Positions 1 through 64,000 of a stretch of DNA of 64,000 nt are shown here, in pieces. The notes below the pieces were generated by a model. The model did not search any database. It had not been told where the DNA came from and saw only the letters and a program-made list of their open reading frames with translations. Each line of letters begins with the position of its first letter. The stretch's first letter is position 1. The position numbers and the translations under genes are program-made. The DNA is taken from positions 2,687,001-2,751,000 of the forward strand of contig NZ_OU015430.1 in NCBI RefSeq assembly GCF_907164845.1, written 5' to 3'. Origin of the DNA: Lysobacter luteus. GTDB lineage: Bacteria > Pseudomonadota > Gammaproteobacteria > Xanthomonadales > Xanthomonadaceae.

Positions 1-484
1 GAACCTGGAGGAACTGGCCGACTGGTTCGACGGCGCCTCCGACCGCCGCGGCGGTGCCGGCCCGGGTGAGCTCGCCGCCCAGCTGGCGCTGCTGTCGCAC
101 GCGGACAAGGGCGACGCCGGCAACCAGGTCCGGCTGATGTCGCTGCACGGCGCCAAGGGCCTGGAGTTCCGCTACGTGTTCATCGTCGGTGTCGACGACG
201 GCAACCTGCCGCACGAGGCGAGCATCGAGGAAGGCCGCATCGACGAGGAGCGCCGCCTGCTCTACGTCGGCATCACCCGCGCCAAGGAACAGCTGTGGCT
301 GTCGTACTCCAGGCAGGCGCAGAAGTGGGGCGACCTGCTGCGACTCAAGCCGAGCCGCTTCTTCGACGAGCTGCCGGCGGACGAGGTCCAGCGCGACGGC
401 GCCGATCCGGTCGCGGACGCGGCGCGCAAGCAGGAGCGCGCCAAGGCCGGCTTCGACGCGATCCGGGCGTTGCTGGACAGCTGA
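1..484 (+). CDS. rep: ATP-dependent DNA helicase Rep, C-terminal part (5' end outside window)
   Basis: Only the last ~160 codons are present; the frame is open from base 2 and ends with TGA at 482-484. The sequence shows the end of a superfamily 1A helicase: a motif V segment (SLHGAKGLEF, about codons 47-56) and motif VI (YVGITRAKEQLWLSY), which bind DNA and contact the nucleotide. The family unwinds DNA 3' to 5' and helps replication forks pass protein blocks. The segment NLEELADWF just upstream and the early end after motif VI, without a long UvrD-type tail, favour Rep over UvrD. That choice is inference, since the N-terminal Walker A region is not visible. Confidence 0.85.
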   Translation, partial: NLEELADWFDGASDRRGGAGPGELAAQLALLSHADKGDAGNQVRLMSLHGAKGLEFRYVFIVGVDDGNLPHEASIEEGRIDEERRLLYVGITRAKEQLWLSYSRQAQKWGDLLRLKPSRFFDELPADEVQRDGADPVADAARKQERAKAGFDAIRALLDS

Positions 485-843
485 TTCCGCCGCCGCGGCC
501 ATGCTGCGGCGCATCAAACCGGTAATCCCGGCATCCGGGCGAACGCGTGCTGCCGCCCCGTAGGCACTGTCGCGAACGTCGCGCGGTGACGCCATGCGGC
601 AGCGTTCTGTTCACTTCGTTGTCGTGTTCGTGATATCGCTATGGGCAACGCGGACGTCGTCGACGGCCGCGTCGTCGTACTGGCCGCCGCCGGTCCACCG
701 TTCGCGGTGACACGGCAACGCCCCCGCGCTCCTGGTCCATGAGGGACCGCTGTGTTGCGCGGGGACGGGCGGACAGGTCGACCTGGGGAGAGGCACGCCA
801 GCAGGCGCGCGCTCTGAATGGACGCACACATAGGGAAATCACC
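485..843. other. Intergenic region between rep and the adhesin gene
   Basis: No convincing gene is visible in these 359 bases. The least GC-rich stretch is about 603-645 and is the likeliest place for the adhesin promoter, but I could not fix a convincing -35/-10 pair. A 12-bp perfect palindrome, CAGGTCGACCTG, lies at 774-785, about 60 bases before the chosen adhesin start. The adhesin frame is open upstream to an ATG at 739, but that extension lacks signal-peptide character and is treated as untranslated. Confidence 0.4.
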
Positions 844-3800
844 ATGCTCGTCTCCAACAGCGCGCCTGCGTTGCGCGCTTCTGCACTTTCCGCACGCCCG
901 TCGTCCGGGCCACATACGCGGCTGACGCCGCTCTCACTGGCTCTGGCCACCGCGCTTTCGCTGGCGGCACTGCCGGCGACCGCCGCCGAGGTCTGCCTGA
1001 CCGACGCTACCGCCCCGGCCCTGGCCGACGGCGACAAGAGCCTCGCCTGCGGCCGCGGCGGGATGGCGATGGGCGAGGCCGCCACCGCGGTCGGTGCGGG
1101 CAGCAAGGCGTTCGGCTACAAGGTTTCGGCCTTCGGCGCCGGCAGCAGTGCCACCGGCTCTGCCACCACGGCGATCGGCGCCGACAGCCGGGCCGTCAAC
1201 GTCAACGCCACCGCCGTCGGAAGCGGCAGCAGCGCCGATGGCATCAACGCCTCCGCGGTGGGCGCCGGCAGCAGCGCGACCGATTACGCCGCGTCAGCGT
1301 TCGGCACCAACAGCCAGGCCAGCGGCTTCTACTCGTCCGCGCTCGGTGCCGGCAGCACCGCCAGTGGCATCAACAGCACCGCGGTCGGCTACAGCGCCAG
1401 CGCGAGCGCGGCCAACGCCGTCGCCCTTGGCGGCGGTTCGGTCGCCGACCGCGATGACAGCGTGTCGATCGGCAGCGAAGGCGCCGAGCGCCAGCTGACC
1501 CACCTCGCCGCGGGCACCGAGGCGACCGACGCGGTCAACCTCGCCCAGCTCGAGGCGGTGGCCGACGTCGCCGATGCAACCGCGCGCCAGTTCAAGGCCA
1601 GTGGCGAGGCCGAGGCGATCGTCGACGGCGAGCAGGCGGTTGCCGTCGGCGCCGACGCCTACGCGGGCAGCGACCGTGCGACCGCGATCGGTTCGGCCAG
1701 CAGTGCGTTGGGCCTGGGCGCGTCGGCGTTCGGTTCCGGCGCGTTCGCGCTCGGCGACTACGCCAGCGCCAATGGTTTCAACGCGGTAGCCGAAGGCGCC
1801 AACAGCGTCGCCAACGGCAGCCAGGCACAGGCGACGGGGGACTCGTCGACCGCGCTGGGCGGCCAGCTGTATGTCGAGGACGAGGACGGCACCGTCCTGC
1901 TCGACCAGTCGACCGTCGCCGCGGGCGAAGGCGCGACCGCGCTCGGGGCCGGGGCACAGGCCGCTGGCGGGTTCGGCACCGCCGGCGGCGCGGCGGCCAG
2001 CGCGGCCGGCGTGCAGGCAAGCGCGGTCGGATTCAGCAGCAGCGCCGGCGGCGACGGCGCCAGCGCGTTCGGCGGCTTCAGCAGCGCCTCCGGCTTCCTG
2101 TCCTCGGCGCTGGGCTATGGCGCGGTCGCGTCAGGCGAACTGGCGACCTCGGTCGGCGCTTCGGCCGAGGCCAGCGGCGCCAGCAGCACCGCGATCGGCG
2201 AGGCCAGCATCGCCTCGGGCAACGAGAGCACCGCGGTCGGTGGCAGTGCGGCCGGGCTGTTCTCGACAGAGGCCAGCGGCGCGCAGGCATCCGCTTTCGG
2301 CAATGGCGCCTGGGCCAGTGGCGACTCCAGCAGTGCGATCGGCTGGCTGAGCACGGCCGAGGCGACCGGCTCGACCGCGCTGGGCGCGGCATCGTGGGCG
2401 GCGGAAGCCGACTCGACCGCGCTGGGCTACGGCGCCAACGCCGAAGCGGCCAACAGCGTCGCGCTCGGCGCCGGTTCCGTGGCCGACCGCATCGACAGCG
2501 TGTCGGTCGGGATCGAAGGCGGCGAGCGCCAGATCACCCACGTCGCCGCCGGCGTCGAGGACACCGACGCGGTCAATGTCGCGCAGTTGCGCGAACTCGG
2601 TGAAATCGCCAAGTCGACCGACATCCACTTCGAGTCGACCGGCGCCGGTGAGGCGATCGTGCTCGGCGAGGAGTCCATCGCCGCCGGTGCGGACGCCCTG
2701 GTCGAAGGGGACTACAGCAGCGCGTTCGGCTCGGCCAGCAGCGCGATCGGTGCGGGCGCGGGCGCGTTCGGATCGGGAGCTTTCGCACTTGGCGACGGCG
2801 CCACCGCGACCGGCTTCAACGCGCTGGCCGACCACGGTGACGCAAGCGCTTACGGCGCCGGCAGCCAAGCCACCGCCGCGGGGGCCACCGCGGTGGGCAG
2901 TGGTTCCATCGCCACCGGCGGCGCCAGCGTCGCGCTGGGTTCGCAGGCGCAGGCCACCGGGACCGGCACGCTGGCATTCGGTAGCCAGTCACTGGCCAGC
3001 GGGGATGCGAGCGTGGCCACCGGCTTCATGAGCCAGGCCAGCGGCGCGTTCTCCGCCAGCTACGGCGCCGGGACCCGTGCCACCGGTGACTACAGCTACG
3101 CCGCCGGCGGCATGTTCGACCTCGGCGCCGTGATCGGATTCCCGCCGGGCCAGATCGTCATGCTCACCGCGGCCCACGGCATCGGCGCGACCGCGCTGGG
3201 CAACGGCGCGGTGGCCGGTAGCGAGTACTACGAGTCGATCGGCGACACCGCGGTCGGAAGCCTGACCGTCGCGGACGGCGGCTACTCCACTGCACTGGGC
3301 TTCGGCGCGACCGCCGGCGCCGACAGCAGCGTGGCGATCGGCACCAACGCCTACGTCAACGACGACGCTTACGACAGTGTCGCGCTCGGGGCCGGGTCGC
3401 TGGCCGACCGCGCCAACACGATCTCGGTCGGTAGTGCGGGCGACGACTACAACTCGGCGTTCCAGCGGCAGATCACCAACGTGGCCGCCGGCACCGAGGC
3501 CTTCGACGCGGCCAACCTTGGCCAGCTGCAGTCCGTCGCGGCGGTGCTGGGTGGCGGCGCCGGCTTCAGCGGCGGCGTGTTCGCGCCACCCAGCTACTTG
3601 ATCCAGGGCAGCAGCTACGGCGACATCGGCAGCGCGTTCGCCGCGGTCGACCAGCGTTTGAGCGCACTGGCCGAGGAGATCGACGGGATCCCCGGCAACC
3701 GTGACAGGAAACCCGTGCCGCCCCGGCGTGGCTCGACCACGACGGCCGAATCGGAGCCGTCGTCGCCGGCCACCGGTACTGCCGGCGTGGCGGGGCTCCC

Positions 3801-4350
3801 GGCGGCGGACACCCCGGCCACGGGCATCGGCCACGGAAGCGCCGGCGCCAACCCGGTACAGGCCGGCGACGCCGGAACGCTGGCGAGTGCGCAGGGCTAC
3901 ACCGACCACGCCACTGCGCAGGCGTTGCAGTCAGCCAACGGTTACACCGATGCCGCGGCGGTTCAGACCCTGCAGTCGGCCAATGACTACACCGACACCA
4001 CCGCCACGCAGACGCTGCACTCGGCCAACGCGTACACCGACAGCCGCTTCACCCTGCTCAACGACGACTTCACCGCGCTGCGCGGCGAGGTCGACTCGCG
4101 CTTCAACCAGCAGGAGCACCGCATCGACCAGATGGGCGCGATGAGTGCGGCGATGGTCAACATGGCCACCAGCGCGGCCGGCATCGACACCGACAACCGC
4201 GTCGGCGTCGGCGTCGGCTTCCAGAACGGCGCCACCGCGCTGTCGCTGGGTTACCAGCGGGCGCTGTCGGAGCGGGCCACGGTGACCTTCGGCGGCGCCT
4301 TCAGCGGTGACGACACCTCGGTCGGCGCGGGCGTCGGCTTCGGCTGGTGA
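844..4350 (+). CDS. YadA-like trimeric autotransporter adhesin
   Basis: A 1168-residue surface adhesin. The start at 844 places an extended signal peptide (hydrophobic LALATALSLAALPATAA, about residues 31-48) at the N terminus; an ATG at 739 would add an unlikely leader. The passenger consists of many 14-residue-like head repeats of the form A(V/F)GxxSxAxG. These are interrupted by three neck motifs: DAVNLAQL near residue 225, DAVNVAQL near 580 and DAANLGQL near 890. A Pro/Ser/Thr-rich linker (about 950-1000) is followed by a stalk with 15-residue repeats and a C-terminal YadA anchor (about 1075-1168) ending in W. In this family three chains form one 12-stranded outer-membrane barrel that exports the head and stalk. 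The family role is attachment or aggregation; the ligand here is unknown. Two large internal segments look duplicated. Confidence 0.93.
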   Translation: MLVSNSAPALRASALSARPSSGPHTRLTPLSLALATALSLAALPATAAEVCLTDATAPALADGDKSLACGRGGMAMGEAATAVGAGSKAFGYKVSAFGAGSSATGSATTAIGADSRAVNVNATAVGSGSSADGINASAVGAGSSATDYAASAFGTNSQASGFYSSALGAGSTASGINSTAVGYSASASAANAVALGGGSVADRDDSVSIGSEGAERQLTHLAAGTEATDAVNLAQLEAVADVADATARQFKASGEAEAIVDGEQAVAVGADAYAGSDRATAIGSASSALGLGASAFGSGAFALGDYASANGFNAVAEGANSVANGSQAQATGDSSTALGGQLYVEDEDGTVLLDQSTVAAGEGATALGAGAQAAGGFGTAGGAAASAAGVQASAVGFSSSAGGDGASAFGGFSSASGFLSSALGYGAVASGELATSVGASAEASGASSTAIGEASIASGNESTAVGGSAAGLFSTEASGAQASAFGNGAWASGDSSSAIGWLSTAEATGSTALGAASWAAEADSTALGYGANAEAANSVALGAGSVADRIDSVSVGIEGGERQITHVAAGVEDTDAVNVAQLRELGEIAKSTDIHFESTGAGEAIVLGEESIAAGADALVEGDYSSAFGSASSAIGAGAGAFGSGAFALGDGATATGFNALADHGDASAYGAGSQATAAGATAVGSGSIATGGASVALGSQAQATGTGTLAFGSQSLASGDASVATGFMSQASGAFSASYGAGTRATGDYSYAAGGMFDLGAVIGFPPGQIVMLTAAHGIGATALGNGAVAGSEYYESIGDTAVGSLTVADGGYSTALGFGATAGADSSVAIGTNAYVNDDAYDSVALGAGSLADRANTISVGSAGDDYNSAFQRQITNVAAGTEAFDAANLGQLQSVAAVLGGGAGFSGGVFAPPSYLIQGSSYGDIGSAFAAVDQRLSALAEEIDGIPGNRDRKPVPPRRGSTTTAESEPSSPATGTAGVAGLPAADTPATGIGHGSAGANPVQAGDAGTLASAQGYTDHATAQALQSANGYTDAAAVQTLQSANDYTDTTATQTLHSANAYTDSRFTLLNDDFTALRGEVDSRFNQQEHRIDQMGAMSAAMVNMATSAAGIDTDNRVGVGVGFQNGATALSLGYQRALSERATVTFGGAFSGDDTSVGAGVGFGW
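3880..4044 (+). repeat. Tandem 45-bp repeats encoding 15-residue stalk units
   Basis: Within the adhesin gene, units starting at 3880, 3925, 3970 and 4015 encode variants of (L)xSAxxYTDxxAxQx. The 15-residue period matches the right-handed coiled-coil stalk of YadA-type proteins. The fourth unit is incomplete and runs into the anchor region. The copies differ at the DNA level, so this is an old array and not a fresh slippage product. Confidence 0.8.
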
Positions 4351-4403
4351 TCCGCGCCGACCACGCAACCACACGTTCGACCAATCAACCAAAAGGAATG
4401 GAA

Positions 4404-6296
<1,893 letters not shown>

Positions 6297-6337
6297 CGCA
6301 CGAGAGGTCATGTGTGGTCGCAGGGACGCGGCCAGAT

Positions 6338-6364
6338 GCCCCGGCTCCGGCCGGGGCTCTTATT
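6338..6364 (+). terminator. Rho-independent terminator after the S8/PPC protease
   Basis: An 8-bp GC stem (GCCCCGGC, loop TCCG, GCCGGGGC; 6338-6357) is followed by TCTTATTT. It lies 41 bases after the protease stop on the + strand. Confidence 0.8.
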
Positions 6365-6403
6365 TGGAAGGTTGCCGGCGCGTGGTCGCCGTTGCGGCCC
6401 CCA

Positions 6404-6434
6404 CAAACGACAGGGGCGGCCGAAGCCGCCCCTG
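6404..6434 (-). terminator. Rho-independent terminator for the autotransporter protease
   Basis: Read on the minus strand, a 10-bp stem (arms CAGGGGCGGC and GCCGCCCCTG) with a stabilising TTCG loop occupies 6411-6434 and is followed by GTCGTTTGTG. It lies 24 bases beyond the stop of the minus-strand gene. Confidence 0.75.
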
Positions 6435-6457
6435 CCGCTACCGCACGAACCGGTGGA

Positions 6458-9400
6458 TCAGAACTTCAGCGAGTACCGCACGTTGGCGCCGTGGTCGCGG
6501 GCCTCGTCGGCGTACTGGCCGCTGTAGCCGAACTCCAGCAGGCTGCGGGCACCGAACCGTGCGGCCACACCGGCTTCCAGCACGGTCGAGCGCTCCGCCA
6601 GCGGCGCGCCCGTCACGGTGAACGCAGTGCCGTCGTCCCACGCGTGCACGCCCTCGGCCACCAGGTCGCCGGAGGCGTGGCGGTAGCCGAGGCCGCCGCG
6701 CAGGTGCAGGCCGCTCGCCGACTGCTGCGCACCGCCGAGGCCGACGTCGAAGCGGACGCCGACCGTCGACAGGGTCGCGCGGGTCTCGGCATCGCTGCCG
6801 GCCAGCGCGGCACTGCCGCCGTCCTCGACGAACCCGTCGGTGTCCACGTCCACGCGCGCGACCTGCAGGTAGGGCTCCAGCGTCCAGGCCTGGCGACCGA
6901 ACGCGTATCCACCCTCGATGAAGGCCTGGGTGGTGGTGGCGTCGTACTCGGTGTGCAGGAACTGGTCGACGTCGGCAAAGGCCACGTAGCGCTCGCCGTC
7001 GATCTCCTGGTCGGCGCGGGTCAGGCCGGCGCGCAGCGACAGCCCGCCCCACTGGTTGCCGCCGTACACGCCGAGGTGGCGCTGCTTGACGTCGCCGCTG
7101 GACGCACGCGCCCGCAGGTCGATGTCGGTGCGGCCGGTGCCGCCCAGCGCACCGACCTGCCAGCCACCGGAGAAACGGTGCTCGATGCCGACGAGTACAC
7201 CGTTGGCGTCATGCTCGACACGGCCGGTGTTGGCGTCGCCATGGATGCTGCCGCCGCTCTTGAACGCCTCGGCCCATGCCGTCGTCGCCGGGGCATCGTC
7301 GTCGAGCGCCGACAGGACCGGCGTGGTGCGCGCAAGCGCGGCCTCGCGCACCATGCGGGCGTCCTCCACCAGCACCGCGCGTGCGGCGGGGTGGAACTCG
7401 CCGCCGAGCAGGTCGAACGCGCCCTGTGCCTGTTCGGGGAACAGCTGCACGAGCGAGCCGAGCAGCGCCGCGTCATCGGCCATCGCATCGGCCGCGCGCG
7501 CCACCGAGCGCTGGTTGGGCGTGGTGGCGGCCTCGGCCAGCGCCATCGCGCGGACCACGTCGAGCGTCACTACGTCGGCGCCGTAGCCCAGGTTGAACCC
7601 CAGGAACGGCGAGAACGCGCCACGGCTCACGCCGGCGAACGTGCCGTTGACCGCGGAGGCCTCGAGCAGGGTGTAGCTGGCGCCGATGTCGAACACGCCC
7701 GGAGTGCCGAACAGCCGCACCGTGCCGCCCTGCAGGTCGGCGACGCCGCTGACCGAGATCAGGTCGGCGCTGCCGCTGGCGCCCAGCTCGGCGTCGAAGT
7801 ACGAGCCCGCCAGCTGGGTGTAGTCGCCGGCGACGGACAGCGTGCCGATCGAGTTGCCCGGCGCGATGGTGCCGGCGACGACCGTGCTGCCGACCGTGCC
7901 AATGCCACGCAGGCCACCGCCACCGTTGACCCGCAACGCGCCCGACTGGGTGCCGTCGACCTGCAGCCAGCCGCCGTTGACTGTCGCCGCGTTGGCGAGC
8001 ACGCCGCCGGCCGCGACCCAGGCCAGGCCACCGTCGACCACGGTGTCGCCCAGTGCGTTGTTGCCGGTCAGCTCGAGCACGCCGTCGGTGACGGTCAGGC
8101 CGGCAAAGCTGTTGTCGCCGCTCAGGCGCAGCCAGCCGATGCCCGACTTGGTCATGCGGCCGGGGCCGCCGATGTCGTTGGTCCAGTCGTCCCACGCCTC
8201 GCCTTCCCACACCTTGGCGCCGCCGGCGCGGCGGTCCATGACGATGTCGGTGTCGACGCGCAGCTGGCCGTAGCCCTCCATGCCCTTGCGCAGGTCCATC
8301 AGGCCCCAGCCGTAGAGCTCGTCGACGCCCGCGGCGCCCATGTCGCGCGCGGTGGTCAGCAGCACGTCGCGGATCTGTGCGTTGTCCAGGTACGGGTAGC
8401 GCTCCATCAGCAGCGCAAGCGCGCCGGTGACGTGCGGCGCGGCCATCGAGGTACCGGTGTAGTAGGCATAACCGAGCTGGCGGTTCGGGTCCTCGAACTC
8501 CAGGGTCAGGCTGCCGTCCTCACCGACCACCACTTCACCGCTGAGCTCGCCCCAGACCACGCTCGAGGCGATCATCGTGCCCGGCGCGGTGATGCACCAG
8601 TCCATGCTCAGGCCGCAGATGTTGGACGAGCCGTCGATCTCGCCGTCGAGGTTCATGTTGGCGACGCTGAGCCAGTAGGCCTCCAGCTCCGGCAGCCAGC
8701 GCGGCAGCGTCGCGGTGACGCCGGCGTAGTAGCCGGTGCCGTTGCCGGCAACGCCATCATCGCCGCCGTTGCCGGCGGCCCAGACCTGCAGCATGCCGTG
8801 GTCGCGCGAACCGGCCGCGTAGGGTTCGAAGAAGCCGGCACCCAGGGCGTCATAGACGAAGTCGGCGAAGCCCGCCGAGTCCAGCGGGATGGTGAAACCC
8901 CAGCTGTGGTTGATCGCGCGCACGCCGTTGGCGGCCATCTGCGCGTACATGTCGGCCAGCGCTTCGTCACTCGGGCTGGTGCCGTGGACATTGCTGTCCA
9001 GCCCGTTGGGGCCGAAGAAGTATTCGTTGAGGCGGTTGGTGAACAGCTGCGCCGAGACCAGGCCGGAGCCGAACGCCACGCCGTGCATGCCGCTGCCGTT
9101 CCGCGCGGCGGCCATGGTGCCGCCGACGTGGGTGCCGTGGGCGTTGTATTCCAGGTCGAGCGCGTTGCCGCTGCCCCACACGTAACCATCGGGCGCCAGA
9201 TAGCCCTCGACCGAGGCCTGGCCGCCATCGGAATAGAAGCAGCCCCACAGATCGGTCAGGTTGCTGCAGCCCGGGTCGCCGAACTTCAGGCCGATGTGGT
9301 CGCCACCGGCGAATTCCGCGTGGTCCAGCGCCACGCCACTGTCGAACACGCCCAGGCGGATGCCATGGCCCGTCAGGCCACGCGCGTAGGCGTACTCGGC

Positions 9401-9604
9401 GCCGATCGCGCCCAGGCCCCAGTCGGCCATGAACTCGTCGGTGCGCCAGCTGGCGGCATCGCCGACCTGGCCGGGGTCTTCTTCAGGCGCGGCGTCCTGT
9501 GCCATTGCCGGCAACATGGCGCCCGCCAGCAGGCAGGTGGCGATGGCGCGGCAAAGCGAAGAGCGGGAAAGGCCGGAGTGGGAACGTGGTGCGTGCTTGC
9601 TCAT
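6458..9604 (-). CDS. S8 serine protease autotransporter
   Basis: A 1048-residue protein made of a signal peptide (ATCLLAGAMLPAMAQ), a subtilisin-like passenger and a C-terminal outer-membrane beta-barrel. The start at 9604 has AAGGA seven bases upstream and directly precedes the signal peptide; the frame is open further upstream but without such features. Catalytic residues are Asp88 (VFDSG), His156 (HGTHVGG) and Ser386 (GTSMAAPH). Residues about 500-660 are Gly/Asn-rich beta-helix repeats of the autotransporter-associated type, and the last ~280 residues form the barrel, ending LKF. Family members cleave themselves or other proteins at the cell surface. It is convergent with the S8/PPC protease, so two secreted subtilases and an adhesin lie together. 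Confidence 0.93.
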   Translation of the reverse strand: MSKHAPRSHSGLSRSSLCRAIATCLLAGAMLPAMAQDAAPEEDPGQVGDAASWRTDEFMADWGLGAIGAEYAYARGLTGHGIRLGVFDSGVALDHAEFAGGDHIGLKFGDPGCSNLTDLWGCFYSDGGQASVEGYLAPDGYVWGSGNALDLEYNAHGTHVGGTMAAARNGSGMHGVAFGSGLVSAQLFTNRLNEYFFGPNGLDSNVHGTSPSDEALADMYAQMAANGVRAINHSWGFTIPLDSAGFADFVYDALGAGFFEPYAAGSRDHGMLQVWAAGNGGDDGVAGNGTGYYAGVTATLPRWLPELEAYWLSVANMNLDGEIDGSSNICGLSMDWCITAPGTMIASSVVWGELSGEVVVGEDGSLTLEFEDPNRQLGYAYYTGTSMAAPHVTGALALLMERYPYLDNAQIRDVLLTTARDMGAAGVDELYGWGLMDLRKGMEGYGQLRVDTDIVMDRRAGGAKVWEGEAWDDWTNDIGGPGRMTKSGIGWLRLSGDNSFAGLTVTDGVLELTGNNALGDTVVDGGLAWVAAGGVLANAATVNGGWLQVDGTQSGALRVNGGGGLRGIGTVGSTVVAGTIAPGNSIGTLSVAGDYTQLAGSYFDAELGASGSADLISVSGVADLQGGTVRLFGTPGVFDIGASYTLLEASAVNGTFAGVSRGAFSPFLGFNLGYGADVVTLDVVRAMALAEAATTPNQRSVARAADAMADDAALLGSLVQLFPEQAQGAFDLLGGEFHPAARAVLVEDARMVREAALARTTPVLSALDDDAPATTAWAEAFKSGGSIHGDANTGRVEHDANGVLVGIEHRFSGGWQVGALGGTGRTDIDLRARASSGDVKQRHLGVYGGNQWGGLSLRAGLTRADQEIDGERYVAFADVDQFLHTEYDATTTQAFIEGGYAFGRQAWTLEPYLQVARVDVDTDGFVEDGGSAALAGSDAETRATLSTVGVRFDVGLGGAQQSASGLHLRGGLGYRHASGDLVAEGVHAWDDGTAFTVTGAPLAERSTVLEAGVAARFGARSLLEFGYSGQYADEARDHGANVRYSLKF

Positions 9605-9712
9605 GCGGGTCCTTGCGTGTGAACGAAAAACGCCTGCCGGTACCTGGATCAGCGCCGGAAGGATGCGAATGGAGCGCGCGGCGTACATCCCCGTGCCGGA
9701 CGCGAACCCCGT

Positions 9713-9741
9713 TGTATACGTGAACAAATTGTGAATGTCCA
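9713..9741 (-). promoter_or_regulatory. Sigma-70-like promoter for the autotransporter protease
   Basis: On the minus strand TGGACA (-35) is separated by 17 bases from TATACA (-10), inside the most AT-rich patch of the divergent intergenic region. A start near 9706 would give a leader of about 100 bases. The spacer contains two GTGAA copies (+ strand, 9720 and 9731), 11 bp apart, a possible activator or repressor site. Confidence 0.55.
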
Positions 9742-9828
9742 CGCGTTGAAACTGCGACGCAGGCCTCGCTCCGGACCGCCCCGGGGCGTCGTTAAACTGG
9801 AGCGCTTCCTGAGCCACCGGGCCACCCC

Positions 9829-10710
9829 ATGCGCATCCACCTGCTGTCCCCGCTGCTGATCCTGCTGGTCCTGCCCGCGTGCCGGCACACCGCGCCGCAG
9901 GCCCCCCAAGACCGCCCCGCGGCGGTGACGGTGGCGGCCGACGACAACCTCAACGCCGTGCTGTGGATGCAGGCTTCCGCCGAGTACCGCGCCGCCGCGC
10001 TGCAGACCTGGCGCGCGGCCACCGACCGGCTCGACGACGCCCTGGCCGACCCCCGGTGGGATGCACTGCTGCCAGCCGAACGCGGCAACCCGGCCATGGG
10101 GTTGCCGCCGGCGGTGATCGTCGATGTCGACGAGACCGTGCTGGACAACTCGCCGTACCAGGCGCGGCTGGTCCTCGACGGCGGCGAGTACGCCTCGGCG
10201 ACCTGGGCGGCGTGGGTCGACGAGCGTCGGGCGACGCCGATCCCGGGCGTCCTCGCGTTCGCACAGGCGGCGCAGGCGCGCGGCGTCACCATCGTCTACA
10301 TCAGCAACCGCACCGAGGCGATGCAGGACGCGACCCTGGACAACCTGCGCGCGGTCGGCCTGCCGGTCGCCAGCGATGCGGTGTTCCTGGGCAAGGGCAC
10401 GGTGGTGGAGGGATGCGCGTCGGCCGACAGTGGCGACAAGGCCTGCCGCCGCCGGCTGGCCGGACGCGACTACCGGGTGCTGTTCCAGTTCGGCGACCAG
10501 CTGGGTGATTTCACCGCGGTCGAGCCCAACACGCCGGATGCCCGCGCCGCCCTGATGGCGACCCACGGCGAATGGTTCGGCGAGCGCTGGTGGATGCTGC
10601 CCAACCCCAGTTACGGCGACTGGCAGCCGGCTGTTTTCGACAACGACTGGGGCCAGTCGCCCCAGCAGCGGCGCGAAGCCAAGCGCAGGGCGCTCGACCC
10701 CGCCCGCTGA
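9829..10710 (+). CDS. HAD-family acid phosphatase lipoprotein, e(P4)/5'-nucleotidase type
   Basis: A 293-residue periplasmic or outer-membrane lipoprotein. The N terminus is a lipoprotein signal ending in the lipobox LPAC (Cys about residue 18). The first HAD motif is DVDET at residues 99-103, with the two aspartates used for phosphoryl transfer and metal binding. YISNRTE near residue 160 is the second motif, with later Lys/Asp motifs further on. Length and domain layout match the lipoprotein e(P4) family, which dephosphorylates nucleotides such as NMN and 5'-AMP outside the cytoplasm. Here the substrate is inferred. It is divergent from the autotransporter protease; TAAACT at 9793-9798 is a possible -10 element. 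Confidence 0.85.
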   Translation: MRIHLLSPLLILLVLPACRHTAPQAPQDRPAAVTVAADDNLNAVLWMQASAEYRAAALQTWRAATDRLDDALADPRWDALLPAERGNPAMGLPPAVIVDVDETVLDNSPYQARLVLDGGEYASATWAAWVDERRATPIPGVLAFAQAAQARGVTIVYISNRTEAMQDATLDNLRAVGLPVASDAVFLGKGTVVEGCASADSGDKACRRRLAGRDYRVLFQFGDQLGDFTAVEPNTPDARAALMATHGEWFGERWWMLPNPSYGDWQPAVFDNDWGQSPQQRREAKRRALDPAR

Positions 10711-10713
10711 CAG

Positions 10714-11151
10714 TCAGGTTTCCAGCGCGGCCAGCGCGTCGGCTGGCAACGGCAGCAGTGCCCAGAACGCGACGTTGCGTTCGCGCCAGTCCTCCGCCGC
10801 CTCGTTGAGGATCGACAGCAGGGTCGCGAACGTGTCGTCGTCCGCCTCGCGCAGGCCACCGATCTGTTCGACCATCAGCAGGTAACCGGGCGCCGGCCAC
10901 CACGCCAGGTCGCCCAGGCTGTCGGCCAGCGCGTCCCAGTTGCCGCCGAACCACGATGGAAACTGCAGGCCGCGCGCCAGCCGGGCGAGCAGTTCGGTCT
11001 TGTCGCCGCAGCCGGACAGGTCGATCCGGGCGACCCCGAAGTCCAGCGCGGTGCCGGCCTGGGCCATCGCGGCGGTGTCACGGTCGTCGATGAAGTACGC
11101 GCCGGACTGCACCGGGTCGGCGAGCAGTGCGCGCAGGTCGATCGCATTCAT
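10714..11151 (-). CDS. Barstar-family ribonuclease inhibitor
   Basis: A 145-residue cytoplasmic protein of the barstar family. The core is recognisable: IDLSGCGDKTELLARLAR followed by FPSWFGGNWDALADSL, which matches barstar's Asp-containing helix that plugs the ribonuclease active site, and a C-terminal strand region. Barstar is about 90 residues; the N-terminal ~40 residues (SGAYFIDDRD...) are an extension common in proteobacterial members. Its ATG overlaps the stop of the upstream ribonuclease gene (ATGA), which argues for coupled translation and for a cognate pair. It would protect the cytoplasm from the ribonuclease before export. Confidence 0.9.
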   Translation of the reverse strand: MNAIDLRALLADPVQSGAYFIDDRDTAAMAQAGTALDFGVARIDLSGCGDKTELLARLARGLQFPSWFGGNWDALADSLGDLAWWPAPGYLLMVEQIGGLREADDDTFATLLSILNEAAEDWRERNVAFWALLPLPADALAALET

Positions 11152-11576
11152 GGCGCCCCCACCGGGTCGAAACGACGGAAGCTGCGGTAGTGGTCGTCGG
11201 TGTAGTAGTACTCGGTCGGTGGGTCGCCACCGGTCACGATGCGGCGAGCCCCGCGGTCACGCGAACCGGGCGTGTCGACGGTGAACTCGCGGTAGTGCCC
11301 CCGTGGCCGTTGCGGCAGCAGGCGCTCGCGGTTCTGGAAAACGCCGCCGTCCTGGCGGTAGGCGTACGGGCCGCCGCTCGCGATGGCATCCAGCACCGGC
11401 CCGGCTTCGGGTGGCAGGAACGCCGGCAGCCCCGCCGACGCATCACGCGGGAGCTCGCGTTGCGGCGAGTCGGCGCCGGGCGCGGACAGGCCGTCCGGGC
11501 CGGTCTGTTGCAAACCGAACCACAGCGCGACCAGCGCGACCGCGGCCAGCAGCCAGAGGGGGCGATTGGATCGCAC
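11148..11576 (-). CDS. Barnase-type (N1/T1 family) ribonuclease, exported or membrane-tethered
   Basis: A guanyl-preferring ribonuclease of about 142 residues. GTG at 11576 is chosen as start because the product then begins with a short basic stretch and a hydrophobic signal/anchor (PLWLLAAVALVALWFGL); a TTG at 11615 is in frame and possible. The catalytic core is at the C terminus: FQNRERLLP, then Glu in YREFTV, Arg in GARRIV and His in DDHYRSF, corresponding to barnase Glu73, Arg87 and His102. All catalytic residues are present, so activity is likely. The hydrophobic segment means it acts outside the cytoplasm, with the overlapping barstar gene giving immunity. Digestion of external RNA or competitor killing are both possible. 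Confidence 0.9.
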   Translation of the reverse strand: MRSNRPLWLLAAVALVALWFGLQQTGPDGLSAPGADSPQRELPRDASAGLPAFLPPEAGPVLDAIASGGPYAYRQDGGVFQNRERLLPQRPRGHYREFTVDTPGSRDRGARRIVTGGDPPTEYYYTDDHYRSFRRFDPVGAP

Positions 11577-11654
11577 GGCCTGTCCTGTTCGGGAAAGGCC
11601 AGAGTCTAGCCGCAAGGCGCCGGCGTCCGCGGCGGTTCGGGCGGACGATTATCC

Positions 11655-11679
11655 GATCGCGGCTGAAGCCGCTCCTACA
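11655..11679 (-). repeat. REP palindrome, family A
   Basis: A minus-oriented copy of the family A element with core GTAGGAGCGGCTTCAGCCGC. It lies between the ribonuclease gene and the I78 gene and faces the degenerate copy at 11711. Confidence 0.85.
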
Positions 11680-11710
11680 GCGATCGGGAGTGACGCGGCA
11701 GCTTCACCGC

Positions 11711-11730
11711 GGAGCCGCGGCTTCAGCCGC
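11711..11730 (+). repeat. Degenerate REP palindrome, family A-like
   Basis: GGAGCCGCGGCTTCAGCCGC keeps the GCGGCTTCAGCCGC palindrome but has extra bases in the head. It overlaps the last codons and the stop codon of the I78 inhibitor gene. Confidence 0.6.
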
Positions 11731-12022
11731 AGCGGAGTCCGCTGATCGCGCCGCGTTCGTTGACGTCGATGTTGAGCCGATCGGCGCGGAAGTCCATCGT
11801 CACGGCCTGGCCGGGTTCGATGACCCGCACGTCGTTGCTGTGGCTGTCGACGCGCGCACGCTCGACGACCTCGGCGGTCGCCGCGCGGCCGATCGCCCAG
11901 GAAGCATCGTCGGCGACGCAGACGGTGGCGGGGTCGCGCGGCACGTCGACCGGGGGCATCGTGGTGCAGGCGCCGACGGAGAGCAGCAGGACGACAACGG
12001 GGATCAGCGGCGGTCGGGTCAT
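11723..12022 (-). CDS. I78-family peptidase inhibitor lipoprotein
   Basis: A 99-residue predicted lipoprotein: signal LIPVVVLLLSVGAC with a GAC lipobox, then a short linker and the I78 inhibitor fold (WAIGRAATAEVVERAR, VIEPGQAVTMDFRADRLN, ending in a Cys-containing GLRCG). The family inhibits serine proteases, including subtilases. The start at 12022 fits the signal peptide; the upstream in-frame extension does not. Self-protection against the subtilisin-like proteases encoded within 6 kb is an attractive inference, but the genes are not in one operon. The stop codon lies inside a REP-like palindrome. Confidence 0.85.
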   Translation of the reverse strand: MTRPPLIPVVVLLLSVGACTTMPPVDVPRDPATVCVADDASWAIGRAATAEVVERARVDSHSNDVRVIEPGQAVTMDFRADRLNIDVNERGAISGLRCG

Positions 12023-12071
12023 GGCGGGGCTCCGGTACGGCGTCCGGGGGAGCCTGCGGTGGCCCGCGTGT

Positions 12072-12965
12072 TCATGATGTAAACGCGACGGGCGCCGCGG
12101 CATCCTCCACCTCGGCCAGGCGCAGCATCAGCCTGGCCAGCGTCACCACGTCCTGGTGGTTGTGGGCGCACACGCGCCGCAGCAGCGTCGACGGTCCGCC
12201 GCGCAGGTAGGACAGCCACGCCGCCGGTGCCTCGGAGCCGGGCAGGTCGTCCTCGCGCGCGATCTTCAGCAGCTCGCGCTCGATCGTCGCCAGCCGGCAG
12301 TTCTCCCACACACCGCGGTAGCGCCTGCGGGTCGGGAAGAGCAGGTCGACGTGGTCGAGCGGGGTGATCGGGCACGGCAGCCGGGCCAGCCGGTAACGCG
12401 TCTTCAGCAGCGGCGCGTCGTAGCAGCGACCGTTGTAGCTCGACAGCACCGTGGTCGGCGACAGCCAGCCGGCGAACTCCCGCAGCATCGCCGTTTCCGC
12501 TGCCAGCGTGGTGATCAGCAACTGGCGCACGCGCAGGCCATCGCCGTGCAGCGGATGCGCGTGCCAGTCGGCCGCGCCGATCTGGAACGCACGCGTGCCG
12601 GTGCCGCCGGCCAGGCCGGTGGTCTCGGTGTCGAAGAACAGCAGGTCGCGCGGATCCACGGTGTCATCGCGCTTGGCGAACGTGAGCGGCAGCGCGTCGG
12701 CCGGCGCGGCAAACGGCAGCCAGTGCTCGATCAGCCGCAACCCCGGCGCAATTTCCTCGCCGGGCAGGCGGCGGTCGACCGGCGCCCGCGATGCCGCGGC
12801 GACCGGCTTGCGTTCGCGCACGCCCAGCAAGCGCCGCAGTGATTCGATCGAGGTGTTGGCAGGCGCGGCCGGCGCCCGGTCGCGCACGACCGCGGTCGGC
12901 GCCGGACGCGACGGCGCACCGGCCTCGCGCTTGAGCGCGCGCAGCTTGTCGAGTGTGATGCTCAT
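12072..12965 (-). CDS. RNase H-like exonuclease, YprB/MrfB family
   Basis: A 297-residue protein with an RNase H-fold DEDD exonuclease domain in the middle. FFDTETTGLAGG (about residue 105) gives the first Asp/Glu pair, SSYNGRCYDAPLLKTR the central Asp, and HNHQDVVTLARL the final His/Asp. This is the YprB layout. In Bacillus subtilis YprB (MrfB) is a metal-dependent exonuclease that works with the helicase YprA (MrfA) in repair of mitomycin C damage. A YprA-like gene lies just upstream on the same strand, separated by about 290 bases of REP repeats, which supports a shared pathway. The start at 12965 is an ATG; the upstream frame has no recognisable sequence. Confidence 0.85.
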   Translation of the reverse strand: MSITLDKLRALKREAGAPSRPAPTAVVRDRAPAAPANTSIESLRRLLGVRERKPVAAASRAPVDRRLPGEEIAPGLRLIEHWLPFAAPADALPLTFAKRDDTVDPRDLLFFDTETTGLAGGTGTRAFQIGAADWHAHPLHGDGLRVRQLLITTLAAETAMLREFAGWLSPTTVLSSYNGRCYDAPLLKTRYRLARLPCPITPLDHVDLLFPTRRRYRGVWENCRLATIERELLKIAREDDLPGSEAPAAWLSYLRGGPSTLLRRVCAHNHQDVVTLARLMLRLAEVEDAAAPVAFTS

Positions 12966-13028
12966 GCGGGCCTCATGCGACGCAGGGGTCCGGTGGGGCC
13001 ACGCGAACGTGGCGCACCCCCACCGCGC

Positions 13029-13050
13029 GCAGGAGCGACGCAAGTCGCGA
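13029..13050 (+). repeat. REP palindrome, family B
   Basis: Core AGGAGCGACGCAAGTCGCGA with head GCAG in place of GTAG. It forms an inverted pair with the copy at 13080-13101; together they span 73 bp. Confidence 0.8.
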
Positions 13051-13079
13051 CCTGTACATCGCTTCGGCCGTTCGGCGGG

Positions 13080-13101
13080 TCGCGACTCGCGTCGCTCCTA
13101 C
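13080..13101 (-). repeat. REP palindrome, family B
   Basis: Minus-oriented GTAGGAGCGACGCGAGTCGC copy, the partner of 13029-13050. Confidence 0.8.
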
Positions 13102-13157
13102 GGCGGGGCGGGACATCAAACAGGGTCGGGACTGGTCCCGCCGGGCAACGTCCCGCC

Positions 13158-13182
13158 TGTAGGAGCGGCTTCAGCCGCGATC
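13158..13182 (+). repeat. REP palindrome, family A
   Basis: Core GTAGGAGCGGCTTCAGCCGC followed by GATC. It forms a 77-bp inverted pair with 13210-13234 in the mrfA-mrfB gap. Confidence 0.88.
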
Positions 13183-13209
13183 GGATGCCTGGTCGCCCGT
13201 CCGGTTGCG

Positions 13210-13234
13210 GATCGCGGCTGAAGCCGCTCCTGCA
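13210..13234 (-). repeat. REP palindrome, family A
   Basis: Minus-oriented family A copy with one head change (GCAG for GTAG). It ends 20 bases before the stop of the helicase gene. Confidence 0.85.
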
Positions 13235-13254
13235 CACGCTTCGGATTTGCGGTA

Positions 13255-15918
13255 TCACCGTGCCACCTCGGCCAGCAGCCCAAGCACGCGGCGAGCGAGC
13301 GACTTGGGCGTGGCCGTGTCGCCGGACTCGTCGGCAGCGAGCACCGGGCCGACGCAGGCGGGGCAGCCGGCCTTGCAGTCGCAGCGCTCTACCAGTTCGG
13401 TCGCACGGCGCACCAGTTCGGCCTGTCGTGTCCACAGCGGTTCGCTCAGGCCGACGCCGCCGGGGAAGTTGTCGTACAGGTAGATGGTCGGCACGAACTG
13501 CTGCACTTCGACGTCCCCGGCGGTGGCGTCGCGGACCGGCATCCCATCGCGCTTCGAATCGCCGTCCGCGCCGCCATCGGCGGACACCGCACGCATCACC
13601 GGGTGCCCCGCGTCATGGTTGTCGGTCCCGTCGCGGCCCTCGCCGGCGCCATGTATTTCCATGTAGTCCTCGTGCGCGTCCTGCGGCAACCGAGCGCGCG
13701 CGCCGGGGGCGATCGACAGGCCTTCGACCGGACCCTCCACCCCGCGCAGCTGGCCGCGGCCCTTCGCATCGGCGGTCGCGAACCACGCGCCGTCGCCGTT
13801 GCCGACCGCCTTCTGCAGGTCGCGCGCGTCGGCCATCACCGCGACGGTCGCCACCACGTGCAGCGCGTATCCGGCGCCGAGGAAACCGTCGAGCGCGTCC
13901 TGGCGCGAGGCGAACCACGCCAGCAGGGTCGCCTGCGGCAACTGCCACCAGACCGCGGTGGTGTGGAGTTCCTGGTCGGGCAGGTTGACCGGGCCGTAGC
14001 CGATGTTCTCGTGGGTGTAGTAGCGGATCTTCTTGTAGCCGGCGACGCGCCGCACCACGTGCACCTCGCCGTGGCCGCAGTCGCCGTGGCCGGCGTCGAT
14101 GCCGTCGAAGCGCTCGAGCACCTTCAGCTTCGAGTAGTCGATCGAGTCGGTGTAGTAGTCGACGTGCGTGCGCGTCACGTAGGCCTTGCGGCCGTCCCAG
14201 TCGAGCCGTTCGACCTGGTACGGCGTGCTCTGCACCATGTGGATCGCGCCTTCGTACAGGGTCAGCGCGGCCGCCGAGTAGTCGACCTCGGCGATGATCT
14301 GCTGCTTGCCGCCGGTGCGGTCGACAACGACGAAATTACCGTCGGCGACCGAGCGCAGCGACACGGCGTTGGCCGGGTAACTGTCGGCGATCCATTCCCA
14401 GCGGTCGCCCTCGCGGTGCACGACTTCGGTCTCGGCCAGCGCCTCCAGGTACACCTCCGGCTCGATCGGGCCGAACATCTCGTCGACCACGAACGGAAGC
14501 TCGAACGCGGCGCAGCGGATGTGGTCGAACAGGATCAGCGGCTGGTCGGGCGCGGTGCGCGCGTGCTCGGGCGAAGCGTCGGCGAAGAAATCGGGATGGC
14601 GCACGACGTACTGGTCGAGCGGCTGCGAGTTCGCCACCAGCACGCCGAGGCTCGGCTGCTGGCGGCGGCCCGCGCGACCGAAGCGCTGCCACGTAGCGGC
14701 GACCGAGCCCGGGTAGCCGTTGAGCACGACCACGTCGAGCGAGCCGATGTCGACGCCGAGCTCCAGCGCCGAGGTCGAGATGATCCCGTCGATGTTGCCG
14801 GCGCGCATGTCGCGCTCGGCCGCGCGGCGCTCGGTCGGCAGGTAGCCGCCGCGGTAGGCGCGGATGCGCGGGGGCCGGCGCGGGTCGCTGTCGAACACGT
14901 CCTTGAGGTACTTGGTCAGCACCTCGACCATCAGCCGGGTCTGCGCGAACACCAGCGTCTTCAGCCCGGACTTGATCGCGATGCGGGCGATGCGGTTGGC
15001 CTGCGACCGCGCTGACGCCCGCAGCCCGAGGTCGGGGTTGATCACCGGCGGGTTCCACAGCAGCACGTGTTTGTCGCCGGTGGGCGCGCCGGACTCGGTG
15101 ATCGCGTGCACGTCGGCCTCGATCAGCGCGCGCGCGTGCGCGGCCGGGTTGCCGATCGTCGCCGAGCACAGGATGAACTGCGGGGTGACGCCGTAGAACG
15201 CGCAGATGCGCTTGAGCCGGCGCAGCACGTTGGTGACGTGGCTGCCGAATACACCCCTGTAAGTGTGGATCTCGTCGATCACCACGTAGCGCAGGTTCTC
15301 GAAGAACTGCGCCCACTTGGTGTGGTGCGGCAGGATCGCCTGGTGGAGCATGTCGGGGTTGGACACGACGATGTCGCCGTGCAGGCGGATCGCCTGGCGC
15401 GCGTCGCCGGGGGTGTCGCCGTCGAAGGTGAACGCTTTGACCCCGAGGTCGCCGGCGCGGTTGAGTTCGAGCAGCTCGGCCACCTGGTCCTGCGCCAGCG
15501 CCTTGGTCGGGAACAGGTACAGCGCTTTTGCGCTCCCCTGCATCGCCGCGCTCACCACCGGCAGGGTGTAGCACAGCGACTTGCCCGATGCGGTCGGGGT
15601 GACGATGGCGACGTTTTCGCCACGCTGCGAGGCGGCCCAGGCGTCGGCCTGGTGGCGGTAGAGGCGGTCGACGCCGCGCGCGCGCAGGGCGGCGGCGAGC
15701 GCGGCGGGCACGTCGTCCGGGATCGGTGCGTAGTCGCCCTCGCGCCCGGGGATGGTGAAGCTGCCGGTGATGCGGTCGGCATAGCGCTTCGACAGCGCCT
15801 GGGTCAGCGCGGCACCGTCGCCGCGGCGACGTACCTCCCGCACGGGCAAGGTTCCGCCGGCGTCGAGCCGGTCGAGTTCGCCGCCCGTCCCGTCCTGCCG
15901 CACCAGTGCCTGCCCCAT
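13255..15918 (-). CDS. DEAD/DEAH-box helicase with DUF1998 domain, YprA/MrfA family
   Basis: An 887-residue superfamily 2 helicase. The start at 15918 has GGGAG eight bases upstream. Domains in order: Q-motif-like region, Walker A TASGKS (about residue 115), DEIH box in VIDEIHTY, SAT motif in LCSATIGN, helicase C domain with QRFGRAGRR, then a long C-terminal region ending in a DUF1998 zinc-binding cluster CDCKAGCPAC near residue 870. MrfA of B. subtilis has the same layout with four conserved cysteines and unwinds DNA 3' to 5' in mitomycin C repair. The exonuclease gene downstream is the expected partner. The sequence shows the fold and motifs; the repair role is by family analogy. Confidence 0.9.
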   Translation of the reverse strand: MGQALVRQDGTGGELDRLDAGGTLPVREVRRRGDGAALTQALSKRYADRITGSFTIPGREGDYAPIPDDVPAALAAALRARGVDRLYRHQADAWAASQRGENVAIVTPTASGKSLCYTLPVVSAAMQGSAKALYLFPTKALAQDQVAELLELNRAGDLGVKAFTFDGDTPGDARQAIRLHGDIVVSNPDMLHQAILPHHTKWAQFFENLRYVVIDEIHTYRGVFGSHVTNVLRRLKRICAFYGVTPQFILCSATIGNPAAHARALIEADVHAITESGAPTGDKHVLLWNPPVINPDLGLRASARSQANRIARIAIKSGLKTLVFAQTRLMVEVLTKYLKDVFDSDPRRPPRIRAYRGGYLPTERRAAERDMRAGNIDGIISTSALELGVDIGSLDVVVLNGYPGSVAATWQRFGRAGRRQQPSLGVLVANSQPLDQYVVRHPDFFADASPEHARTAPDQPLILFDHIRCAAFELPFVVDEMFGPIEPEVYLEALAETEVVHREGDRWEWIADSYPANAVSLRSVADGNFVVVDRTGGKQQIIAEVDYSAAALTLYEGAIHMVQSTPYQVERLDWDGRKAYVTRTHVDYYTDSIDYSKLKVLERFDGIDAGHGDCGHGEVHVVRRVAGYKKIRYYTHENIGYGPVNLPDQELHTTAVWWQLPQATLLAWFASRQDALDGFLGAGYALHVVATVAVMADARDLQKAVGNGDGAWFATADAKGRGQLRGVEGPVEGLSIAPGARARLPQDAHEDYMEIHGAGEGRDGTDNHDAGHPVMRAVSADGGADGDSKRDGMPVRDATAGDVEVQQFVPTIYLYDNFPGGVGLSEPLWTRQAELVRRATELVERCDCKAGCPACVGPVLAADESGDTATPKSLARRVLGLLAEVAR

Positions 15919-16006
15919 GCGCCTGCTCCCGCCAAAGGCGCGCAGTAGGCCAGCGCAGCGTCGCAACCGGTGAGACGGCGGATGAATGGTTCAGCGTGCC
16001 CCGCCC

Positions 16007-16031
16007 TGTAGGAGCGGCTTCAGCCGCGATC
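16007..16031 (+). repeat. REP palindrome, family A
   Basis: Perfect core GTAGGAGCGGCTTCAGCCGC plus GATC. It pairs with 16054-16078 in inverted orientation, spanning 72 bp. Confidence 0.9.
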
Positions 16032-16053
16032 TGCATTCGGACCCGCTCAGCCT

Positions 16054-16078
16054 GATCGCGGCTGAAGCCGCTCCTACA
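16054..16078 (-). repeat. REP palindrome, family A
   Basis: Perfect minus-oriented copy. Its GTAG head supplies the TAG stop codon of the minus-strand gene ending at 16074. Confidence 0.9.
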
Positions 16079-16616
16079 AAGGCCGGGACACTTCGCGGAC
16101 GGCGAATGCCCGCAGGCGCGCTTCGCTGGACACGCCGATGCCGTGCGGCTGCCCCGCCACGTATAGCGTCACGTGTGGGGGCGGCGCCGGCAGTTCGCGT
16201 CCGAGCAGGCATCCCAAAACCCGATGGAACGACGCCATCGCCGGCAGCTCGACCCGTTCGATAACCGAATGGGCGAGTTGCACCCGGCCGTCCGCAACGA
16301 ACGGCTTGCGCAACAGCCAGCGACGACCGGTGCGGGTGAACCGCCAGTCCTGCGCCGCCAGTGCCGTCGCCACGGCGGTAGCGAGCCACGGTGCCGCGAA
16401 GCCCGCGCGCAGTTCTGCGCCGAGGCGGCTGCCGATCAGGGTGACGTGCAGTTCGGGCTTGGGCTCCAGTGCGATGCCGTCGATCGCGATACCGGTCGCG
16501 GGCGGCGCCCAGTCAGCCGGATCGACCGGCAACACGAGGCTGTCACCCCCTCCTGGCCGCGGCCAGGGGGCCGCCGGGATCCCGGGATCGAGGGTCGTGG
16601 CCGGTCGTCGTTTCAC
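16074..16616 (-). CDS. 2H phosphoesterase-like protein
   Basis: A 180-residue protein that I do not recognise by name. It carries two H-V-T motifs, HVTLI at residues 57-59 and HVTLY at 148-150, spaced as in 2H phosphoesterases (2'-5' RNA ligase/cyclic phosphodiesterase fold), which use the two histidines in catalysis. The GTG start at 16616 follows GAGGGG eight bases upstream; the frame extends further upstream but only as the reverse of the MFS gene. It is divergent from the MFS exporter with 63 bases between starts. Its last Leu codon and TAG stop lie within a REP palindrome. The biochemical role is inferred from the two motifs only. Confidence 0.65.
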   Translation of the reverse strand: MKRRPATTLDPGIPAAPWPRPGGGDSLVLPVDPADWAPPATGIAIDGIALEPKPELHVTLIGSRLGAELRAGFAAPWLATAVATALAAQDWRFTRTGRRWLLRKPFVADGRVQLAHSVIERVELPAMASFHRVLGCLLGRELPAPPPHVTLYVAGQPHGIGVSSEARLRAFAVREVSRPL

Positions 16617-16679
16617 CGCGGTTACCCCTCTTCGTCGTGCTGCGGCGCACAATGCGCGGTCCATCCGCGGAGTCCCCGA

Positions 16680-17891
16680 ATGGCCCACGCCGTCGCCCCG
16701 ACCGCCCACCAGCGCAACCGCGCCCGCTACGCCGCGATCCTGTTCGCGTTGGCGGTCGGCGGCTTTGCGATCGGTACCAGCGAGTTCGCGATGATGGGCC
16801 TGATGCCGAGCCTGGTACAGGACCTGGGCATCACCGAGCCGCAGGTCGGCCACCTGATAAGCGCCTACGCGCTGGGCGTCGTGGTCGGTGCGCCGCTGCT
16901 GGCAATCCTCGGCGCGCGGCTGCCGCGGCGCTCGCTGCTGCTGGCGCTGATGGGGTTCTACGCGCTGGCCAACCTGGCGACCGCATTCGCGCCCGACTAT
17001 CACGTGATGCTGGGTTTCCGCTTCATCGCCGGCCTGCCGCACGGCGCGTACTTCGGCGTGGCGATGCTGGTCGCCGCCTCCATCGGTGGTCCGGCCCAGC
17101 GCGGCGCGGCGATCAGCCGGGTGATGCTGGGGCTGTCGATCGCAATCCTGGTCGGCAATCCGTTGGCCACCTGGATGGGACAGGCATTGAGCTGGCGCTA
17201 CGTGTTCGCCCTCGTCGCCGCGGTCGCGGTGCTGACCGTCACCCTGGTCGCGCGCTCGCTTGCCGACGATCCCGCCGAACCGCGGCAGACGCCGCTACGC
17301 GAGATGCGGGCGTTCAATTCCTCGCAGGTCTGGCTGACGCTGCTGATCGGCGCCATCGGCTTCGCCGGCATGTTCTGCGCCTTCAGCTATCTCGCGCCGA
17401 CGCTGACCGAGGTGACCGGCACCGGCGATGGCTGGATTCCGATCGCGATGGGCGTGTTCGGCGTCGGCTCGATCATCGGCAACCTCGCCGGCGGCTGGCT
17501 GGTCGACCGGCTGCAGTTCCGCGCGGCGCCGGTGATCCTGGCGTGGTCGGCGCTGGTGCTGCTGGCTTATCCGTTCGCCGCGCACTCGCTGTGGACGATG
17601 CTGCCGGCCGTGGTCGCGGTGGGCACCATGGGCGCGCTCGCGCCGGTGCTGCAGACGCGCCTGATGGACGTGGCCGGCGAGGCGCAGACGCTGGCGGCCG
17701 CCTCCAACCACGCCGCATTCAATGCCGCCAACGCGCTCGGGCCGTGGCTCGGCGGGCTGGCGATCAGCGCCGGGCTGGGATGGACGTCGACCGGCCATGT
17801 CGGTGCGGCGACCGCGGTCGGTGGCCTGCTGGTCTACGCCTGGGCACGGTGGGACGAACGGCGCATGACGGTGGCGCTGGCGCGAAGCTGA
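16680..17891 (+). CDS. MFS exporter, DHA1/AraJ-like
   Basis: A 403-residue inner-membrane protein with twelve predicted transmembrane segments. The opening GGFAIGTSEFAMMGLMP is characteristic of the AraJ/Bcr-type drug and sugar efflux permeases, with the loop 2-3 basic motif GARLPRRSLL (variant of GxLxDRxGRR). The family exchanges protons for exported drugs, sugars or metabolites; no substrate can be read from the sequence. The ATG at 16680 is chosen because hydrophobic segment 1 begins about 20 residues later. It lies 46 bases before the methyltransferase gene, so the two may be cotranscribed. Confidence 0.88.
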   Translation: MAHAVAPTAHQRNRARYAAILFALAVGGFAIGTSEFAMMGLMPSLVQDLGITEPQVGHLISAYALGVVVGAPLLAILGARLPRRSLLLALMGFYALANLATAFAPDYHVMLGFRFIAGLPHGAYFGVAMLVAASIGGPAQRGAAISRVMLGLSIAILVGNPLATWMGQALSWRYVFALVAAVAVLTVTLVARSLADDPAEPRQTPLREMRAFNSSQVWLTLLIGAIGFAGMFCAFSYLAPTLTEVTGTGDGWIPIAMGVFGVGSIIGNLAGGWLVDRLQFRAAPVILAWSALVLLAYPFAAHSLWTMLPAVVAVGTMGALAPVLQTRLMDVAGEAQTLAAASNHAAFNAANALGPWLGGLAISAGLGWTSTGHVGAATAVGGLLVYAWARWDERRMTVALARS

Positions 17892-17937
17892 GCGCGACGT
17901 TGCGCGACACTGTCCGCCCCAGCACCGGATCCGGACC

Positions 17938-18561
17938 ATGACCGGGAAGCCTTTCTCGCCCGCCTGCGAGCGCAACCGCGAGCCCATCCTCGCCGTGTTG
18001 CGTGAACATTTCGCCGACGCCCGCCACGTGCTCGAAGTGGGCAGCGGCACCGGACAGCACGCGGTGCATTTCGCCGCGGCGATGCCGTGGCTGACGTGGC
18101 AGACCAGCGAACGTGCCGAGCACCTGCCCGGCATCCGCGCCTGGCTGGACGAGGCCGCGTTGCCCAACACGCCGCCGCCGCTGACGCTCGACGTCGACGA
18201 CTGGGCGTCGCTGCCGGTTCCGCCGGGCGGCGCGTACGACGCGGTCTTCAGCGCCAACACGCTGCACATCATGGGCTGGCCCCAGGTGCGCGCGTTCTTC
18301 GCCGGTGCCGGGCAACGGCTGGCTGCCGGCGGCACGCTGGTGGTGTACGGACCGTTCAATACCGGCGGGGACTACACCAGCGACAGCAACCGCGCGTTCG
18401 ACGACTGGCTGCGCGCACGCGACCCGGCCTCGGCGATCCGCGACTTCGAGGCGGTCGATGCACTGGCGCGCGAAGCGGGGCTGGTACTGCTGGCCGACGT
18501 GCCGATGCCGGCCCACAACCGTTGCCTGGTCTGGCGCGCCCCGGCCACCAACACGCGCTGA
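17938..18561 (+). CDS. DUF938 family SAM-dependent methyltransferase
   Basis: A 207-residue class I methyltransferase-like protein. The SAM-binding glycine motif is LEVGSGTGQHAVHFA (about residue 38); the DUF938 hallmarks follow: PWLTWQTSE, FSANTLHIM and GPFNTGGDYTS. The opening KPFSPACERNREPIL is also typical of the family. The fold suggests SAM use, but the substrate is not known for DUF938 proteins. It lies between the MFS gene and the PLD gene on the same strand with short gaps of 46 and 21 bases, suggesting one transcript. Confidence 0.85.
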   Translation: MTGKPFSPACERNREPILAVLREHFADARHVLEVGSGTGQHAVHFAAAMPWLTWQTSERAEHLPGIRAWLDEAALPNTPPPLTLDVDDWASLPVPPGGAYDAVFSANTLHIMGWPQVRAFFAGAGQRLAAGGTLVVYGPFNTGGDYTSDSNRAFDDWLRARDPASAIRDFEAVDALAREAGLVLLADVPMPAHNRCLVWRAPATNTR

Positions 18562-18582
18562 GCGTGCCACCATCGCATCGCG

Positions 18583-20178
18583 ATGAACCCCGACACGACA
18601 CCCCCGGCGCCCAACCTGCGCAGCCGCCTGCTGCGCGGCGCCGCGATCGCGGTCGTGCTGGTGGCCGCGCTGAGCGGCAGCGGCCTGTTGTTCAACGAAC
18701 ACCTGGCACCGAAGGCGACCGGCGCCCCCGGCCACGCGTTGCCGCTGCAGCCGGCGGAAACGTCGATCGACCGCGAGCTCGCGCCGATCCTCGCCGCCCA
18801 CCCGGGCGAGACCGGCGCGCTGTTGCTGGCCGACGGCCTGGATGCGTTTGCCGCCCGCGCCATGAGCGCGCGGCGGGCCGGCCGCAGCCTGGACCTGCAG
18901 TACTACATCTGGAACGACGACCTGGCCGGCCAGCTGCTCGCACGCGAGGCGCATGCCGCCGCCGAGCGGGGCGTGCGCGTGCGGATCCTGCTCGACGACC
19001 TGACTGCCGAGGGGCTGGACCCGAAGTGGATGGCGCTGGACGCCCACCCCGGCATCGAGCTGCGGCTCTACAACCCGTTCCGCAACCGCGCCAGCGGCCT
19101 CGAGCGCGGCATCGAGCTGGTACAACGCGCTTTCAGCATCAACTACCGCATGCACAACAAGGCCTGGATCGCCGACGGACGGGTGGCGGTGATCGGTGGC
19201 CGCAACATCGGCGAGGAGTACTTCGCCGCCGACGACGCGGTCAACTTCCACGACCTCGACCTGATGCTGTTCGGGCCGGCGGTGGAGCAGGCCAGCGCGA
19301 TCTTCGACGCGTTCTGGAACAGCCCGGCGGTAGTGCCGATCGCCGCGCTCAACACGGCCACGCCGGACGAGCTGGCCGGCTTCCTGTCGGATGTCGACGA
19401 CGCCGCGCTGGAAGCGCGCGCACGCCCGTACCTGTCCCGCGTGGCCGCCTCGGACACCGTGCGCGGTTACCTGGAGGGACGGCTCCAGCCGCACTGGAGC
19501 ACGACCCTGGAAGTCGTCTCCGACCCCCCTCTGAAGGCCGGCGACGACGACCGCGCCGACTGGCTGGCGACGCGGCTCGGCGACGCGGTACTTGGCAGTC
19601 GGGACAAGGCCCTGCTGGTCTCGCCGTACTTCGTGCCGGGCGACACACTCACCCGCGAGCTCGGTGGGCTGGTGGACGCCGGCGTGCAGGTCGGCATCGT
19701 CACCAACTCGCTGGCCGCCAACGATGTACCGGCGGTGCACAGCGGCTACGCCGGCTACCGCATGCCATTGCTGCGCGGTGGCGTGCAGCTGTACGAGATG
19801 AAGGCACGCGGGCAGCAGGACATGGCAGGTGCGTTCGGCAGCAGCGGCGCCAGCCTGCACACCAAGGCGTTCGTGCTCGACGACCGCCAAGGGTTCGTCG
19901 GTTCGTTCAACCTGGACCCACGCTCGGCCAACCTCAACACCGAGATGGGCGTGCTGTTCGACGATCCCGGGCTGGCCGCCGGAGTGCGTGCCGAGTACCT
20001 GCGGCTGTCGTCGCCGCAGGCGAGCTACTGGTTGTACCTGGACGCCAACGGCGAGTTGCGCTGGCTCGACCGCGCCGCCACGCCGCCGGCCGCGCTCGAC
20101 CGCGAACCCGACGCTTCCTGGCCGCGCCGCATGCTCGCGGCGGTGCTGGGCTGGCTGCCGATCGAGTCGCAGCTCTAG
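18583..20178 (+). CDS. Phospholipase D family protein, cardiolipin synthase C-like
   Basis: A 531-residue protein with one N-terminal hydrophobic segment (about residues 10-33), so probably exported or anchored at the inner membrane. It has two PLD catalytic motifs: HxK...D...GGxN at His191 (MHNKAWIADG...GGRN) and at His426 (LHTKAFVLDD...GSFN). Two motifs in one chain are needed for one active site. The pattern is closest to the ClsC/YmdC group, which joins phospholipids to make cardiolipin; a nuclease or phospholipase role is not excluded. A second, longer protein of the same family is encoded at 37546-39462. Its TAG stop shares CTAG with the stop of the convergent MATE gene. Confidence 0.85.
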   Translation: MNPDTTPPAPNLRSRLLRGAAIAVVLVAALSGSGLLFNEHLAPKATGAPGHALPLQPAETSIDRELAPILAAHPGETGALLLADGLDAFAARAMSARRAGRSLDLQYYIWNDDLAGQLLAREAHAAAERGVRVRILLDDLTAEGLDPKWMALDAHPGIELRLYNPFRNRASGLERGIELVQRAFSINYRMHNKAWIADGRVAVIGGRNIGEEYFAADDAVNFHDLDLMLFGPAVEQASAIFDAFWNSPAVVPIAALNTATPDELAGFLSDVDDAALEARARPYLSRVAASDTVRGYLEGRLQPHWSTTLEVVSDPPLKAGDDDRADWLATRLGDAVLGSRDKALLVSPYFVPGDTLTRELGGLVDAGVQVGIVTNSLAANDVPAVHSGYAGYRMPLLRGGVQLYEMKARGQQDMAGAFGSSGASLHTKAFVLDDRQGFVGSFNLDPRSANLNTEMGVLFDDPGLAAGVRAEYLRLSSPQASYWLYLDANGELRWLDRAATPPAALDREPDASWPRRMLAAVLGWLPIESQL

Positions 20179-21629
20179 CGCGCCGGCTCCACCCGGGCGC
20201 CCTCGTCGGCCACCGGCGACGGCGCCTGCGCCGGCACCTCCGACGGTATCGCGATCGCATCCGGGTCGACCGGCAGCATCGTCGCCTGCCGCCAGCGGCC
20301 CCAGCGGTAGTACGCCAGCGACAGCACCATCGACACCGCCGCGCTGACCGGGAAGCTCCACCAGATCGCATCCACTCCGAGTGTCGGCTGCAGCCAGTTG
20401 GCGAACGGCACCCGCACGCCCCACAGCGCCAGGCCGAGGATGATCAGCGGCGGCACCACCGCACCGGTCGAACGCACCACGCCGGCCACCACGAACGTCA
20501 CCCCGAAGAACAGGAACGACCACACCGCGATGTGGTTCAGGTGCCGGGCGATGTCGAGCGCATCGCTGCCGGGGGGCATGAACATCGCGAGGGTGAAGCG
20601 GTCGAGCAGGATCAGCGGCGCGATCAGCGCGCCGGTCAGCAGGAAGTTGAAGCCGATGCCGGCCCGCGTGGTCGCCTCCACCCGCGGCCAATTGCCGGCA
20701 CCGACGTTCTGCGCCGCCATCGACGAGCACGCCGCGCCGATCGCCATCGCCGGCATCTGCACGTAGGTCCACAGTTGCAGCGCGGCGCCATAGGCCGCGG
20801 TGGTGTGGGTGCCGTACGCGTTGACCATCGTGATCATGGCAATCATCGCCAGCGAGATCATCACCATCTGCAGGCCCATCGGCACGCCCTTGGTGACCAG
20901 CGCGCGGACGATCGCCCAGTCCGGCACGAACAGGTGGCGCTCGTGTCGGCTGATCCATAGCGGGTGTCGCCGGTGGCGCAGCCAGCCGAGCATGGCCGCC
21001 AATGCGACCAGGTTGGCCAGCAGGGTCGCGGTCGCGCTGCCGGCCATGCCCAGCGCCGGCAGCGGGCCGACGCCGAACATCAGCAACGGCACCAGCACGA
21101 TGTCGAGCGCGACCGCCAGCAGCAGGAACAGGAACGGCGTGCGCGTGTCGCCGGCGCCGCGCAGGATCGCCGACAGGAACGCGAACGCGTACAGGAACGG
21201 CAGCGCCAGGAAGATCACCTTGAGGTAGGCGTCGGCCAGCGGCAGGGCGGCCTCGGGGGTGCTCATCCACACCAGCACGTGGCGCGACAGCGGCAGCCCC
21301 AGTGCCGCGATCAGGACCGAGATGCACAGGAAGAACGTTGCCGCGGTGCCGATCACCCGACGCGCGCCCGGCAGGTCCTTCCGGCCCATGGCCTGGCCAA
21401 CCATGATGGTGGAGGCCATGCCGAAGCCGAACACGCCGCCCAGCAGCAGGAACATGATGTTGTTGGCATTGGCGATTGCCCCGAGCGCCTCCTCGCCGAG
21501 GAAGCGGCCGACCCAGACCGCGTTGACCGAGCCGTTGAGTGACTGCAGCACGTTGCCGCCAAGGATCGGCAGGGCGAACACGAACAGGGTGCGGGCGATC
21601 GGCCCTTCGGTGAGGTTGCGCGGTTGCAT
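20175..21629 (-). CDS. MATE family multidrug exporter
   Basis: A 484-residue inner-membrane protein with twelve predicted transmembrane segments. MATE features are seen at the start of both halves: GPIARTLFVFALPILGGN and VGRFLGEEALGAIANAN in the N half, and KGVPMGLQMVMISLAM in the C half. The family exports cationic drugs or metabolites using a sodium or proton gradient. The start at 21629 directly precedes LTEGPIARTL; the frame is open upstream but without sense. It is convergent with the PLD gene, the two stop codons sharing the tetranucleotide CTAG at 20175-20178. The 210 bases upstream to the next gene hold the divergent promoter region. Confidence 0.9.
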   Translation of the reverse strand: MQPRNLTEGPIARTLFVFALPILGGNVLQSLNGSVNAVWVGRFLGEEALGAIANANNIMFLLLGGVFGFGMASTIMVGQAMGRKDLPGARRVIGTAATFFLCISVLIAALGLPLSRHVLVWMSTPEAALPLADAYLKVIFLALPFLYAFAFLSAILRGAGDTRTPFLFLLLAVALDIVLVPLLMFGVGPLPALGMAGSATATLLANLVALAAMLGWLRHRRHPLWISRHERHLFVPDWAIVRALVTKGVPMGLQMVMISLAMIAMITMVNAYGTHTTAAYGAALQLWTYVQMPAMAIGAACSSMAAQNVGAGNWPRVEATTRAGIGFNFLLTGALIAPLILLDRFTLAMFMPPGSDALDIARHLNHIAVWSFLFFGVTFVVAGVVRSTGAVVPPLIILGLALWGVRVPFANWLQPTLGVDAIWWSFPVSAAVSMVLSLAYYRWGRWRQATMLPVDPDAIAIPSEVPAQAPSPVADEGARVEPAR

Positions 21630-21839
21630 CGGCACCGGAGCGGGGGTGGACAGCGGAGGCCAGAGTAGCCGCGCACGGTGGACGGCGCGCGACGGACGAC
21701 CGGTCGCCGGCCCGCCCGCGTGGCTGTCCGCCAGCTGACTGGCTTCACCGGCGGAACGCAGATAGCCGCCAGCGTCGACGCTGCCGTGACCGGTGGCGGG
21801 CGACACTGCCGCCATGGTCATCGGCAAGGGACATCGGCA

Positions 21840-22145
21840 ATGAGCGGGGCGATCCGGTTCACGCGGTGGTGCGTAGGCGAATGCGCCTGGGTGGCGCTTG
21901 CGGTGGTGTTGTCGATCGCCTTCGTCGCCGGCTTCGTCTGGCTGGCCGAACCCCATGCCGCCGATTTCTGGAGCCAGCTGCGCAGCCCGGTCAACGTGGT
22001 GCGCATCGTCGTGCTGAGCGCGGCGATCTGGATCTGGGCCTATATCGGCCGGGTGATCCGCACTTCCAGCCGCAATGCCGCTCCGCGGACGCCCCGTGCG
22101 GCGCCTTCGCACGCTGCGGCCCCGCGCGCCTCCGGGCTGCTGTAG
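21840..22145 (+). CDS. Small two-TM membrane protein, unknown function
   Basis: A 101-residue protein that I do not recognise. It has two predicted transmembrane helices (WVALAVVLSIAFVAGFVWL, about 17-35, and VVLSAAIWIWAYIGRVI, about 57-73) and a basic, Ala/Pro-rich cytoplasmic-looking tail. AAGGG lies nine bases before the ATG. It sits alone between the divergent MATE gene and the M61 peptidase gene, 87 bases before the latter. The ORF is short but its hydrophobic pattern and ribosome-binding site support it. Confidence 0.6.
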   Translation: MSGAIRFTRWCVGECAWVALAVVLSIAFVAGFVWLAEPHAADFWSQLRSPVNVVRIVVLSAAIWIWAYIGRVIRTSSRNAAPRTPRAAPSHAAAPRASGLL

Positions 22146-22232
22146 GCAACGCCACTTTCGGCAAAGTCCGCGCGGGTGGCATCGGCCGCGACGGACCGTA
22201 GGATGGGGCGCAAGCCACCCGGGGAATCCTCG

Positions 22233-24155
22233 ATGCCGCATCCGTTCCGTTCGACCGTCCTGCTGTCCGCACTCGCGGTGGCGCTGTTGCCCGTCTCCGC
22301 ACTGCTGGCGCAGGCGCCGCCTGCCACGGCCACCAGTCCCACGGGCATGGAGGCGCGGGCGCCGTACCCGGGTACGCTGACCGTCGATGTCGACGCGACC
22401 GACCTCACCCGGCGGGTGTTCCACGTCCGCCAGACCGTTCCCGTGCAGGCCGGCCCGCTGCGGCTGCTGTTCCCCAAGTGGATTCCCGGCAAGCACCGGC
22501 CCGACGGCCCGATCCACCGGCTCGCCGGCCTGAGGGTCAACGGCAACGGCCAGCGGATCGCCTGGACCCGGGACCCGGCCGACGTCTACGCGTTCGACAT
22601 CGTCGTGCCCGACGGCGTGTCCGTGCTCGAACTGTCCTTCGACATGCTCAGCCCGACGGCCTCCAACCAGGGCCGCATCGTCATGACCGGCGACATGCTC
22701 AACCTGGAGTGGGGCACGGTCGTGCTGTACCCGGCCGGGCACGACGTCGCCGACATCCGCATCACGCCGTCACTGACGCTGCCCGCCGGCTGGCAGGCCG
22801 GCACCGCGCTCGAGTTGCAGTCGCGCGCGGGCGACGTGTTGCGCTATGGCACGGTCGACTTCGAGACGCTGCAGGACTCACCGGTATACGCGGGGCGCCA
22901 TTTCCGCCGGATCGACCTCGACCCGGGGGCCGAACGTCCGGTGATGCTCGACATCGTCGCCGACGCGCCGAAGTACCTCGAAGCCACCGACGCGCAGATC
23001 GAACCGCACCGGGCGTTGGTCGAGCAGGCCTACAAGCTGTTCGACTCTCAGCATTTCGACCACTACGACTTCCTGTTCTCGCTGTCGGACCGGATGGGCG
23101 GCAACGGGCTGGAGCACCACCGCTCCAGCGAGAATGGCGTGCGGCCGGGATATTTCACCGACTGGGACGCCAGCGTCGCCTCGCGGGACCTGCTGCCGCA
23201 CGAGTTCGTGCATTCCTGGAACGGCAAGTTCCGCCGCCCCGCCGGGCTGGCGACGCCGGACTTCCACCAGCCGATGGTCGACAGCCTGCTGTGGGTCTAC
23301 GAGGGCCAGACCCAGTACTGGGGGATGGTGCTGGCGGCGCGGTCGGGGCTGTGGAAGAAGCAGGATGCGCTGGACGCGCTGGCCCTGGTCGCCGCGACCT
23401 ACGCCGACGACCGCCCGGGCCTGGACTGGCGCACCCTGCAGGACACCACCCACGACCCGATCATCGCGATGCGTCGGCCGCAGCCGTATCGCAGCTACCA
23501 GCTCAGCGAGGACTACTACAACGCCGGTGCGCTGGTGTGGCTGGCGGTCGACGCCAAGCTGCGCGAGCTCAGCAACGGGCGCCGCTCGCTCGACGACTTC
23601 GCCAGCGCGTTCTTCGGCGTCGACGACGGCAGCTGGGACGTGCTGCCGTACCGGTTCGAGGACGTCGTCGCCGCGCTCGACGGGGTCGCCGCGCACGACT
23701 GGGCGACGTTCCTGCGCAGCCGGCTCGACGCCAACGCGCCGCCGCTGGACGGGCTGGCCGCGGCCGGCTGGAAACTCGTCTACCGCGACAAGCCCAGCAC
23801 GTACCACAAGGCCTTGCTGGGGGCGCGCAAGACGGCCGACCACACCGCCTCGCTGGGCATGACGGTGGCGTCGGGCAACGTCGGCGCGGTGCGCTGGGAC
23901 GGGCCGGCGTTCAATGCCGGCATCGCGCCGGGCAGCTCCCTGCTGGCGGTGAACGGCCACGCATTCGAAGCCGACCTGCTCGAGGACGCGATCCGCGCCG
24001 CGCAGGCGGACGGTACCCCGATCGAACTGGTGGTGAAGCACGGCGAGGTGGTCCGCACCATCGCGATCGACTACCGCGGCGGGCTGCGCTACCCGCACCT
24101 GGAGCGGATCGACGGCAGCCGCGACCGGCTGGCGCGGATCCTGGCGCCGCTATGA
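22233..24155 (+). CDS. M61 family (glycyl aminopeptidase-like) metallopeptidase with PDZ domain
   Basis: A 640-residue exported peptidase. The start at 22233 gives a signal peptide (LSALAVALLPVSALLAQA); an in-frame start at 22176 does not. An N-terminal beta domain of about 170 residues is followed by the catalytic domain with the zinc site HEFVH (residues 323-327) in LLPHEFVHSWNGKFRRP, the family hallmark, and WVYEGQTQYWG holding the third ligand Glu. A PDZ domain occupies about residues 540-620 (GSSLLAVNG). Known members release N-terminal Gly/Ala residues from peptides. TAGGAT at 22199-22204 is a possible -10 element. It is convergent with the GGDEF-EAL gene, overlapping that gene's stop by a few bases. 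Confidence 0.9.
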   Translation: MPHPFRSTVLLSALAVALLPVSALLAQAPPATATSPTGMEARAPYPGTLTVDVDATDLTRRVFHVRQTVPVQAGPLRLLFPKWIPGKHRPDGPIHRLAGLRVNGNGQRIAWTRDPADVYAFDIVVPDGVSVLELSFDMLSPTASNQGRIVMTGDMLNLEWGTVVLYPAGHDVADIRITPSLTLPAGWQAGTALELQSRAGDVLRYGTVDFETLQDSPVYAGRHFRRIDLDPGAERPVMLDIVADAPKYLEATDAQIEPHRALVEQAYKLFDSQHFDHYDFLFSLSDRMGGNGLEHHRSSENGVRPGYFTDWDASVASRDLLPHEFVHSWNGKFRRPAGLATPDFHQPMVDSLLWVYEGQTQYWGMVLAARSGLWKKQDALDALALVAATYADDRPGLDWRTLQDTTHDPIIAMRRPQPYRSYQLSEDYYNAGALVWLAVDAKLRELSNGRRSLDDFASAFFGVDDGSWDVLPYRFEDVVAALDGVAAHDWATFLRSRLDANAPPLDGLAAAGWKLVYRDKPSTYHKALLGARKTADHTASLGMTVASGNVGAVRWDGPAFNAGIAPGSSLLAVNGHAFEADLLEDAIRAAQADGTPIELVVKHGEVVRTIAIDYRGGLRYPHLERIDGSRDRLARILAPL

Positions 24156-27074
24156 GCCGGTGTCGTCGACGGCGGTGGGCGCCCGGTTGGTGATCGGCGC
24201 GGGCCGCCCGAACAGGTAGCCCTGCCCGAACTCGCAGCCGAGTTCCACCAGTGCGCGGTGCTGCTCGGCCGTCTCGATGCCTTCGGCCACGACGTCCAGT
24301 CCGAGCGCGCGCGCCAGCGCCAGCACCGCGGCGATCACCGCGGCGCTGTTGCCCTGCTCGCCAAGCGCGGCCAAGAAGGTGCGATCGATCTTGATCACGC
24401 GCAGCGGGAACGCGTGCAGGTAGCTCAGCGACGAGTAACCGGTGCCGAAATCGTCGAGGGCGACGCCGATGCCGCTGGCCTGCAACCGTTCCAGGATCGC
24501 CCGCACATGCTCGGGGTCTTCCAGGAGCGAGCCTTCGGTGACCTCGATCTGCAACCGCTCCGGCGGCAGGCCGGTGCGCTCGAGCAGTTCGAGCAGGCGC
24601 ACGTCGAAGTCCTCCCGGTGGAGGTGGCGCGGGGCGACGTTGATCGACAGGTAGGTGTCGGCCGGCAGCCGGGTCGCGTGGACGAAGCTGCGCTTGAAGA
24701 TGCGCCAGTCGATCGCCTCGATCAGGCCGCTGTCCTCGGCCAGCTGCAGGAACGTGCCGGGCCCGAGCACGCCACGCTGGGGATGGTTCCAGCGCAGCAA
24801 CGCCTCGTGGCCGACCACCGCGCCGTCGGCCAGGCGCACGATCGGCTGGAAGTACGGTTCGAGCTGGTCGAGCCGCATCGCGTCACGCAGCTCGACCTCC
24901 ATCGCCAGCACGTCGATGGCCGAGCGACGCAGCGAATCGTCGAACAGCTGCCAGCGCTTCCGTCCCAGCGCCTTGGCCTGGTAGAGCGCGACATCGGCAT
25001 CGCGGACCAGCTCGTCGGCCTCGCGGTAGCGGCTGTCGCCGATCGCGATGCCGATACTGGCGGACGGCTCGAGCCGGCGCCCGCCGACGTGCAGCGGCTC
25101 GGTCAACAGATCCAGCACGCGCTGGGCGACCGCGGTGGCGGTAACCGGCGCGCCAAGCGCGTCCAGCTGCACGTCCTCCAGCAGGATCGCGAACTCGTCG
25201 CCCGACAGCCGCGCGACCAGGTCCGGCTGGCGCACGCTGGCCTGCAGCCGGCGCGCGACCTCGCGCAGGAAGTCGTCGCCGGCGAGGTGGCCGAGGCTGT
25301 CGTTGATCACCTTGAAGCGGTCGACGTCCAGGTACAGCAATGCGCAGCGGCGTGACGGGTCGGTGCGCAGGCGCTCCAGCGCCGCCTCGATCCGGTCGTG
25401 GATCTGGCCACGGTTGGGCAGGCCGGTCAGCGCGTCGTGCATGACTTCGTGGCGGAGCTGGTCCTGTGCGTGTTCGCGCTCGCGGATCTGCCGGCGCAGC
25501 TCCAGGGTGCGCTCGGCCACGCGTTCCTCGAGTTGCAGGTAGGCCTGTTGCTGGAACTGGGCACTGCGCCGGCGGTGCAGGCTGTTGGCGATCTGCGAGG
25601 CGACGAAGCCGAGCAGCTCCTGGTCGGCGTGGCCGTACATCACGGCCGGGTCGTAGCTCTGCACCGCGATCAACCCGAGCGCCCGCTCGTCCAGCAGCAA
25701 CGGCACGCCGAGCCAGCAATGGGACGCCGGGAACTGGTACTGCGACGGCACGATCTCGCCGCTGCGGACCAGCTCGCCCTCGGACTCGGCGTCGACCAGC
25801 AGCGGCCGACGGTGGCGCAGCACGTACTCGCTGAGGCCGCGCGCCAGCGGTCGTCCTTCGCGCTTTGTCTTGAGCCGGATGTCGACGTAGTAGGGGAACT
25901 CCAGCGAGCGGCCGTCTTCTGAGACCAGCGCGATGAAGAAGTTCTCCGCGTTGAGCAGCTGCCCGACGATGCCGTGGATGCGCGCGTAGAACTCCTCCTC
26001 GCCGATGTCGTCGGTGGCCAGCTGGGCGACCTGGAACAGCGCCGCCTGCAGGCGCTCGGCCCGCTGGCGCTCGGCGACCTCCTGCTGCAGGCCGCGGTTG
26101 GCTTCGGCCAGCTCCTGCGTGCGCAGGGCGACGTTGCGTTCGAGCAGTTCGGTGCTGCGCTTGCGCTCAAGGGTGGTGAGGATGTGGCTGGCGACGAAGC
26201 CAAGCAGTGTCTCGTCCGAATCGCTGAAGCCGATGCCCGGCTGGTAGCTCTGCACCACCACCGCACCCACCGCCTCGCCGTTGCGCAGCATCGGCACGCC
26301 GAGCCAGTCCGGGCTGTCGCTGCCCACGGTCCGCAGGGGACCGTCGACCTGCTCGCGCAGGTGCTCGTGGTCGCCGCGCAGCGTGCGGCCGGTGTGCAGC
26401 ACGTACCAGGTGGCCGAGTGGCGCAGGGCGTCCATCGGCAGCTCGTCGAACGGCGCCGGGTCCTGGCTGTCGACGAAGTACAGCAGCCGCAACGACTCGC
26501 TTACGGGGTCGCGCAGCACGATGAAGAAGTTCTCGGCGTACATCAGCGTGCCGACGATCGCGTGGATGCCACGCAGCACCTCGGACATGTCGCGGTCCGA
26601 GCCGGCCAGCTCGGAGATGTCGAACAGCGCGCGCTGGACCTGCTCGGAACGTTCCAGCCGGGCGACCTCGCGCTCCAGGCCGGCCATGTGCAGGCCCTTG
26701 CCCAGCCAGCGGTCGATGACCGCGAGCGGCGGCTGCAGTTCGGCCAGCACCCGGTCGAAATCGAAGCCCTGCCCGGCCTCGATCACCAGCACCGCGGTGC
26801 TGGCGCGCAGCGGGATGGCCGCCCGCCGTCCGTCGGCACTCAGCCGCGGCTCCGCGCCCAGCAGCGCGAGGTCGGCCAGCGAGAGCACCGCCGGTGCCGG
26901 CGAAGGACGCGGGTCGCGCCAGGGCCCGAGCGACCCGAGTTCCCACAGCAGGCGGGCGCCCTCGACCCCGGGCTGGCGCAGCGCCAGGGCCTCGGTCGTC
27001 GCAACCACGCCGCCCGCATCGGCGGCCGACAGCAGCCCGACACGCCAGTCGGCAGGCGACGGGGCGGCGCTCAT
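24150..27074 (-). CDS. GAF-GAF-GGDEF-EAL cyclic-di-GMP turnover protein
   Basis: A cytoplasmic protein of 974 residues from ATG 27074; an in-frame GTG at 27173 would add a Pro-rich leader. Two GAF domains are apparent (about 150-330 and 350-535), each ending in QSY and LLGFVAS(H/Q)I, joined by a coiled coil. A second coiled coil leads to the GGDEF domain, whose signature is SGDEF (624-628), and an EAL domain with EAL at 757-759, DDFGTGYSSLSYL and EGIET. The EAL catalytic set looks complete, so phosphodiesterase activity is likely. The Gly-to-Ser change leaves the Asp/Glu of the cyclase site, so cyclase activity is possible. The GAF domains probably sense a small ligand. Confidence 0.92.
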   Translation of the reverse strand: MSAAPSPADWRVGLLSAADAGGVVATTEALALRQPGVEGARLLWELGSLGPWRDPRPSPAPAVLSLADLALLGAEPRLSADGRRAAIPLRASTAVLVIEAGQGFDFDRVLAELQPPLAVIDRWLGKGLHMAGLEREVARLERSEQVQRALFDISELAGSDRDMSEVLRGIHAIVGTLMYAENFFIVLRDPVSESLRLLYFVDSQDPAPFDELPMDALRHSATWYVLHTGRTLRGDHEHLREQVDGPLRTVGSDSPDWLGVPMLRNGEAVGAVVVQSYQPGIGFSDSDETLLGFVASHILTTLERKRSTELLERNVALRTQELAEANRGLQQEVAERQRAERLQAALFQVAQLATDDIGEEEFYARIHGIVGQLLNAENFFIALVSEDGRSLEFPYYVDIRLKTKREGRPLARGLSEYVLRHRRPLLVDAESEGELVRSGEIVPSQYQFPASHCWLGVPLLLDERALGLIAVQSYDPAVMYGHADQELLGFVASQIANSLHRRRSAQFQQQAYLQLEERVAERTLELRRQIREREHAQDQLRHEVMHDALTGLPNRGQIHDRIEAALERLRTDPSRRCALLYLDVDRFKVINDSLGHLAGDDFLREVARRLQASVRQPDLVARLSGDEFAILLEDVQLDALGAPVTATAVAQRVLDLLTEPLHVGGRRLEPSASIGIAIGDSRYREADELVRDADVALYQAKALGRKRWQLFDDSLRRSAIDVLAMEVELRDAMRLDQLEPYFQPIVRLADGAVVGHEALLRWNHPQRGVLGPGTFLQLAEDSGLIEAIDWRIFKRSFVHATRLPADTYLSINVAPRHLHREDFDVRLLELLERTGLPPERLQIEVTEGSLLEDPEHVRAILERLQASGIGVALDDFGTGYSSLSYLHAFPLRVIKIDRTFLAALGEQGNSAAVIAAVLALARALGLDVVAEGIETAEQHRALVELGCEFGQGYLFGRPAPITNRAPTAVDDTGS

Positions 27075-27177
27075 GCCGGGCGCGGCCACCGGTGGCGGAC
27101 GGGCGGGCGGCGGCGGTAGCAGGGGCCGGGGATCTCGGGCATCAACAGGGATAGTCGCCGAAAAGGTCGACACTGCA

Positions 27178-27207
27178 TGTTATCGGCCCGGCGCGCGGGT
27201 TCTTCAA
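27178..27207 (-). promoter_or_regulatory. Possible promoter for the GAF-GGDEF-EAL gene
   Basis: On the minus strand TTGAAG is separated by 18 bases from ATAACA. A transcript starting near 27170 would exclude the GTG at 27173 as a start and supports the ATG at 27074. The match is only moderate. Confidence 0.35.
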
Positions 27208-27215
27208 CGCGCTCG

Positions 27216-30200
27216 TCAGGCCACCTGCACCACGCGCAGCGGATTTGCCCACTCGGCCAGCAGCTCCGCCTCGCGCGCCTTGGCCTTCTCCAGGTGCTCG
27301 TGCTTGACGTGGCCGTAGCCGCGGATGTGCTCGGGGATGCTGGCGATCTCGGCCGCCAGCCCGACGTTGCCGCGGTCGAGCGTGGCGAGCAGGCCGTCGA
27401 CGGTGCGCAGGTAGTCCTCGACCAGGCGGCGCTCGGTCCGGCGCTCGGCGGTGTAGCCGAATACGTCGAATACGCTGCCGCGCAGCCGGCGCAGACCTGC
27501 CAGCGCGCGGAACGCGGTGAACACCCACGGGCCGAACTCGCGCTTGACCCCGCGCCCCTGCGCGTCCTTCCTGGCCAGCAGCGGCGGGGCGAGGTGGAAC
27601 TTGAGCTTGAAGTCGCCCTCGAACTGCTGCTGCACGCGCCGCATGAAGTCGCCACTGGTGTACAGCCGCGCGACCTCGTACTCGTCCTTGTAGGCCATCA
27701 GCTTGAACGCGTAGCGCGCGACCGCTTCGGCCAGGTCGGTGCTGCCCGGTGCACGCTCGTGCTCGGCCTTGCGCACGCGGGCGACGAAGTCGGCATAGCG
27801 GCGGGCGTAGCCGGCGTCCTGGTAATCGGTCAGGAACGCCACGCGGCGCGCGATCACCTCGTCGAGCGAACGCGACAGGCGGGCGTCGTCGAGCGGCAGG
27901 AAGGCAACGTTGTCGGTGCCGGCGGCGTGCTCGGGCACGTGGCGCAGTTCGTCCTGCGCGGCGGTCGCGCGCGGCGCCGACGGGCTGCCGAACTCATGGC
28001 CTTCCCACTGGCCGGCGCCGAGCATCGGCAGCGCGTGCGGGGTCGACTCGGCCGCGGTCGGCACGTTACGCACCAGTCCGGCCGCCTCGGCGACGGCACG
28101 CGGGTCGACCACGGCCAGGCGGCCCCAGGCAAACGCGGCCTTGTTCTTGTCGATCGCCGCGCCGTTGAGTTCGACCGCGCGCATGATCGACTCCAGCGAC
28201 AGCGGCACCAGCCCCTGCTGCCAGGCGTGGCCGAGGATGAACAGGTTCGACATGATCGCGTCGCCGAGCAGCGCGGTCGCCAGCTGGGTGGCGTCCACCA
28301 CGTGGAGCTTGTCGACGGCCTGTTCCCCGCCGCCGAGCGCCTTGCGCACCGCGTCGATGATGTCGGTCGCCGGGAACTGCATGTCCGGGCGCGTCGTGAA
28401 CGACCCCGGCATCGCCTCGTAGCTGTTGAGCACGACGGTCGAGCGACCGCCGCGGATCTTCGACAGCGCCCAGTAGTCGTTGACCACCACCATGTCGCAG
28501 CCCAGCACCAGGTCCGCCTCGCCCGCGGCAATGCGCACTGCGTGGATGTCGGCCGGGGTGTTGGCGATGCGGATGTGGGTGGTGACCGCGCCACCCTTCT
28601 GGGCCAGGCCGGTCTGGTCGAGCACGGTCGCGCCCTTGCCTTCCAGGTGCCCGGCCATGCCGAGCAACGCGCCGATGGTGACCACGCCGGTGCCGCCGAC
28701 GCCGGTGATGAGGATGTTCCAGGGCCTGTCGAGCGCCGGCAGGACCGGCATCGGCAGGTCGGCGAGCAGGTCCTTCGCGCCGCTGCCCTTCTTCTTGCGC
28801 AGCGCACCGCCTTCGACGGTCACGAAGCTCGGGCAGAAGCCTTCGACGCAGCTGTAGTCCTTGTTGCAATTCGACTGGTCGATCTCGCGCTTGCGGCCGA
28901 ACTCCGTCTCCTTCGGCAGCACCGACACGCAGAACGACTTCTTCCCGCAATCACCGCAGCCTTCGCACACCAGCGAGTTGACCATGACGCGCTTTTGCGG
29001 ATCGACCATCTTGCCGCGCTTGCGGCGGCGACGCTTTTCGGTCGCACAGGTCTGGTCATAGATCAGCACCGACGTACCCTTGACCTCGCGCAGACGCTTC
29101 TGCACGTCGTCGATGTGCTTGCGGTCCTCGAACTCGACGCCATTCGGGAAGAGCGAGCGGTCGCTCCACTTGGCGATGTCGTCGGACACCACCACGATCG
29201 CCTGCACGCCTTCGCTGCGCACCTGCTGGGCGATCTGCGGGACGCTGAGCTGGCCGTCGACCGGCTGCCCGCCGGTCATCGCCACCGCGTCGTTGTAGAG
29301 GATCTTGTAGGTGATGTTGACCCCGGCGGCGACCGCCTGCCGGATCGCCAGCGAACCGGAGTGGAAGTAGGTGCCGTCGCCGAGGTTCTGGAAAACGTGC
29401 GCGGTGTCGGTGAACGCCGCCTGCCCGGCCCAGGTCACGCCTTCGCCGCCCATGTGGGTGTAGGTGTCGGTGCTGCGGTCCATCCACGTGACCATGTAAT
29501 GGCAACCGATGCCGCCCAGGGCGCGGGAGCCTTCGGGCACCACGGTCGAGGTGTTGTGCGGGCAGCCCGAGCAATAGTGCGGAACGCGCGGGAAGTTCGC
29601 CCGCGGCAGCGCCAGCTCGGCTTCCTTCTGCGCCATCCACTGCAGCACGTTGTCCATGCGCTCGCTGGCGCCGGCATCGAGTGCGATGTTCTTCTGGATG
29701 CGCCGTCCGATCACGCCGGCGATCGTCGCCGGGGTCAGCTCGCCGGTGCTCGGCAGGATCCACGCGCCGGACTCGTCGTACTTGCCGATGATGCTGGGGC
29801 GAGCGCCACCGAAGTCGGCATCGGCCCAGTTGTACATCGACTCCTTCATCTGGTTCTCGATGAAGGCGTGCTTCTCCTCCACCACCAGGATGTCGGACAG
29901 GCCGCGCACGAAGTTGCGCAGGCCGACCGGCTCCAGCGGCCAGGTCATGCCGACCTTGTAGACGCGGATGCCGAGGTCGGAGCAGGCGCGCTCGTCTAGG
30001 CCGAGGTACTCCAGCGCGGTCAGCACGTCGAGGTAGGACTTGCCGGTGGTGATGATGCCCAGCTTCGGCGCCGGCGAATCGATCACGATGCGGTCGATCC
30101 GGTTGGCCCGCGCGAACGCCTGCGCGGCCTTGACCGCGTAACGGTGAAGGCGCATCTCCTGGTCCATCGGCGGGTCGGGCCAGCGGATGTTGAGGCCGCC

Positions 30201-30953
30201 GGGCGGCATGTCGAAGTCATCCGGCGTGACGATCTGCAAGGCCAGCGGATTGACGTCGACCGAGGCCGACGACTCGACCGTCTCGGCGATCGTCTTGAAG
30301 CCGATCCAGCGGCCGGTGTAGCGCGACATCGCCCAGCCGATCGCGCCCATGTCGAGGATGTCCTGCACCCCGGCCGGGTTGAGGATCGGCATCATCGCGC
30401 TGGTGAACTCGCCTTCCGAGCCGTGCGGCAGGGTCGACGAACGGCACGCGTGGTCGTCGGCCGCCAGCGCGAGCACGCCGCCCAGGGGCGCAGTGCCGGC
30501 GGCGTTGGCGTGCTTGAACACGTCGCCGCTGCGATCCACGCCCGGGCCCTTGCCGTACCACATGCCGAACACGCCCTGGTGCCTGGCGCCCGGGAACAGC
30601 CCGGTCTGCTGGGTGCCCCAGACCATGGTCGCGCCGAGGTCCTCGTTCAGGCCGGGCGCGAACTTCACGCCGGCCGCCTCGAGGTGCTTCTTCGCCCGCC
30701 ACAGCTCGAGGTCGAAGCCGCCCAGCGGGCTGCCGCGGTAGCCGGAGATGAAGCCGGCGGTGTCGAGCCCGGCGGCCTGGTCGCGCAGCCGCTGCATCAG
30801 CGGCAGCCGCACCAGCGCCTGCACGCCCGACAGGTAGATCCGGCCGGACTCGCGGCTGTACTTGTGGTCGAGGCTGTAGTCGGGGTCGACCACGGACGAG
30901 GTCAGGGAGGTGTTCGCCGAGGACGGCGAACTGAGTTCGGCGGTGCTGGTCAT
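27216..30953 (-). CDS. Fused indolepyruvate:ferredoxin oxidoreductase (thiamine pyrophosphate enzyme)
   Basis: A 1245-residue enzyme joining the parts found as separate subunits in archaea. The start at 30953 has GGAG seven bases upstream. The N-terminal pyrimidine-binding domain contains YLSGVQALVRLPLMQ and GYRGSPLGG; the TPP/pyrophosphate domain contains GIGCHYMVTW and LGDGTYFHSG. A cysteine-rich segment (CEGCGDCG...NCNKDYSCVEGFC, about residues 665-710) fits iron-sulfur binding. The C-terminal gamma-type domain begins ITGVGGTGVVTIG. The family oxidatively decarboxylates aryl-pyruvates or branched 2-oxoacids to acyl-CoA with reduction of ferredoxin. In aerobic proteobacteria the partner and substrate are often unproven. 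It lies upstream of the GGDEF-EAL gene with a 141-base gap. Confidence 0.9.
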   Translation of the reverse strand: MTSTAELSSPSSANTSLTSSVVDPDYSLDHKYSRESGRIYLSGVQALVRLPLMQRLRDQAAGLDTAGFISGYRGSPLGGFDLELWRAKKHLEAAGVKFAPGLNEDLGATMVWGTQQTGLFPGARHQGVFGMWYGKGPGVDRSGDVFKHANAAGTAPLGGVLALAADDHACRSSTLPHGSEGEFTSAMMPILNPAGVQDILDMGAIGWAMSRYTGRWIGFKTIAETVESSASVDVNPLALQIVTPDDFDMPPGGLNIRWPDPPMDQEMRLHRYAVKAAQAFARANRIDRIVIDSPAPKLGIITTGKSYLDVLTALEYLGLDERACSDLGIRVYKVGMTWPLEPVGLRNFVRGLSDILVVEEKHAFIENQMKESMYNWADADFGGARPSIIGKYDESGAWILPSTGELTPATIAGVIGRRIQKNIALDAGASERMDNVLQWMAQKEAELALPRANFPRVPHYCSGCPHNTSTVVPEGSRALGGIGCHYMVTWMDRSTDTYTHMGGEGVTWAGQAAFTDTAHVFQNLGDGTYFHSGSLAIRQAVAAGVNITYKILYNDAVAMTGGQPVDGQLSVPQIAQQVRSEGVQAIVVVSDDIAKWSDRSLFPNGVEFEDRKHIDDVQKRLREVKGTSVLIYDQTCATEKRRRRKRGKMVDPQKRVMVNSLVCEGCGDCGKKSFCVSVLPKETEFGRKREIDQSNCNKDYSCVEGFCPSFVTVEGGALRKKKGSGAKDLLADLPMPVLPALDRPWNILITGVGGTGVVTIGALLGMAGHLEGKGATVLDQTGLAQKGGAVTTHIRIANTPADIHAVRIAAGEADLVLGCDMVVVNDYWALSKIRGGRSTVVLNSYEAMPGSFTTRPDMQFPATDIIDAVRKALGGGEQAVDKLHVVDATQLATALLGDAIMSNLFILGHAWQQGLVPLSLESIMRAVELNGAAIDKNKAAFAWGRLAVVDPRAVAEAAGLVRNVPTAAESTPHALPMLGAGQWEGHEFGSPSAPRATAAQDELRHVPEHAAGTDNVAFLPLDDARLSRSLDEVIARRVAFLTDYQDAGYARRYADFVARVRKAEHERAPGSTDLAEAVARYAFKLMAYKDEYEVARLYTSGDFMRRVQQQFEGDFKLKFHLAPPLLARKDAQGRGVKREFGPWVFTAFRALAGLRRLRGSVFDVFGYTAERRTERRLVEDYLRTVDGLLATLDRGNVGLAAEIASIPEHIRGYGHVKHEHLEKAKAREAELLAEWANPLRVVQVA

Positions 30954-31111
30954 GCGTGGCTCCGGCGCGGCCGGGGCCGCGGGGTGGCTGCGAAAAGGTG
31001 AATGGGCGGTTGGCGCGCAAACCGCCGGGCAAAGCCCCGGGAGTGTAGCAGCGGGCCTGCAGCGCCCGCCGGCCGGAGGTACCATGGGCGGGCAATACAG
31101 GGGGATTACCG

Positions 31112-31756
31112 ATGCACCACTTCCACAAACTGCTCTTCGCCGTGCTCGCCTTCTGCGCCACGGCGGGTTTCGCCTTCGCCCAGACCGCACCGCTGGTGCC
31201 GACCGCCGAGTTCTATTTCGACGAGGACGCGCGCACCACCCGCACCATCGAGTCGCAGTCCGGCAGCGGCGAGGCGCTCGTGCAGGCACTGCTGAAATCG
31301 ATCCAGCGCAATCCGCGCTCCAAGGCCGACATCGCCCAGCTCGCGCACGTCGCGATGGCCGGTGGCCGCCCCGAGCTCGGCCACGAGCTCTACGGCCGCG
31401 TGCTGGGCCAGATGGACTCCAACGACGGCCTGTACCGCGCCGTGTTGTGGAACTACGGCTGGGACCTGTTCCGCACCGGCGACGCCGCTGGCGCGCTCGC
31501 CCAATGGGACACCCTGCGCAAGTCGCGCAACATCAATGCCACCTGGATGCCGGCCACGTTCGCACTGGCGTTGTGGGAGCTCGACCGCCGCGACGAGGCG
31601 GTGCAGTGGTATGCGGCGGCCGTGCGCAGCGAGCCCGCGCGCTGGACCGGCGCCGACCAGTACGAGGCGCTGCTGCCGGACTGGCGCGAGCAGGAGCGCG
31701 CGACCCTGGCGGAGATCCAGCAGGCCTGGCAGGCCGATCCGCCCGCCTGGCGCTGA
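31112..31756 (+). CDS. Exported tetratricopeptide-like protein
   Basis: A 214-residue protein with a clear signal peptide (KLLFAVLAFCATAGFAFAQ) and a helical, TPR-like body: repeats such as GGRPELGHELYGRVLGQ, YGWDLFRTGDAAGALAQWDTL and ALALWELDRRDEAVQWYAAAV. These resemble TPR/Sel1 pairs of helices that bind other proteins. I do not recognise a named family. AGGGGG lies seven bases before the ATG. It is divergent from the oxidoreductase gene and is followed at once by a strong terminator, so it is probably transcribed alone. A periplasmic role in an envelope complex is inference. Confidence 0.75.
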   Translation: MHHFHKLLFAVLAFCATAGFAFAQTAPLVPTAEFYFDEDARTTRTIESQSGSGEALVQALLKSIQRNPRSKADIAQLAHVAMAGGRPELGHELYGRVLGQMDSNDGLYRAVLWNYGWDLFRTGDAAGALAQWDTLRKSRNINATWMPATFALALWELDRRDEAVQWYAAAVRSEPARWTGADQYEALLPDWREQERATLAEIQQAWQADPPAWR

Positions 31757-31774
31757 GCCACGCACCGCACGAAG

Positions 31775-31797
31775 ACCCGGCCCCGGCCGGGTTTTTC
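31775..31797 (+). terminator. Rho-independent terminator
   Basis: An 8-bp stem (ACCCGGCC and GGCCGGGT, 2-base loop plus fraying) at 31775-31792 is followed by TTTTC. It lies 19 bases after the TPR-like gene. Confidence 0.85.
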
Positions 31798-31925
31798 GTA
31801 TCCGCGCTGCGCGCTGCGGGCGCGCTCGCCGGGTCCGGCGGATTGGGTCTAAAGTGCGGTGGCTGGTCCGGCGCGACAGCACGGGGCGGCACCACGGGGG
31901 ACGGCGGCAGGATCGAGGGGATGGG

Positions 31926-33122
31926 ATGTCCATATCGGCACTGAGCGTGATGGTGGTCGAGGACCACGGCTTCCAACGCCGGATGGCGTTGCGGCTGCTG
32001 GAAAACCTCGGCATTGCCGGCGTGAGCGACGCCGCCGACGGCCGTTCGGCGCTGCAGTTGCTGTCGTCGCGCGACGAGCCCCCGGACGTGGTGATGGTCG
32101 ACCTCGACATGCCGGGCATGGACGGCATCGAGTTCATCGGCCACGTCGCGCAGCGGCGGCTGGCGCGGGCGGTGCTGGTGGTCAGTGCGCTGGACCCGGC
32201 CCTGCTCAATACCGTGCAGACGATGGCGCGCGCGTACGGGCTGCGCGTGCTGGGCAGCGTGGAGAAGCCGCTGACCGCCGAGAAGCTCGCGGCCGCGCTG
32301 ACCACCTACGGGGATCTGCTGGGCGACGACGAGGTCGACGAGCCGGTCGAGATCAGCGCCACCGCGATCCGCGAGGCGCTGGCACGCGGCGAGATCCGAC
32401 CGTGGTTCCAGCCGCAGGTCGAGTTCGGCAACGGCAAGGCGGTCGCCGTGGAAGCGCTCGCGCGCTGGGTCCGGCCCGACGGCCAGGTGGTGCGGCCGCA
32501 GAGCTTCATCGGCCTGCTTGAACGCGAAGGCCTGGCCGACCCGTTGGCCGACCTGATGCTGGAGCAGGCCTGCCAGTGGAAACGCCGGTGGGACCTGGAA
32601 GGCCTGCGGCTCAACGTGTCGGTCAACATTTCGCCAACCAGCCTGGCCGACCCGACCGCGGCCGACCGCTACCAGCGCATCGTCCAGGCGCAAAACGTCG
32701 ACCCGGCCGAGGTGGTGCTGGAACTGACCGAAAGCTCGGTGATGGCCGACGCCGCGCGCGCGCTGAGCGTGCTCGCGCGGCTGCGGCTGAAGGGTTTCGG
32801 CCTGTCGATCGACGACTTCGGCACCGGCTATTCCTCGCTCGCGCAGCTGTCGCATATACCGTTCACCGAGCTCAAGATCGACCAGGGCTTCGTCGCCGGC
32901 GCGTGGCAGCAACCGCGCAAGCGCGCGGTGGTCGAAGCCAGCCTGGACCTGGCGCGCAAGCTCGGGCTCGAAGTGGTTGCCGAGGGCGTGGCCACCGTGG
33001 AGGACTGGCAGATGCTGGCCGACCTGGGCTGCAGCATGGCGCAGGGGTACCTGATCGCGCCGCCGGTGGCGCCGGAAGACCTGCCGCGGGTACTTGCACA
33101 GTGGCGGCGACCGGAGCCCTGA
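31926..33122 (+). CDS. Response regulator with EAL phosphodiesterase domain, RocR-like
   Basis: A 398-residue two-domain regulator. The start at 31926 follows a GAGGGGATGGG ribosome-binding stretch. The receiver domain (about 5-130) carries the phospho-acceptor Asp59 in MVDLDMPGMDG and a conserved Lys in VEKPL. The EAL domain (about 145-395) has EAL at 176-178, ELTES, DDFGTGYSS with the metal-binding aspartates, and AEGVAT, so cyclic-di-GMP hydrolysis is likely. The size and layout match RocR of Pseudomonas aeruginosa (392 residues), where phosphorylation raises activity. The hybrid kinase gene starts four bases after its stop, so the kinase is the natural partner. Confidence 0.92.
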   Translation: MSISALSVMVVEDHGFQRRMALRLLENLGIAGVSDAADGRSALQLLSSRDEPPDVVMVDLDMPGMDGIEFIGHVAQRRLARAVLVVSALDPALLNTVQTMARAYGLRVLGSVEKPLTAEKLAAALTTYGDLLGDDEVDEPVEISATAIREALARGEIRPWFQPQVEFGNGKAVAVEALARWVRPDGQVVRPQSFIGLLEREGLADPLADLMLEQACQWKRRWDLEGLRLNVSVNISPTSLADPTAADRYQRIVQAQNVDPAEVVLELTESSVMADAARALSVLARLRLKGFGLSIDDFGTGYSSLAQLSHIPFTELKIDQGFVAGAWQQPRKRAVVEASLDLARKLGLEVVAEGVATVEDWQMLADLGCSMAQGYLIAPPVAPEDLPRVLAQWRRPEP

Positions 33123-33126
33123 GCAG

Positions 33127-35673
33127 ATGTCCGACGCGCCCGCGACGCGATCGACAGGACGCTGGCGGGCGCGGTTGGGTGGGCTGAGCATCCGCCACCA
33201 GTTGTTGGCGCTGTTCGGGCTGTTCCTGCTGGCCGGCGCGACCGTGCTGGTTATCGACGAGGTTGCCCAGTACCACGCGCGGCAGTCGCTGCTCGCGCTC
33301 AAGGACGACTCGCTGTTGCGGATGCGGCGCCTGAAGGCGGTCTCGGATGCCTACGGGCTGGACGTCGTCGACACCACCTTTCGCGTGCGCAACAACCTGA
33401 TCACGTGGCAGGACGGTGTGGCGGTGGTCGACGATGCGAACGCCCGCATCGCGCGTGACTGGAGTGCATTGAAGGCGATGCCGCGGAGCACCGCGCAGCA
33501 GCGCCTGTTCGCGGAGGTCGAAGCCCATCGATCGGTCGCCGACGCCGCGATGGCGCAACTGCGCGCGATCCTGCTTGCGCGCGACATCGACGCGCTGGGC
33601 CGCTTTGCCGACACCGCGCTGTACCCGGCGATCGACCCGGTCACCCAGCGCATCCAGGCGCTGTCGGACCTGGCGATGGTGCAAGCCGACAGCCTCGTGC
33701 GGGCCGACCTGGCACGCAACCGCCAGGTCAGCCTGCTGCGCATCGCGGTGTCGTTGCTGGCACTGCTGGTGGCGACGCTGGTCGGCCGGGTGGTGCTGCG
33801 CAACGCCTACCACGGTGTCGAGGCGTTGACCTTCCTTGCCCGACGGATGCGCGAGCACGACTACACCGCGATGCCGCGGCACGTGCCGCGCGGCGAGCTC
33901 GCCACGGTGATGGAAGCGTTCACCGACATGCGGCGGGACGTGCTTGCCTTCGAGACCGAGCTGATCGACCAGCTCGCCCGCAACGAGTCCACACTCGACG
34001 CCAACCGGCGGTTGCAGGACGAGCTGCGCGCGAGCGAGGCGCGCGCGCAGGCGGCCAACCACGCCAAGTCGGCGTTCCTGGCGGCGATGAGCCACGAGAT
34101 CCGCACCCCGATGATCGGCGTGACCGGCATGATCGAAGTGCTCGCCCACACCCGGCTGGCGCCCGACCAGCGCCACGCGCTCAACATCATCCAGCAGTCG
34201 TCGCAGTCGCTGCTGCAGATCATCGGCGACATCCTCGACTTCTCGAAGATCGAGGCCGACCGGCTGGAGCTGGCACCCGAACCGCTGCGCCTGGACGCCC
34301 TGATCAGCGCCACCGTCGCCAACTACAGCGGCGCCGCGTCCAGCAAGGGACTCGGGCTGGAGTGCACGATCGACCCGCGGATCGCGCCGGCCTACCTGGC
34401 CGACCCGCTCCGGCTGCGGCAGGTGCTGTCCAACTTCCTGTCCAACGCGATCAAGTTCACCGAGCAGGGCGGGGTGCAGGTGGCGCTGGAATGGCTCGGC
34501 GAGGCGGCGGACGGCAACGCCGACGACGTGCCGCGCGACCGGCTCGCGCTGCGGGTCACCGACACCGGCATCGGCATTGCCCCCGAGGCGCAGGGGCGGC
34601 TGTTCCAGCCCTTCAGCCAGGCCGAGGGCGACACCACCCGACGGTTCGGCGGGACCGGCCTGGGACTGGTGATCAGCGAGCGGCTCGCGCGGCTGATGGG
34701 TGGCGAGGTGCGCATGGACAGCACGCCCGGCCATGGGACGACGATGCACCTCTCGCTGGTCCTGCCGCGCGCGCGGGTGGAGGACGTCGCCGCCGAGCCG
34801 GCCGCCGACGCCGCGCCCGTGGTGTTCAGCGCGCGTCCTGTGCCGGACACCGCACGCGCCGAGCGCGAGCGCAGCCTCGTGCTGCTGGCCGACGACCATC
34901 CGACCAACCGGCTGGTGATCGCACGCCAGCTGGCGCTGGCCGGCTACGCCAGCGAATCGGCCGAGGATGGCGTCGAGGCACTGGAGCGCTGGCGCAGCGG
35001 CCGTTACGCGCTGCTGCTGTCGGACGTGCACATGCCGCGGCTGGACGGCTACCGGCTCGCCCGCGCGATCCGCGAGGAAGAAGCCCGCGACGGCCTGGTC
35101 CGAACGCCGATCGTGGCCCTGACCGCGTCGGCACTGAAAGGCGAAGCCGAGCGCTGTCTCGGCGCCGGCATGGACGACTACCTCGCAAAGCCCGTCTCGG
35201 TGCCGGTGCTGCAGGCGTGCCTGCAACGCTGGCTGCCCCACACCGCCGGCGCGGGCACCGACACCGGCGCGCCGGACGCAGCCGCGGGACCGGCGGTCGA
35301 CACCACGCCCCAGGACGCGCCGGCGCTCGATGACCACACGCTCGATGCCCTGACCGGTGGCGACCCCGCCGAGGCACGCCTGCTGCTCGAGGACTTCCTG
35401 GCCAGTACCCGCCAGGACCTCGCCGAGCTCGATGACGCCCTGGCCGCCGGCGAAGCGGCCGGACTGGCGCGCCAGGCACACAAGGTGAAGGGTGCGGCGC
35501 GGCTGGTCGGCGCGACCGCACTGGCCGACGCCGCCGCGGCGCTCGAGGCCGCGGTGCGCAGCGACGATGGCGCCCCCGGCGGCGCTGTCGACGACGGCCG
35601 CAACGAAGCGCTCGCGGCGCGGCTCCACGTCGCCGCCCGGCAACTCGAACGGCACGCTGCCTCCCTTCGCTGA
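33127..35673 (+). CDS. Hybrid sensor histidine kinase with receiver and Hpt domains
   Basis: An 848-residue unorthodox kinase. Order: one transmembrane segment ([18 protein letters not shown], about 27-44), a ~170-residue periplasmic sensor region with helical content, a second segment ([19 protein letters not shown], about 205-225), HAMP-like region, HisKA with His323 (SHEIRTP), HATPase with GTGLGL, a receiver with Asp633 (SDVHMP), and a C-terminal Hpt with His785 ([10 protein letters not shown]). The His-Asp-His relay would feed the receiver-EAL protein encoded four bases upstream. RocS1-type and ArcB/BvgS-type kinases share this plan. The input signal is unknown. SixA, encoded two genes later, is known in E. 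coli to remove phosphate from such an Hpt domain. Confidence 0.93.
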
Positions 35674-35752
35674 CCGCATCGACACCACCGTGGCGGACGC
35701 GGTGTACGCTGCGGCTTCCACTGCTCTCTGCGCAGCCTCACAGGGGACCCGC

Positions 35753-36382
35753 ATGAAGACCGTGCTCGTGGCCAGTTCGAAGGGTGGCGCCGGCAAGACC
35801 ACCATCGCCACCCACCTCGCCGCCCACGCGGCCGTCGACGGACGCAACACCGTGCTGGTCGACGCCGACCCGCAGGGTTCCTCCACCCGCTGGGCCCGGC
35901 GGCGCGCCGACATGGACAGCGCGGTGCTGCCGCTCGACGGCACCCGTGGCAAGGGGTGGCGGGCACAGCTGCCCGCCGGCACCGAGCAGGTGGTCATCGA
36001 CGCGGCCGCCGGCGCGATGGCCGCCGACCTCGCTCCCTTCCTGGAGACCGCCGACGCGGTGGTCGTCCCGGTGCTGCCGTCGACCATCGACATCGAAGCC
36101 AGCGTCGACTTCCTCGACACGCTGGCGCGGCACCCGCGGGTGCGCCGCGGCGAGCTGCCGGTGGGGCTGGTTGCCAACCGCCTGCGCCCCTGGACGAATG
36201 CCTCGCAGGATGTGGTCGGGCTGCTGCGGCGCTGGCCTTACCCGCTGGTCGCCCAGCTGCGCGACAGCCAGGCCTACGTGCTGCTGTGCGGGCTGGGCAA
36301 GAGCCTGTTCGACTACCATTCGGCGCAGATCCGGGAACACCAGGCCGACTGGCAACCGCTGCTCCGCTGGCTGAAGCGGTAA
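35753..36382 (+). CDS. ParA/MinD-type partition ATPase, orphan
   Basis: A 209-residue cytoplasmic ATPase with the deviant Walker A KGGAGKTT (residues 10-17), an A' motif VDADPQGSS and a Walker B-like [13 protein letters not shown] lies eight bases before the ATG. The length is that of short ParA proteins (type Ib/orphan), which form ATP-dependent gradients on DNA or membranes to position cargo. No parB gene or parS-like sites are visible nearby. It lies between the hybrid kinase gene (79-base gap) and sixA. It may position a signalling or surface complex; that is inference. Confidence 0.88.
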
Positions 36383-36416
36383 CCCTTTCCTTCCCCTTCC
36401 CTGCGAGCCCGATGCC

Positions 36417-36893
36417 ATGCGCGAACTGATCCTGCTGCGCCACGCCCACGCCGAACCGTCGCTGCCCGACCAGGCCGACATGGATCGGCCGCTGTCGGCT
36501 GAAGGAATCGCCGAGGCGGAGGCGGCCGGCCGCTGGCTGGCTTCGCAGAAGCTGGTGCCCGACTGCGTGCTGTGCTCGCCGTCGCGGCGCACCCGAGAGA
36601 CGCTGGAAGCCGTGCTCGGCGTGGTCGGGTACGTCGAGCAGCGGGTCGAGGACTCCATCTACGAGGCGAGCCCGGGTTCCCTGATCGCACTGGCCGATGG
36701 GCACGTCGAGGTCGAGCGGCTGATGCTGGTCGGCCACAACCCGGGCCTGGAGCAACTGGCCGCGTTGCTGCACAGCGGTCAGTCCGGCGACTACCGCGGG
36801 ATGCCGCCGGCCGGCGTGGCGGTGCTGTCGCTGCCGGCCGGCGTCCCGCTGGAGCCGGGCATCGCCCAGCTCAGCGCTTTCTGGTGGCCGTGA
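36417..36893 (+). CDS. sixA: Phosphohistidine phosphatase SixA
   Basis: A 158-residue histidine phosphatase. The catalytic RHG-type motif is LRHAHAE, His9 being the phospho-acceptor; SPSRRTRETLE and the second histidine in LVGHNPGLEQLA complete the active site. In E. coli SixA dephosphorylates the Hpt domain of ArcB and affects the nitrogen PTS. It lies 34 bases after the ParA gene and overlaps the next gene by GTGA. The hybrid kinase upstream has an Hpt domain and is a plausible target. That link is inferred from position. Confidence 0.85.
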   Translation: MRELILLRHAHAEPSLPDQADMDRPLSAEGIAEAEAAGRWLASQKLVPDCVLCSPSRRTRETLEAVLGVVGYVEQRVEDSIYEASPGSLIALADGHVEVERLMLVGHNPGLEQLAALLHSGQSGDYRGMPPAGVAVLSLPAGVPLEPGIAQLSAFWWP

Positions 36894-37549
36894 GGCGAAC
36901 CCGCAGCTCGATCACCGGACTGATCGCACGGCTGGCCGCAGGGGGGATGGTGGCCGCGGGCCTGGCGGCGGGCGTGGTCGGCGCCGCTGCGGCCGCAACG
37001 CCGGCGGTCACCCCCGCGACACTGCTGTTGCAGCCTGCCGGCGCCGTCGCACCGGTCGGCTTCGACACGGTCCACACCCGGTTCGGCTTCGAGCTGCGCA
37101 CGCGCTGGGGGCAACGTGTCCACGGCACCTTCCCGCGGCATGACGGCGCACTGCACACCCTGCCCGACGGGCGCCTGCAGGTGCGCATCGTGCTCGCCAC
37201 CGGCGCGGTCGAGGTCGAGGAATCCGAGCGCTACACCGCGCTGGCGCGCGGCGAGCGGTTCTTCGACGCCGGACACCACCCGTTCATCGAATTCGTCTCC
37301 GAACCGCACACGGCGGAGCTGGCGCATGACGGCGGCCGCCTCCAGGGGCGGCTGACGATGCACGGCACCAGCCGGATGGAGGCGTTCACCGTGCTCCCGG
37401 CGACGTGCTCGCGGCCCGGGGTGGACTGCGACGTGGTCGTGCACGGCACGGTGTCGCGCGGCGACTACGGCCTGGATGGTTGGCGCGTCGCGCTGGCCGA
37501 CACGGTGCGCTTCGACATGCGGGTCCGGTTGCAGGGCGACACGCCGTGA
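36890..37549 (+). CDS. YceI-like periplasmic protein
   Basis: A 219-residue exported protein. The start is taken as GTG 36890, overlapping the sixA stop (GTGA); GTG 36884 is also possible. A signal peptide (LIARLAAGGMVAAGLAAGVVGAAAAA) precedes a lipocalin-like YceI domain: DTVHTRFGFELRTRWGQ, the GRLQV strand, RFFDAGHHPFIEF and a C-terminal GDYGLDGW. YceI relatives bind isoprenoid or amide ligands in the periplasm. Two cysteines (TCSRPGVDC) near residue 180 could form a disulfide, which is not usual for the family. Its own stop overlaps the start of the PLD lipoprotein gene, so the three genes are translationally coupled. Confidence 0.75.
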   Translation: MRRTRSSITGLIARLAAGGMVAAGLAAGVVGAAAAATPAVTPATLLLQPAGAVAPVGFDTVHTRFGFELRTRWGQRVHGTFPRHDGALHTLPDGRLQVRIVLATGAVEVEESERYTALARGERFFDAGHHPFIEFVSEPHTAELAHDGGRLQGRLTMHGTSRMEAFTVLPATCSRPGVDCDVVVHGTVSRGDYGLDGWRVALADTVRFDMRVRLQGDTP

Positions 37550-39462
37550 CGGTCCGCCAGCTCGTTGCCGCGGTGCTCGCACTGTCGCTGTCGGCGTGCG
37601 CCACGCTGAGCCCGCACGAGGCCGACCGCGCCGCCGCGATTGCCGCCAGCGCGCGCCCCACGACGCTCGACTGCGAGCGGATCGACGCCTGCGCACAGCC
37701 CTCGCCGCTACGCGAGCTGGCCGGCCGCGCCTTCAGCGAGTCGAGCCCCGGGCAACCGCGCCACTACGCCGTGATCCTGGACAGCGGCACCGACGCGATG
37801 CTTGCGCGGGTCAACCTGATCCGTAGCGCCACCACCGCGATCGACCTGCAGACCTACATCTTTGACGAGGACGACGCCGGCCGGCTGGTGCTCGACGAAT
37901 TGCTGGCCGCCGCGCGCCGCGGCGTGCGGGTGCGGTTGCTGATGGACCAGCTGTCGGCGTTGCAGAACGTCGAGACGCTGGCCGCTTTGGCCGGCGCCCA
38001 CGTCAACTTCAGCGTGCGCCTGTACAACCCGGTGCTGCGCCGCGCCCGCATCAGCTATCCGCAGTACGTGCTGGCCGCGGCCTGCTGCTGGCGCCAGCTC
38101 AACCAGCGCATGCACACCAAGCTGTTGCTGGTGGACGGTGCGATCGGCATTACCGGCGGGCGCAACTACCAGGACACCTATTACGACTGGGACGACGAGT
38201 ACAACTTCCGGGACCGCGACCTGCTGGTGGCCGGCCCGGTCGCGCGCGACATGGCGGTCGACTTCGAGACGTTCTGGACCGACCCGCGCAGCGTGCCGCC
38301 CGCGCGGCTGGTCGACGTCGGCCATGCCCTGCTGGAGGACGGCGTGCCGGTGCTTGCGCCGCATGGTTTCGACCACCCGGCGCGCGCCGAGGCGATGCGC
38401 GACGACGCCGCCGATCCGCAGCTCGTCCGCGAGCGGCTGGTCGAGCCGGCGATCGCGGTTGGCGAGGTGCGCTACATCTCCGACACGCCGGAAAAGCACA
38501 ACGGCGAAGATCCCGGGCAGCTGGCGGTGGCGTCGGATTCGCTGCGCGGGCTGATCGAGTCGGCGCACCGGCAGGTGCTGTTGCAGACGCCGTACCTGGT
38601 GCTGTCCAAGCCGGCGCAGGAAATGTTCCGGCAGTTGCACGACCGGCCGGGTGCGCCGCGCGTCATCGTCTCCACCAACAGCCTGGCGGCGACCGACGCG
38701 TTCATCGCCTACGCGCTGTCGTACAAGTACAAGCGCCGTTACCTGCGCGAGTTCGGCTTCGAGATCTACGAGTACAAGCCGTTCCCCGCGGACGCCCCGG
38801 TCGACCTGTCCGCCACCGGCGCGGTCGTGCCCGACTACGAACCGGTGCAGGAGCGGGCGCGCACGCGCCCGCCCGACCGCGACAGCGTGCTGCGCACCGC
38901 ACGCTACCGGCAGCCGTTGCGCTCGGAGTACGGCGCGACCCGCTACCTGCGCCGGCAGGCCAACGAGCCGGTGCCGCTCAAGCGCGCCGGCGTGCGGGTG
39001 GGGATGCATGCCAAGTCGCTGGTGATCGACGACCGCGTCGGCGTCGTCGGCACGCACAACTTCGACCCCCGCGGCGACCACTACAACACCGAGAGTGCGG
39101 TGGTGATCGAGGACCCGGCGTTCGCGGCGGCGCTGGAGGCGAGCATCCGGCGCGATATCGCTCCCGGCAATTCGTGGGTGATCGCGCCACGCGACAAGGC
39201 ACCGGTGCTTTGGGGACTGGAGTACTCGCTGGCGAAGGCCTCCGAATACCTGCCGGTGTTCGACCTGTGGCCGGTGCGCTATGCGACCAGCTACGAGTTC
39301 GTGCCGGGGCCAACATGCCCGGGGCCGCTGCCGCCGGACCACCCGCGGTTCCGCGAGTGCCACCGGCCGGTCGGGGATTTCCCCGAGGTCAACCTGGCGC
39401 TGAAGGGCCTGCCGACGCGGCTGTTCACCGCGTTCGGCGCGGGGCTGGCGCCGATCCTGTAG
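37546..39462 (+). CDS. Phospholipase D family lipoprotein, ClsC-like
   Basis: A 638-residue lipoprotein (signal LAAVLALSLSAC, lipobox Cys near residue 18) with two PLD motifs: His190 in MHTKLLLVDG...GGRN and His488 in MHAKSLVIDD...GTHNFDPR. The GTG start at 37546 overlaps the upstream stop (GTGA). The spacing and the RYLREFGFEIYEYKP segment resemble the ClsC/YmdC cardiolipin synthases and related periplasmic PLD proteins. The C terminus is longer than in the 18.6-kb paralogue and includes Cys pairs (TCPGPL, RECHRP). A cardiolipin synthase role is the best family guess; a nuclease or phospholipase is possible. Confidence 0.85.
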   Translation: MTVRQLVAAVLALSLSACATLSPHEADRAAAIAASARPTTLDCERIDACAQPSPLRELAGRAFSESSPGQPRHYAVILDSGTDAMLARVNLIRSATTAIDLQTYIFDEDDAGRLVLDELLAAARRGVRVRLLMDQLSALQNVETLAALAGAHVNFSVRLYNPVLRRARISYPQYVLAAACCWRQLNQRMHTKLLLVDGAIGITGGRNYQDTYYDWDDEYNFRDRDLLVAGPVARDMAVDFETFWTDPRSVPPARLVDVGHALLEDGVPVLAPHGFDHPARAEAMRDDAADPQLVRERLVEPAIAVGEVRYISDTPEKHNGEDPGQLAVASDSLRGLIESAHRQVLLQTPYLVLSKPAQEMFRQLHDRPGAPRVIVSTNSLAATDAFIAYALSYKYKRRYLREFGFEIYEYKPFPADAPVDLSATGAVVPDYEPVQERARTRPPDRDSVLRTARYRQPLRSEYGATRYLRRQANEPVPLKRAGVRVGMHAKSLVIDDRVGVVGTHNFDPRGDHYNTESAVVIEDPAFAAALEASIRRDIAPGNSWVIAPRDKAPVLWGLEYSLAKASEYLPVFDLWPVRYATSYEFVPGPTCPGPLPPDHPRFRECHRPVGDFPEVNLALKGLPTRLFTAFGAGLAPIL

Positions 39463-39593
39463 GGCGGCGGGTTCTTTTCGAAGGGGTGTCGTCGGTGGGG
39501 TGACTTCTGGCCCATGGCGCTGGCGAATAGGTGTTGTACTTTACCAACACACCGATTCACCGACACGCTTCCCCCGACCCCAAGGACACCGCC

Positions 39594-39809
39594 ATGAACG
39601 CTTTCTCCGCCGCCCGCCCGACCAGCCGCCACAGCAACCGCGCCACCCCGAGCCCCGCCACCCGCCCGTACGCTCCCGCCGCCACCGCCTCGTTCGGCGC
39701 CCGCCGCGAACGCGACTTCGGCGTCGGCTACGGTTCCAGCAGCGGCTACGCGACCTCGCGCAGCTACACCACCGGCAACAACGGCCCGCGCCTGTTCCGT
39801 TGCGTCTGA
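39594..39809 (+). CDS. Small basic protein rich in Ser, Thr, Arg and Gly, unknown function
   Basis: A 71-residue protein that I do not recognise. AAGGA lies nine bases before the ATG, and the preceding 80 bases are less GC-rich than average (GTTGTACTTTACC), fitting a promoter. The composition is Ala/Ser/Arg rich at first (RPTSRHSNRATPS), then Gly/Tyr/Ser rich (GVGYGSSSGYATSRSYT), suggesting a disordered protein. It has no signal peptide or TM helix. Codon third positions are strongly C/G, as in real genes here. Evidence for expression is limited to the ribosome-binding site. Confidence 0.5.
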   Translation: MNAFSAARPTSRHSNRATPSPATRPYAPAATASFGARRERDFGVGYGSSSGYATSRSYTTGNNGPRLFRCV

Positions 39810-39999
39810 TCCGCCCGGTGGCCGCCGCACCCGCGCGCCGCGCTGCCACCTCCGCCCCCGAACGCGCGGCTCGTCCCTCCTCCTGTTCCCCGGTGTCGTA
39901 CGGATGATGCCTCCCCCATCAGCCGGGCGGTGCCGGGGTCTTCTTTTCCAGGCCACGGTCCTGCAGACCACGGCTGCGCGGGTCGGCTATCGTGGTGCG

Positions 40000-40461
40000 A
40001 TGACGACGACTTCCGCATCAACGCCCGCCCCTTCCCGCGAATCCCCGTTCCGCCGCCAGGCCAGCGTCGAGCGCCTCAACGAGCTCTCGCGCGGCACCGC
40101 GATGGAGCCGCTTGGCATCGTGTTCACCGAAATCGGCGCCGACTACGTGCGCGGGACCATGCCGGTCGACGCGCGCACACGCCAGCCCTACGGGCTGCTG
40201 CATGGCGGTGCGTCGGTGCTGCTGGCCGAGACCCTCGGCAGCAGCGCCGGCAACCTGTGCGTGCCCGAAGGCAAGGTCTGCGTGGGCCTAGAGATCAACG
40301 CCAATCACGTGCGCGCCGTCCGTGGCGGCACGGTCACCGGCACTGCGCGGCCGGTCCATGTCGGCGGCCGCACGCAGGTCTGGGAAATCCGGATCGAAGA
40401 CGAGGCGGGCCAGCTGGCCTGCATCTCGCGCCTGACACTGGCCGTGGTCAGCGCCGGCTGA
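40000..40461 (+). CDS. Hotdog-fold acyl-CoA thioesterase, PaaI/YdiI-like
   Basis: A 153-residue single hotdog domain. The family signature YGLLHGGASVLLAETLGS contains the HGG turn and the catalytic Glu of the YdiI/PaaI/MenI group; EINANHVRAVRGG and the VGGRTQVWEI strand follow. Such enzymes hydrolyse aromatic or medium-chain acyl-CoA; YdiI (MenI) acts on 1,4-dihydroxy-2-naphthoyl-CoA. The substrate here is not evident. A TATCGT hexamer lies six bases before the ATG, so a leaderless transcript is possible. The 3' end overlaps the convergent hydrolase gene by 14 bases. Confidence 0.85.
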   Translation: MTTTSASTPAPSRESPFRRQASVERLNELSRGTAMEPLGIVFTEIGADYVRGTMPVDARTRQPYGLLHGGASVLLAETLGSSAGNLCVPEGKVCVGLEINANHVRAVRGGTVTGTARPVHVGGRTQVWEIRIEDEAGQLACISRLTLAVVSAG

Positions 40462-41500
40462 GCGACACCGCGTCGGCCAGCCGCTGGGCGATCCAGCGCT
40501 CGGCAAAGCCATCCAGCCGGGCATTCTCGATGAAGCCGCAATGCCCGCCGCGCGGCGACACCTCCAGCGTCGCCGATGCCGGCAACTTCAAAGCGTGGAA
40601 ATCATCGACCGGAATCACCGGGTCGTCGGCCGCGGTGAGGATGCTGGCCGTGGGCTGCAGGGCGGCCAGCCGGTCGCCGGCGATCGCGTAGCCGTCGAAG
40701 TACCGCTCCAGCGTGCCGAAGTCGGTCTGCCGCTCGACCAGCCAGCGGGTCAGCGCGCGCATGCGCTGGCCCAGCACGCGGTCGTCGAAGTCATGCAACT
40801 GCGGGAACAGCGCCCGCTTGCGCTGCAGCGAGCGCCGCCACTTCTGCTCGAAGTGCCAGGCATACACCGGCAGGCCGCGTTCCATCGCATCCATCGTCCG
40901 TGCCGGGTCCAACACCGGGCAGACCGCGGCCACGTGCGCCAGCGACAGGCCGGCCGCCGGCGCGCGCAGGGCCAGCCGCAATGCGAAGTTGCCGCCCAGC
41001 GAATAGCCCGCGACGACAACCGGCAATCCCGACCCGCGCGGGACGAAGCGCGCGGCGACGTCGCATGCCGCATGCACCACCTCGTCGATCCGGCACGAGT
41101 GGAAGATCTCCTCGTTGAGGTGGTGCGTGCCGCCGTGGTCGCGGAAGTTGAGCCGGAACACCTCGAACCCCCGCGACAGCAGTTGCGCGGCGGTCAGGCG
41201 CATGTAGCTCGAGTCGACGCTGCCTTCCCAGCCGTGCAGCAGTAGCGCCAGCCCACGCGGCCCGCTGGCGGGCGCCAGCGCCGGTGCGACGCTGTGCAGG
41301 CCAAGCAGGCGGATACCGTCGCCGCCGTCGACCAGGTGTTCGGTGGTGGTTGCGCCGGTCGCCAGCAGGTCGCGCTCGCCACGGCGCCGACGCAACCCGC
41401 TCGAGCCGAGCGCGGTCTGCAGGTGCGCGTTGGAGAGCCAGCGCGGCGGCCGGTAATCGGCCGAGGTCAGGATCGCCGGGTTGGCGGCGGCGGTCTGCAC
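40448..41500 (-). CDS. Alpha/beta hydrolase, YheT-like
   Basis: A 350-residue hydrolase from GTG 41500, ten bases after the acyltransferase stop, so the two are coupled. The alpha/beta fold is clear: HGWEGSVDSSYM (oxyanion region), nucleophile Ser in AGYSLGGNFAL, acid Asp in TAADDPVIP and base His in RGGHCGF. PPRWLSNAHLQT near the N terminus is typical of the YheT/Abhydrolase-1 family (UPF0017 type). The catalytic triad looks complete. Substrates of YheT are not established; a lipid or ester role would fit the acyltransferase neighbour. Upstream of the GTG the frame is open but overlaps the acyltransferase gene. Confidence 0.87.
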   Translation of the reverse strand: MQTAAANPAILTSADYRPPRWLSNAHLQTALGSSGLRRRRGERDLLATGATTTEHLVDGGDGIRLLGLHSVAPALAPASGPRGLALLLHGWEGSVDSSYMRLTAAQLLSRGFEVFRLNFRDHGGTHHLNEEIFHSCRIDEVVHAACDVAARFVPRGSGLPVVVAGYSLGGNFALRLALRAPAAGLSLAHVAAVCPVLDPARTMDAMERGLPVYAWHFEQKWRRSLQRKRALFPQLHDFDDRVLGQRMRALTRWLVERQTDFGTLERYFDGYAIAGDRLAALQPTASILTAADDPVIPVDDFHALKLPASATLEVSPRGGHCGFIENARLDGFAERWIAQRLADAVSLSRR

Positions 41501-41510
41501 GGCCGGCGGC

Positions 41511-42314
41511 TCAGGCCGACATCGCCTCGCCGATGCGGCGGCGCGCCAGCTCGGCGATGCGGCGGCGGCCTTCGATCTCGGCGGGCGGGATCGGCTCGAG
41601 GAAATGCACCGAGCCGACCCGCGCCGGCTCGCCGAGCAGACGCAGGAAGTTGCCGACGAAGCTCTCGCCGGGGCGGAACGCCACCACCTTCTGGGCCGAG
41701 CAGTGCTCGCCGTAACACAGTGCGACCGGCTGCACCGGCACGCCGGCCTCGACCGCGGCCAGGAAGATCCGCGCATGGAACGGACCCAGCTCGCCACCGC
41801 CGCGCGCCCCACCCTCCGGGAACACCCCGACGGCCTGGCCGTTGCGCAGCCGCGCCAGCATCTCGTGCAACACGCCGCCGAGCGATTCGGTGCTCCCCCG
41901 CGAGTGGAAGATCGTCTGCGCGCGGGTCGCCATCCAGCCCACCAGCGGCCAGCTGCGGATCTCGCGCTTGGCCACGAAGCCCATCATCCGTTGGCTGTGC
42001 AGCGCGGTGATGTCGATCCAGCTGACGTGGTTGGCGACGAACATCGCCGCCCCGGGCAGCGGCGTGCCGACCCGCCGCATGCGGAAGCCGAACACCCGCA
42101 TCAACCCGTTCGACCAGCCTCGGATCACGCGTTGCTCGAGCGTCTCCCCGCCGACCATGAGGTCCTTGGTCAGCGGCGTGACCAGCAGCAGCACCAGGGG
42201 CAGGTCGATGAGCACGTGCCACAGCAGCATCGGCACCCGGACCAGGTAACGCAGGCCACGCGCCAGCGGTGAGGACCGGGGCGCGGGAGCGGCGGCGGAG
42301 GGGGGCGCATTCAT
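41511..42314 (-). CDS. 1-acyl-sn-glycerol-3-phosphate acyltransferase family protein
   Basis: A 267-residue membrane-associated acyltransferase. The HX4D motif is NHVSWID (near residue 93), and FPEGGARGGG is the glycerophosphate-binding motif III; a hydrophobic N-terminal stretch (VLIDLPLVLLLVTPL) anchors it. The ATG at 42314 is preferred; the longer frame lacks sequence sense. The family adds acyl chains to lysophosphatidate or related lipids; some members act on ornithine or other lysolipids. The next gene is a YheT-like hydrolase ten bases later, suggesting shared lipid metabolism. Confidence 0.87.
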   Translation of the reverse strand: MNAPPSAAAPAPRSSPLARGLRYLVRVPMLLWHVLIDLPLVLLLVTPLTKDLMVGGETLEQRVIRGWSNGLMRVFGFRMRRVGTPLPGAAMFVANHVSWIDITALHSQRMMGFVAKREIRSWPLVGWMATRAQTIFHSRGSTESLGGVLHEMLARLRNGQAVGVFPEGGARGGGELGPFHARIFLAAVEAGVPVQPVALCYGEHCSAQKVVAFRPGESFVGNFLRLLGEPARVGSVHFLEPIPPAEIEGRRRIAELARRRIGEAMSA

Positions 42315-42427
42315 CGTCGCGATGATACCCAACGTGGCTGCTGCGCCACGCCTCGCGTCTCGCCGCCGGGCCAGCGCCCACGGCGCCGCTACAATGCCCG
42401 GTCGCCCAATCCGCACGAGTTTCCCGC

Positions 42428-44500
42428 ATGTACGAACCGATCATCGACGCCCTCCGCCGCGGCGCCGCCGACGAAGCGCTCGCCGCCGCGCGCGAGGCCG
42501 TCGCCGCCCAGCCGCAGGACCCGGCCGCGCTTCGGTTGCTGGCCGCGGCGCAACGCCTGTCGGGCGACGAGGCCACCGCACTGGCGACCATCGACCATGC
42601 GATCTCGATCGCACCCGACGACGCCAACCTGCACCTGGAGCGCGCCGGCATGCTGCTGGGCAGCCGCCAGCTGGACCAGGCCCAGGCCGCGCTGGCCACG
42701 AGCATCGGGCTGGACCCCAACCAGTTCCCGGCCTACATCGTCCAGGCCCAGCTTGCGCTCGGCCGCGGCGAGATCGACGAGGCCGAGCGACTGACCCGCA
42801 CCGCCGCCCGGCTGGCGCCCGAGCACCCGCAGATCGCCGCGCTGGAAGGCACCATCGCGCTGCGCCGCGGCGACGCCGACCGCTCGCTCGCCATCCTCAG
42901 CCGCGCGTCCGAGCGTTATCCCGACGAGCCGACGCTGCGCCACGCGCTTGGCTTCGCATATCTCGCCAAGGGTCACCTGGCGTTCGCCGAGCAGGCCTTC
43001 CGCCGCCTGCGCGAGGCCCAGCCGGACTCGCTGCCGCTGCGCGCGCTGGTCGCCGACCTGCTGCGCCGGCAGGGCCGCCCGGGCGATGCCGCCGACGAGC
43101 TGGCGTCGGTCGTCGACGGTGACCGCGCCACGCCCGGTCTGCGCCGGCTGGTCGGCGAAATGGAGCTGGAGGCCGGCCGCAACGAGCGTGCGCGGGACCT
43201 GCTGCTCGCCTCGCTGGAAGCCGAACCGCGCAACCGCCGCACCCTGCTTGCACTGGCCGAGGCCTGGCGCCGGCTCAACGCCAGCGACGAGGCCCGCACA
43301 ACGATCGATCGCCTGCTGGCCAGCCATCCGCAGCAGGCCGACCTGTGGCGTACACGACTGCTGTTCGAGGAGTTCGCCGGCGACGGCGCGCGCGCGGTGG
43401 TCACCCGCTGGCAGGCGGCGATGCCGGACTTCGTGCCGGCGCTCGAGGCGCAGCTGACCATCCACGACGTCGCCGGCGACAACGACGCCGCCGAGGCGAT
43501 CGCCCAGCGCATCACCACGCTCGCGCCCGGCCACGCCCAGGCCGAGCTGCGGCTGGTCGACGCCAAGCTCAAGCGCGATCCCGACGAGGCGATCGCCCAC
43601 GTCGAGCGACTGCTGGCCGTCGCCGGTGACGAGCAGGCCAAACGCAACTTGCGCCAGTTGCTCGGTCGCACCTTCGACCGCGCCGGCCAGCCCGACGCCG
43701 CTGCGGCGACCTGGGCCGAGCTGCATGCCGAGGTGGTCGGCCAGCGCCTGCCGCTGCCGCCGGTCTCCGACCTGCATGGCGACTGGCCGGAGCCGGCCAC
43801 GCTGGAGCAGCCCGCACCGGCAGTGCTGCTGCTGTGGGGCGCACCGGGCTCGCTGGTCGAGCGGCTGGCGACGGTGCTCGACGCCAACGGCGCGCCGCTG
43901 CGCGCCGACCGTCTTGGCCCGAACCCGCCACACGACCTGTTCCAGCGCTACACCACCGTGCCCGCGCTGGCCGACGGCAGTGCCGACCCGTCCGCGCTGG
44001 TGGCCGAATGGCGTGCCGCGCTGCCCGCCCGCGGCATTGCCGATGGCCAGGTGTTCGACTGGCTGCTGTGGTGGGACAACGCGGTGTTGCGCGCGCTGCG
44101 CCCGCACCTGCCGGAAGCAACCCTGCTGGTGGCCATCCGCGACCCGCGCGACATGCTGCTCGACTGGCTCGCGTTCGGCTCGCCCGCGCCGTTCGCGCTG
44201 GAAAGCCCCGAGGTCGGCGCGCGCTGGCTGGCACGGGTGCTTGGCCAGGTGGCCGACCTGCACGAGGCCGAGCTGCTGCCCCACCGCCTGCTCCGGATGG
44301 ACGAGATCGCCAACGACCCCGGTGCGATCACCCAGGCGCTGGCCGACACCCTTGGCATCGGCCTGCGGGGCGTACCGCCGTCGCGACTGGGCGGCAGCCG
44401 TTTCCCTGCCGGTCACTGGCGTGCATTCTCGGAGTCGCTGGCCGACGCGTTCGCCGTGCTCGGGCCCGTCGCCCGCCGGCTGGGCTACGCCAGCACCTGA
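42428..44500 (+). CDS. TPR protein with degenerate sulfotransferase-like C-terminal region
   Basis: A 690-residue cytoplasmic protein. About residues 1-440 are tandem TPR-like helix pairs (for example ALATIDHAISIAPDDANLH and GEIDEAERLTRTAARLAPEH). The last ~230 residues recall the sulfotransferase fold found after TPRs in other proteobacterial proteins: VLLLWGAPGSLVERLA resembles the 5'-PSB loop and LLVAIRDPRDMLLDWLAFG the 3'-PB motif RDPRDxxxS. The loop lacks the usual GxPRSGTT residues, so PAPS binding is doubtful. TACAAT at 42390-42395 is a likely -10. Function is not known. Confidence 0.75.
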   Translation: MYEPIIDALRRGAADEALAAAREAVAAQPQDPAALRLLAAAQRLSGDEATALATIDHAISIAPDDANLHLERAGMLLGSRQLDQAQAALATSIGLDPNQFPAYIVQAQLALGRGEIDEAERLTRTAARLAPEHPQIAALEGTIALRRGDADRSLAILSRASERYPDEPTLRHALGFAYLAKGHLAFAEQAFRRLREAQPDSLPLRALVADLLRRQGRPGDAADELASVVDGDRATPGLRRLVGEMELEAGRNERARDLLLASLEAEPRNRRTLLALAEAWRRLNASDEARTTIDRLLASHPQQADLWRTRLLFEEFAGDGARAVVTRWQAAMPDFVPALEAQLTIHDVAGDNDAAEAIAQRITTLAPGHAQAELRLVDAKLKRDPDEAIAHVERLLAVAGDEQAKRNLRQLLGRTFDRAGQPDAAAATWAELHAEVVGQRLPLPPVSDLHGDWPEPATLEQPAPAVLLLWGAPGSLVERLATVLDANGAPLRADRLGPNPPHDLFQRYTTVPALADGSADPSALVAEWRAALPARGIADGQVFDWLLWWDNAVLRALRPHLPEATLLVAIRDPRDMLLDWLAFGSPAPFALESPEVGARWLARVLGQVADLHEAELLPHRLLRMDEIANDPGAITQALADTLGIGLRGVPPSRLGGSRFPAGHWRAFSESLADAFAVLGPVARRLGYAST

Positions 44501-44514
44501 TGCGGTCTGGCAGA

Positions 44515-44544
44515 CTCGGGGCCCCGCCATGACGGAGCCCCGAG
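44515..44544 (+). other. Hairpin directly upstream of the PEBP start codon
   Basis: Arms CTCGGGGC (44515-44522) and GCCCCGAG (44537-44544) form an 8-bp stem with a 14-base loop. The 3' arm ends at the base before ATG 44545 and the loop end plus arm contain GGAG. It may terminate the upstream gene weakly or mask the ribosome site. Confidence 0.4.
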
Positions 44545-45180
44545 ATGCGCATCCACAGCGACAGTTTCGACCACCGCGGCGCGATCCCGGCCGAATACGC
44601 GCTCGGCGCACGCGACGCCGGCGAGGTCGGCTTCGCCCGGAACCGCAATCCGCACCTGGCCTGGGACGATGTGCCGGCAGGCACGCGCTCGTTCGCCCTG
44701 CTGTGCATCGACAGCGATGCGCCGACCGACCCCGGGCTGGTCAACAAGGCGGGCGTCGAGATCCCGGTCGACCAGCCACGCAGCGAGTTCTGCCACTGGG
44801 CGATGGTCGACCTGCCCGCCGACCTGCGCGTGATCGAGGCCGGCAGCTGCAGCGACGGCGTCACCGCGCACGGCAAGCGCACGCCACCCGGCCCGGCCGG
44901 TGCGCGGCAGGGACTGAACGACTACACCGGCTGGTTTGCCGGCGACGACGCGCTGGCCGGTGACTGGCTCGGCTACGACGGCCCGTTCCCGCCGCCCAAC
45001 GACCTGCGCCCACACCGCTACTTCTTCCGCCTGTTCGCGCTCGACGTCGACCGGCTGGACGTGCCCGACCGGTTCACCGCCGCCGACGCCCTGCGCACGA
45101 TGCACGGCCACGTCCTCGCCGAAGCCCTGGTGCAGGGCCATTACAGCCTGCATCCCGACCGTCCCGCGCCGGCGCTCTGA
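44545..45180 (+). CDS. YbhB/YbcL (PEBP) family protein
   Basis: A 211-residue protein of the phosphatidylethanolamine-binding protein/Raf kinase inhibitor-like family. Signatures: NPHLAWDDVPAGTRSFALLCIDSDAP with the ligand-pocket Asp, EFCHWAMVDLPAD with the His/Trp pocket, GLNDYTGW and GPFPPPNDLRPHRYFFRLFALD. No signal peptide is seen, so it is likely cytoplasmic like YbhB. The family binds anionic ligands; a cellular role in bacteria is poorly known. The gene follows the TPR gene after 44 bases that fold into a hairpin. Confidence 0.9.
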   Translation: MRIHSDSFDHRGAIPAEYALGARDAGEVGFARNRNPHLAWDDVPAGTRSFALLCIDSDAPTDPGLVNKAGVEIPVDQPRSEFCHWAMVDLPADLRVIEAGSCSDGVTAHGKRTPPGPAGARQGLNDYTGWFAGDDALAGDWLGYDGPFPPPNDLRPHRYFFRLFALDVDRLDVPDRFTAADALRTMHGHVLAEALVQGHYSLHPDRPAPAL

Positions 45181-45191
45181 CGCGCCGTCGA

Positions 45192-45989
45192 CTACATCCC
45201 CACCGGCAGCCACAAGAGCAGCGCCACGCCCAGCACGATCCGGTACACCGCGAACGGCGTGTAGCTGTGCTGCTTGATGTAGCCCAGCAGCCAGCGCACC
45301 GCGACGAAGCCGGTTAGCGTCGCGGCGACGAACGCCAGCGCCAGCTCATCCCATGCGACCGGCGCCGCGTTGCCATCGAGGAAGTGCTCCAGCAGCGCGT
45401 AACCGCTGGCGGCGAACATCGTCGGGATGCCGACCAGGAACACGAACTCGGTCGCCGCCGAGCGCTGGCCGGTGCCGGCCAGCAGCGCGATGAAGATCGC
45501 GGCGGCCGACCGCGAGGTGCCCGGGAACACCCCGGCCACCACCTGCGCCAGGCCGACCAGCACGGCCACCGTCCAGGTGATGCGGGTCGACGCCGGGCGT
45601 CGCGCCGCCAGCCGCTCGGCCAGCACCATCCAGACGCCACCGAGGATCAGTGCCCACGCGATCGGGGTGACCGTCTCCGGCAACTCCCAGCCTGCCAGCC
45701 GCACCGGCAGGCCGACCGCCGCGGTCACGCCGAAGGCAACTGCCAGCTTCATCGCGTAGTCGCGGTTGGCGCGTTCGCGCAGCCCGGTGGCCAGCGCCCA
45801 CAACCGATGCCGGAACACCAGCGTGGTCGCCAGGATCGCCCCGGCCTGGATGACGATGTTGAACAGGTCCGGCCGCTGCTCGCCGATGAAGTGCTGGGCG
45901 ATCAGCAGGTGGCCCGTGCTGGAGACCGGCAGGAACTCGGTGAGGCCTTCGAGGATGCCGAGCAGCAGCGCGGCGAGCAGGTCGGACAT
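45192..45989 (-). CDS. uppP: Undecaprenyl-diphosphatase UppP (BacA)
   Basis: A 265-residue integral inner-membrane phosphatase with about eight transmembrane helices. The two family motifs are GILEGLTEFLPVSSTGHL at residues 11-28 (the Glu pair) and FPGTSRSAA (catalytic Ser/Arg). It converts undecaprenyl diphosphate to the monophosphate carrier for peptidoglycan and other surface polymers, and confers bacitracin tolerance when abundant. The start at 45989 gives the usual N terminus. It is convergent with the PEBP gene and divergent from glnA, with 231 bases holding the nitrogen control sites. Confidence 0.93.
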   Translation of the reverse strand: MSDLLAALLLGILEGLTEFLPVSSTGHLLIAQHFIGEQRPDLFNIVIQAGAILATTLVFRHRLWALATGLRERANRDYAMKLAVAFGVTAAVGLPVRLAGWELPETVTPIAWALILGGVWMVLAERLAARRPASTRITWTVAVLVGLAQVVAGVFPGTSRSAAAIFIALLAGTGQRSAATEFVFLVGIPTMFAASGYALLEHFLDGNAAPVAWDELALAFVAATLTGFVAVRWLLGYIKQHSYTPFAVYRIVLGVALLLWLPVGM

Positions 45990-46039
45990 GGGCGGGGCGG
46001 GCGCGGGACGAAGGACGCGAGGATAGCGCGGCCACCGAC

Positions 46040-46054
46040 GCACCAGAGGTGGGC
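46040..46054. promoter_or_regulatory. Weak NtrC binding site upstream of glnA
   Basis: GCACCAGAGGTGGGC matches the NtrC palindrome GCACC-N5-GGTGC at 8 of 10 positions. It lies exactly 30 bp upstream of the stronger site at 46070, close to the three-helix-turn spacing seen at E. coli glnA. Confidence 0.4.
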
Positions 46055-46069
46055 GGAGGTGCGAAGCGC

Positions 46070-46084
46070 GCACCGATGTGGTGC
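46070..46084. promoter_or_regulatory. NtrC enhancer site upstream of glnA
   Basis: GCACCGATGTGGTGC is a perfect inverted repeat GCACC-N5-GGTGC, the NtrC binding consensus. It lies about 95 bp upstream of the expected sigma-54 start of glnA, close to the position (-108) of the E. coli glnA site. NtrC itself is encoded downstream at 48814. Confidence 0.7.
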
Positions 46085-46147
46085 GGTGTGATGGTCGCGG
46101 GACGCGGTCTGGCGTTACGGATCAATCACTTGCGTCCGCCCGCCGGT

Positions 46148-46162
46148 TGGCACGAACGATGC
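46148..46162 (+). promoter_or_regulatory. Sigma-54 promoter for glnA
   Basis: TGGCACGAACGATGC matches the -24/-12 consensus TGGCACGNNNNTTGC except for A in place of the first T of TTGC. The invariant GG-N10-GC is kept. Transcription would begin near 46173, giving a leader of about 48 bases before ATG 46221. Confidence 0.65.
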
Positions 46163-46220
46163 GTTACTGAGAGGGTTGCAACAGCCCGCCACTCGCCACC
46201 GCCACTTTCCGGAGCCTTCC

Positions 46221-47630
46221 ATGTCGATCGAATCCATCGAGAAAACCATCAAGGACCACAAGGTCGAGTTCATCGACCTGCGCTTTGCCGACATGCGCGG
46301 CGTGCAGCACCACGTGACCTACCCCGTCTCGATCGTCGATGACGCGCTGTTCGAGGACGGCAAGATGTTCGACGGCTCCTCGATCCATGGCTGGAAGGGC
46401 ATCCACGACTCCGACATGGTGCTGCTGCCCGACGCCAGCACCGCCTTCCTCGACCCGTTCACCGCCGACCCGACGCTGGTGCTGACCTGCGACATCCTCG
46501 ACCCGGCGACGATGCAGGCCTACTCGCGCGACCCGCGCGGCATCGCCAAGCGCGCCGAGGCGTTCCTCAAGTCCAGCGGCATCGCCGACCAAGCGTTCTT
46601 CGGCCCCGAGCCGGAGTTCTTCATCTTCGATTCGGTGCGCTACGCCAACGAGATGGGCCACACCTTCTTCCACGTCGACTCCGAAGAGGCGGCGTGGAAC
46701 TCCGGCCGCGAGTACGAGGGCGGCAACACCGGCTACCGTCCGGGCGTGAAGGGCGGCTACTTCCCGGTTGCGCCGCTGGACTCGCTGCACGACATCCGCG
46801 CCGAGATGTGCAAGACCCTGACTTCGCTCGGCATCGAGGTCGAGGTGCACCACCACGAGGTCGCCAACGCCGGCCAGTGCGAGATCGGCACCAAGTTCAA
46901 CTCGCTGACAAAGAAGGCCGATGAGCTGCTGACGATGAAGTACGTCATCAAGAACGTCGCCCACCGCAACGGCAAGACCGCGACCTTCATGCCCAAGCCC
47001 CTCGTCGGCGACAACGGCAGCGGCATGCACGTGCACCAGAGCCTGGCCAAGGGCGGCACCAACCTGTTTTCCGGCGACGGCTACGGTGGCCTGAGCCAGA
47101 TGGCGCTGTGGTACATCGGCGGCATCTTCAAGCACGCCCGCGCGATCAACGCCTTCACCAACTCGACCACCAACAGCTACAAGCGCCTGGTGCCGGGCTT
47201 CGAAGCACCGGTGATGCTGGCGTACTCGGCCTCCAATCGCTCGGCGTCGTGCCGGATCCCGTACGTCGCCAATCCGAAGGCGCGCCGCATCGAGATGCGC
47301 TTCCCGGATCCGATGAACTCGGGCTACCTGATCTTCGCCGCCTTGATGATGGCCGGCCTGGACGGCATCAAGAACCAGATCGACCCGGGCGCGCCGTCGG
47401 ACAAGGACCTGTACGACCTGCCGCCGGAGGAGGAGAAGAACATCCCGACGGTCTGCCACAGCCTCGACCAGGCGCTGGAGGCCCTCGACAAGGACCGCGA
47501 CTTCCTCAAGGCCGGCGGCGTGTTCACCGACGACTTCATCGACGCCTACATCGGCCTGAAGATGAAGGAAGTCACCGCGTTCCGCGCCGCGACCCACCCG
47601 CTCGAGTACCAGATGTACTACGCGATCTAG
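46221..47630 (+). CDS. glnA: Glutamine synthetase, type I-beta
   Basis: A 469-residue glutamine synthetase (glutamate + ammonia + ATP to glutamine), acting as a dodecamer in the cytoplasm. [15 protein letters not shown] holds the metal-binding Glu residues, [11 protein letters not shown] is NGSGMHxHxS, and NRSASCRIP carries the ATP/glutamate-binding segment. The adenylylation tyrosine is Tyr398 in DLYDLPPEE, so control by GlnE is likely. GGAG lies seven bases before the ATG at 46221. Upstream sit a sigma-54 promoter and NtrC sites; downstream are a terminator and then ntrB-ntrC. Confidence 0.97.
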
Positions 47631-47658
47631 TCGAGGCGGTTCGACTGACCGCACACGC

Positions 47659-47692
47659 AACGGCCCGGTACCCCCCGGGCCGTTGTCATTTG
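47659..47692 (+). terminator. Rho-independent terminator after glnA
   Basis: A 10-bp stem (AACGGCCCGG and CCGGGCCGTT) with loop TACCCC at 47659-47684, followed by GTCATTTG. It separates glnA from ntrBC, so the latter need their own promoter or readthrough. Confidence 0.8.
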
Positions 47693-47698
47693 CCCCCC

Positions 47699-47721
47699 TG
47701 TAGGAGCGGCTTCAGCCGCGA
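47699..47721 (+). repeat. REP palindrome, family A, single copy
   Basis: Core GTAGGAGCGGCTTCAGCCGC directly after the glnA terminator; no inverted partner is seen. Confidence 0.85.
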
Positions 47722-47779
47722 CCCGCTGGCACCCGTCCGTCGCTGCCTCCACGTCAACAGCCTGCACTAAGATGGTGCG

Positions 47780-48813
<1,034 letters not shown>

Positions 48814-48817
<4 letters not shown>

Positions 48818-50241
48818 GTGCACGCATCTGGGTGGTGGACGACGACCGCAGCGTGCGTTTCGTACTGGCGGCCGCGCTGCGCGAGGCCGGCCACCTCGTC
48901 ACCGAGTTCGAGGGCGCGGCGCCGGCGCTGGCCGCGCTGGCGCAGCCGACCGCGGACCTCCCCGTGCCCGACCTGCTGTTCACCGACGTGCGCATGCCCG
49001 GCGACGACGGCCTGGTCCTGCTCGACAAGTTGCGCACGCGCGCCCCCGGGTTGCCGGTGGTGGTGATGAGCGCCTACACCGACGTGGCCAGCACCGCGGG
49101 CGCGTTCCGGGGTGGCGCGCGCGAGTTCCTGTCCAAGCCGTTCGACCTCGACGAGGCCGTCGCGCTGGCGGAGCGCACGCTGGCGGCGCGCGCCGATGTC
49201 GACGATGACGTTGACCATCCAGCGGACGCCGTCGCCGACAGCACCCCACTGCTGGTCGGCGACTCCGCGCCGATGCGCGCGCTGTACCGCGCGATCGGCC
49301 GGCTCGCGCAGGCGCCGCTGTCGGTCCTCATCACCGGCGAGACCGGCACCGGCAAGGAACTGGTCGCCCGCGCGCTGCACCGCGAGTCACCGCGCGCGGC
49401 GCGGGCGTTCGTGGCGCTCAATACCGCGGCGATCCCGGCCGAACTGCTGGAGAGCGAGCTGTTCGGCCACGAGGCCGGGGCGTTCACTGGCGCCACCCGC
49501 CGCCACATCGGCCGCTTCGAGCAGGCCGACGGCGGCACCCTGTTCCTTGACGAGATCGGCGACATGCCGTTGCCGCTGCAGACCCGGCTGCTGCGGGTGC
49601 TGGCCGAAGGCGAGTTCTTCCGCGTCGGTGGCCGCGAGCTCGTGCGGGTCGACGTCCGTGTCATCGCCGCCACCCACCAGGAGCTCGAAGCGCGCGTGGC
49701 AGACGGGCGTTTCCGTGCGGACCTGCTGCACCGGCTCGACGTGGTGCGTCTGCGGCTGCCGCCGCTGCGCGAGCGCATCGACGACGTGCCGCTGCTGGCC
49801 GAACGCTTCCTCGCGGTGGCCGCGCAGCGGGTCGGTGCACCGCCGCGACGGCTGGCGCCGGCGGCGACCCGGCGGTTGCTGGCGCACGACTGGCCCGGCA
49901 ACGTGCGCGAGCTGGAGAACGTGTGCTGGCGACTGGCCGCACTCGCCCCGACCGAGACGGTGACGGTCGACGACGTAGAGCGCGCGCTCGGTGTCGGGGC
50001 ACGGGCGCAACCGACCGCGGGCGCCGGCACGGCCGATGGCTGGGATACCGCGCTGGCCGCCTGGGCCCGGCGCGAGCTCGAGGCCGGCGCCAGCGACATC
50101 CACGCGCGGGCGCACGCCCGCTTCGACGAAGTGCTGCTGCAGGCCGCGCTGGCGCATACCGGCGGGCGCCGTGCCGAGGCGGCGGCCCGGCTCGGCGTCG
50201 GTCGCAACACGCTCACCCGCAAGCTCAAGCCGCGGGCCTGA
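48814..50241 (+). CDS. ntrC: Nitrogen regulation response regulator NtrC
   Basis: A 475-residue sigma-54 activator. The receiver domain carries phospho-acceptor Asp58 in FTDVRMPGDDG; the AAA+ domain has Walker A GETGTGKE, the sigma-54 contact loop GAFTGA (about 222-227) and Walker B GTLFLDEIGDM; the C-terminal Fis-type helix-turn-helix is HTGGRRAEAAARLGVGRNTLTRKL. It binds sites like GCACC-N5-GGTGC, which occur upstream of glnA in this window. The start overlaps the ntrB stop. All catalytic and DNA-binding parts are intact. Confidence 0.95.
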
Positions 50242-50271
50242 GCCCGGTTCACCCCCGCTGAACCCGGGCTC
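50240..50271 (+). terminator. Hairpin after ntrC, possible terminator
   Basis: GAGCCCGGTTCA and TGAACCCGGGCTC pair over 12 bp with one bulged C and a 7-base loop. It begins within the ntrC stop codon. No T tract follows, so it is a weak terminator or a Rho-independent end stabiliser. Confidence 0.45.
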
Positions 50272-50316
50272 GGCTACGGTCCCGGCCCTCACCTTCCGCC
50301 TCCAAGGAGATCCCCC

Positions 50317-50883
50317 ATGAAGACCGCCCTGTTCGCCGGCGCCAGCGCACTCGCCCTCGCCGCCTGCGCGACCTCGCCGCAGCCGGAAGTGATCGCCTCC
50401 AGCTCGATGGAGCTGGCCACCACGTCGACCCTGTCGTCGGCTTCGGTGAACCTCGCCGCCGCGTCCGGCAGCCTGGTCAGCGGCACGCTGCGGCTGATGC
50501 CGATGGCCGACGGCGTCCACCTGACCGGCGAGGTCGGCGGCCTGACCCCCGGCAGCACCCACGCGATCCACATCCACGAGAAGGGTGATTGCAGCGCGGC
50601 CGACGCGAGCAGCGCCGGCGGCCACTTCAACCCCACCGGGGAGCCGCACGGCAAGGTCGGCACCCCGACCCACCACGCCGGCGACATGAACAACATCGTC
50701 GCCAATGCCGAGGGTGTGGCCAAGGTCGACGTGCACGCGCAGGGCGTGGTGCTTGGCGGTGGCGCGGCCAACGACGGCGTCGGCCGCGCGGTGGTCGTGC
50801 ACGCGGCCGCGGACGACTACACCAGCCAGCCCTCCGGAAACGCCGGCGCGCGCGTGGCCTGCGGCGTGATCCGTGGCGGCTGA
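50317..50883 (+). CDS. sodC: Copper/zinc superoxide dismutase, lipoprotein
   Basis: A 188-residue periplasmic or outer-membrane enzyme converting superoxide to hydrogen peroxide and oxygen. AAGGAG precedes the ATG, and the signal peptide ends in a lipobox (LALAAC). Metal ligands are visible: AIHIHEKGDC (two copper His), GGHFNP (bridging His), HHAGDMNNI (zinc His and Asp) and VVHAAADDY (fourth copper His). The disulfide Cys pair is GDC and VACGV. All ligands are intact. It lies 75 bases after ntrC and has its own spacing, so it is likely transcribed separately. Confidence 0.95.
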   Translation: MKTALFAGASALALAACATSPQPEVIASSSMELATTSTLSSASVNLAAASGSLVSGTLRLMPMADGVHLTGEVGGLTPGSTHAIHIHEKGDCSAADASSAGGHFNPTGEPHGKVGTPTHHAGDMNNIVANAEGVAKVDVHAQGVVLGGGAANDGVGRAVVVHAAADDYTSQPSGNAGARVACGVIRGG

Positions 50884-50922
50884 TCCGGCCTCCCCTCCTC
50901 GCGCCCCGGTTCCGTTGACGCG

Positions 50923-51435
50923 ATGACCTGCCGGATCCGCGAGGCCACCGCCGACGACGCCGCGCTGCTGGCGCGCTGGGCGTCGGCGATGGCGTTGGAG
51001 ACAGAGCACAAACGGCTCGATCCGGCCACCGTGCTGGCCGGGGTCGCCGCCGGCATCGCCGACCCGGCCCGGGCGCGCTATTTCGTCGCGATGGATGAAG
51101 CGCTCGCCGCCGGCCGCGAGACCCTCGCGTTGCCGGTCGGCACGCTCATGTTGACGCGCGAATGGAGCGACTGGCGCAACGGCGAGTGGTGGTGGATCCA
51201 GAGCGTCTATGTCGAGCCAGCACACCGTCGCCGGGGCGTGTTCGCGGCGCTGTACCGGCATGTCGCGGCGCAGGCGCAGGCGACCGACGGCGTGGTCGGG
51301 CTGCGGCTGTACGCCGAGCGCGACAACGCGGCGGCGCAGGCGACCTATCGCACGCTCGGGATGGTTGATGCCGGCTACCGGATCCTCGAGCACGCCGTGG
51401 ACCGCCCGGCCGCCGCCCCGCAGGGCGACGCGTAG
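50923..51435 (+). CDS. GNAT family N-acetyltransferase
   Basis: A 170-residue GNAT protein. REATADDAALLARWA opens the fold, WWWIQSVYVEPAHRRRGV is motif A with the Q/R-x-x-G-x-A-like acetyl-CoA loop (RRRGVFAALY), and LRLYAERDNAAAQATYRTLGM is motif B. The family transfers acetyl from acetyl-CoA to an amine; the acceptor is unknown. It begins 40 bases after sodC. The TAG stop lies inside the GTAG head of a family B REP palindrome, so the last codons border the repeat. Confidence 0.85.
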   Translation: MTCRIREATADDAALLARWASAMALETEHKRLDPATVLAGVAAGIADPARARYFVAMDEALAAGRETLALPVGTLMLTREWSDWRNGEWWWIQSVYVEPAHRRRGVFAALYRHVAAQAQATDGVVGLRLYAERDNAAAQATYRTLGMVDAGYRILEHAVDRPAAAPQGDA

Positions 51436-51453
51436 GAGCGACGTAAGTCGCGA
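51432..51453 (+). repeat. REP palindrome, family B
   Basis: Core GTAGGAGCGACGTAAGTCGC followed by GA. It supplies the TAG stop of the GNAT gene. Its inverted partner is at 51567-51588. Confidence 0.88.
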
Positions 51454-51566
51454 AGCGATTACCGGTTATCGGTTACCGGTCAGCGGTCGGTTCGGTTCAG
51501 GGTTGCTGATTGCTGGTCGCCACTTTCCGGCCGAGCGACCCGCGGTTTCGATCGTTCCAGCCGCGG
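51454..51566. other. Spacer between the two family B REP copies
   Basis: No gene. It holds clustered CGGTTA/ACCGGT words (about 51460-51482), a short low-complexity patch with the look of repeat-derived sequence. The role is unknown. Confidence 0.4.
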
Positions 51567-51588
51567 TCGCGACTTACGTCGCTCCTAC
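51567..51588 (-). repeat. REP palindrome, family B
   Basis: Minus-oriented copy of GTAGGAGCGACGTAAGTCGC, partner of 51432-51453. The pair spans 157 bp, wider than the 72-77 bp of the other pairs. Confidence 0.88.
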
Positions 51589-51624
51589 CGGGATGCGCGG
51601 AAGCGCCGAAGCGGCACAGCTGCC

Positions 51625-52527
51625 TCAGCTCAGGGCGTTGCGGCAGTCCGCGTCGCGCTCGCAGTGCACGAAATTGACCGGTACGCCGTGCGCGCCGAGT
51701 ACCGCGGCAATCTGTCGCTGGCGCGCCTCGAACAACTGGTGGCGGCGCTGCAGGCGGTCGCGGGTGGCGTCGTCGGCCTCGCCCTGTACCTCGGCGGCGT
51801 AGCGCTGCTGCCAGGCGTTGGGCGAGAACAGCGCGATGCGCGCTTCGCCCTCGGTGTAGTGGATCAGCGGCTCGGGGAGCTGGTCGAGCCATGCCTCGCC
51901 TTCGGGTTGCAGCAGCGCGGTTTCCAGCAGCGGCCACAACGCGGCCAGGCCGGCGTGCTCGTACTGCATCGCGGTCATCGCGGCAAGGTCGTGCACGGTG
52001 AGGTAGCGGGCATGTTCGACCTGCAGGCCGAAGGCCTCCTGCGCGGCCAGCGCGGTGTCGGCGCCAGCCATGCCAAGCTCGATGAGGTCGCGTTCGAAGG
52101 CGTCGCCGACGATCGACACCACGTCGGCCGGTCCGCCGAGCACGAACGGCATCAGCCGAAGCGGCCCGCCGGCGTAGTCGGGCGACGGCGCCAGCGCGCC
52201 GGGCAGGCGCTCGTCATGGGCACCGAACGCGATCACGCGACCCTCGTCGCGGGCGACCCCGGCGCGCGGCGCACGAGCGGCCAGTTGGTCGAGCTCACGA
52301 TGCAGCGGCCAGCCCGGGCGCAACAGCTCGACCGGGTCGTAGTGGGCGCCGACGGTGACCAGTTCCAGTTGCGCCGCTTCGGGCGCGAACTTGGCCAGGT
52401 CGCGCGCGACCAGCGCGGCCAGCGCGCCGACCTCGGGCTGCGCCAGCGCGTCGCGGGCAACCGGTGCGGCGCCGGTCAGTTCCAGCGCGAGCGCGCCGAG
52501 CACGTGCAATTGCGGGGTCTGGCTCAT
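51625..52527 (-). CDS. Conserved-looking protein of unknown function
   Basis: A 300-residue cytoplasmic protein that I do not recognise. The start at 52527 has AAGGGA about five bases upstream. The protein is acidic and helical, with no TM segment or signal. Notable segments are PEVGALAALVARDLAKFAPEA, GPLRLMPFVLGG, an acidic middle and a C terminus with two cysteines (FVHCERDADCRNAL). No nucleotide-binding or catalytic motif is evident. It is divergent from fadI and ends facing the REP region. It may be a family limited to this bacterial group. Confidence 0.65.
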   Translation of the reverse strand: MSQTPQLHVLGALALELTGAAPVARDALAQPEVGALAALVARDLAKFAPEAAQLELVTVGAHYDPVELLRPGWPLHRELDQLAARAPRAGVARDEGRVIAFGAHDERLPGALAPSPDYAGGPLRLMPFVLGGPADVVSIVGDAFERDLIELGMAGADTALAAQEAFGLQVEHARYLTVHDLAAMTAMQYEHAGLAALWPLLETALLQPEGEAWLDQLPEPLIHYTEGEARIALFSPNAWQQRYAAEVQGEADDATRDRLQRRHQLFEARQRQIAAVLGAHGVPVNFVHCERDADCRNALS

Positions 52528-52556
52528 CGCGTCCCTTAATGAAAATACGCTGGCGT

Positions 52557-52586
52557 TTGGTCGCGCCACGGCCCCGGCGCTACACT
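52557..52586 (+). promoter_or_regulatory. Sigma-70-like promoter for fadI
   Basis: TTGGTC (-35) is separated by 18 bases from TACACT (-10), 85 bases before the fadI start and beside the divergent gene. Confidence 0.4.
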
Positions 52587-52670
52587 CGCCCATTATGCCC
52601 GCACCTGCTTGCGGGCCGGTCCCGCAAGCCCCGCGCTGCGCCATCGCAGCGCCTTCCAGAAGGTGATCCG

Positions 52671-53948
52671 ATGCGTCCTGTCCGTCCCGTTGCCGTGCTC
52701 GGCGGAGTGCGAATCCCGTTCTGTCGCCAGAACACCGCGTATGCGGACGTCGGCAACCTGGGGATGTCGGTGCGCACGCTCGGCGCGCTGGTCGAGAAGT
52801 TCAGCCTGCACGGGCAGGTGCTCGGCGAGGTCGCGATGGGCGCGGTGATCAAGCATTCCTCCGACTGGAACCTGGGCCGCGAGGCCGCGCTGTCGTCGGG
52901 GCTGTCGCCGCTGACCCCGGGTATCACCCTGCAGCGTGCCTGCGGCACCTCGCTGGACTCGCTGATCACGGTCGGCAACAAGATCGCAACCGGCCAGATC
53001 GAGGCCGGCATCGGCGGCGGGTCGGATTCCACCTCCGACGTGCCGATCGTCTACGGCAAGGCGCTTCGTCGCCGGTTGCTGGCGGCCAATGCGGCGAAGG
53101 ACTTCAAGGGCAAGCTGGGCGAGTTCCGCGGGTTCTCGCTGGGCGAGCTCAAGCCCGATTTCCCGGGCGTGGCCGAGCCGCGCACCGGCAAGTCGATGGG
53201 CGAGCACTGCGAGGACATGGCCAAGCAGTGGAATATCGGCCGCGATTCGCAGGACGAGTGGGCGTTGTCGTCGCACCTGAAGCTGGCCGCCGCCTACGAG
53301 CGCGGATTCTTCGACGACCTGGTGGTGAGCTTCCGCGGCGTCTCGCGCGATAACAACCTGCGTCCCGACAGCTCGCTGGAGAAGCTGGCGACGCTGAAGC
53401 CGGCGTTCGACCGCACCTCCGGCCGCGGCACGCTGACTGCGGCCAACTCGACCCCGCTCACCGACGGCGCCGCGGCCTGCCTGCTGGCGTCCGACGAGTG
53501 GGCCGCGGCGCATGGCCACGAGGTACTGTGCTACCTGCGCGACGCGCACGTTGCGGCGGTCGACTTCGTCCATGGCGAGGGGCTGCTGATGGCGCCGACC
53601 GTTGCGGTACCGCAGATGCTGGCGCGCAACGGCCTGACCCTGCAGGACTTCGACTTCTACGAGATCCACGAGGCGTTCGCGGCGCAGGTACTGTGCACGC
53701 TGCGCGCGTGGGAGAGCGAGGAGTACTGCCGGACCCGGCTCGGCCTGGATGCGCCACTGGGCCGGATCGACCCGGACCGGATCAACCCCAACGGCTCGTC
53801 GCTCGCGACCGGGCATCCGTTCGCGGCGACCGGCGCCCGTATCGTCGCCACCGCCGCCAAGGAACTGGCCGCGCGCGGCGGCGGCCGGTGCCTGGTGTCG
53901 ATCTGCACCGCCGGCGGGATGGGCGTGGTCGCTATCCTGGAGCGGTGA
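52671..53948 (+). CDS. fadI: Acetyl-CoA acyltransferase (3-ketoacyl-CoA thiolase), FadI-like
   Basis: A 425-residue thiolase that cleaves 3-ketoacyl-CoA in fatty acid beta-oxidation, in the cytoplasm. The nucleophile Cys is in LQRACGTSLDS (about residue 88), the catalytic His in EIHEAFAAQ and the second Cys in CTAGGMG near the C terminus; NPNGSSLATGHPFAATGAR is the conserved thiolase loop. Its length and sequence fit the trifunctional FadI/FadJ subgroup; no fadJ is nearby. The start at 52671 has AAGG eight bases upstream. It is convergent with folE and ends in a hairpin. Confidence 0.87.
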   Translation: MRPVRPVAVLGGVRIPFCRQNTAYADVGNLGMSVRTLGALVEKFSLHGQVLGEVAMGAVIKHSSDWNLGREAALSSGLSPLTPGITLQRACGTSLDSLITVGNKIATGQIEAGIGGGSDSTSDVPIVYGKALRRRLLAANAAKDFKGKLGEFRGFSLGELKPDFPGVAEPRTGKSMGEHCEDMAKQWNIGRDSQDEWALSSHLKLAAAYERGFFDDLVVSFRGVSRDNNLRPDSSLEKLATLKPAFDRTSGRGTLTAANSTPLTDGAAACLLASDEWAAAHGHEVLCYLRDAHVAAVDFVHGEGLLMAPTVAVPQMLARNGLTLQDFDFYEIHEAFAAQVLCTLRAWESEEYCRTRLGLDAPLGRIDPDRINPNGSSLATGHPFAATGARIVATAAKELAARGGGRCLVSICTAGGMGVVAILER

Positions 53949-53952
53949 CGCG

Positions 53953-53971
53953 CGGGGCGCTCAGCGCCCCG
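53953..53971. terminator. Hairpin at the fadI/folE convergence, folE stop in loop
   Basis: CGGGGCGC and GCGCCCCG form an 8-bp stem with a 3-base loop, TCA, which is the reverse of the folE TGA stop codon. No T tract flanks it, so it is a possible bidirectional terminator only. Confidence 0.45.
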
Positions 53972-54551
53972 GGCCGACGTCGATGAACTGCAGGAACTCG
54001 GCGCGCGTGCGGGCATCGTCGCGAAAGCCGCCGAGCATCTTCGAGGTGATCATGCTGACCCCGCGCTTGTGCACGCCGCGGGTGGTCATGCATTCGTGCG
54101 CACCCTCGATGACGACCCCGACGCCGCGCGGCTGGAGCACGCGCTGGATGCAGTCGGCGATCTGCGAGGTCATCTTCTCCTGCACCTGGAACCGACGCGC
54201 ATAGGCGTCGACCACGCGGGCGAGCTTGCTGATGCCCACCACCTTCCCGTCGGGCAGGTAGCCGATGTGCGCCTTGCCGATGATCGGCGCCATGTGGTGC
54301 TCGCAATGGCTCTCGAACTCGATGTCGCGCAGCACGATCAGCTCGTCGTAGCCACACACTTCCTCGAACGTGCGCGCGAGGTAATCATCGGGATCGAGCG
54401 CGTAGCCGCTGAACCAGTCCTGGTAGGCCTTGGCCACCCGCTTGGGGGTGTCGACAAGGCCTTCGCGGTCGGGGTTCTCGCCGGCCCAGCGCAGCAGGGT
54501 GCGGACGGCGGCCTCGGCTTCGTCGCGGGAAGGACGGGTGGGATCGGACAT
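53961..54551 (-). CDS. folE: GTP cyclohydrolase I
   Basis: A 196-residue enzyme that converts GTP to dihydroneopterin triphosphate, the first step of folate and tetrahydrobiopterin synthesis. Zinc ligands are in [10 protein letters not shown] and HECMTTRG, with the signature [19 protein letters not shown]. The start at 54551 gives the normal N terminus; the upstream frame lacks sense. Homodecamer formation is expected from the family. It is convergent with fadI and follows a terminator of the next gene upstream, so it is transcribed on its own. Confidence 0.95.
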
Positions 54552-54628
54552 GGCGCTGGGCTTTGTTGCGTGGGGACCGCCCATGCTACCGCGCGCCCAC
54601 CATGGCCGCGAAGCGGCGGCATCCGCCC

Positions 54629-54660
54629 ACAAAAAGACGGGGCCGCCAGGCGACCCCGTC
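54629..54660 (-). terminator. Rho-independent terminator of the glycine-zipper gene
   Basis: On the minus strand a 10-bp stem (starting GACGGGG and ending CCCCGTC, one G-T pair, 5-base loop; 54636-54660) is followed by TTTTTGTG. It isolates the gene from folE. Confidence 0.9.
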
Positions 54661-54712
54661 CAGAACCAACTGCGTGTTGTTCTTGTTTGTTGTTGTTGTG
54701 CCGTAACTTGGC

Positions 54713-55174
54713 TCAGCGACCGTCGCGGTCTGCGTCGCCCGGCATCGCGCGCTCGATGTGGTGCCAGCCGTCACGCACCGCGTGGCGTGCATCGTTCCAC
54801 TCCAGTCGCGAATCGCCGCGGGTGTCGTTCCAATTGCGCTCCAGCGTCGACTCGGCATCCTCGAAGCGCTGGCCGCGGTACTGGCCGTAGGTGTCGTAGC
54901 CGTACTGGTAGGCCGGCTCGTAGTCGTTCCACTCGCGGTCGGCCGAGTAGTACGGACGGTTGCGGTACTCGGTCTCGAAGTGCTTGCGGTACTCGGTCGG
55001 GTTGACGGCTTCGGCGATCGAGTCACCCGCCTTGGCGCCGAGCACGCCACCGGCGACGGCGCCAACCGCGCTGCCCACCGGGCCGGCAACCGAACCGACG
55101 GCCGCGCCCGTCACCGCTCCGGCAACTGCGCCCGTGCCTGCACCAATGCTGTGGTCCTTTTTTACGTCACTCAT
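54713..55174 (-). CDS. Glycine-zipper protein, unknown function
   Basis: A 153-residue protein. Residues about 10-55 are a glycine zipper ([24 protein letters not shown]), the type found in membrane-associated or outer-membrane lipid proteins; the rest is acidic, Tyr/Asp/Asn-rich and without known motifs ([27 protein letters not shown]). No signal peptide or lipobox is visible. GGAG lies nine bases before the ATG at 55174. A strong terminator follows. The zipper suggests oligomeric membrane insertion; the role is unknown. Stress-type CsbD/YmgG-like proteins share such zippers. Confidence 0.75.
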
Positions 55175-55316
55175 GATCGCGCTCCGTTGTACGTGGGGGA
55201 GCCGGCACGGTTGTCCTGCGCCGGTTGCATCCAAGCTAGGCGCGGAGGGGTTCATCCGGGGTGAAAGAAGCGCCGCGCAATGCGCGCGCTTCAGCATCGT
55301 GCACGCGACGTCAGCG

Positions 55317-57002
55317 TCAGGCGTCGACCAGGGGCGGCTGCGCGGCGGCGGTGAACAGGGCCTGCAACTCGCGGCGCTCGCGGTCGTGGTGCAACGCCGT
55401 GCCGGCGCGTGCGAACAGGCCGTCCGCGTTCTCCCCGCGTCGCGACATCGCCAGCCCGATGCAGACATCGACGACGACATCGCGTCCATCGACCCTGAAG
55501 GGTTCGGCGAGTCCGGCACGGATGCGCTCGAGCAGCTGCTCGCAATCGGGACGGCGGCACTCGCTGATCACCGCGAACCGCGCGCCTTCGACCCGCGCGA
55601 TGCTGTCGTCGGCGCGCAGCAGTGCGCGCGTGCGCGAGAGCGCCTGTTGCAGCAGCGCGTCGCCGGCCGCGGTGCCGTGTGCGGTGACGAACGCGGAATG
55701 TCCGGCCAGTTCGAACAGCAACAGGCCGTAGCGGTTGCGCCCGAAGCTGGCGCGCAGGTGCCACGCATCGAGCTTGTGCTTCAGCGCAGCGCCATCGAGC
55801 GCGCCGGTGAGCGGATCGCGCGCAAGGCTGGCGTCGTCGCCGATCGCGAGTCGGTGGCGCGCCAGTGCGCGGTGCACCAGTGCGCCGGCCAGCAGCAGCG
55901 ATTCGACCACCGCGGTCGGTGCAAGTAGGTCCTGCGTCCACGGCAATCGTGCGAGTCCGAGCTGGTCGATCGACGAGGCCGCCACCAGCAGCAGCAGCGG
56001 TGCCCAGGCGAGCAGGTAGATTCCGGCGTGGCCGACGCCGCGGCGCCGCGCGAGCATCGCCAGCAGCAGCATCGCCGGTGCCGCGAACAACAGCAGCACG
56101 TGCTGGCTCAGGTGGTAGGCCTCGTGGACACGCGCACGCCCCAGCCACAGCACCGCCAGCATCGCGACCTGCAGCCACGCCAGTCCGCGTACCGCCAGCG
56201 CCGCGCGTGGCGCGATCCGGTCGAGCTCGAGGAAGCGCAGGGTGAAAACGAACTGCGAGACCACTGCGAGCGCCGCGAACGTCCACGCCGCGGTGGCACC
56301 GCCGGCCGCAATCCAGCCCATGCCGAAGATCTCGCCGGCATCCCCGCTGTCGAGCACCGCGAACACGGCGACTCCGGCGAGATACCCGCCGTGGCACAGG
56401 TACAGCAGATCTCGGAACAGCAGCCACAACGCGAATGCGACACAGGCCCCCAGCACCAGCACGGTGAACGCCGCGGCGACGCGGCGCGCCCCGCGGCGCT
56501 GTTCGAGCGCGAGCTCGGGACCGGTGGCGAGCCGTAGCAGCACCGGGCCGGAACTCGCGCCGGGCACGCGCAGGTAGGCGATGTCGTCGCCCGGCCAACC
56601 GTGCGGCAACGGCAGGGCCCAGCCGCGACGCACCAGCGGCTCGCCACCGGCCAATACGTTGTCGACCTGTAGCGGCGCTGCACCGGGCGGATGGAACAGG
56701 ACCGGTGCGAGTCCGCCGATGCCGTCCAGCACCAGCCAGGGGCGGGCGGTGGGCAGTACGAGATCGCCGCCGCTGATCCGCAGCCAGTAATGGCCTTCGC
56801 CGGGCGGCAACGGCAACCGTGCGACGCCGTCGTCGAGCGCCTCGGCCTGCGCCACCACCGGCGCGGATGCGGGTGGGCCGGCGGCGTCACCGTCGGCCAG
56901 CAGCAGCTCGACCCGCAGTGCGTGCGCACCTGCAGCCGCGGCCACTCCCAACCAGAGCGCGAGCACCGCCGAAAGTGCGGCCCGCCAGTGACATCCGATC
57001 AC
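55317..57002 (-). CDS. 7TM receptor-like protein with degenerate GGDEF domain
   Basis: A 561-residue inner-membrane protein. A signal peptide (LSAVLALWLGVAAAAGA) precedes a periplasmic beta-rich domain (about 30-175), then about seven transmembrane helices (about 180-395), then a C-terminal GGDEF fold (about 410-550). The layout is that of 7TMR-DISM diguanylate cyclases. The signature is EGARF at residues 472-476 where GGDEF is expected, so the catalytic Asp/Glu are lost and cyclase activity is unlikely; GTP or cyclic-di-GMP binding is possible. The start is GTG 57002 with GGGGG seven bases upstream. It lies 34 bases after recD on the same strand, possibly in the recCBD transcript. Confidence 0.87.
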   Translation of the reverse strand: MIGCHWRAALSAVLALWLGVAAAAGAHALRVELLLADGDAAGPPASAPVVAQAEALDDGVARLPLPPGEGHYWLRISGGDLVLPTARPWLVLDGIGGLAPVLFHPPGAAPLQVDNVLAGGEPLVRRGWALPLPHGWPGDDIAYLRVPGASSGPVLLRLATGPELALEQRRGARRVAAAFTVLVLGACVAFALWLLFRDLLYLCHGGYLAGVAVFAVLDSGDAGEIFGMGWIAAGGATAAWTFAALAVVSQFVFTLRFLELDRIAPRAALAVRGLAWLQVAMLAVLWLGRARVHEAYHLSQHVLLLFAAPAMLLLAMLARRRGVGHAGIYLLAWAPLLLLVAASSIDQLGLARLPWTQDLLAPTAVVESLLLAGALVHRALARHRLAIGDDASLARDPLTGALDGAALKHKLDAWHLRASFGRNRYGLLLFELAGHSAFVTAHGTAAGDALLQQALSRTRALLRADDSIARVEGARFAVISECRRPDCEQLLERIRAGLAEPFRVDGRDVVVDVCIGLAMSRRGENADGLFARAGTALHHDRERRELQALFTAAAQPPLVDA

Positions 57003-57035
57003 GTGAATCCCCCCCGGGAACCCGACGAGTCTAGC

Positions 57036-58934
57036 TCAGTGGCCCGCCTCCGCCGCGTCGGGCCGCAACCGTCGGAGCAACCCCGACACCCGTTCGGAAC
57101 GACGCGCCAGTGCCGCGCGCAACACATCCTCGCTGGCACACAGGTGCAGCCCGCGGCGGGCGCGGGTCAAAGCGGTGTAGACCAGCTCGCGCGAAAGCAC
57201 CCGGTTGTCCTGCCGCGGCAACTGCAGCCAGACGGTGTCGAACTCTGAACCCTGGGCCTTGTGCACGGTCATCGCGAACGCGCTTTCGTGCGCGGGCAGG
57301 GCGGCGGGGTGGAAGGCCCGCGTGCCGGCCTCCGTGGCGGTGTCGGGGAACCAGGCCACCAGGGTGCCGCGGTCGTCGCGCAGGCAGATGCCGATATCGC
57401 CGTTGAACAGCCGGTGGCGGTAACTGTTCTCGGTGACCAGCAGCAGCCGACCGTGGAAGTGCGTCGGCGGCCGCGGCCCGACCAGCGCCTCTTCGATACG
57501 CGTGTTGAGGGTGCGGGTGCCCTGCGACCCGCCGCGTACCGCGGTCAGCAGGCGCAGGTGGGCGGCCTCGGCGAGCGCCGTCGCCGGGTCGGACGCGCCG
57601 GCCAGCGCGCGCCAGTGCGGCAACAACGTGCTGGCGCCGGCCGCGATCGGATCGATGGCGTCCTCGTGGAAGTGCACGCCGGCCAGGGTGTGGCCGCGCA
57701 GCAGCGCGATTGCGCGATCGGCGTCGCCATCGCGCACGGCCGCGGCCAGCGGCGCCAGCCCGAAATCGGCCGATTGGCGGTACCCGCGCTGCAGGTGCAC
57801 GCGGTGACCCTGCAGGAAGGAGGTTCCCTCGGGGGCGGCGACCGGCGCGACCAACGGCGCGGGCGCGAACAGGTCGCGGGTCTCGCCCACCGCCGGCGGA
57901 TGGCCGCTGTCGCCAAGCCCGGCGCGCCCGTTCGGCGCCGCGGCGCCATCGGGGTCGGCGGCGGCACAGATGGAGGCCAGCACGTCGCCCGCCTCGACCG
58001 ACGGCAGCTGGTCGGGGTCGCCGAGAAGCACCAGGCGCGCGCCATCGGGCACCGCTTCGGCAAGCTTGCACATCAACGGCAGGTCGACCATCGAGGCCTC
58101 GTCGACCACCACCACGTCGTGCAGCAACGGGTTGTCGGCGTCGTGGCGGAACCGAGGGCTGCCCGGGATGGTGCCGAGCAGGCGGTGCAGGGTGGTGGCG
58201 TGGTCGGGCAGTCCGTCCAGCCAGGCCGGATCGAAGCCTTCGATGCTGGCCATGCGGGTGATCGCGGCCTGCAGGCTTTCGGCCATGCGCTCGGCGGCAC
58301 GACCGGTTGGCGCGGCCAGCGCGATCCGCGGCGCGGCATGCCCGGCCAGGCGCGCCTGGGCGAGCAGCAGTACGAGCATCCGCGCGATCGTGGTGGTCTT
58401 GCCGGTGCCCGGCCCGCCTGTCACCAGCAGCAGCGTGCGTTGCAGGGCGAGCGTGGCAGCGCGGGCCTGCAACGGGTCGGCGTCGCCCGGCGGGAACAGG
58501 GCGTCGCGCACCGCGTCCAGTTCCGCTGCATCGGCGAGGCCAGCGGTGTGGGGGCGGCGCTCGGCGAGCGCGCGAAGGCGGCTGGCAAGCCGGTGCTCGT
58601 ACTCGCGGTAGCGGCGCAGGTAAAGCAGGCCGTGCTCCAGTACGAGCGGGCGCCGGGCGGCGTGGCCGCTGGAATCGGTCGCGACCCACTGCGACTCCGC
58701 CAGCACGGTGGTCCAGCGGGAGGCGTCAGGCCATTCCGGCCCGTCTTCCAGCAGGCCCTTCGGCTTTGCCGGGTCGAACCCCGCGTGACCGTGCGACACC
58801 GCCAGCGAGGCCAGTGCGGCACCGGCCAGGACCAGCTCCGGAGTCGCGGGGTCGAGCCGGCGCAGGGTGGCGGCGAACTCCCGGTCCAGCATCCGCAGGT
58901 GGCCGCCGCGGACCAGCGTGTCGAGCAGGCTCAT
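57036..58934 (-). CDS. recD: Exodeoxyribonuclease V subunit alpha (RecD)
   Basis: A 632-residue superfamily 1B helicase, the 5'-3' motor of RecBCD that processes double-strand breaks. Walker A is GGPGTGKTTT (about residue 170), motif Ia region LAAPTGRAAERM, DEASMVDL the Walker B (DEAS) and GDPDQLPSV motif III. VHKAQGSEFDTV and YTALTRARRGL are motifs V and VI. The start overlaps the recB stop by ATGA, so translation is coupled. The N-terminal domain that contacts RecBC is present. No key motif is missing. Confidence 0.95.
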   Translation of the reverse strand: MSLLDTLVRGGHLRMLDREFAATLRRLDPATPELVLAGAALASLAVSHGHAGFDPAKPKGLLEDGPEWPDASRWTTVLAESQWVATDSSGHAARRPLVLEHGLLYLRRYREYEHRLASRLRALAERRPHTAGLADAAELDAVRDALFPPGDADPLQARAATLALQRTLLLVTGGPGTGKTTTIARMLVLLLAQARLAGHAAPRIALAAPTGRAAERMAESLQAAITRMASIEGFDPAWLDGLPDHATTLHRLLGTIPGSPRFRHDADNPLLHDVVVVDEASMVDLPLMCKLAEAVPDGARLVLLGDPDQLPSVEAGDVLASICAAADPDGAAAPNGRAGLGDSGHPPAVGETRDLFAPAPLVAPVAAPEGTSFLQGHRVHLQRGYRQSADFGLAPLAAAVRDGDADRAIALLRGHTLAGVHFHEDAIDPIAAGASTLLPHWRALAGASDPATALAEAAHLRLLTAVRGGSQGTRTLNTRIEEALVGPRPPTHFHGRLLLVTENSYRHRLFNGDIGICLRDDRGTLVAWFPDTATEAGTRAFHPAALPAHESAFAMTVHKAQGSEFDTVWLQLPRQDNRVLSRELVYTALTRARRGLHLCASEDVLRAALARRSERVSGLLRRLRPDAAEAGH

Positions 58935-61900
58935 GCGGCGTCCCCGGCGAACAGCGCGTCGAGCGCGTGCACCAGCGCCGGTTCCGGCCGGTGCGCGTGG
59001 ATGCCTTCGCGGCCGTCCGGCGCGAGCCCACGGCTGAAGACGTAGCGCACACCGCCAAAGTCGCGCGCGTAGTCGTAGCCGCTGCCGATCCGGAACCGCA
59101 GCCAGCGGTGCAGCGCGAGGGTGTACAGCAGCGCCTGCAGGTCGTACTCGCTGTGCGCCATTGCCGCGTCGAGGCTGGCGGCGTCGTAGCCGGGCAACCG
59201 GTTGGACTTGTAGTCGAGCACGTACCAGCGGCCGGCGGCGGTGTAGGTCAGGTCGATCTTGCCGGTCATCAGGCCTTCCAGCCGCTGGCGCGCACCGAAC
59301 GCATGGCGTGCGGCGAGCACGCCGTGGCGGTGCAGCAGGGCGATCAGCGCGTCGACCCGGGTCGGCGCCAGCGCGAAGTGGAATTCCATCTCGGCGCGGC
59401 GCGCCTCGGCGGCCAGGTCGCACAACCGGCCACCCTCGGGCAGCGGCGCGACCAGGGTGTGGCCGACCAGCCCGGCCAACAGCGCCACGCCGTCATCGAG
59501 GTCGGCGTCCGGGTAACCCCCCGCCCGCAGCGCGGTGCGCAGTGGCGCGTCCTCGCCCGGTGGCGGCGTGTCGCCATCGCGCCAGTCGCGCCACGCGTCG
59601 AAGGTGACGTGTTCAAGCGCGTCGTGCAGCACGTTGCCGAAACGGCTGCCGGCGAAGCGCGGGTCGAACGGGTCGCGCGGATCGTCGACGCGGCCCTCGG
59701 TTGCCGCGTCCGCGGGCGACATGGGCGTGGGGTCGTCGCCGAGCGTTTCGTCGTCGGCGCCCTGCTCGGCACGGGTGGCGGAGGCAAGCGGGGTGGTGCC
59801 CTCGCCCGCGTCGGCGCGCGCCAGCTGGGTGAAGCTGTAGACCCACCAGTCGCGCGCGATCGCGCGTTGGGCGACGCGGGCGGGCGGGACGGCGTCCTCG
59901 TGCAGCGGCGGCAGCGGTGTAGGCAGTGGACCGACCGGGCTGTCGTCGATGGCGATCGCGTCATCGTCCGGTGCGCGCGAAAGCCCATCCAGCAGCGGCG
60001 CGATGCGGGTGCGCTGATGGTTGGAGAACGCACCGGTGGCCAGCCACAACGCGTGGCGCGCGCGGGTCAGGCCCACGTAGAGCAGGCGCGCATCCTCGCC
60101 CTGCTCCTCCTCCGCGTGGCGCGCGCACGCGTCTTTCCACGCCTGCGATGCCTTGTCGATCTTCCAGTGCAGCACGCGACGATCGCCGTCGTGGACGGCG
60201 TGGTGACGGGCATCGTTGCGCCCGTTGCCACCGATGCCGACGAACGGCAGGAAGACCAGCGGGTACTCAAGCCCCTTGCTCTTGTGCAGGGTCACGATCT
60301 GCACGCGGTGCGCGTCGGACTCGAGCCGCAGCAGCTGGGTTTCGTCATCCCGGTCGGCCTCGGCGATCGCCACGCGCAACCAGTCGAGCTGGCCATGCAG
60401 GCCCGGCGTGCGCGCCTGCGCGTCCTGCATCAGCTCACCCAGTTGCAGCAGGTTGGTCAGCCGGCGCTCGCCATCGAGCAGGCCGAGCAGGCGCTCGGCC
60501 GCCGCCGCGCACAGGTCGGCGACAAGGGCGAATGGACCGCTGCGCTGCCAGCGCTCGCGCCAATCCTGCGCCTGTTGCTGGAGCCGGGCATGGGTGGCGC
60601 CGTCGTCATCGAGCGCTGCGATCCGCGCCGCATCGAAACCGAGCAGCACGGTCGCGAGCGCGGCACGCAGCCTGCTGTCGTCGGCCGGGTGCAACAGCGC
60701 CTCGAATACCGCAAGCAGCTCGAGCGCCTCGTCGGTCACGAACAGGCTCTGGTTGCCGGCTGCCACCGCGGGGACGCCGGCGGCAACCAGCGCGAGCTGC
60801 ATCCGGGTCGCCTCCCGATGGCTGCGCACGAGTACGGCGATGTCGCCGGCGACGACCGGCCGGCCGTCGATGGTCGTGGTGCCGGCGCGGGCCTCGCGCA
60901 GCAGCGCGTGGATCTCGCCGACACAGGCCAGCGTGGCGAGCTCGCGCGAGCGGTCGGCCAGGATGGCGTCCGACGGCGGCGCGTCCGGGTCGACGATCGA
61001 GCGGACCACCAGTGCGGGGGCGGGGTGTCCGCCACGCATGAAGTCCCCGTCGCGTCGACGGCCGCCCGGCTGCACCGGCATGAAGCGGATGCGCGGATCG
61101 ACGAACGGCGACGGCGCCGCGGTGGCGTCGGTTGCCCGGTCCGTCGGGTCCGTCGGGTCCGTCGGGTCCGTCGGGGCGACCCCGCCATACAGCGTGGCGA
61201 TGGCGCGGAGCAGCCCCGGCCGCGAGCGGAAGTTGTGGTCGAGCGGCGGGGCCGGCTCGGCCGCGGCGGCGGCCTCCAGGTAGGTGTGCACGTCGCCACC
61301 GCGGAAACCGTAGATCGCCTGCTTGGGGTCGCCGATCAGGAACAGCGCGGGCGGATTGGCGGGCAGCTCCGCCGTCGCGTCATCGGCACCGCCGCCGTTA
61401 CCGAACACCCGACGGAAGATCGACCACTGCCGCGGGTCGGTGTCCTGGAACTCGTCGACCAGCGCGATGCGGTACTGCTTTCGCAAGGCCGCGACGAGCG
61501 CATCCGCGCGACCACGGTCGGCGTCGTCCAGCGCGTTGGCGACGCCATCGATCAGGTCGTCGTAGGTTTGCAGCCGGCGCGAGCGCTTGAGTTCCGCCAG
61601 CCGCGCGCGCGCTTCGGCGCGGATGCGGTGGAGGAACGCGATGCTGCGGGCTTCGAGCCAGCCGTCGTAGCGGGCGCGGGCATCGAGGAACGCATCGACC
61701 GCGTCGCACAGCGATGCCTGCGGCGTGCGGCCCTGACCGCCCTTGTTGGTCTTCTGGAGCAGCGTCCGCGTACCCAGGCGGGTCACCTTGTCGTCCAGCG
61801 CGAGGGTCGGGTCGGCACGATCACACCATTGCTGCAGGATGCGCCAGCAAACGTCGAGCGTCTCGGCCTTGTACATGCCGGCGTTGATGAACCTGGCCGC

Positions 61901-62659
61901 GACCGCCGCGTCGAGGGCCTCGCGCAGTTCGCCACCCCCACTGCCAAACGCCTCGCGCAGCACCCCGGCCGCTTCGATGAGCGCCGGCAAGGGGTTGTCA
62001 TCGCCGGTTGGCCCGGGCCCGGGCAGCAACGGATCATGCGACAGCAGTGCGCGAAGGTCGTCCTGCAACTGCTCCGGCGTCGACCACAGGCGCGCCAGCA
62101 AGGGCGCGTCGTCGGCGTTGGCGGCGGCCGTGCGCCAGAGGTCGGCGGCCAGTTCCTCGCGCAGCGCGGCGTCGCTGGTGAGCAGGGTCCGGGCCTCGAA
62201 ACCGTGGTCGCTCTCGAGCGCATGTTCGCGCAGCACCCGCGCGCAGAACCCATGGATGGTGAAGATCGCCGCGAGGTCGACTTCCCATACCGCCTGCCGC
62301 AGGCGCCGAGCGAGTTGCGCGCGGGTCTCGTGACCTTCGGCCAGGTGTCGCTCGACGATCGTCCGGCTCAGTGCCGCGGCGGCATCGACGTCATCGTCGG
62401 CCGCCTGGTTCACCACCCGGGCGGCCAGTTCCAGCCGTTCCCGGATGCGGCTGCGCAGCTCCTGGGTGGCGGCCTCGGTGAAGGTCACCGCCAGCACCTC
62501 GCCGATGCGCAGCCCACGCTCGACCACCAACCGGGTGACCAGGGTGGCGAGGGTGAAGGTCTTGCCGGTACCGGCACTGGCCTCGATCAGGCGGACGCCT
62601 TCCAGCGGCAGGTCCAGGTAGGGATCGAGGGCGGGTGCGAGCAGGTCGGGCGCATTCAT
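58931..62659 (-). CDS. recB: Exodeoxyribonuclease V subunit beta (RecB)
   Basis: A 1242-residue helicase-nuclease. The N-terminal half is a superfamily 1A helicase: Walker A EASAGTGKTFT (about residues 27-37), LAVTFTEAATQELR (Ia), LVDEFQDTDPRQW (II), LHKSKGLEYP (V) and YVGLTRARHAL (VI). The C-terminal ~250 residues are the nuclease, with the metal-binding DYKSNR segment. A (TDP) tandem insert lies about residue 500. RecB unwinds 3'-5' and loads RecA after Chi. The start overlaps the recC stop and its own stop overlaps recD, both by ATGA. Confidence 0.95.
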   Translation of the reverse strand: MNAPDLLAPALDPYLDLPLEGVRLIEASAGTGKTFTLATLVTRLVVERGLRIGEVLAVTFTEAATQELRSRIRERLELAARVVNQAADDDVDAAAALSRTIVERHLAEGHETRAQLARRLRQAVWEVDLAAIFTIHGFCARVLREHALESDHGFEARTLLTSDAALREELAADLWRTAAANADDAPLLARLWSTPEQLQDDLRALLSHDPLLPGPGPTGDDNPLPALIEAAGVLREAFGSGGGELREALDAAVAARFINAGMYKAETLDVCWRILQQWCDRADPTLALDDKVTRLGTRTLLQKTNKGGQGRTPQASLCDAVDAFLDARARYDGWLEARSIAFLHRIRAEARARLAELKRSRRLQTYDDLIDGVANALDDADRGRADALVAALRKQYRIALVDEFQDTDPRQWSIFRRVFGNGGGADDATAELPANPPALFLIGDPKQAIYGFRGGDVHTYLEAAAAAEPAPPLDHNFRSRPGLLRAIATLYGGVAPTDPTDPTDPTDRATDATAAPSPFVDPRIRFMPVQPGGRRRDGDFMRGGHPAPALVVRSIVDPDAPPSDAILADRSRELATLACVGEIHALLREARAGTTTIDGRPVVAGDIAVLVRSHREATRMQLALVAAGVPAVAAGNQSLFVTDEALELLAVFEALLHPADDSRLRAALATVLLGFDAARIAALDDDGATHARLQQQAQDWRERWQRSGPFALVADLCAAAAERLLGLLDGERRLTNLLQLGELMQDAQARTPGLHGQLDWLRVAIAEADRDDETQLLRLESDAHRVQIVTLHKSKGLEYPLVFLPFVGIGGNGRNDARHHAVHDGDRRVLHWKIDKASQAWKDACARHAEEEQGEDARLLYVGLTRARHALWLATGAFSNHQRTRIAPLLDGLSRAPDDDAIAIDDSPVGPLPTPLPPLHEDAVPPARVAQRAIARDWWVYSFTQLARADAGEGTTPLASATRAEQGADDETLGDDPTPMSPADAATEGRVDDPRDPFDPRFAGSRFGNVLHDALEHVTFDAWRDWRDGDTPPPGEDAPLRTALRAGGYPDADLDDGVALLAGLVGHTLVAPLPEGGRLCDLAAEARRAEMEFHFALAPTRVDALIALLHRHGVLAARHAFGARQRLEGLMTGKIDLTYTAAGRWYVLDYKSNRLPGYDAASLDAAMAHSEYDLQALLYTLALHRWLRFRIGSGYDYARDFGGVRYVFSRGLAPDGREGIHAHRPEPALVHALDALFAGDAA
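61141..61176 (-). repeat. 9-bp tandem repeat in recB
   Basis: Four units of CCGTCGGGT on the + strand (the last ends in G) encode repeated Thr-Asp-Pro in RecB between the helicase subdomains. Unit changes keep the frame. The segment is probably a flexible loop. Confidence 0.8.
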
Positions 62660-64000
62660 GCGGTGGCCTCGCGGGGACCGGTAGCCGGGCCGTCGTCGAC
62701 GTAGCCCTCGAACGCGACGCCATCGACCAGCGCGCGGAAGATGCGCGCATTGATGTCCTCGAAGCGCCGGAACATCACCGCGTCATCGAACAGCACACGG
62801 CCGCGCAGGGTCAGCCGGAACGCCTCGGCGCTGCCTTCGCCCCATTGCTGGTGACCGCCTTCCCAGCGCTCGCGCGCCTTCTTCAGCGCCACGTCGGGGC
62901 GGTCTTCGTTGTAGTAGGTCCAGCCGGTGTACGGCCCCCAGGGCAACGGTTCGGCCAGGCCCTTCGCCCGCAGCTCCAGCAACACGCGCAACGCGTCTCG
63001 CGCCGCGGCCGGGGCCAGTGGCGCGCGTTCGTGCAACGCCGGCCCTTTGCCGCTGTCGTGGAACTGCACCAGCGCGCGCGGGGTGTCGCTGGCGCAGGTG
63101 AGCAGCCAGTCGAGGCCATCGCGGACCGTCGAGGGGCCGTTGGGCGACCCCACGCGCACGCGTGCGAGCGCATCGCCGTAGTCGTCCTCGATGCGGCCGC
63201 GCACGTGCACCGCGCCGCCCGGCAGGTCGATGCCGACGTCGACCGGGAGCGACGCGGGCTGGCGGCCATTGCGCCAGTCGTTGAACAACCCTGCGTAGGC
63301 GCGAGTTTCACCCACGAGCGCGTCCAGCTGGGTCGCCGCCAACGGCCCGTGGGGCAGCAGGCCGCGCGCGCGCAGGCGCTCGTGCAGGCCGCCGGTGTCA
63401 TCGGCGATCACCGCTTCCAGCACCGCGGTCTGCAGGTGATGCTTGTCGAGCCCGCGCGCCGGCAGCAGCAGCGGTTCGACATCCTCGACCGACGCGACCT
63501 CCTCCGGCAGCCGCAGCCCGAGCCGGTGCCGCAGATACTCACCGGCCGGATCGCGCAGGAAGCGGCGCAGCTCGGCGATCGTCACGACCTCCGGTTCGTC
63601 ATCGGCGGGCCTTGCGGCCAGCGGTCCGGTGCTCCAGGCCGGCACCGGCTCGCGCTGGTCGCCGCGGCGCCCCGCGGCCGGGTGCCACTCCGCGCGGAAA
63701 CTGAAGCGCCGCGGCTCGGTCCCGCCGCGTCCGGCCGCACCGAACGCGGTGGGCGCGAACGGCTGCAACGGGTGGTGCACCACCAGCTCCCGGCGCGCGG
63801 CCGCCGCATCGACATGCTGGTCGGCCGCGGCATCGAGCAATTCGGCCACCAGTACCGACGGCTCGCGCGGGCTGCCGTCGCGCGCGTCGGCGCCCAGGAA
63901 GCTCAGGTAGAACACGTCGCTTGCCGACGCCAGCAACTGCAGGAACAGGAAGCGGTCGTCCTCGCGCAGCGAGCGGTCGCCCGGGCGCCGGCGGGGGCTG
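62656..64000 (-). CDS. recC: Exodeoxyribonuclease V subunit gamma (RecC), 3' part (5' end outside window)
   Basis: The C-terminal ~448 codons of RecC are present; the gene runs off at 64000. RFLFLQLLASASDVFYLSFLG and PREPSVLVAELLD are the conserved RecC block near the start of this piece, followed by ELRRFLRDPAGEYLRHRLGL. RecC recognises Chi and splits the strands; its nuclease-like domain is inactive in the family. The stop overlaps the recB start (ATGA), so recC-recB-recD form one translationally coupled operon. The start codon is not in the window. Confidence 0.92.
   Translation of the reverse strand, partial: SPRRRPGDRSLREDDRFLFLQLLASASDVFYLSFLGADARDGSPREPSVLVAELLDAAADQHVDAAAARRELVVHHPLQPFAPTAFGAAGRGGTEPRRFSFRAEWHPAAGRRGDQREPVPAWSTGPLAARPADDEPEVVTIAELRRFLRDPAGEYLRHRLGLRLPEEVASVEDVEPLLLPARGLDKHHLQTAVLEAVIADDTGGLHERLRARGLLPHGPLAATQLDALVGETRAYAGLFNDWRNGRQPASLPVDVGIDLPGGAVHVRGRIEDDYGDALARVRVGSPNGPSTVRDGLDWLLTCASDTPRALVQFHDSGKGPALHERAPLAPAAARDALRVLLELRAKGLAEPLPWGPYTGWTYYNEDRPDVALKKARERWEGGHQQWGEGSAEAFRLTLRGRVLFDDAVMFRRFEDINARIFRALVDGVAFEGYVDDGPATGPREATA

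Follow-up and report, generated by a model that had tools for sequence, protein, structure and literature searches.

PelD of Pseudomonas aeruginosa is membrane-anchored, with membrane and sensor parts of another kind than those considered here, and sits in the pel operon. It is a c-di-GMP receptor with a degenerate GGDEF domain (PMC12564702 and PMC3974145), as is PopA of Caulobacter crescentus, in which a dead GGDEF domain with an RxxD I-site binds c-di-GMP (PMC12564702); however, PopA is a response regulator and not a membrane receptor. Dead GGDEF domains are common, amounting to 24% of cyclases by a count cited in PMC3974145. The nearest characterised analogue that we found to the protein described below is RgsP of Sinorhizobium meliloti, which combines a 7TMR-DISM module and a DISMED2 domain with a degenerate GGDQF motif, keeps RxxD and makes no c-di-GMP, but additionally has a PAS and an active EAL domain (PMC6107284). 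Its PAS-GGDEF fragment neither made nor bound c-di-GMP despite the intact RxxD (PMC6107284); hence, RxxD is not enough for binding. RetS of P. aeruginosa is a 7TMR-DISMED2 receptor that acts through another receptor (PMC7695008), but has a histidine kinase output instead of a GGDEF fold.

The gene studied here lies in a 64,000-nucleotide stretch of contig NZ_OU015430.1 of Lysobacter luteus (hereafter the window). Its product is a degenerate-GGDEF receptor of this known kind, in which the dead domain, with which the protein ends, is the sole output of a 7TMR-DISM protein. It shows the sequence features of the PopA/PelD type, namely a GGDEF fold with a lost A-site and an RxxD five residues before the motif, and lacks the diguanylate cyclase motifs GG[DE]EF and DxDxFKxxN; binding has been measured for PopA, whereas it is only predicted here. 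Our survey of the open-access literature found no paper joining Lysobacter with 7TMR-DISM, or Lysobacter with both diguanylate cyclase and 7TM, nor did broader searches on c-di-GMP in Lysobacter bring up a paper whose listing names the receptor.

Domain architecture of the receptor

Sequence searches with Pfam detected in the protein a 7TMR-DISM_7TM domain (PF07695; E 9.8e-16, 58.7 bits against a cut-off of 29) and a GGDEF domain (PF00990; E 8e-15, 55.4 bits against a cut-off of 23.8), with no further domain up to an E-value of 1. The former domain is present in all 14 aligned orthologues. In an AlphaFold model of the whole receptor, built from 20 sequences (mean pLDDT 79, pTM 0.63), residues 29-160 are predicted to form a beta-rich region and residues 161-392 seven long helices. 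Beyond residue 393 the model has a GGDEF-like alpha/beta fold, which matches the T. maritima GGDEF domain 4urs in Foldseek with a target TM-score of 0.88 at 1.5 A. No output domain besides this fold was recovered (Table 1).

Table 1. Features of the receptor gene and its neighbours, with positions in the window
Feature	Position	Strand	Basis or remark
7TMR-DISM pseudo-diguanylate cyclase gene, 561 aa, GTG start	55317..57002	-	ORF and Pfam
Signal peptide, ~residues 1-28; hydrophobic segment 8-26, then ...AHA/LRVEL (slash, cleavage)	56919..57002	-	Hydropathy; cleavage site inferred by eye
Periplasmic beta-sandwich domain, ~residues 29-160; predicted fold nearest RetS periplasmic (7TMR-DISMED2) domain	56523..56918	-	Model
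Seven transmembrane helices, residues 161-392 in model (Pfam 7TMR-DISM_7TM 179-378)	55827..56522	-	Pfam and model
Degenerate GGDEF domain, residues 395-542	55377..55820	-	Pfam, model and structure match
Metal/GTP motif remnant FELAGHSAFV, residues 430-439, at place of DxDxFKxxN	55686..55715	-	Alignment
RADD, residues 463-466, I-site RxxD with usual five-residue spacing to motif	55605..55616	-	Alignment
EGARF, residues 472-476, at GGDEF position	55575..55589	-	Sequence and alignment
recD, upstream, 33-base gap	57036..58931	-	
recB	58931..62659	-	
Glycine-zipper protein gene between receptor gene and folE	54713..55171	-	Pfam matches below cut-off
folE (GTP cyclohydrolase I), constant downstream neighbour	53961..54590	-	

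Since the Foldseek matches of the full-length protein were taken up by GGDEF structures, a separate model was made of the periplasmic domain (residues 27-165, pLDDT 84). Its best VIA-align match is the RetS periplasmic domain 3jyb (Z 9.9 over 123 residues, 3.3 A, 12% identity), followed by a second RetS entry, 2xbz (Z 9.2). Because the third row is an unrelated protein at Z 8.3 (the usual background being Z 7-8), Foldseek ranks 3jyb only sixth with E 0.025 and without any match at E <= 0.001, and Pfam finds no DISMED2 in the window protein (one of 14 orthologues has it, at E 0.0041), our assignment of the domain as RetS-like is fairly but not entirely certain. The first-pass annotation had called both sensor parts intact. 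For the 7TM module this is borne out by the Pfam match above cut-off and the seven long modelled helices; for the periplasmic domain it holds as a predicted fold with RetS as the best VIA-align match, but not as a domain that Pfam can see in this protein.

Catalytic residues across the orthologous group

The motif EGARF, correctly identified by the first-pass annotation, places an Arg at the catalytic acidic fourth position of GGDEF and an Ala at the third. At the DxDxFKxxN site, the protein has E431, A433 (D to A), S436 (K to S) and V439 (N to V), while it retains D448 and the RxxD (R463-A-D-D466) in the order RADD-SIARV-EGARF. In the GGDEF fold, as established for PleD and WspR, these positions are the metal, GTP and inhibitory sites.

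A search of 395 genomes of the family yielded 37 with hits at E <= 1e-30. Two of these (G019 and G146, 6e-31 to 8e-31) proved to be canonical relatives (L015 and L108) and were rejected as orthologues; the other 35, own genome included, were taken as orthologues based on E <= 1.2e-91 and the presence of folE beside the gene, and all were read at the motif. None of the 35, which include many close relatives and reduce to 15 representatives at 85% identity, has GG[DE][DE]F. The fourth motif residue is never acidic (C in 15, S in 9, M in 5, R in 3 and L in 3), with the variants being EGDCF (7), DGDCF (6), EADSF and ESDMF (4 each), GGDSF and ESDLF (3 each), EGARF, DGDSF and AGDCF (2 each), and GRDMF and GGARF (1 each). 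Phe at position 5 is universal (35/35), 28 orthologues begin the motif with Glu or Asp, and the FKxxN lysine is retained in one and lost in 34. Orthologues with an intact GGDEF, the mark of a recent local loss, were specifically looked for; as 0/35 have one, such a loss is rejected and the reading of a dead site survives, with the distinction that it is the loss that is conserved and not the letters EGARF, found in just two of the group. From this group-wide absence of catalytic residues we infer that the cyclase activity itself is very probably dead.

Other A-site residues are mostly retained across the family (D431 in 32/35, D433 in 33/35, N439 in 31/35 and D448 in 33/35), and changes at 433 and 439 like those of the window protein are rare among the 35; therefore, the nucleotide site of the window lineage appears more decayed than that of most orthologues. 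At the I-site, the Asp is invariant (35/35) and the Arg present in 30, with AAED (two), SPDD (two) and NEHD (one) in the five that have lost R463. Among the 15 representatives, 45 of 153 domain positions exceed R463 in conservation and none exceeds D466, the invariance of which may have structural reasons.

A profile search of named contigs recovered 20 loci, of which 19 are orthologues after dropping L090, a GGDEF-only match; the same contigs searched with the single protein as query gave no relative. The named orthologues belong to Lysobacter in the wide sense and two metagenome bins (L076, L082), and include those of L. enzymogenes ATCC 29487 (L085) and L. antibioticus (L077, L084), with that of L. 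arseniciresistens (L071) being the nearest at 74% identity. All 19 are devoid of a canonical motif, though these loci overlap the 35-genome set, several contigs being of identical length (e.g., L071 and G009:C55), such that the counts are not additive. Outside the family, no orthologue was found at E <= 1e-28 in 398 genomes of the order and 369 of the class, samples that partly repeat the family-sample genomes; the weaker matches, L106 and L107 from another family and L108 from the same one, are canonical.

These bacteria also possess canonical 7TMR-DISM-GGDEF cyclases of identical domain order and with ~24-32% identity to the window protein, and such relatives, taken from this family and order, were placed with the orthologues in a 43-protein tree (a quick IQ-TREE run with SH-aLRT as the sole support measure and midpoint drawing). 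In it, 20 orthologues together with three tail-less paralogues (see below) are set apart by a branch of SH-aLRT 100, whereas 20/20 of the other 7TM-GGDEF relatives have retained GG[DE]E with F, L, M or V next to it. Five loci (L032, L033, L035, L037 and L038) were left out due to a poor match or the lack of a clean 7TM alignment; L033, L035 and L037 have GGDEL, GGDEI and GGDEF, respectively. The simplest account would be a single loss of the catalytic site before the orthologous group diversified.

The dead domain is nevertheless under purifying selection, with no hint of release. In 12 orthologue pairs, the GGDEF part has omega values (Nei-Gojobori, NG86) of 0.029 to 0.287 and the 7TM part of 0 to 0.323, the former being lower in 8/12, where the pairs are not all independent and the synonymous counts are rough in GC-rich DNA. 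The window protein and L071 give 0.278 for the GGDEF part at dS 0.54.

Genomic neighbourhood, signalling repertoire and tail-less paralogues

The first-pass annotation considered the place of the gene, 34 bases after recD, as unexpected. By our count, 33 bases separate the GTG from the stop of recD, and the order recD-folE is the older one: recD, a glycine-zipper match and folE occur together in five genomes that lack the gene (G003, G004, G005, G011 and G034), the first three from the genus group of the window. The constant neighbour is instead folE, found within the fetched stretch at 35/35 orthologue loci against 4/35 for recD, with flanks of 1.5 kb in most; in G023 and G093, recD lies ~13-14 kb upstream of the gene. 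Likewise, at the 19 named loci, with flanks reaching 9 kb at most, folE lies downstream on the strand of the gene in all and recB-recD precede in three, with the contigs of L074, L075 and L076 beginning less than 2 kb upstream of the gene, where recD could not show. A special link with recD is hence rejected: the gene occupies an old recD-folE slot, and its place after recD gives no clue to function. It is present in 2/10 genomes of the window's genus group, in part of which it has probably been lost.

At five of the 19 named loci, where one long upstream ORF was scanned in each, the upstream neighbours vary in Lysobacter without recD: an outer-membrane efflux protein in L077, L072 and L081 (there before the tail-less array), an EmrE-like transporter in L085 and, in L087, an ORF with no Pfam match. 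No conserved signalling-protein neighbour of the receptor gene was seen. A simple scan of 53900-57400, which shows little in GC-rich DNA, gave no promoter-like site and two terminator-like sites against 1.6 expected by chance, one of them ~30 bases past the stop of the gene and none in the 33-base recD gap.

Some incidental features of these neighbours were also noted. RecB scores just below the NCBIfam equivalog cut-off (678.6 against 696.05) and has a short PTD repeat. Within the window's genus group recD is patchy, with a distant 39% match in G001:C1:569523-571370 and G008:C35:19314-20960 and no match at 1e-60 in G002, G006 and G007; given this patchiness, some members of the genus may lack recBCD or have something else in its place. 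Two genomes of one genus group carry a second folE that has diverged (59% identity; G013:C73:34723-35268 and G088:C12:19939-20523).

The own genome has matches to 19 GGDEF, three HD_5 (HD-GYP type) and two PilZ domains, so that parts for c-di-GMP signalling exist in it. Thirteen of the GGDEF motifs are GG[DE]EF, one is GGDEM and five are non-canonical: the EGARF of the receptor, SGDEF, NSDEF, AEHQF and DGGEF. The domains with NSDEF, AEHQF and DGGEF (G000:C1:750828-751289, 1112479-1112943 and 661029-661436, respectively) are each followed by EAL, and the AEHQF protein additionally has a PAS domain and resembles FimX-type layouts. A c-di-GMP gene cluster on one strand at G000:C1:660200-664300 comprises a GGDEF-EAL gene, an HD_5 (661727-662209) and a GGDEF (662853-663314).

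In Lysobacter sp. cf310 (L081, 4556-8866), three tandem genes coding for proteins of 387, 394 and 398 aa lie directly upstream of the receptor gene, with successive gaps, the last of them to the receptor gene, of ~725, 42 and 96 bases. Each product has a 7TMR-DISM_7TM domain but no GGDEF domain by Pfam, with no more than ~20 residues following its final helix; the tree places them within the orthologue group. Similar tail-less matches occur beside the full gene in five genomes of the family (G023, G093, G215, G252 and G264); some of them span a stop, so that individual copies may be defective or the match may extend past the end of the gene. The existence of tail-less paralogues hints that the membrane part may be of use without an output domain. 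One could go on to envisage a receptor family without enzymatic output, in which the pseudo-cyclase receptor and the tail-less array form mixed receptors in some Lysobacter, though we consider this unlikely.

Modes of action and significance

The signalling of the receptor probably rests on binding and not on synthesis of a messenger, and the original proposal that it changed into a c-di-GMP receptor or a binding partner is plausible. The reading we tentatively prefer, at a little below even likelihood, is that of a 7TMR-DISM receptor whose output, a pseudo-diguanylate cyclase, acts by binding, most likely of c-di-GMP at RxxD, which alters contact with a partner. Its basis in sequence and structure prediction comprises the domain layout, the group-wide catalytic loss, the purifying selection and the retention of RxxD in this protein. 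The ligand, the binding of c-di-GMP, the partner and the direction of signalling we infer as follows: the periplasmic RetS-like beta domain would bind a ligand, by analogy of the carbohydrate type; the seven helices would relay this to the cell interior; and the GGDEF fold in the cytoplasm, presumably unable to make c-di-GMP since before the group diversified, would act by binding, with c-di-GMP at the RxxD I-site changing the contact with a partner protein. Binding at RxxD is proposed because of the precedents of PopA and PelD.

Against this I-site step count the R463 lost in 5/35 orthologues, the 45 domain positions that exceed R463 in conservation and the RgsP case, with RxxD but without c-di-GMP binding (PMC6107284); the presence of the gene in only 2/10 genus-group genomes speaks against the preferred reading as well. 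The R463 losses and RgsP would fit a receptor in which the pseudo-cyclase docks on a cyclase or an RpfG-type HD-GYP protein and alters its activity without any bound c-di-GMP. Such direct contact, which we hold to be a real possibility if a doubtful one, has precedents in RetS, the best match of the periplasmic domain, which blocks GacS partly via a non-enzymatic bond (PMC7695008), and in the Lysobacter RpfG, which binds the GGDEF domain of WspR irrespective of its activity, even as GGAAF (PMC9758175). The three HD_5 matches in the own genome point the same way, as do the tail-less paralogues, from which the membrane part would seem able to function in the absence of an output domain; however, the I-site is retained in 30/35 orthologues and the gene has no conserved signalling-protein neighbour. 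Alternatively, the degenerate A-site could bind GTP or another guanine nucleotide without turnover, as in FimX, the degenerate GDSIF site of which responds to GTP (PMC8846402). The A-site residues mostly retained among the 35 orthologues, and the GTP-using FolE encoded beside the gene at every locus, would accord with such a sensor, but the recD-folE neighbourhood exists also without the gene, and A433, S436 and V439 along with EGARF suggest that the window copy should not bind GTP there. We accordingly see a GTP sensor as improbable overall: an A-site of this type might be possible in other orthologues and is unlikely in the window protein.

The two remaining explanations dispense with a binding-only receptor. 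Residual cyclase activity would recall the AGDEF and SGDEF enzymes, which can be active (PMC3974145), but those change only position 1, whereas here Arg stands at position 4, Ala at 3 and FKxxN has lost both its Lys and its Asn; of all the readings this seems to us the most far-fetched. That the gene is a non-functional relic in the process of being lost would agree with its presence in only two of the ten genus-group genomes and with an A-site among the most eroded in the window lineage. Yet, an open frame of 561 aa, the 74% identity to L071 and a GGDEF-part omega well below 1 (0.28 against that nearest orthologue) make decay highly improbable.

Returning to the preferred c-di-GMP-binding receptor and to protein contact, the two could be set apart directly, for an orthologue exists in Lysobacter enzymogenes, a biocontrol species where genes are deleted routinely; this makes possible a direct test of c-di-GMP reading against protein contact only. 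If the mixed receptors considered above were true, several periplasmic domains would feed one binding-only output, a RetS/GacS-like logic in the c-di-GMP world. More generally, this receptor group offers a clean natural case among the dead GGDEF domains: a single orthologous group, dead in 35/35, with the domain still under selection and no other output domain.
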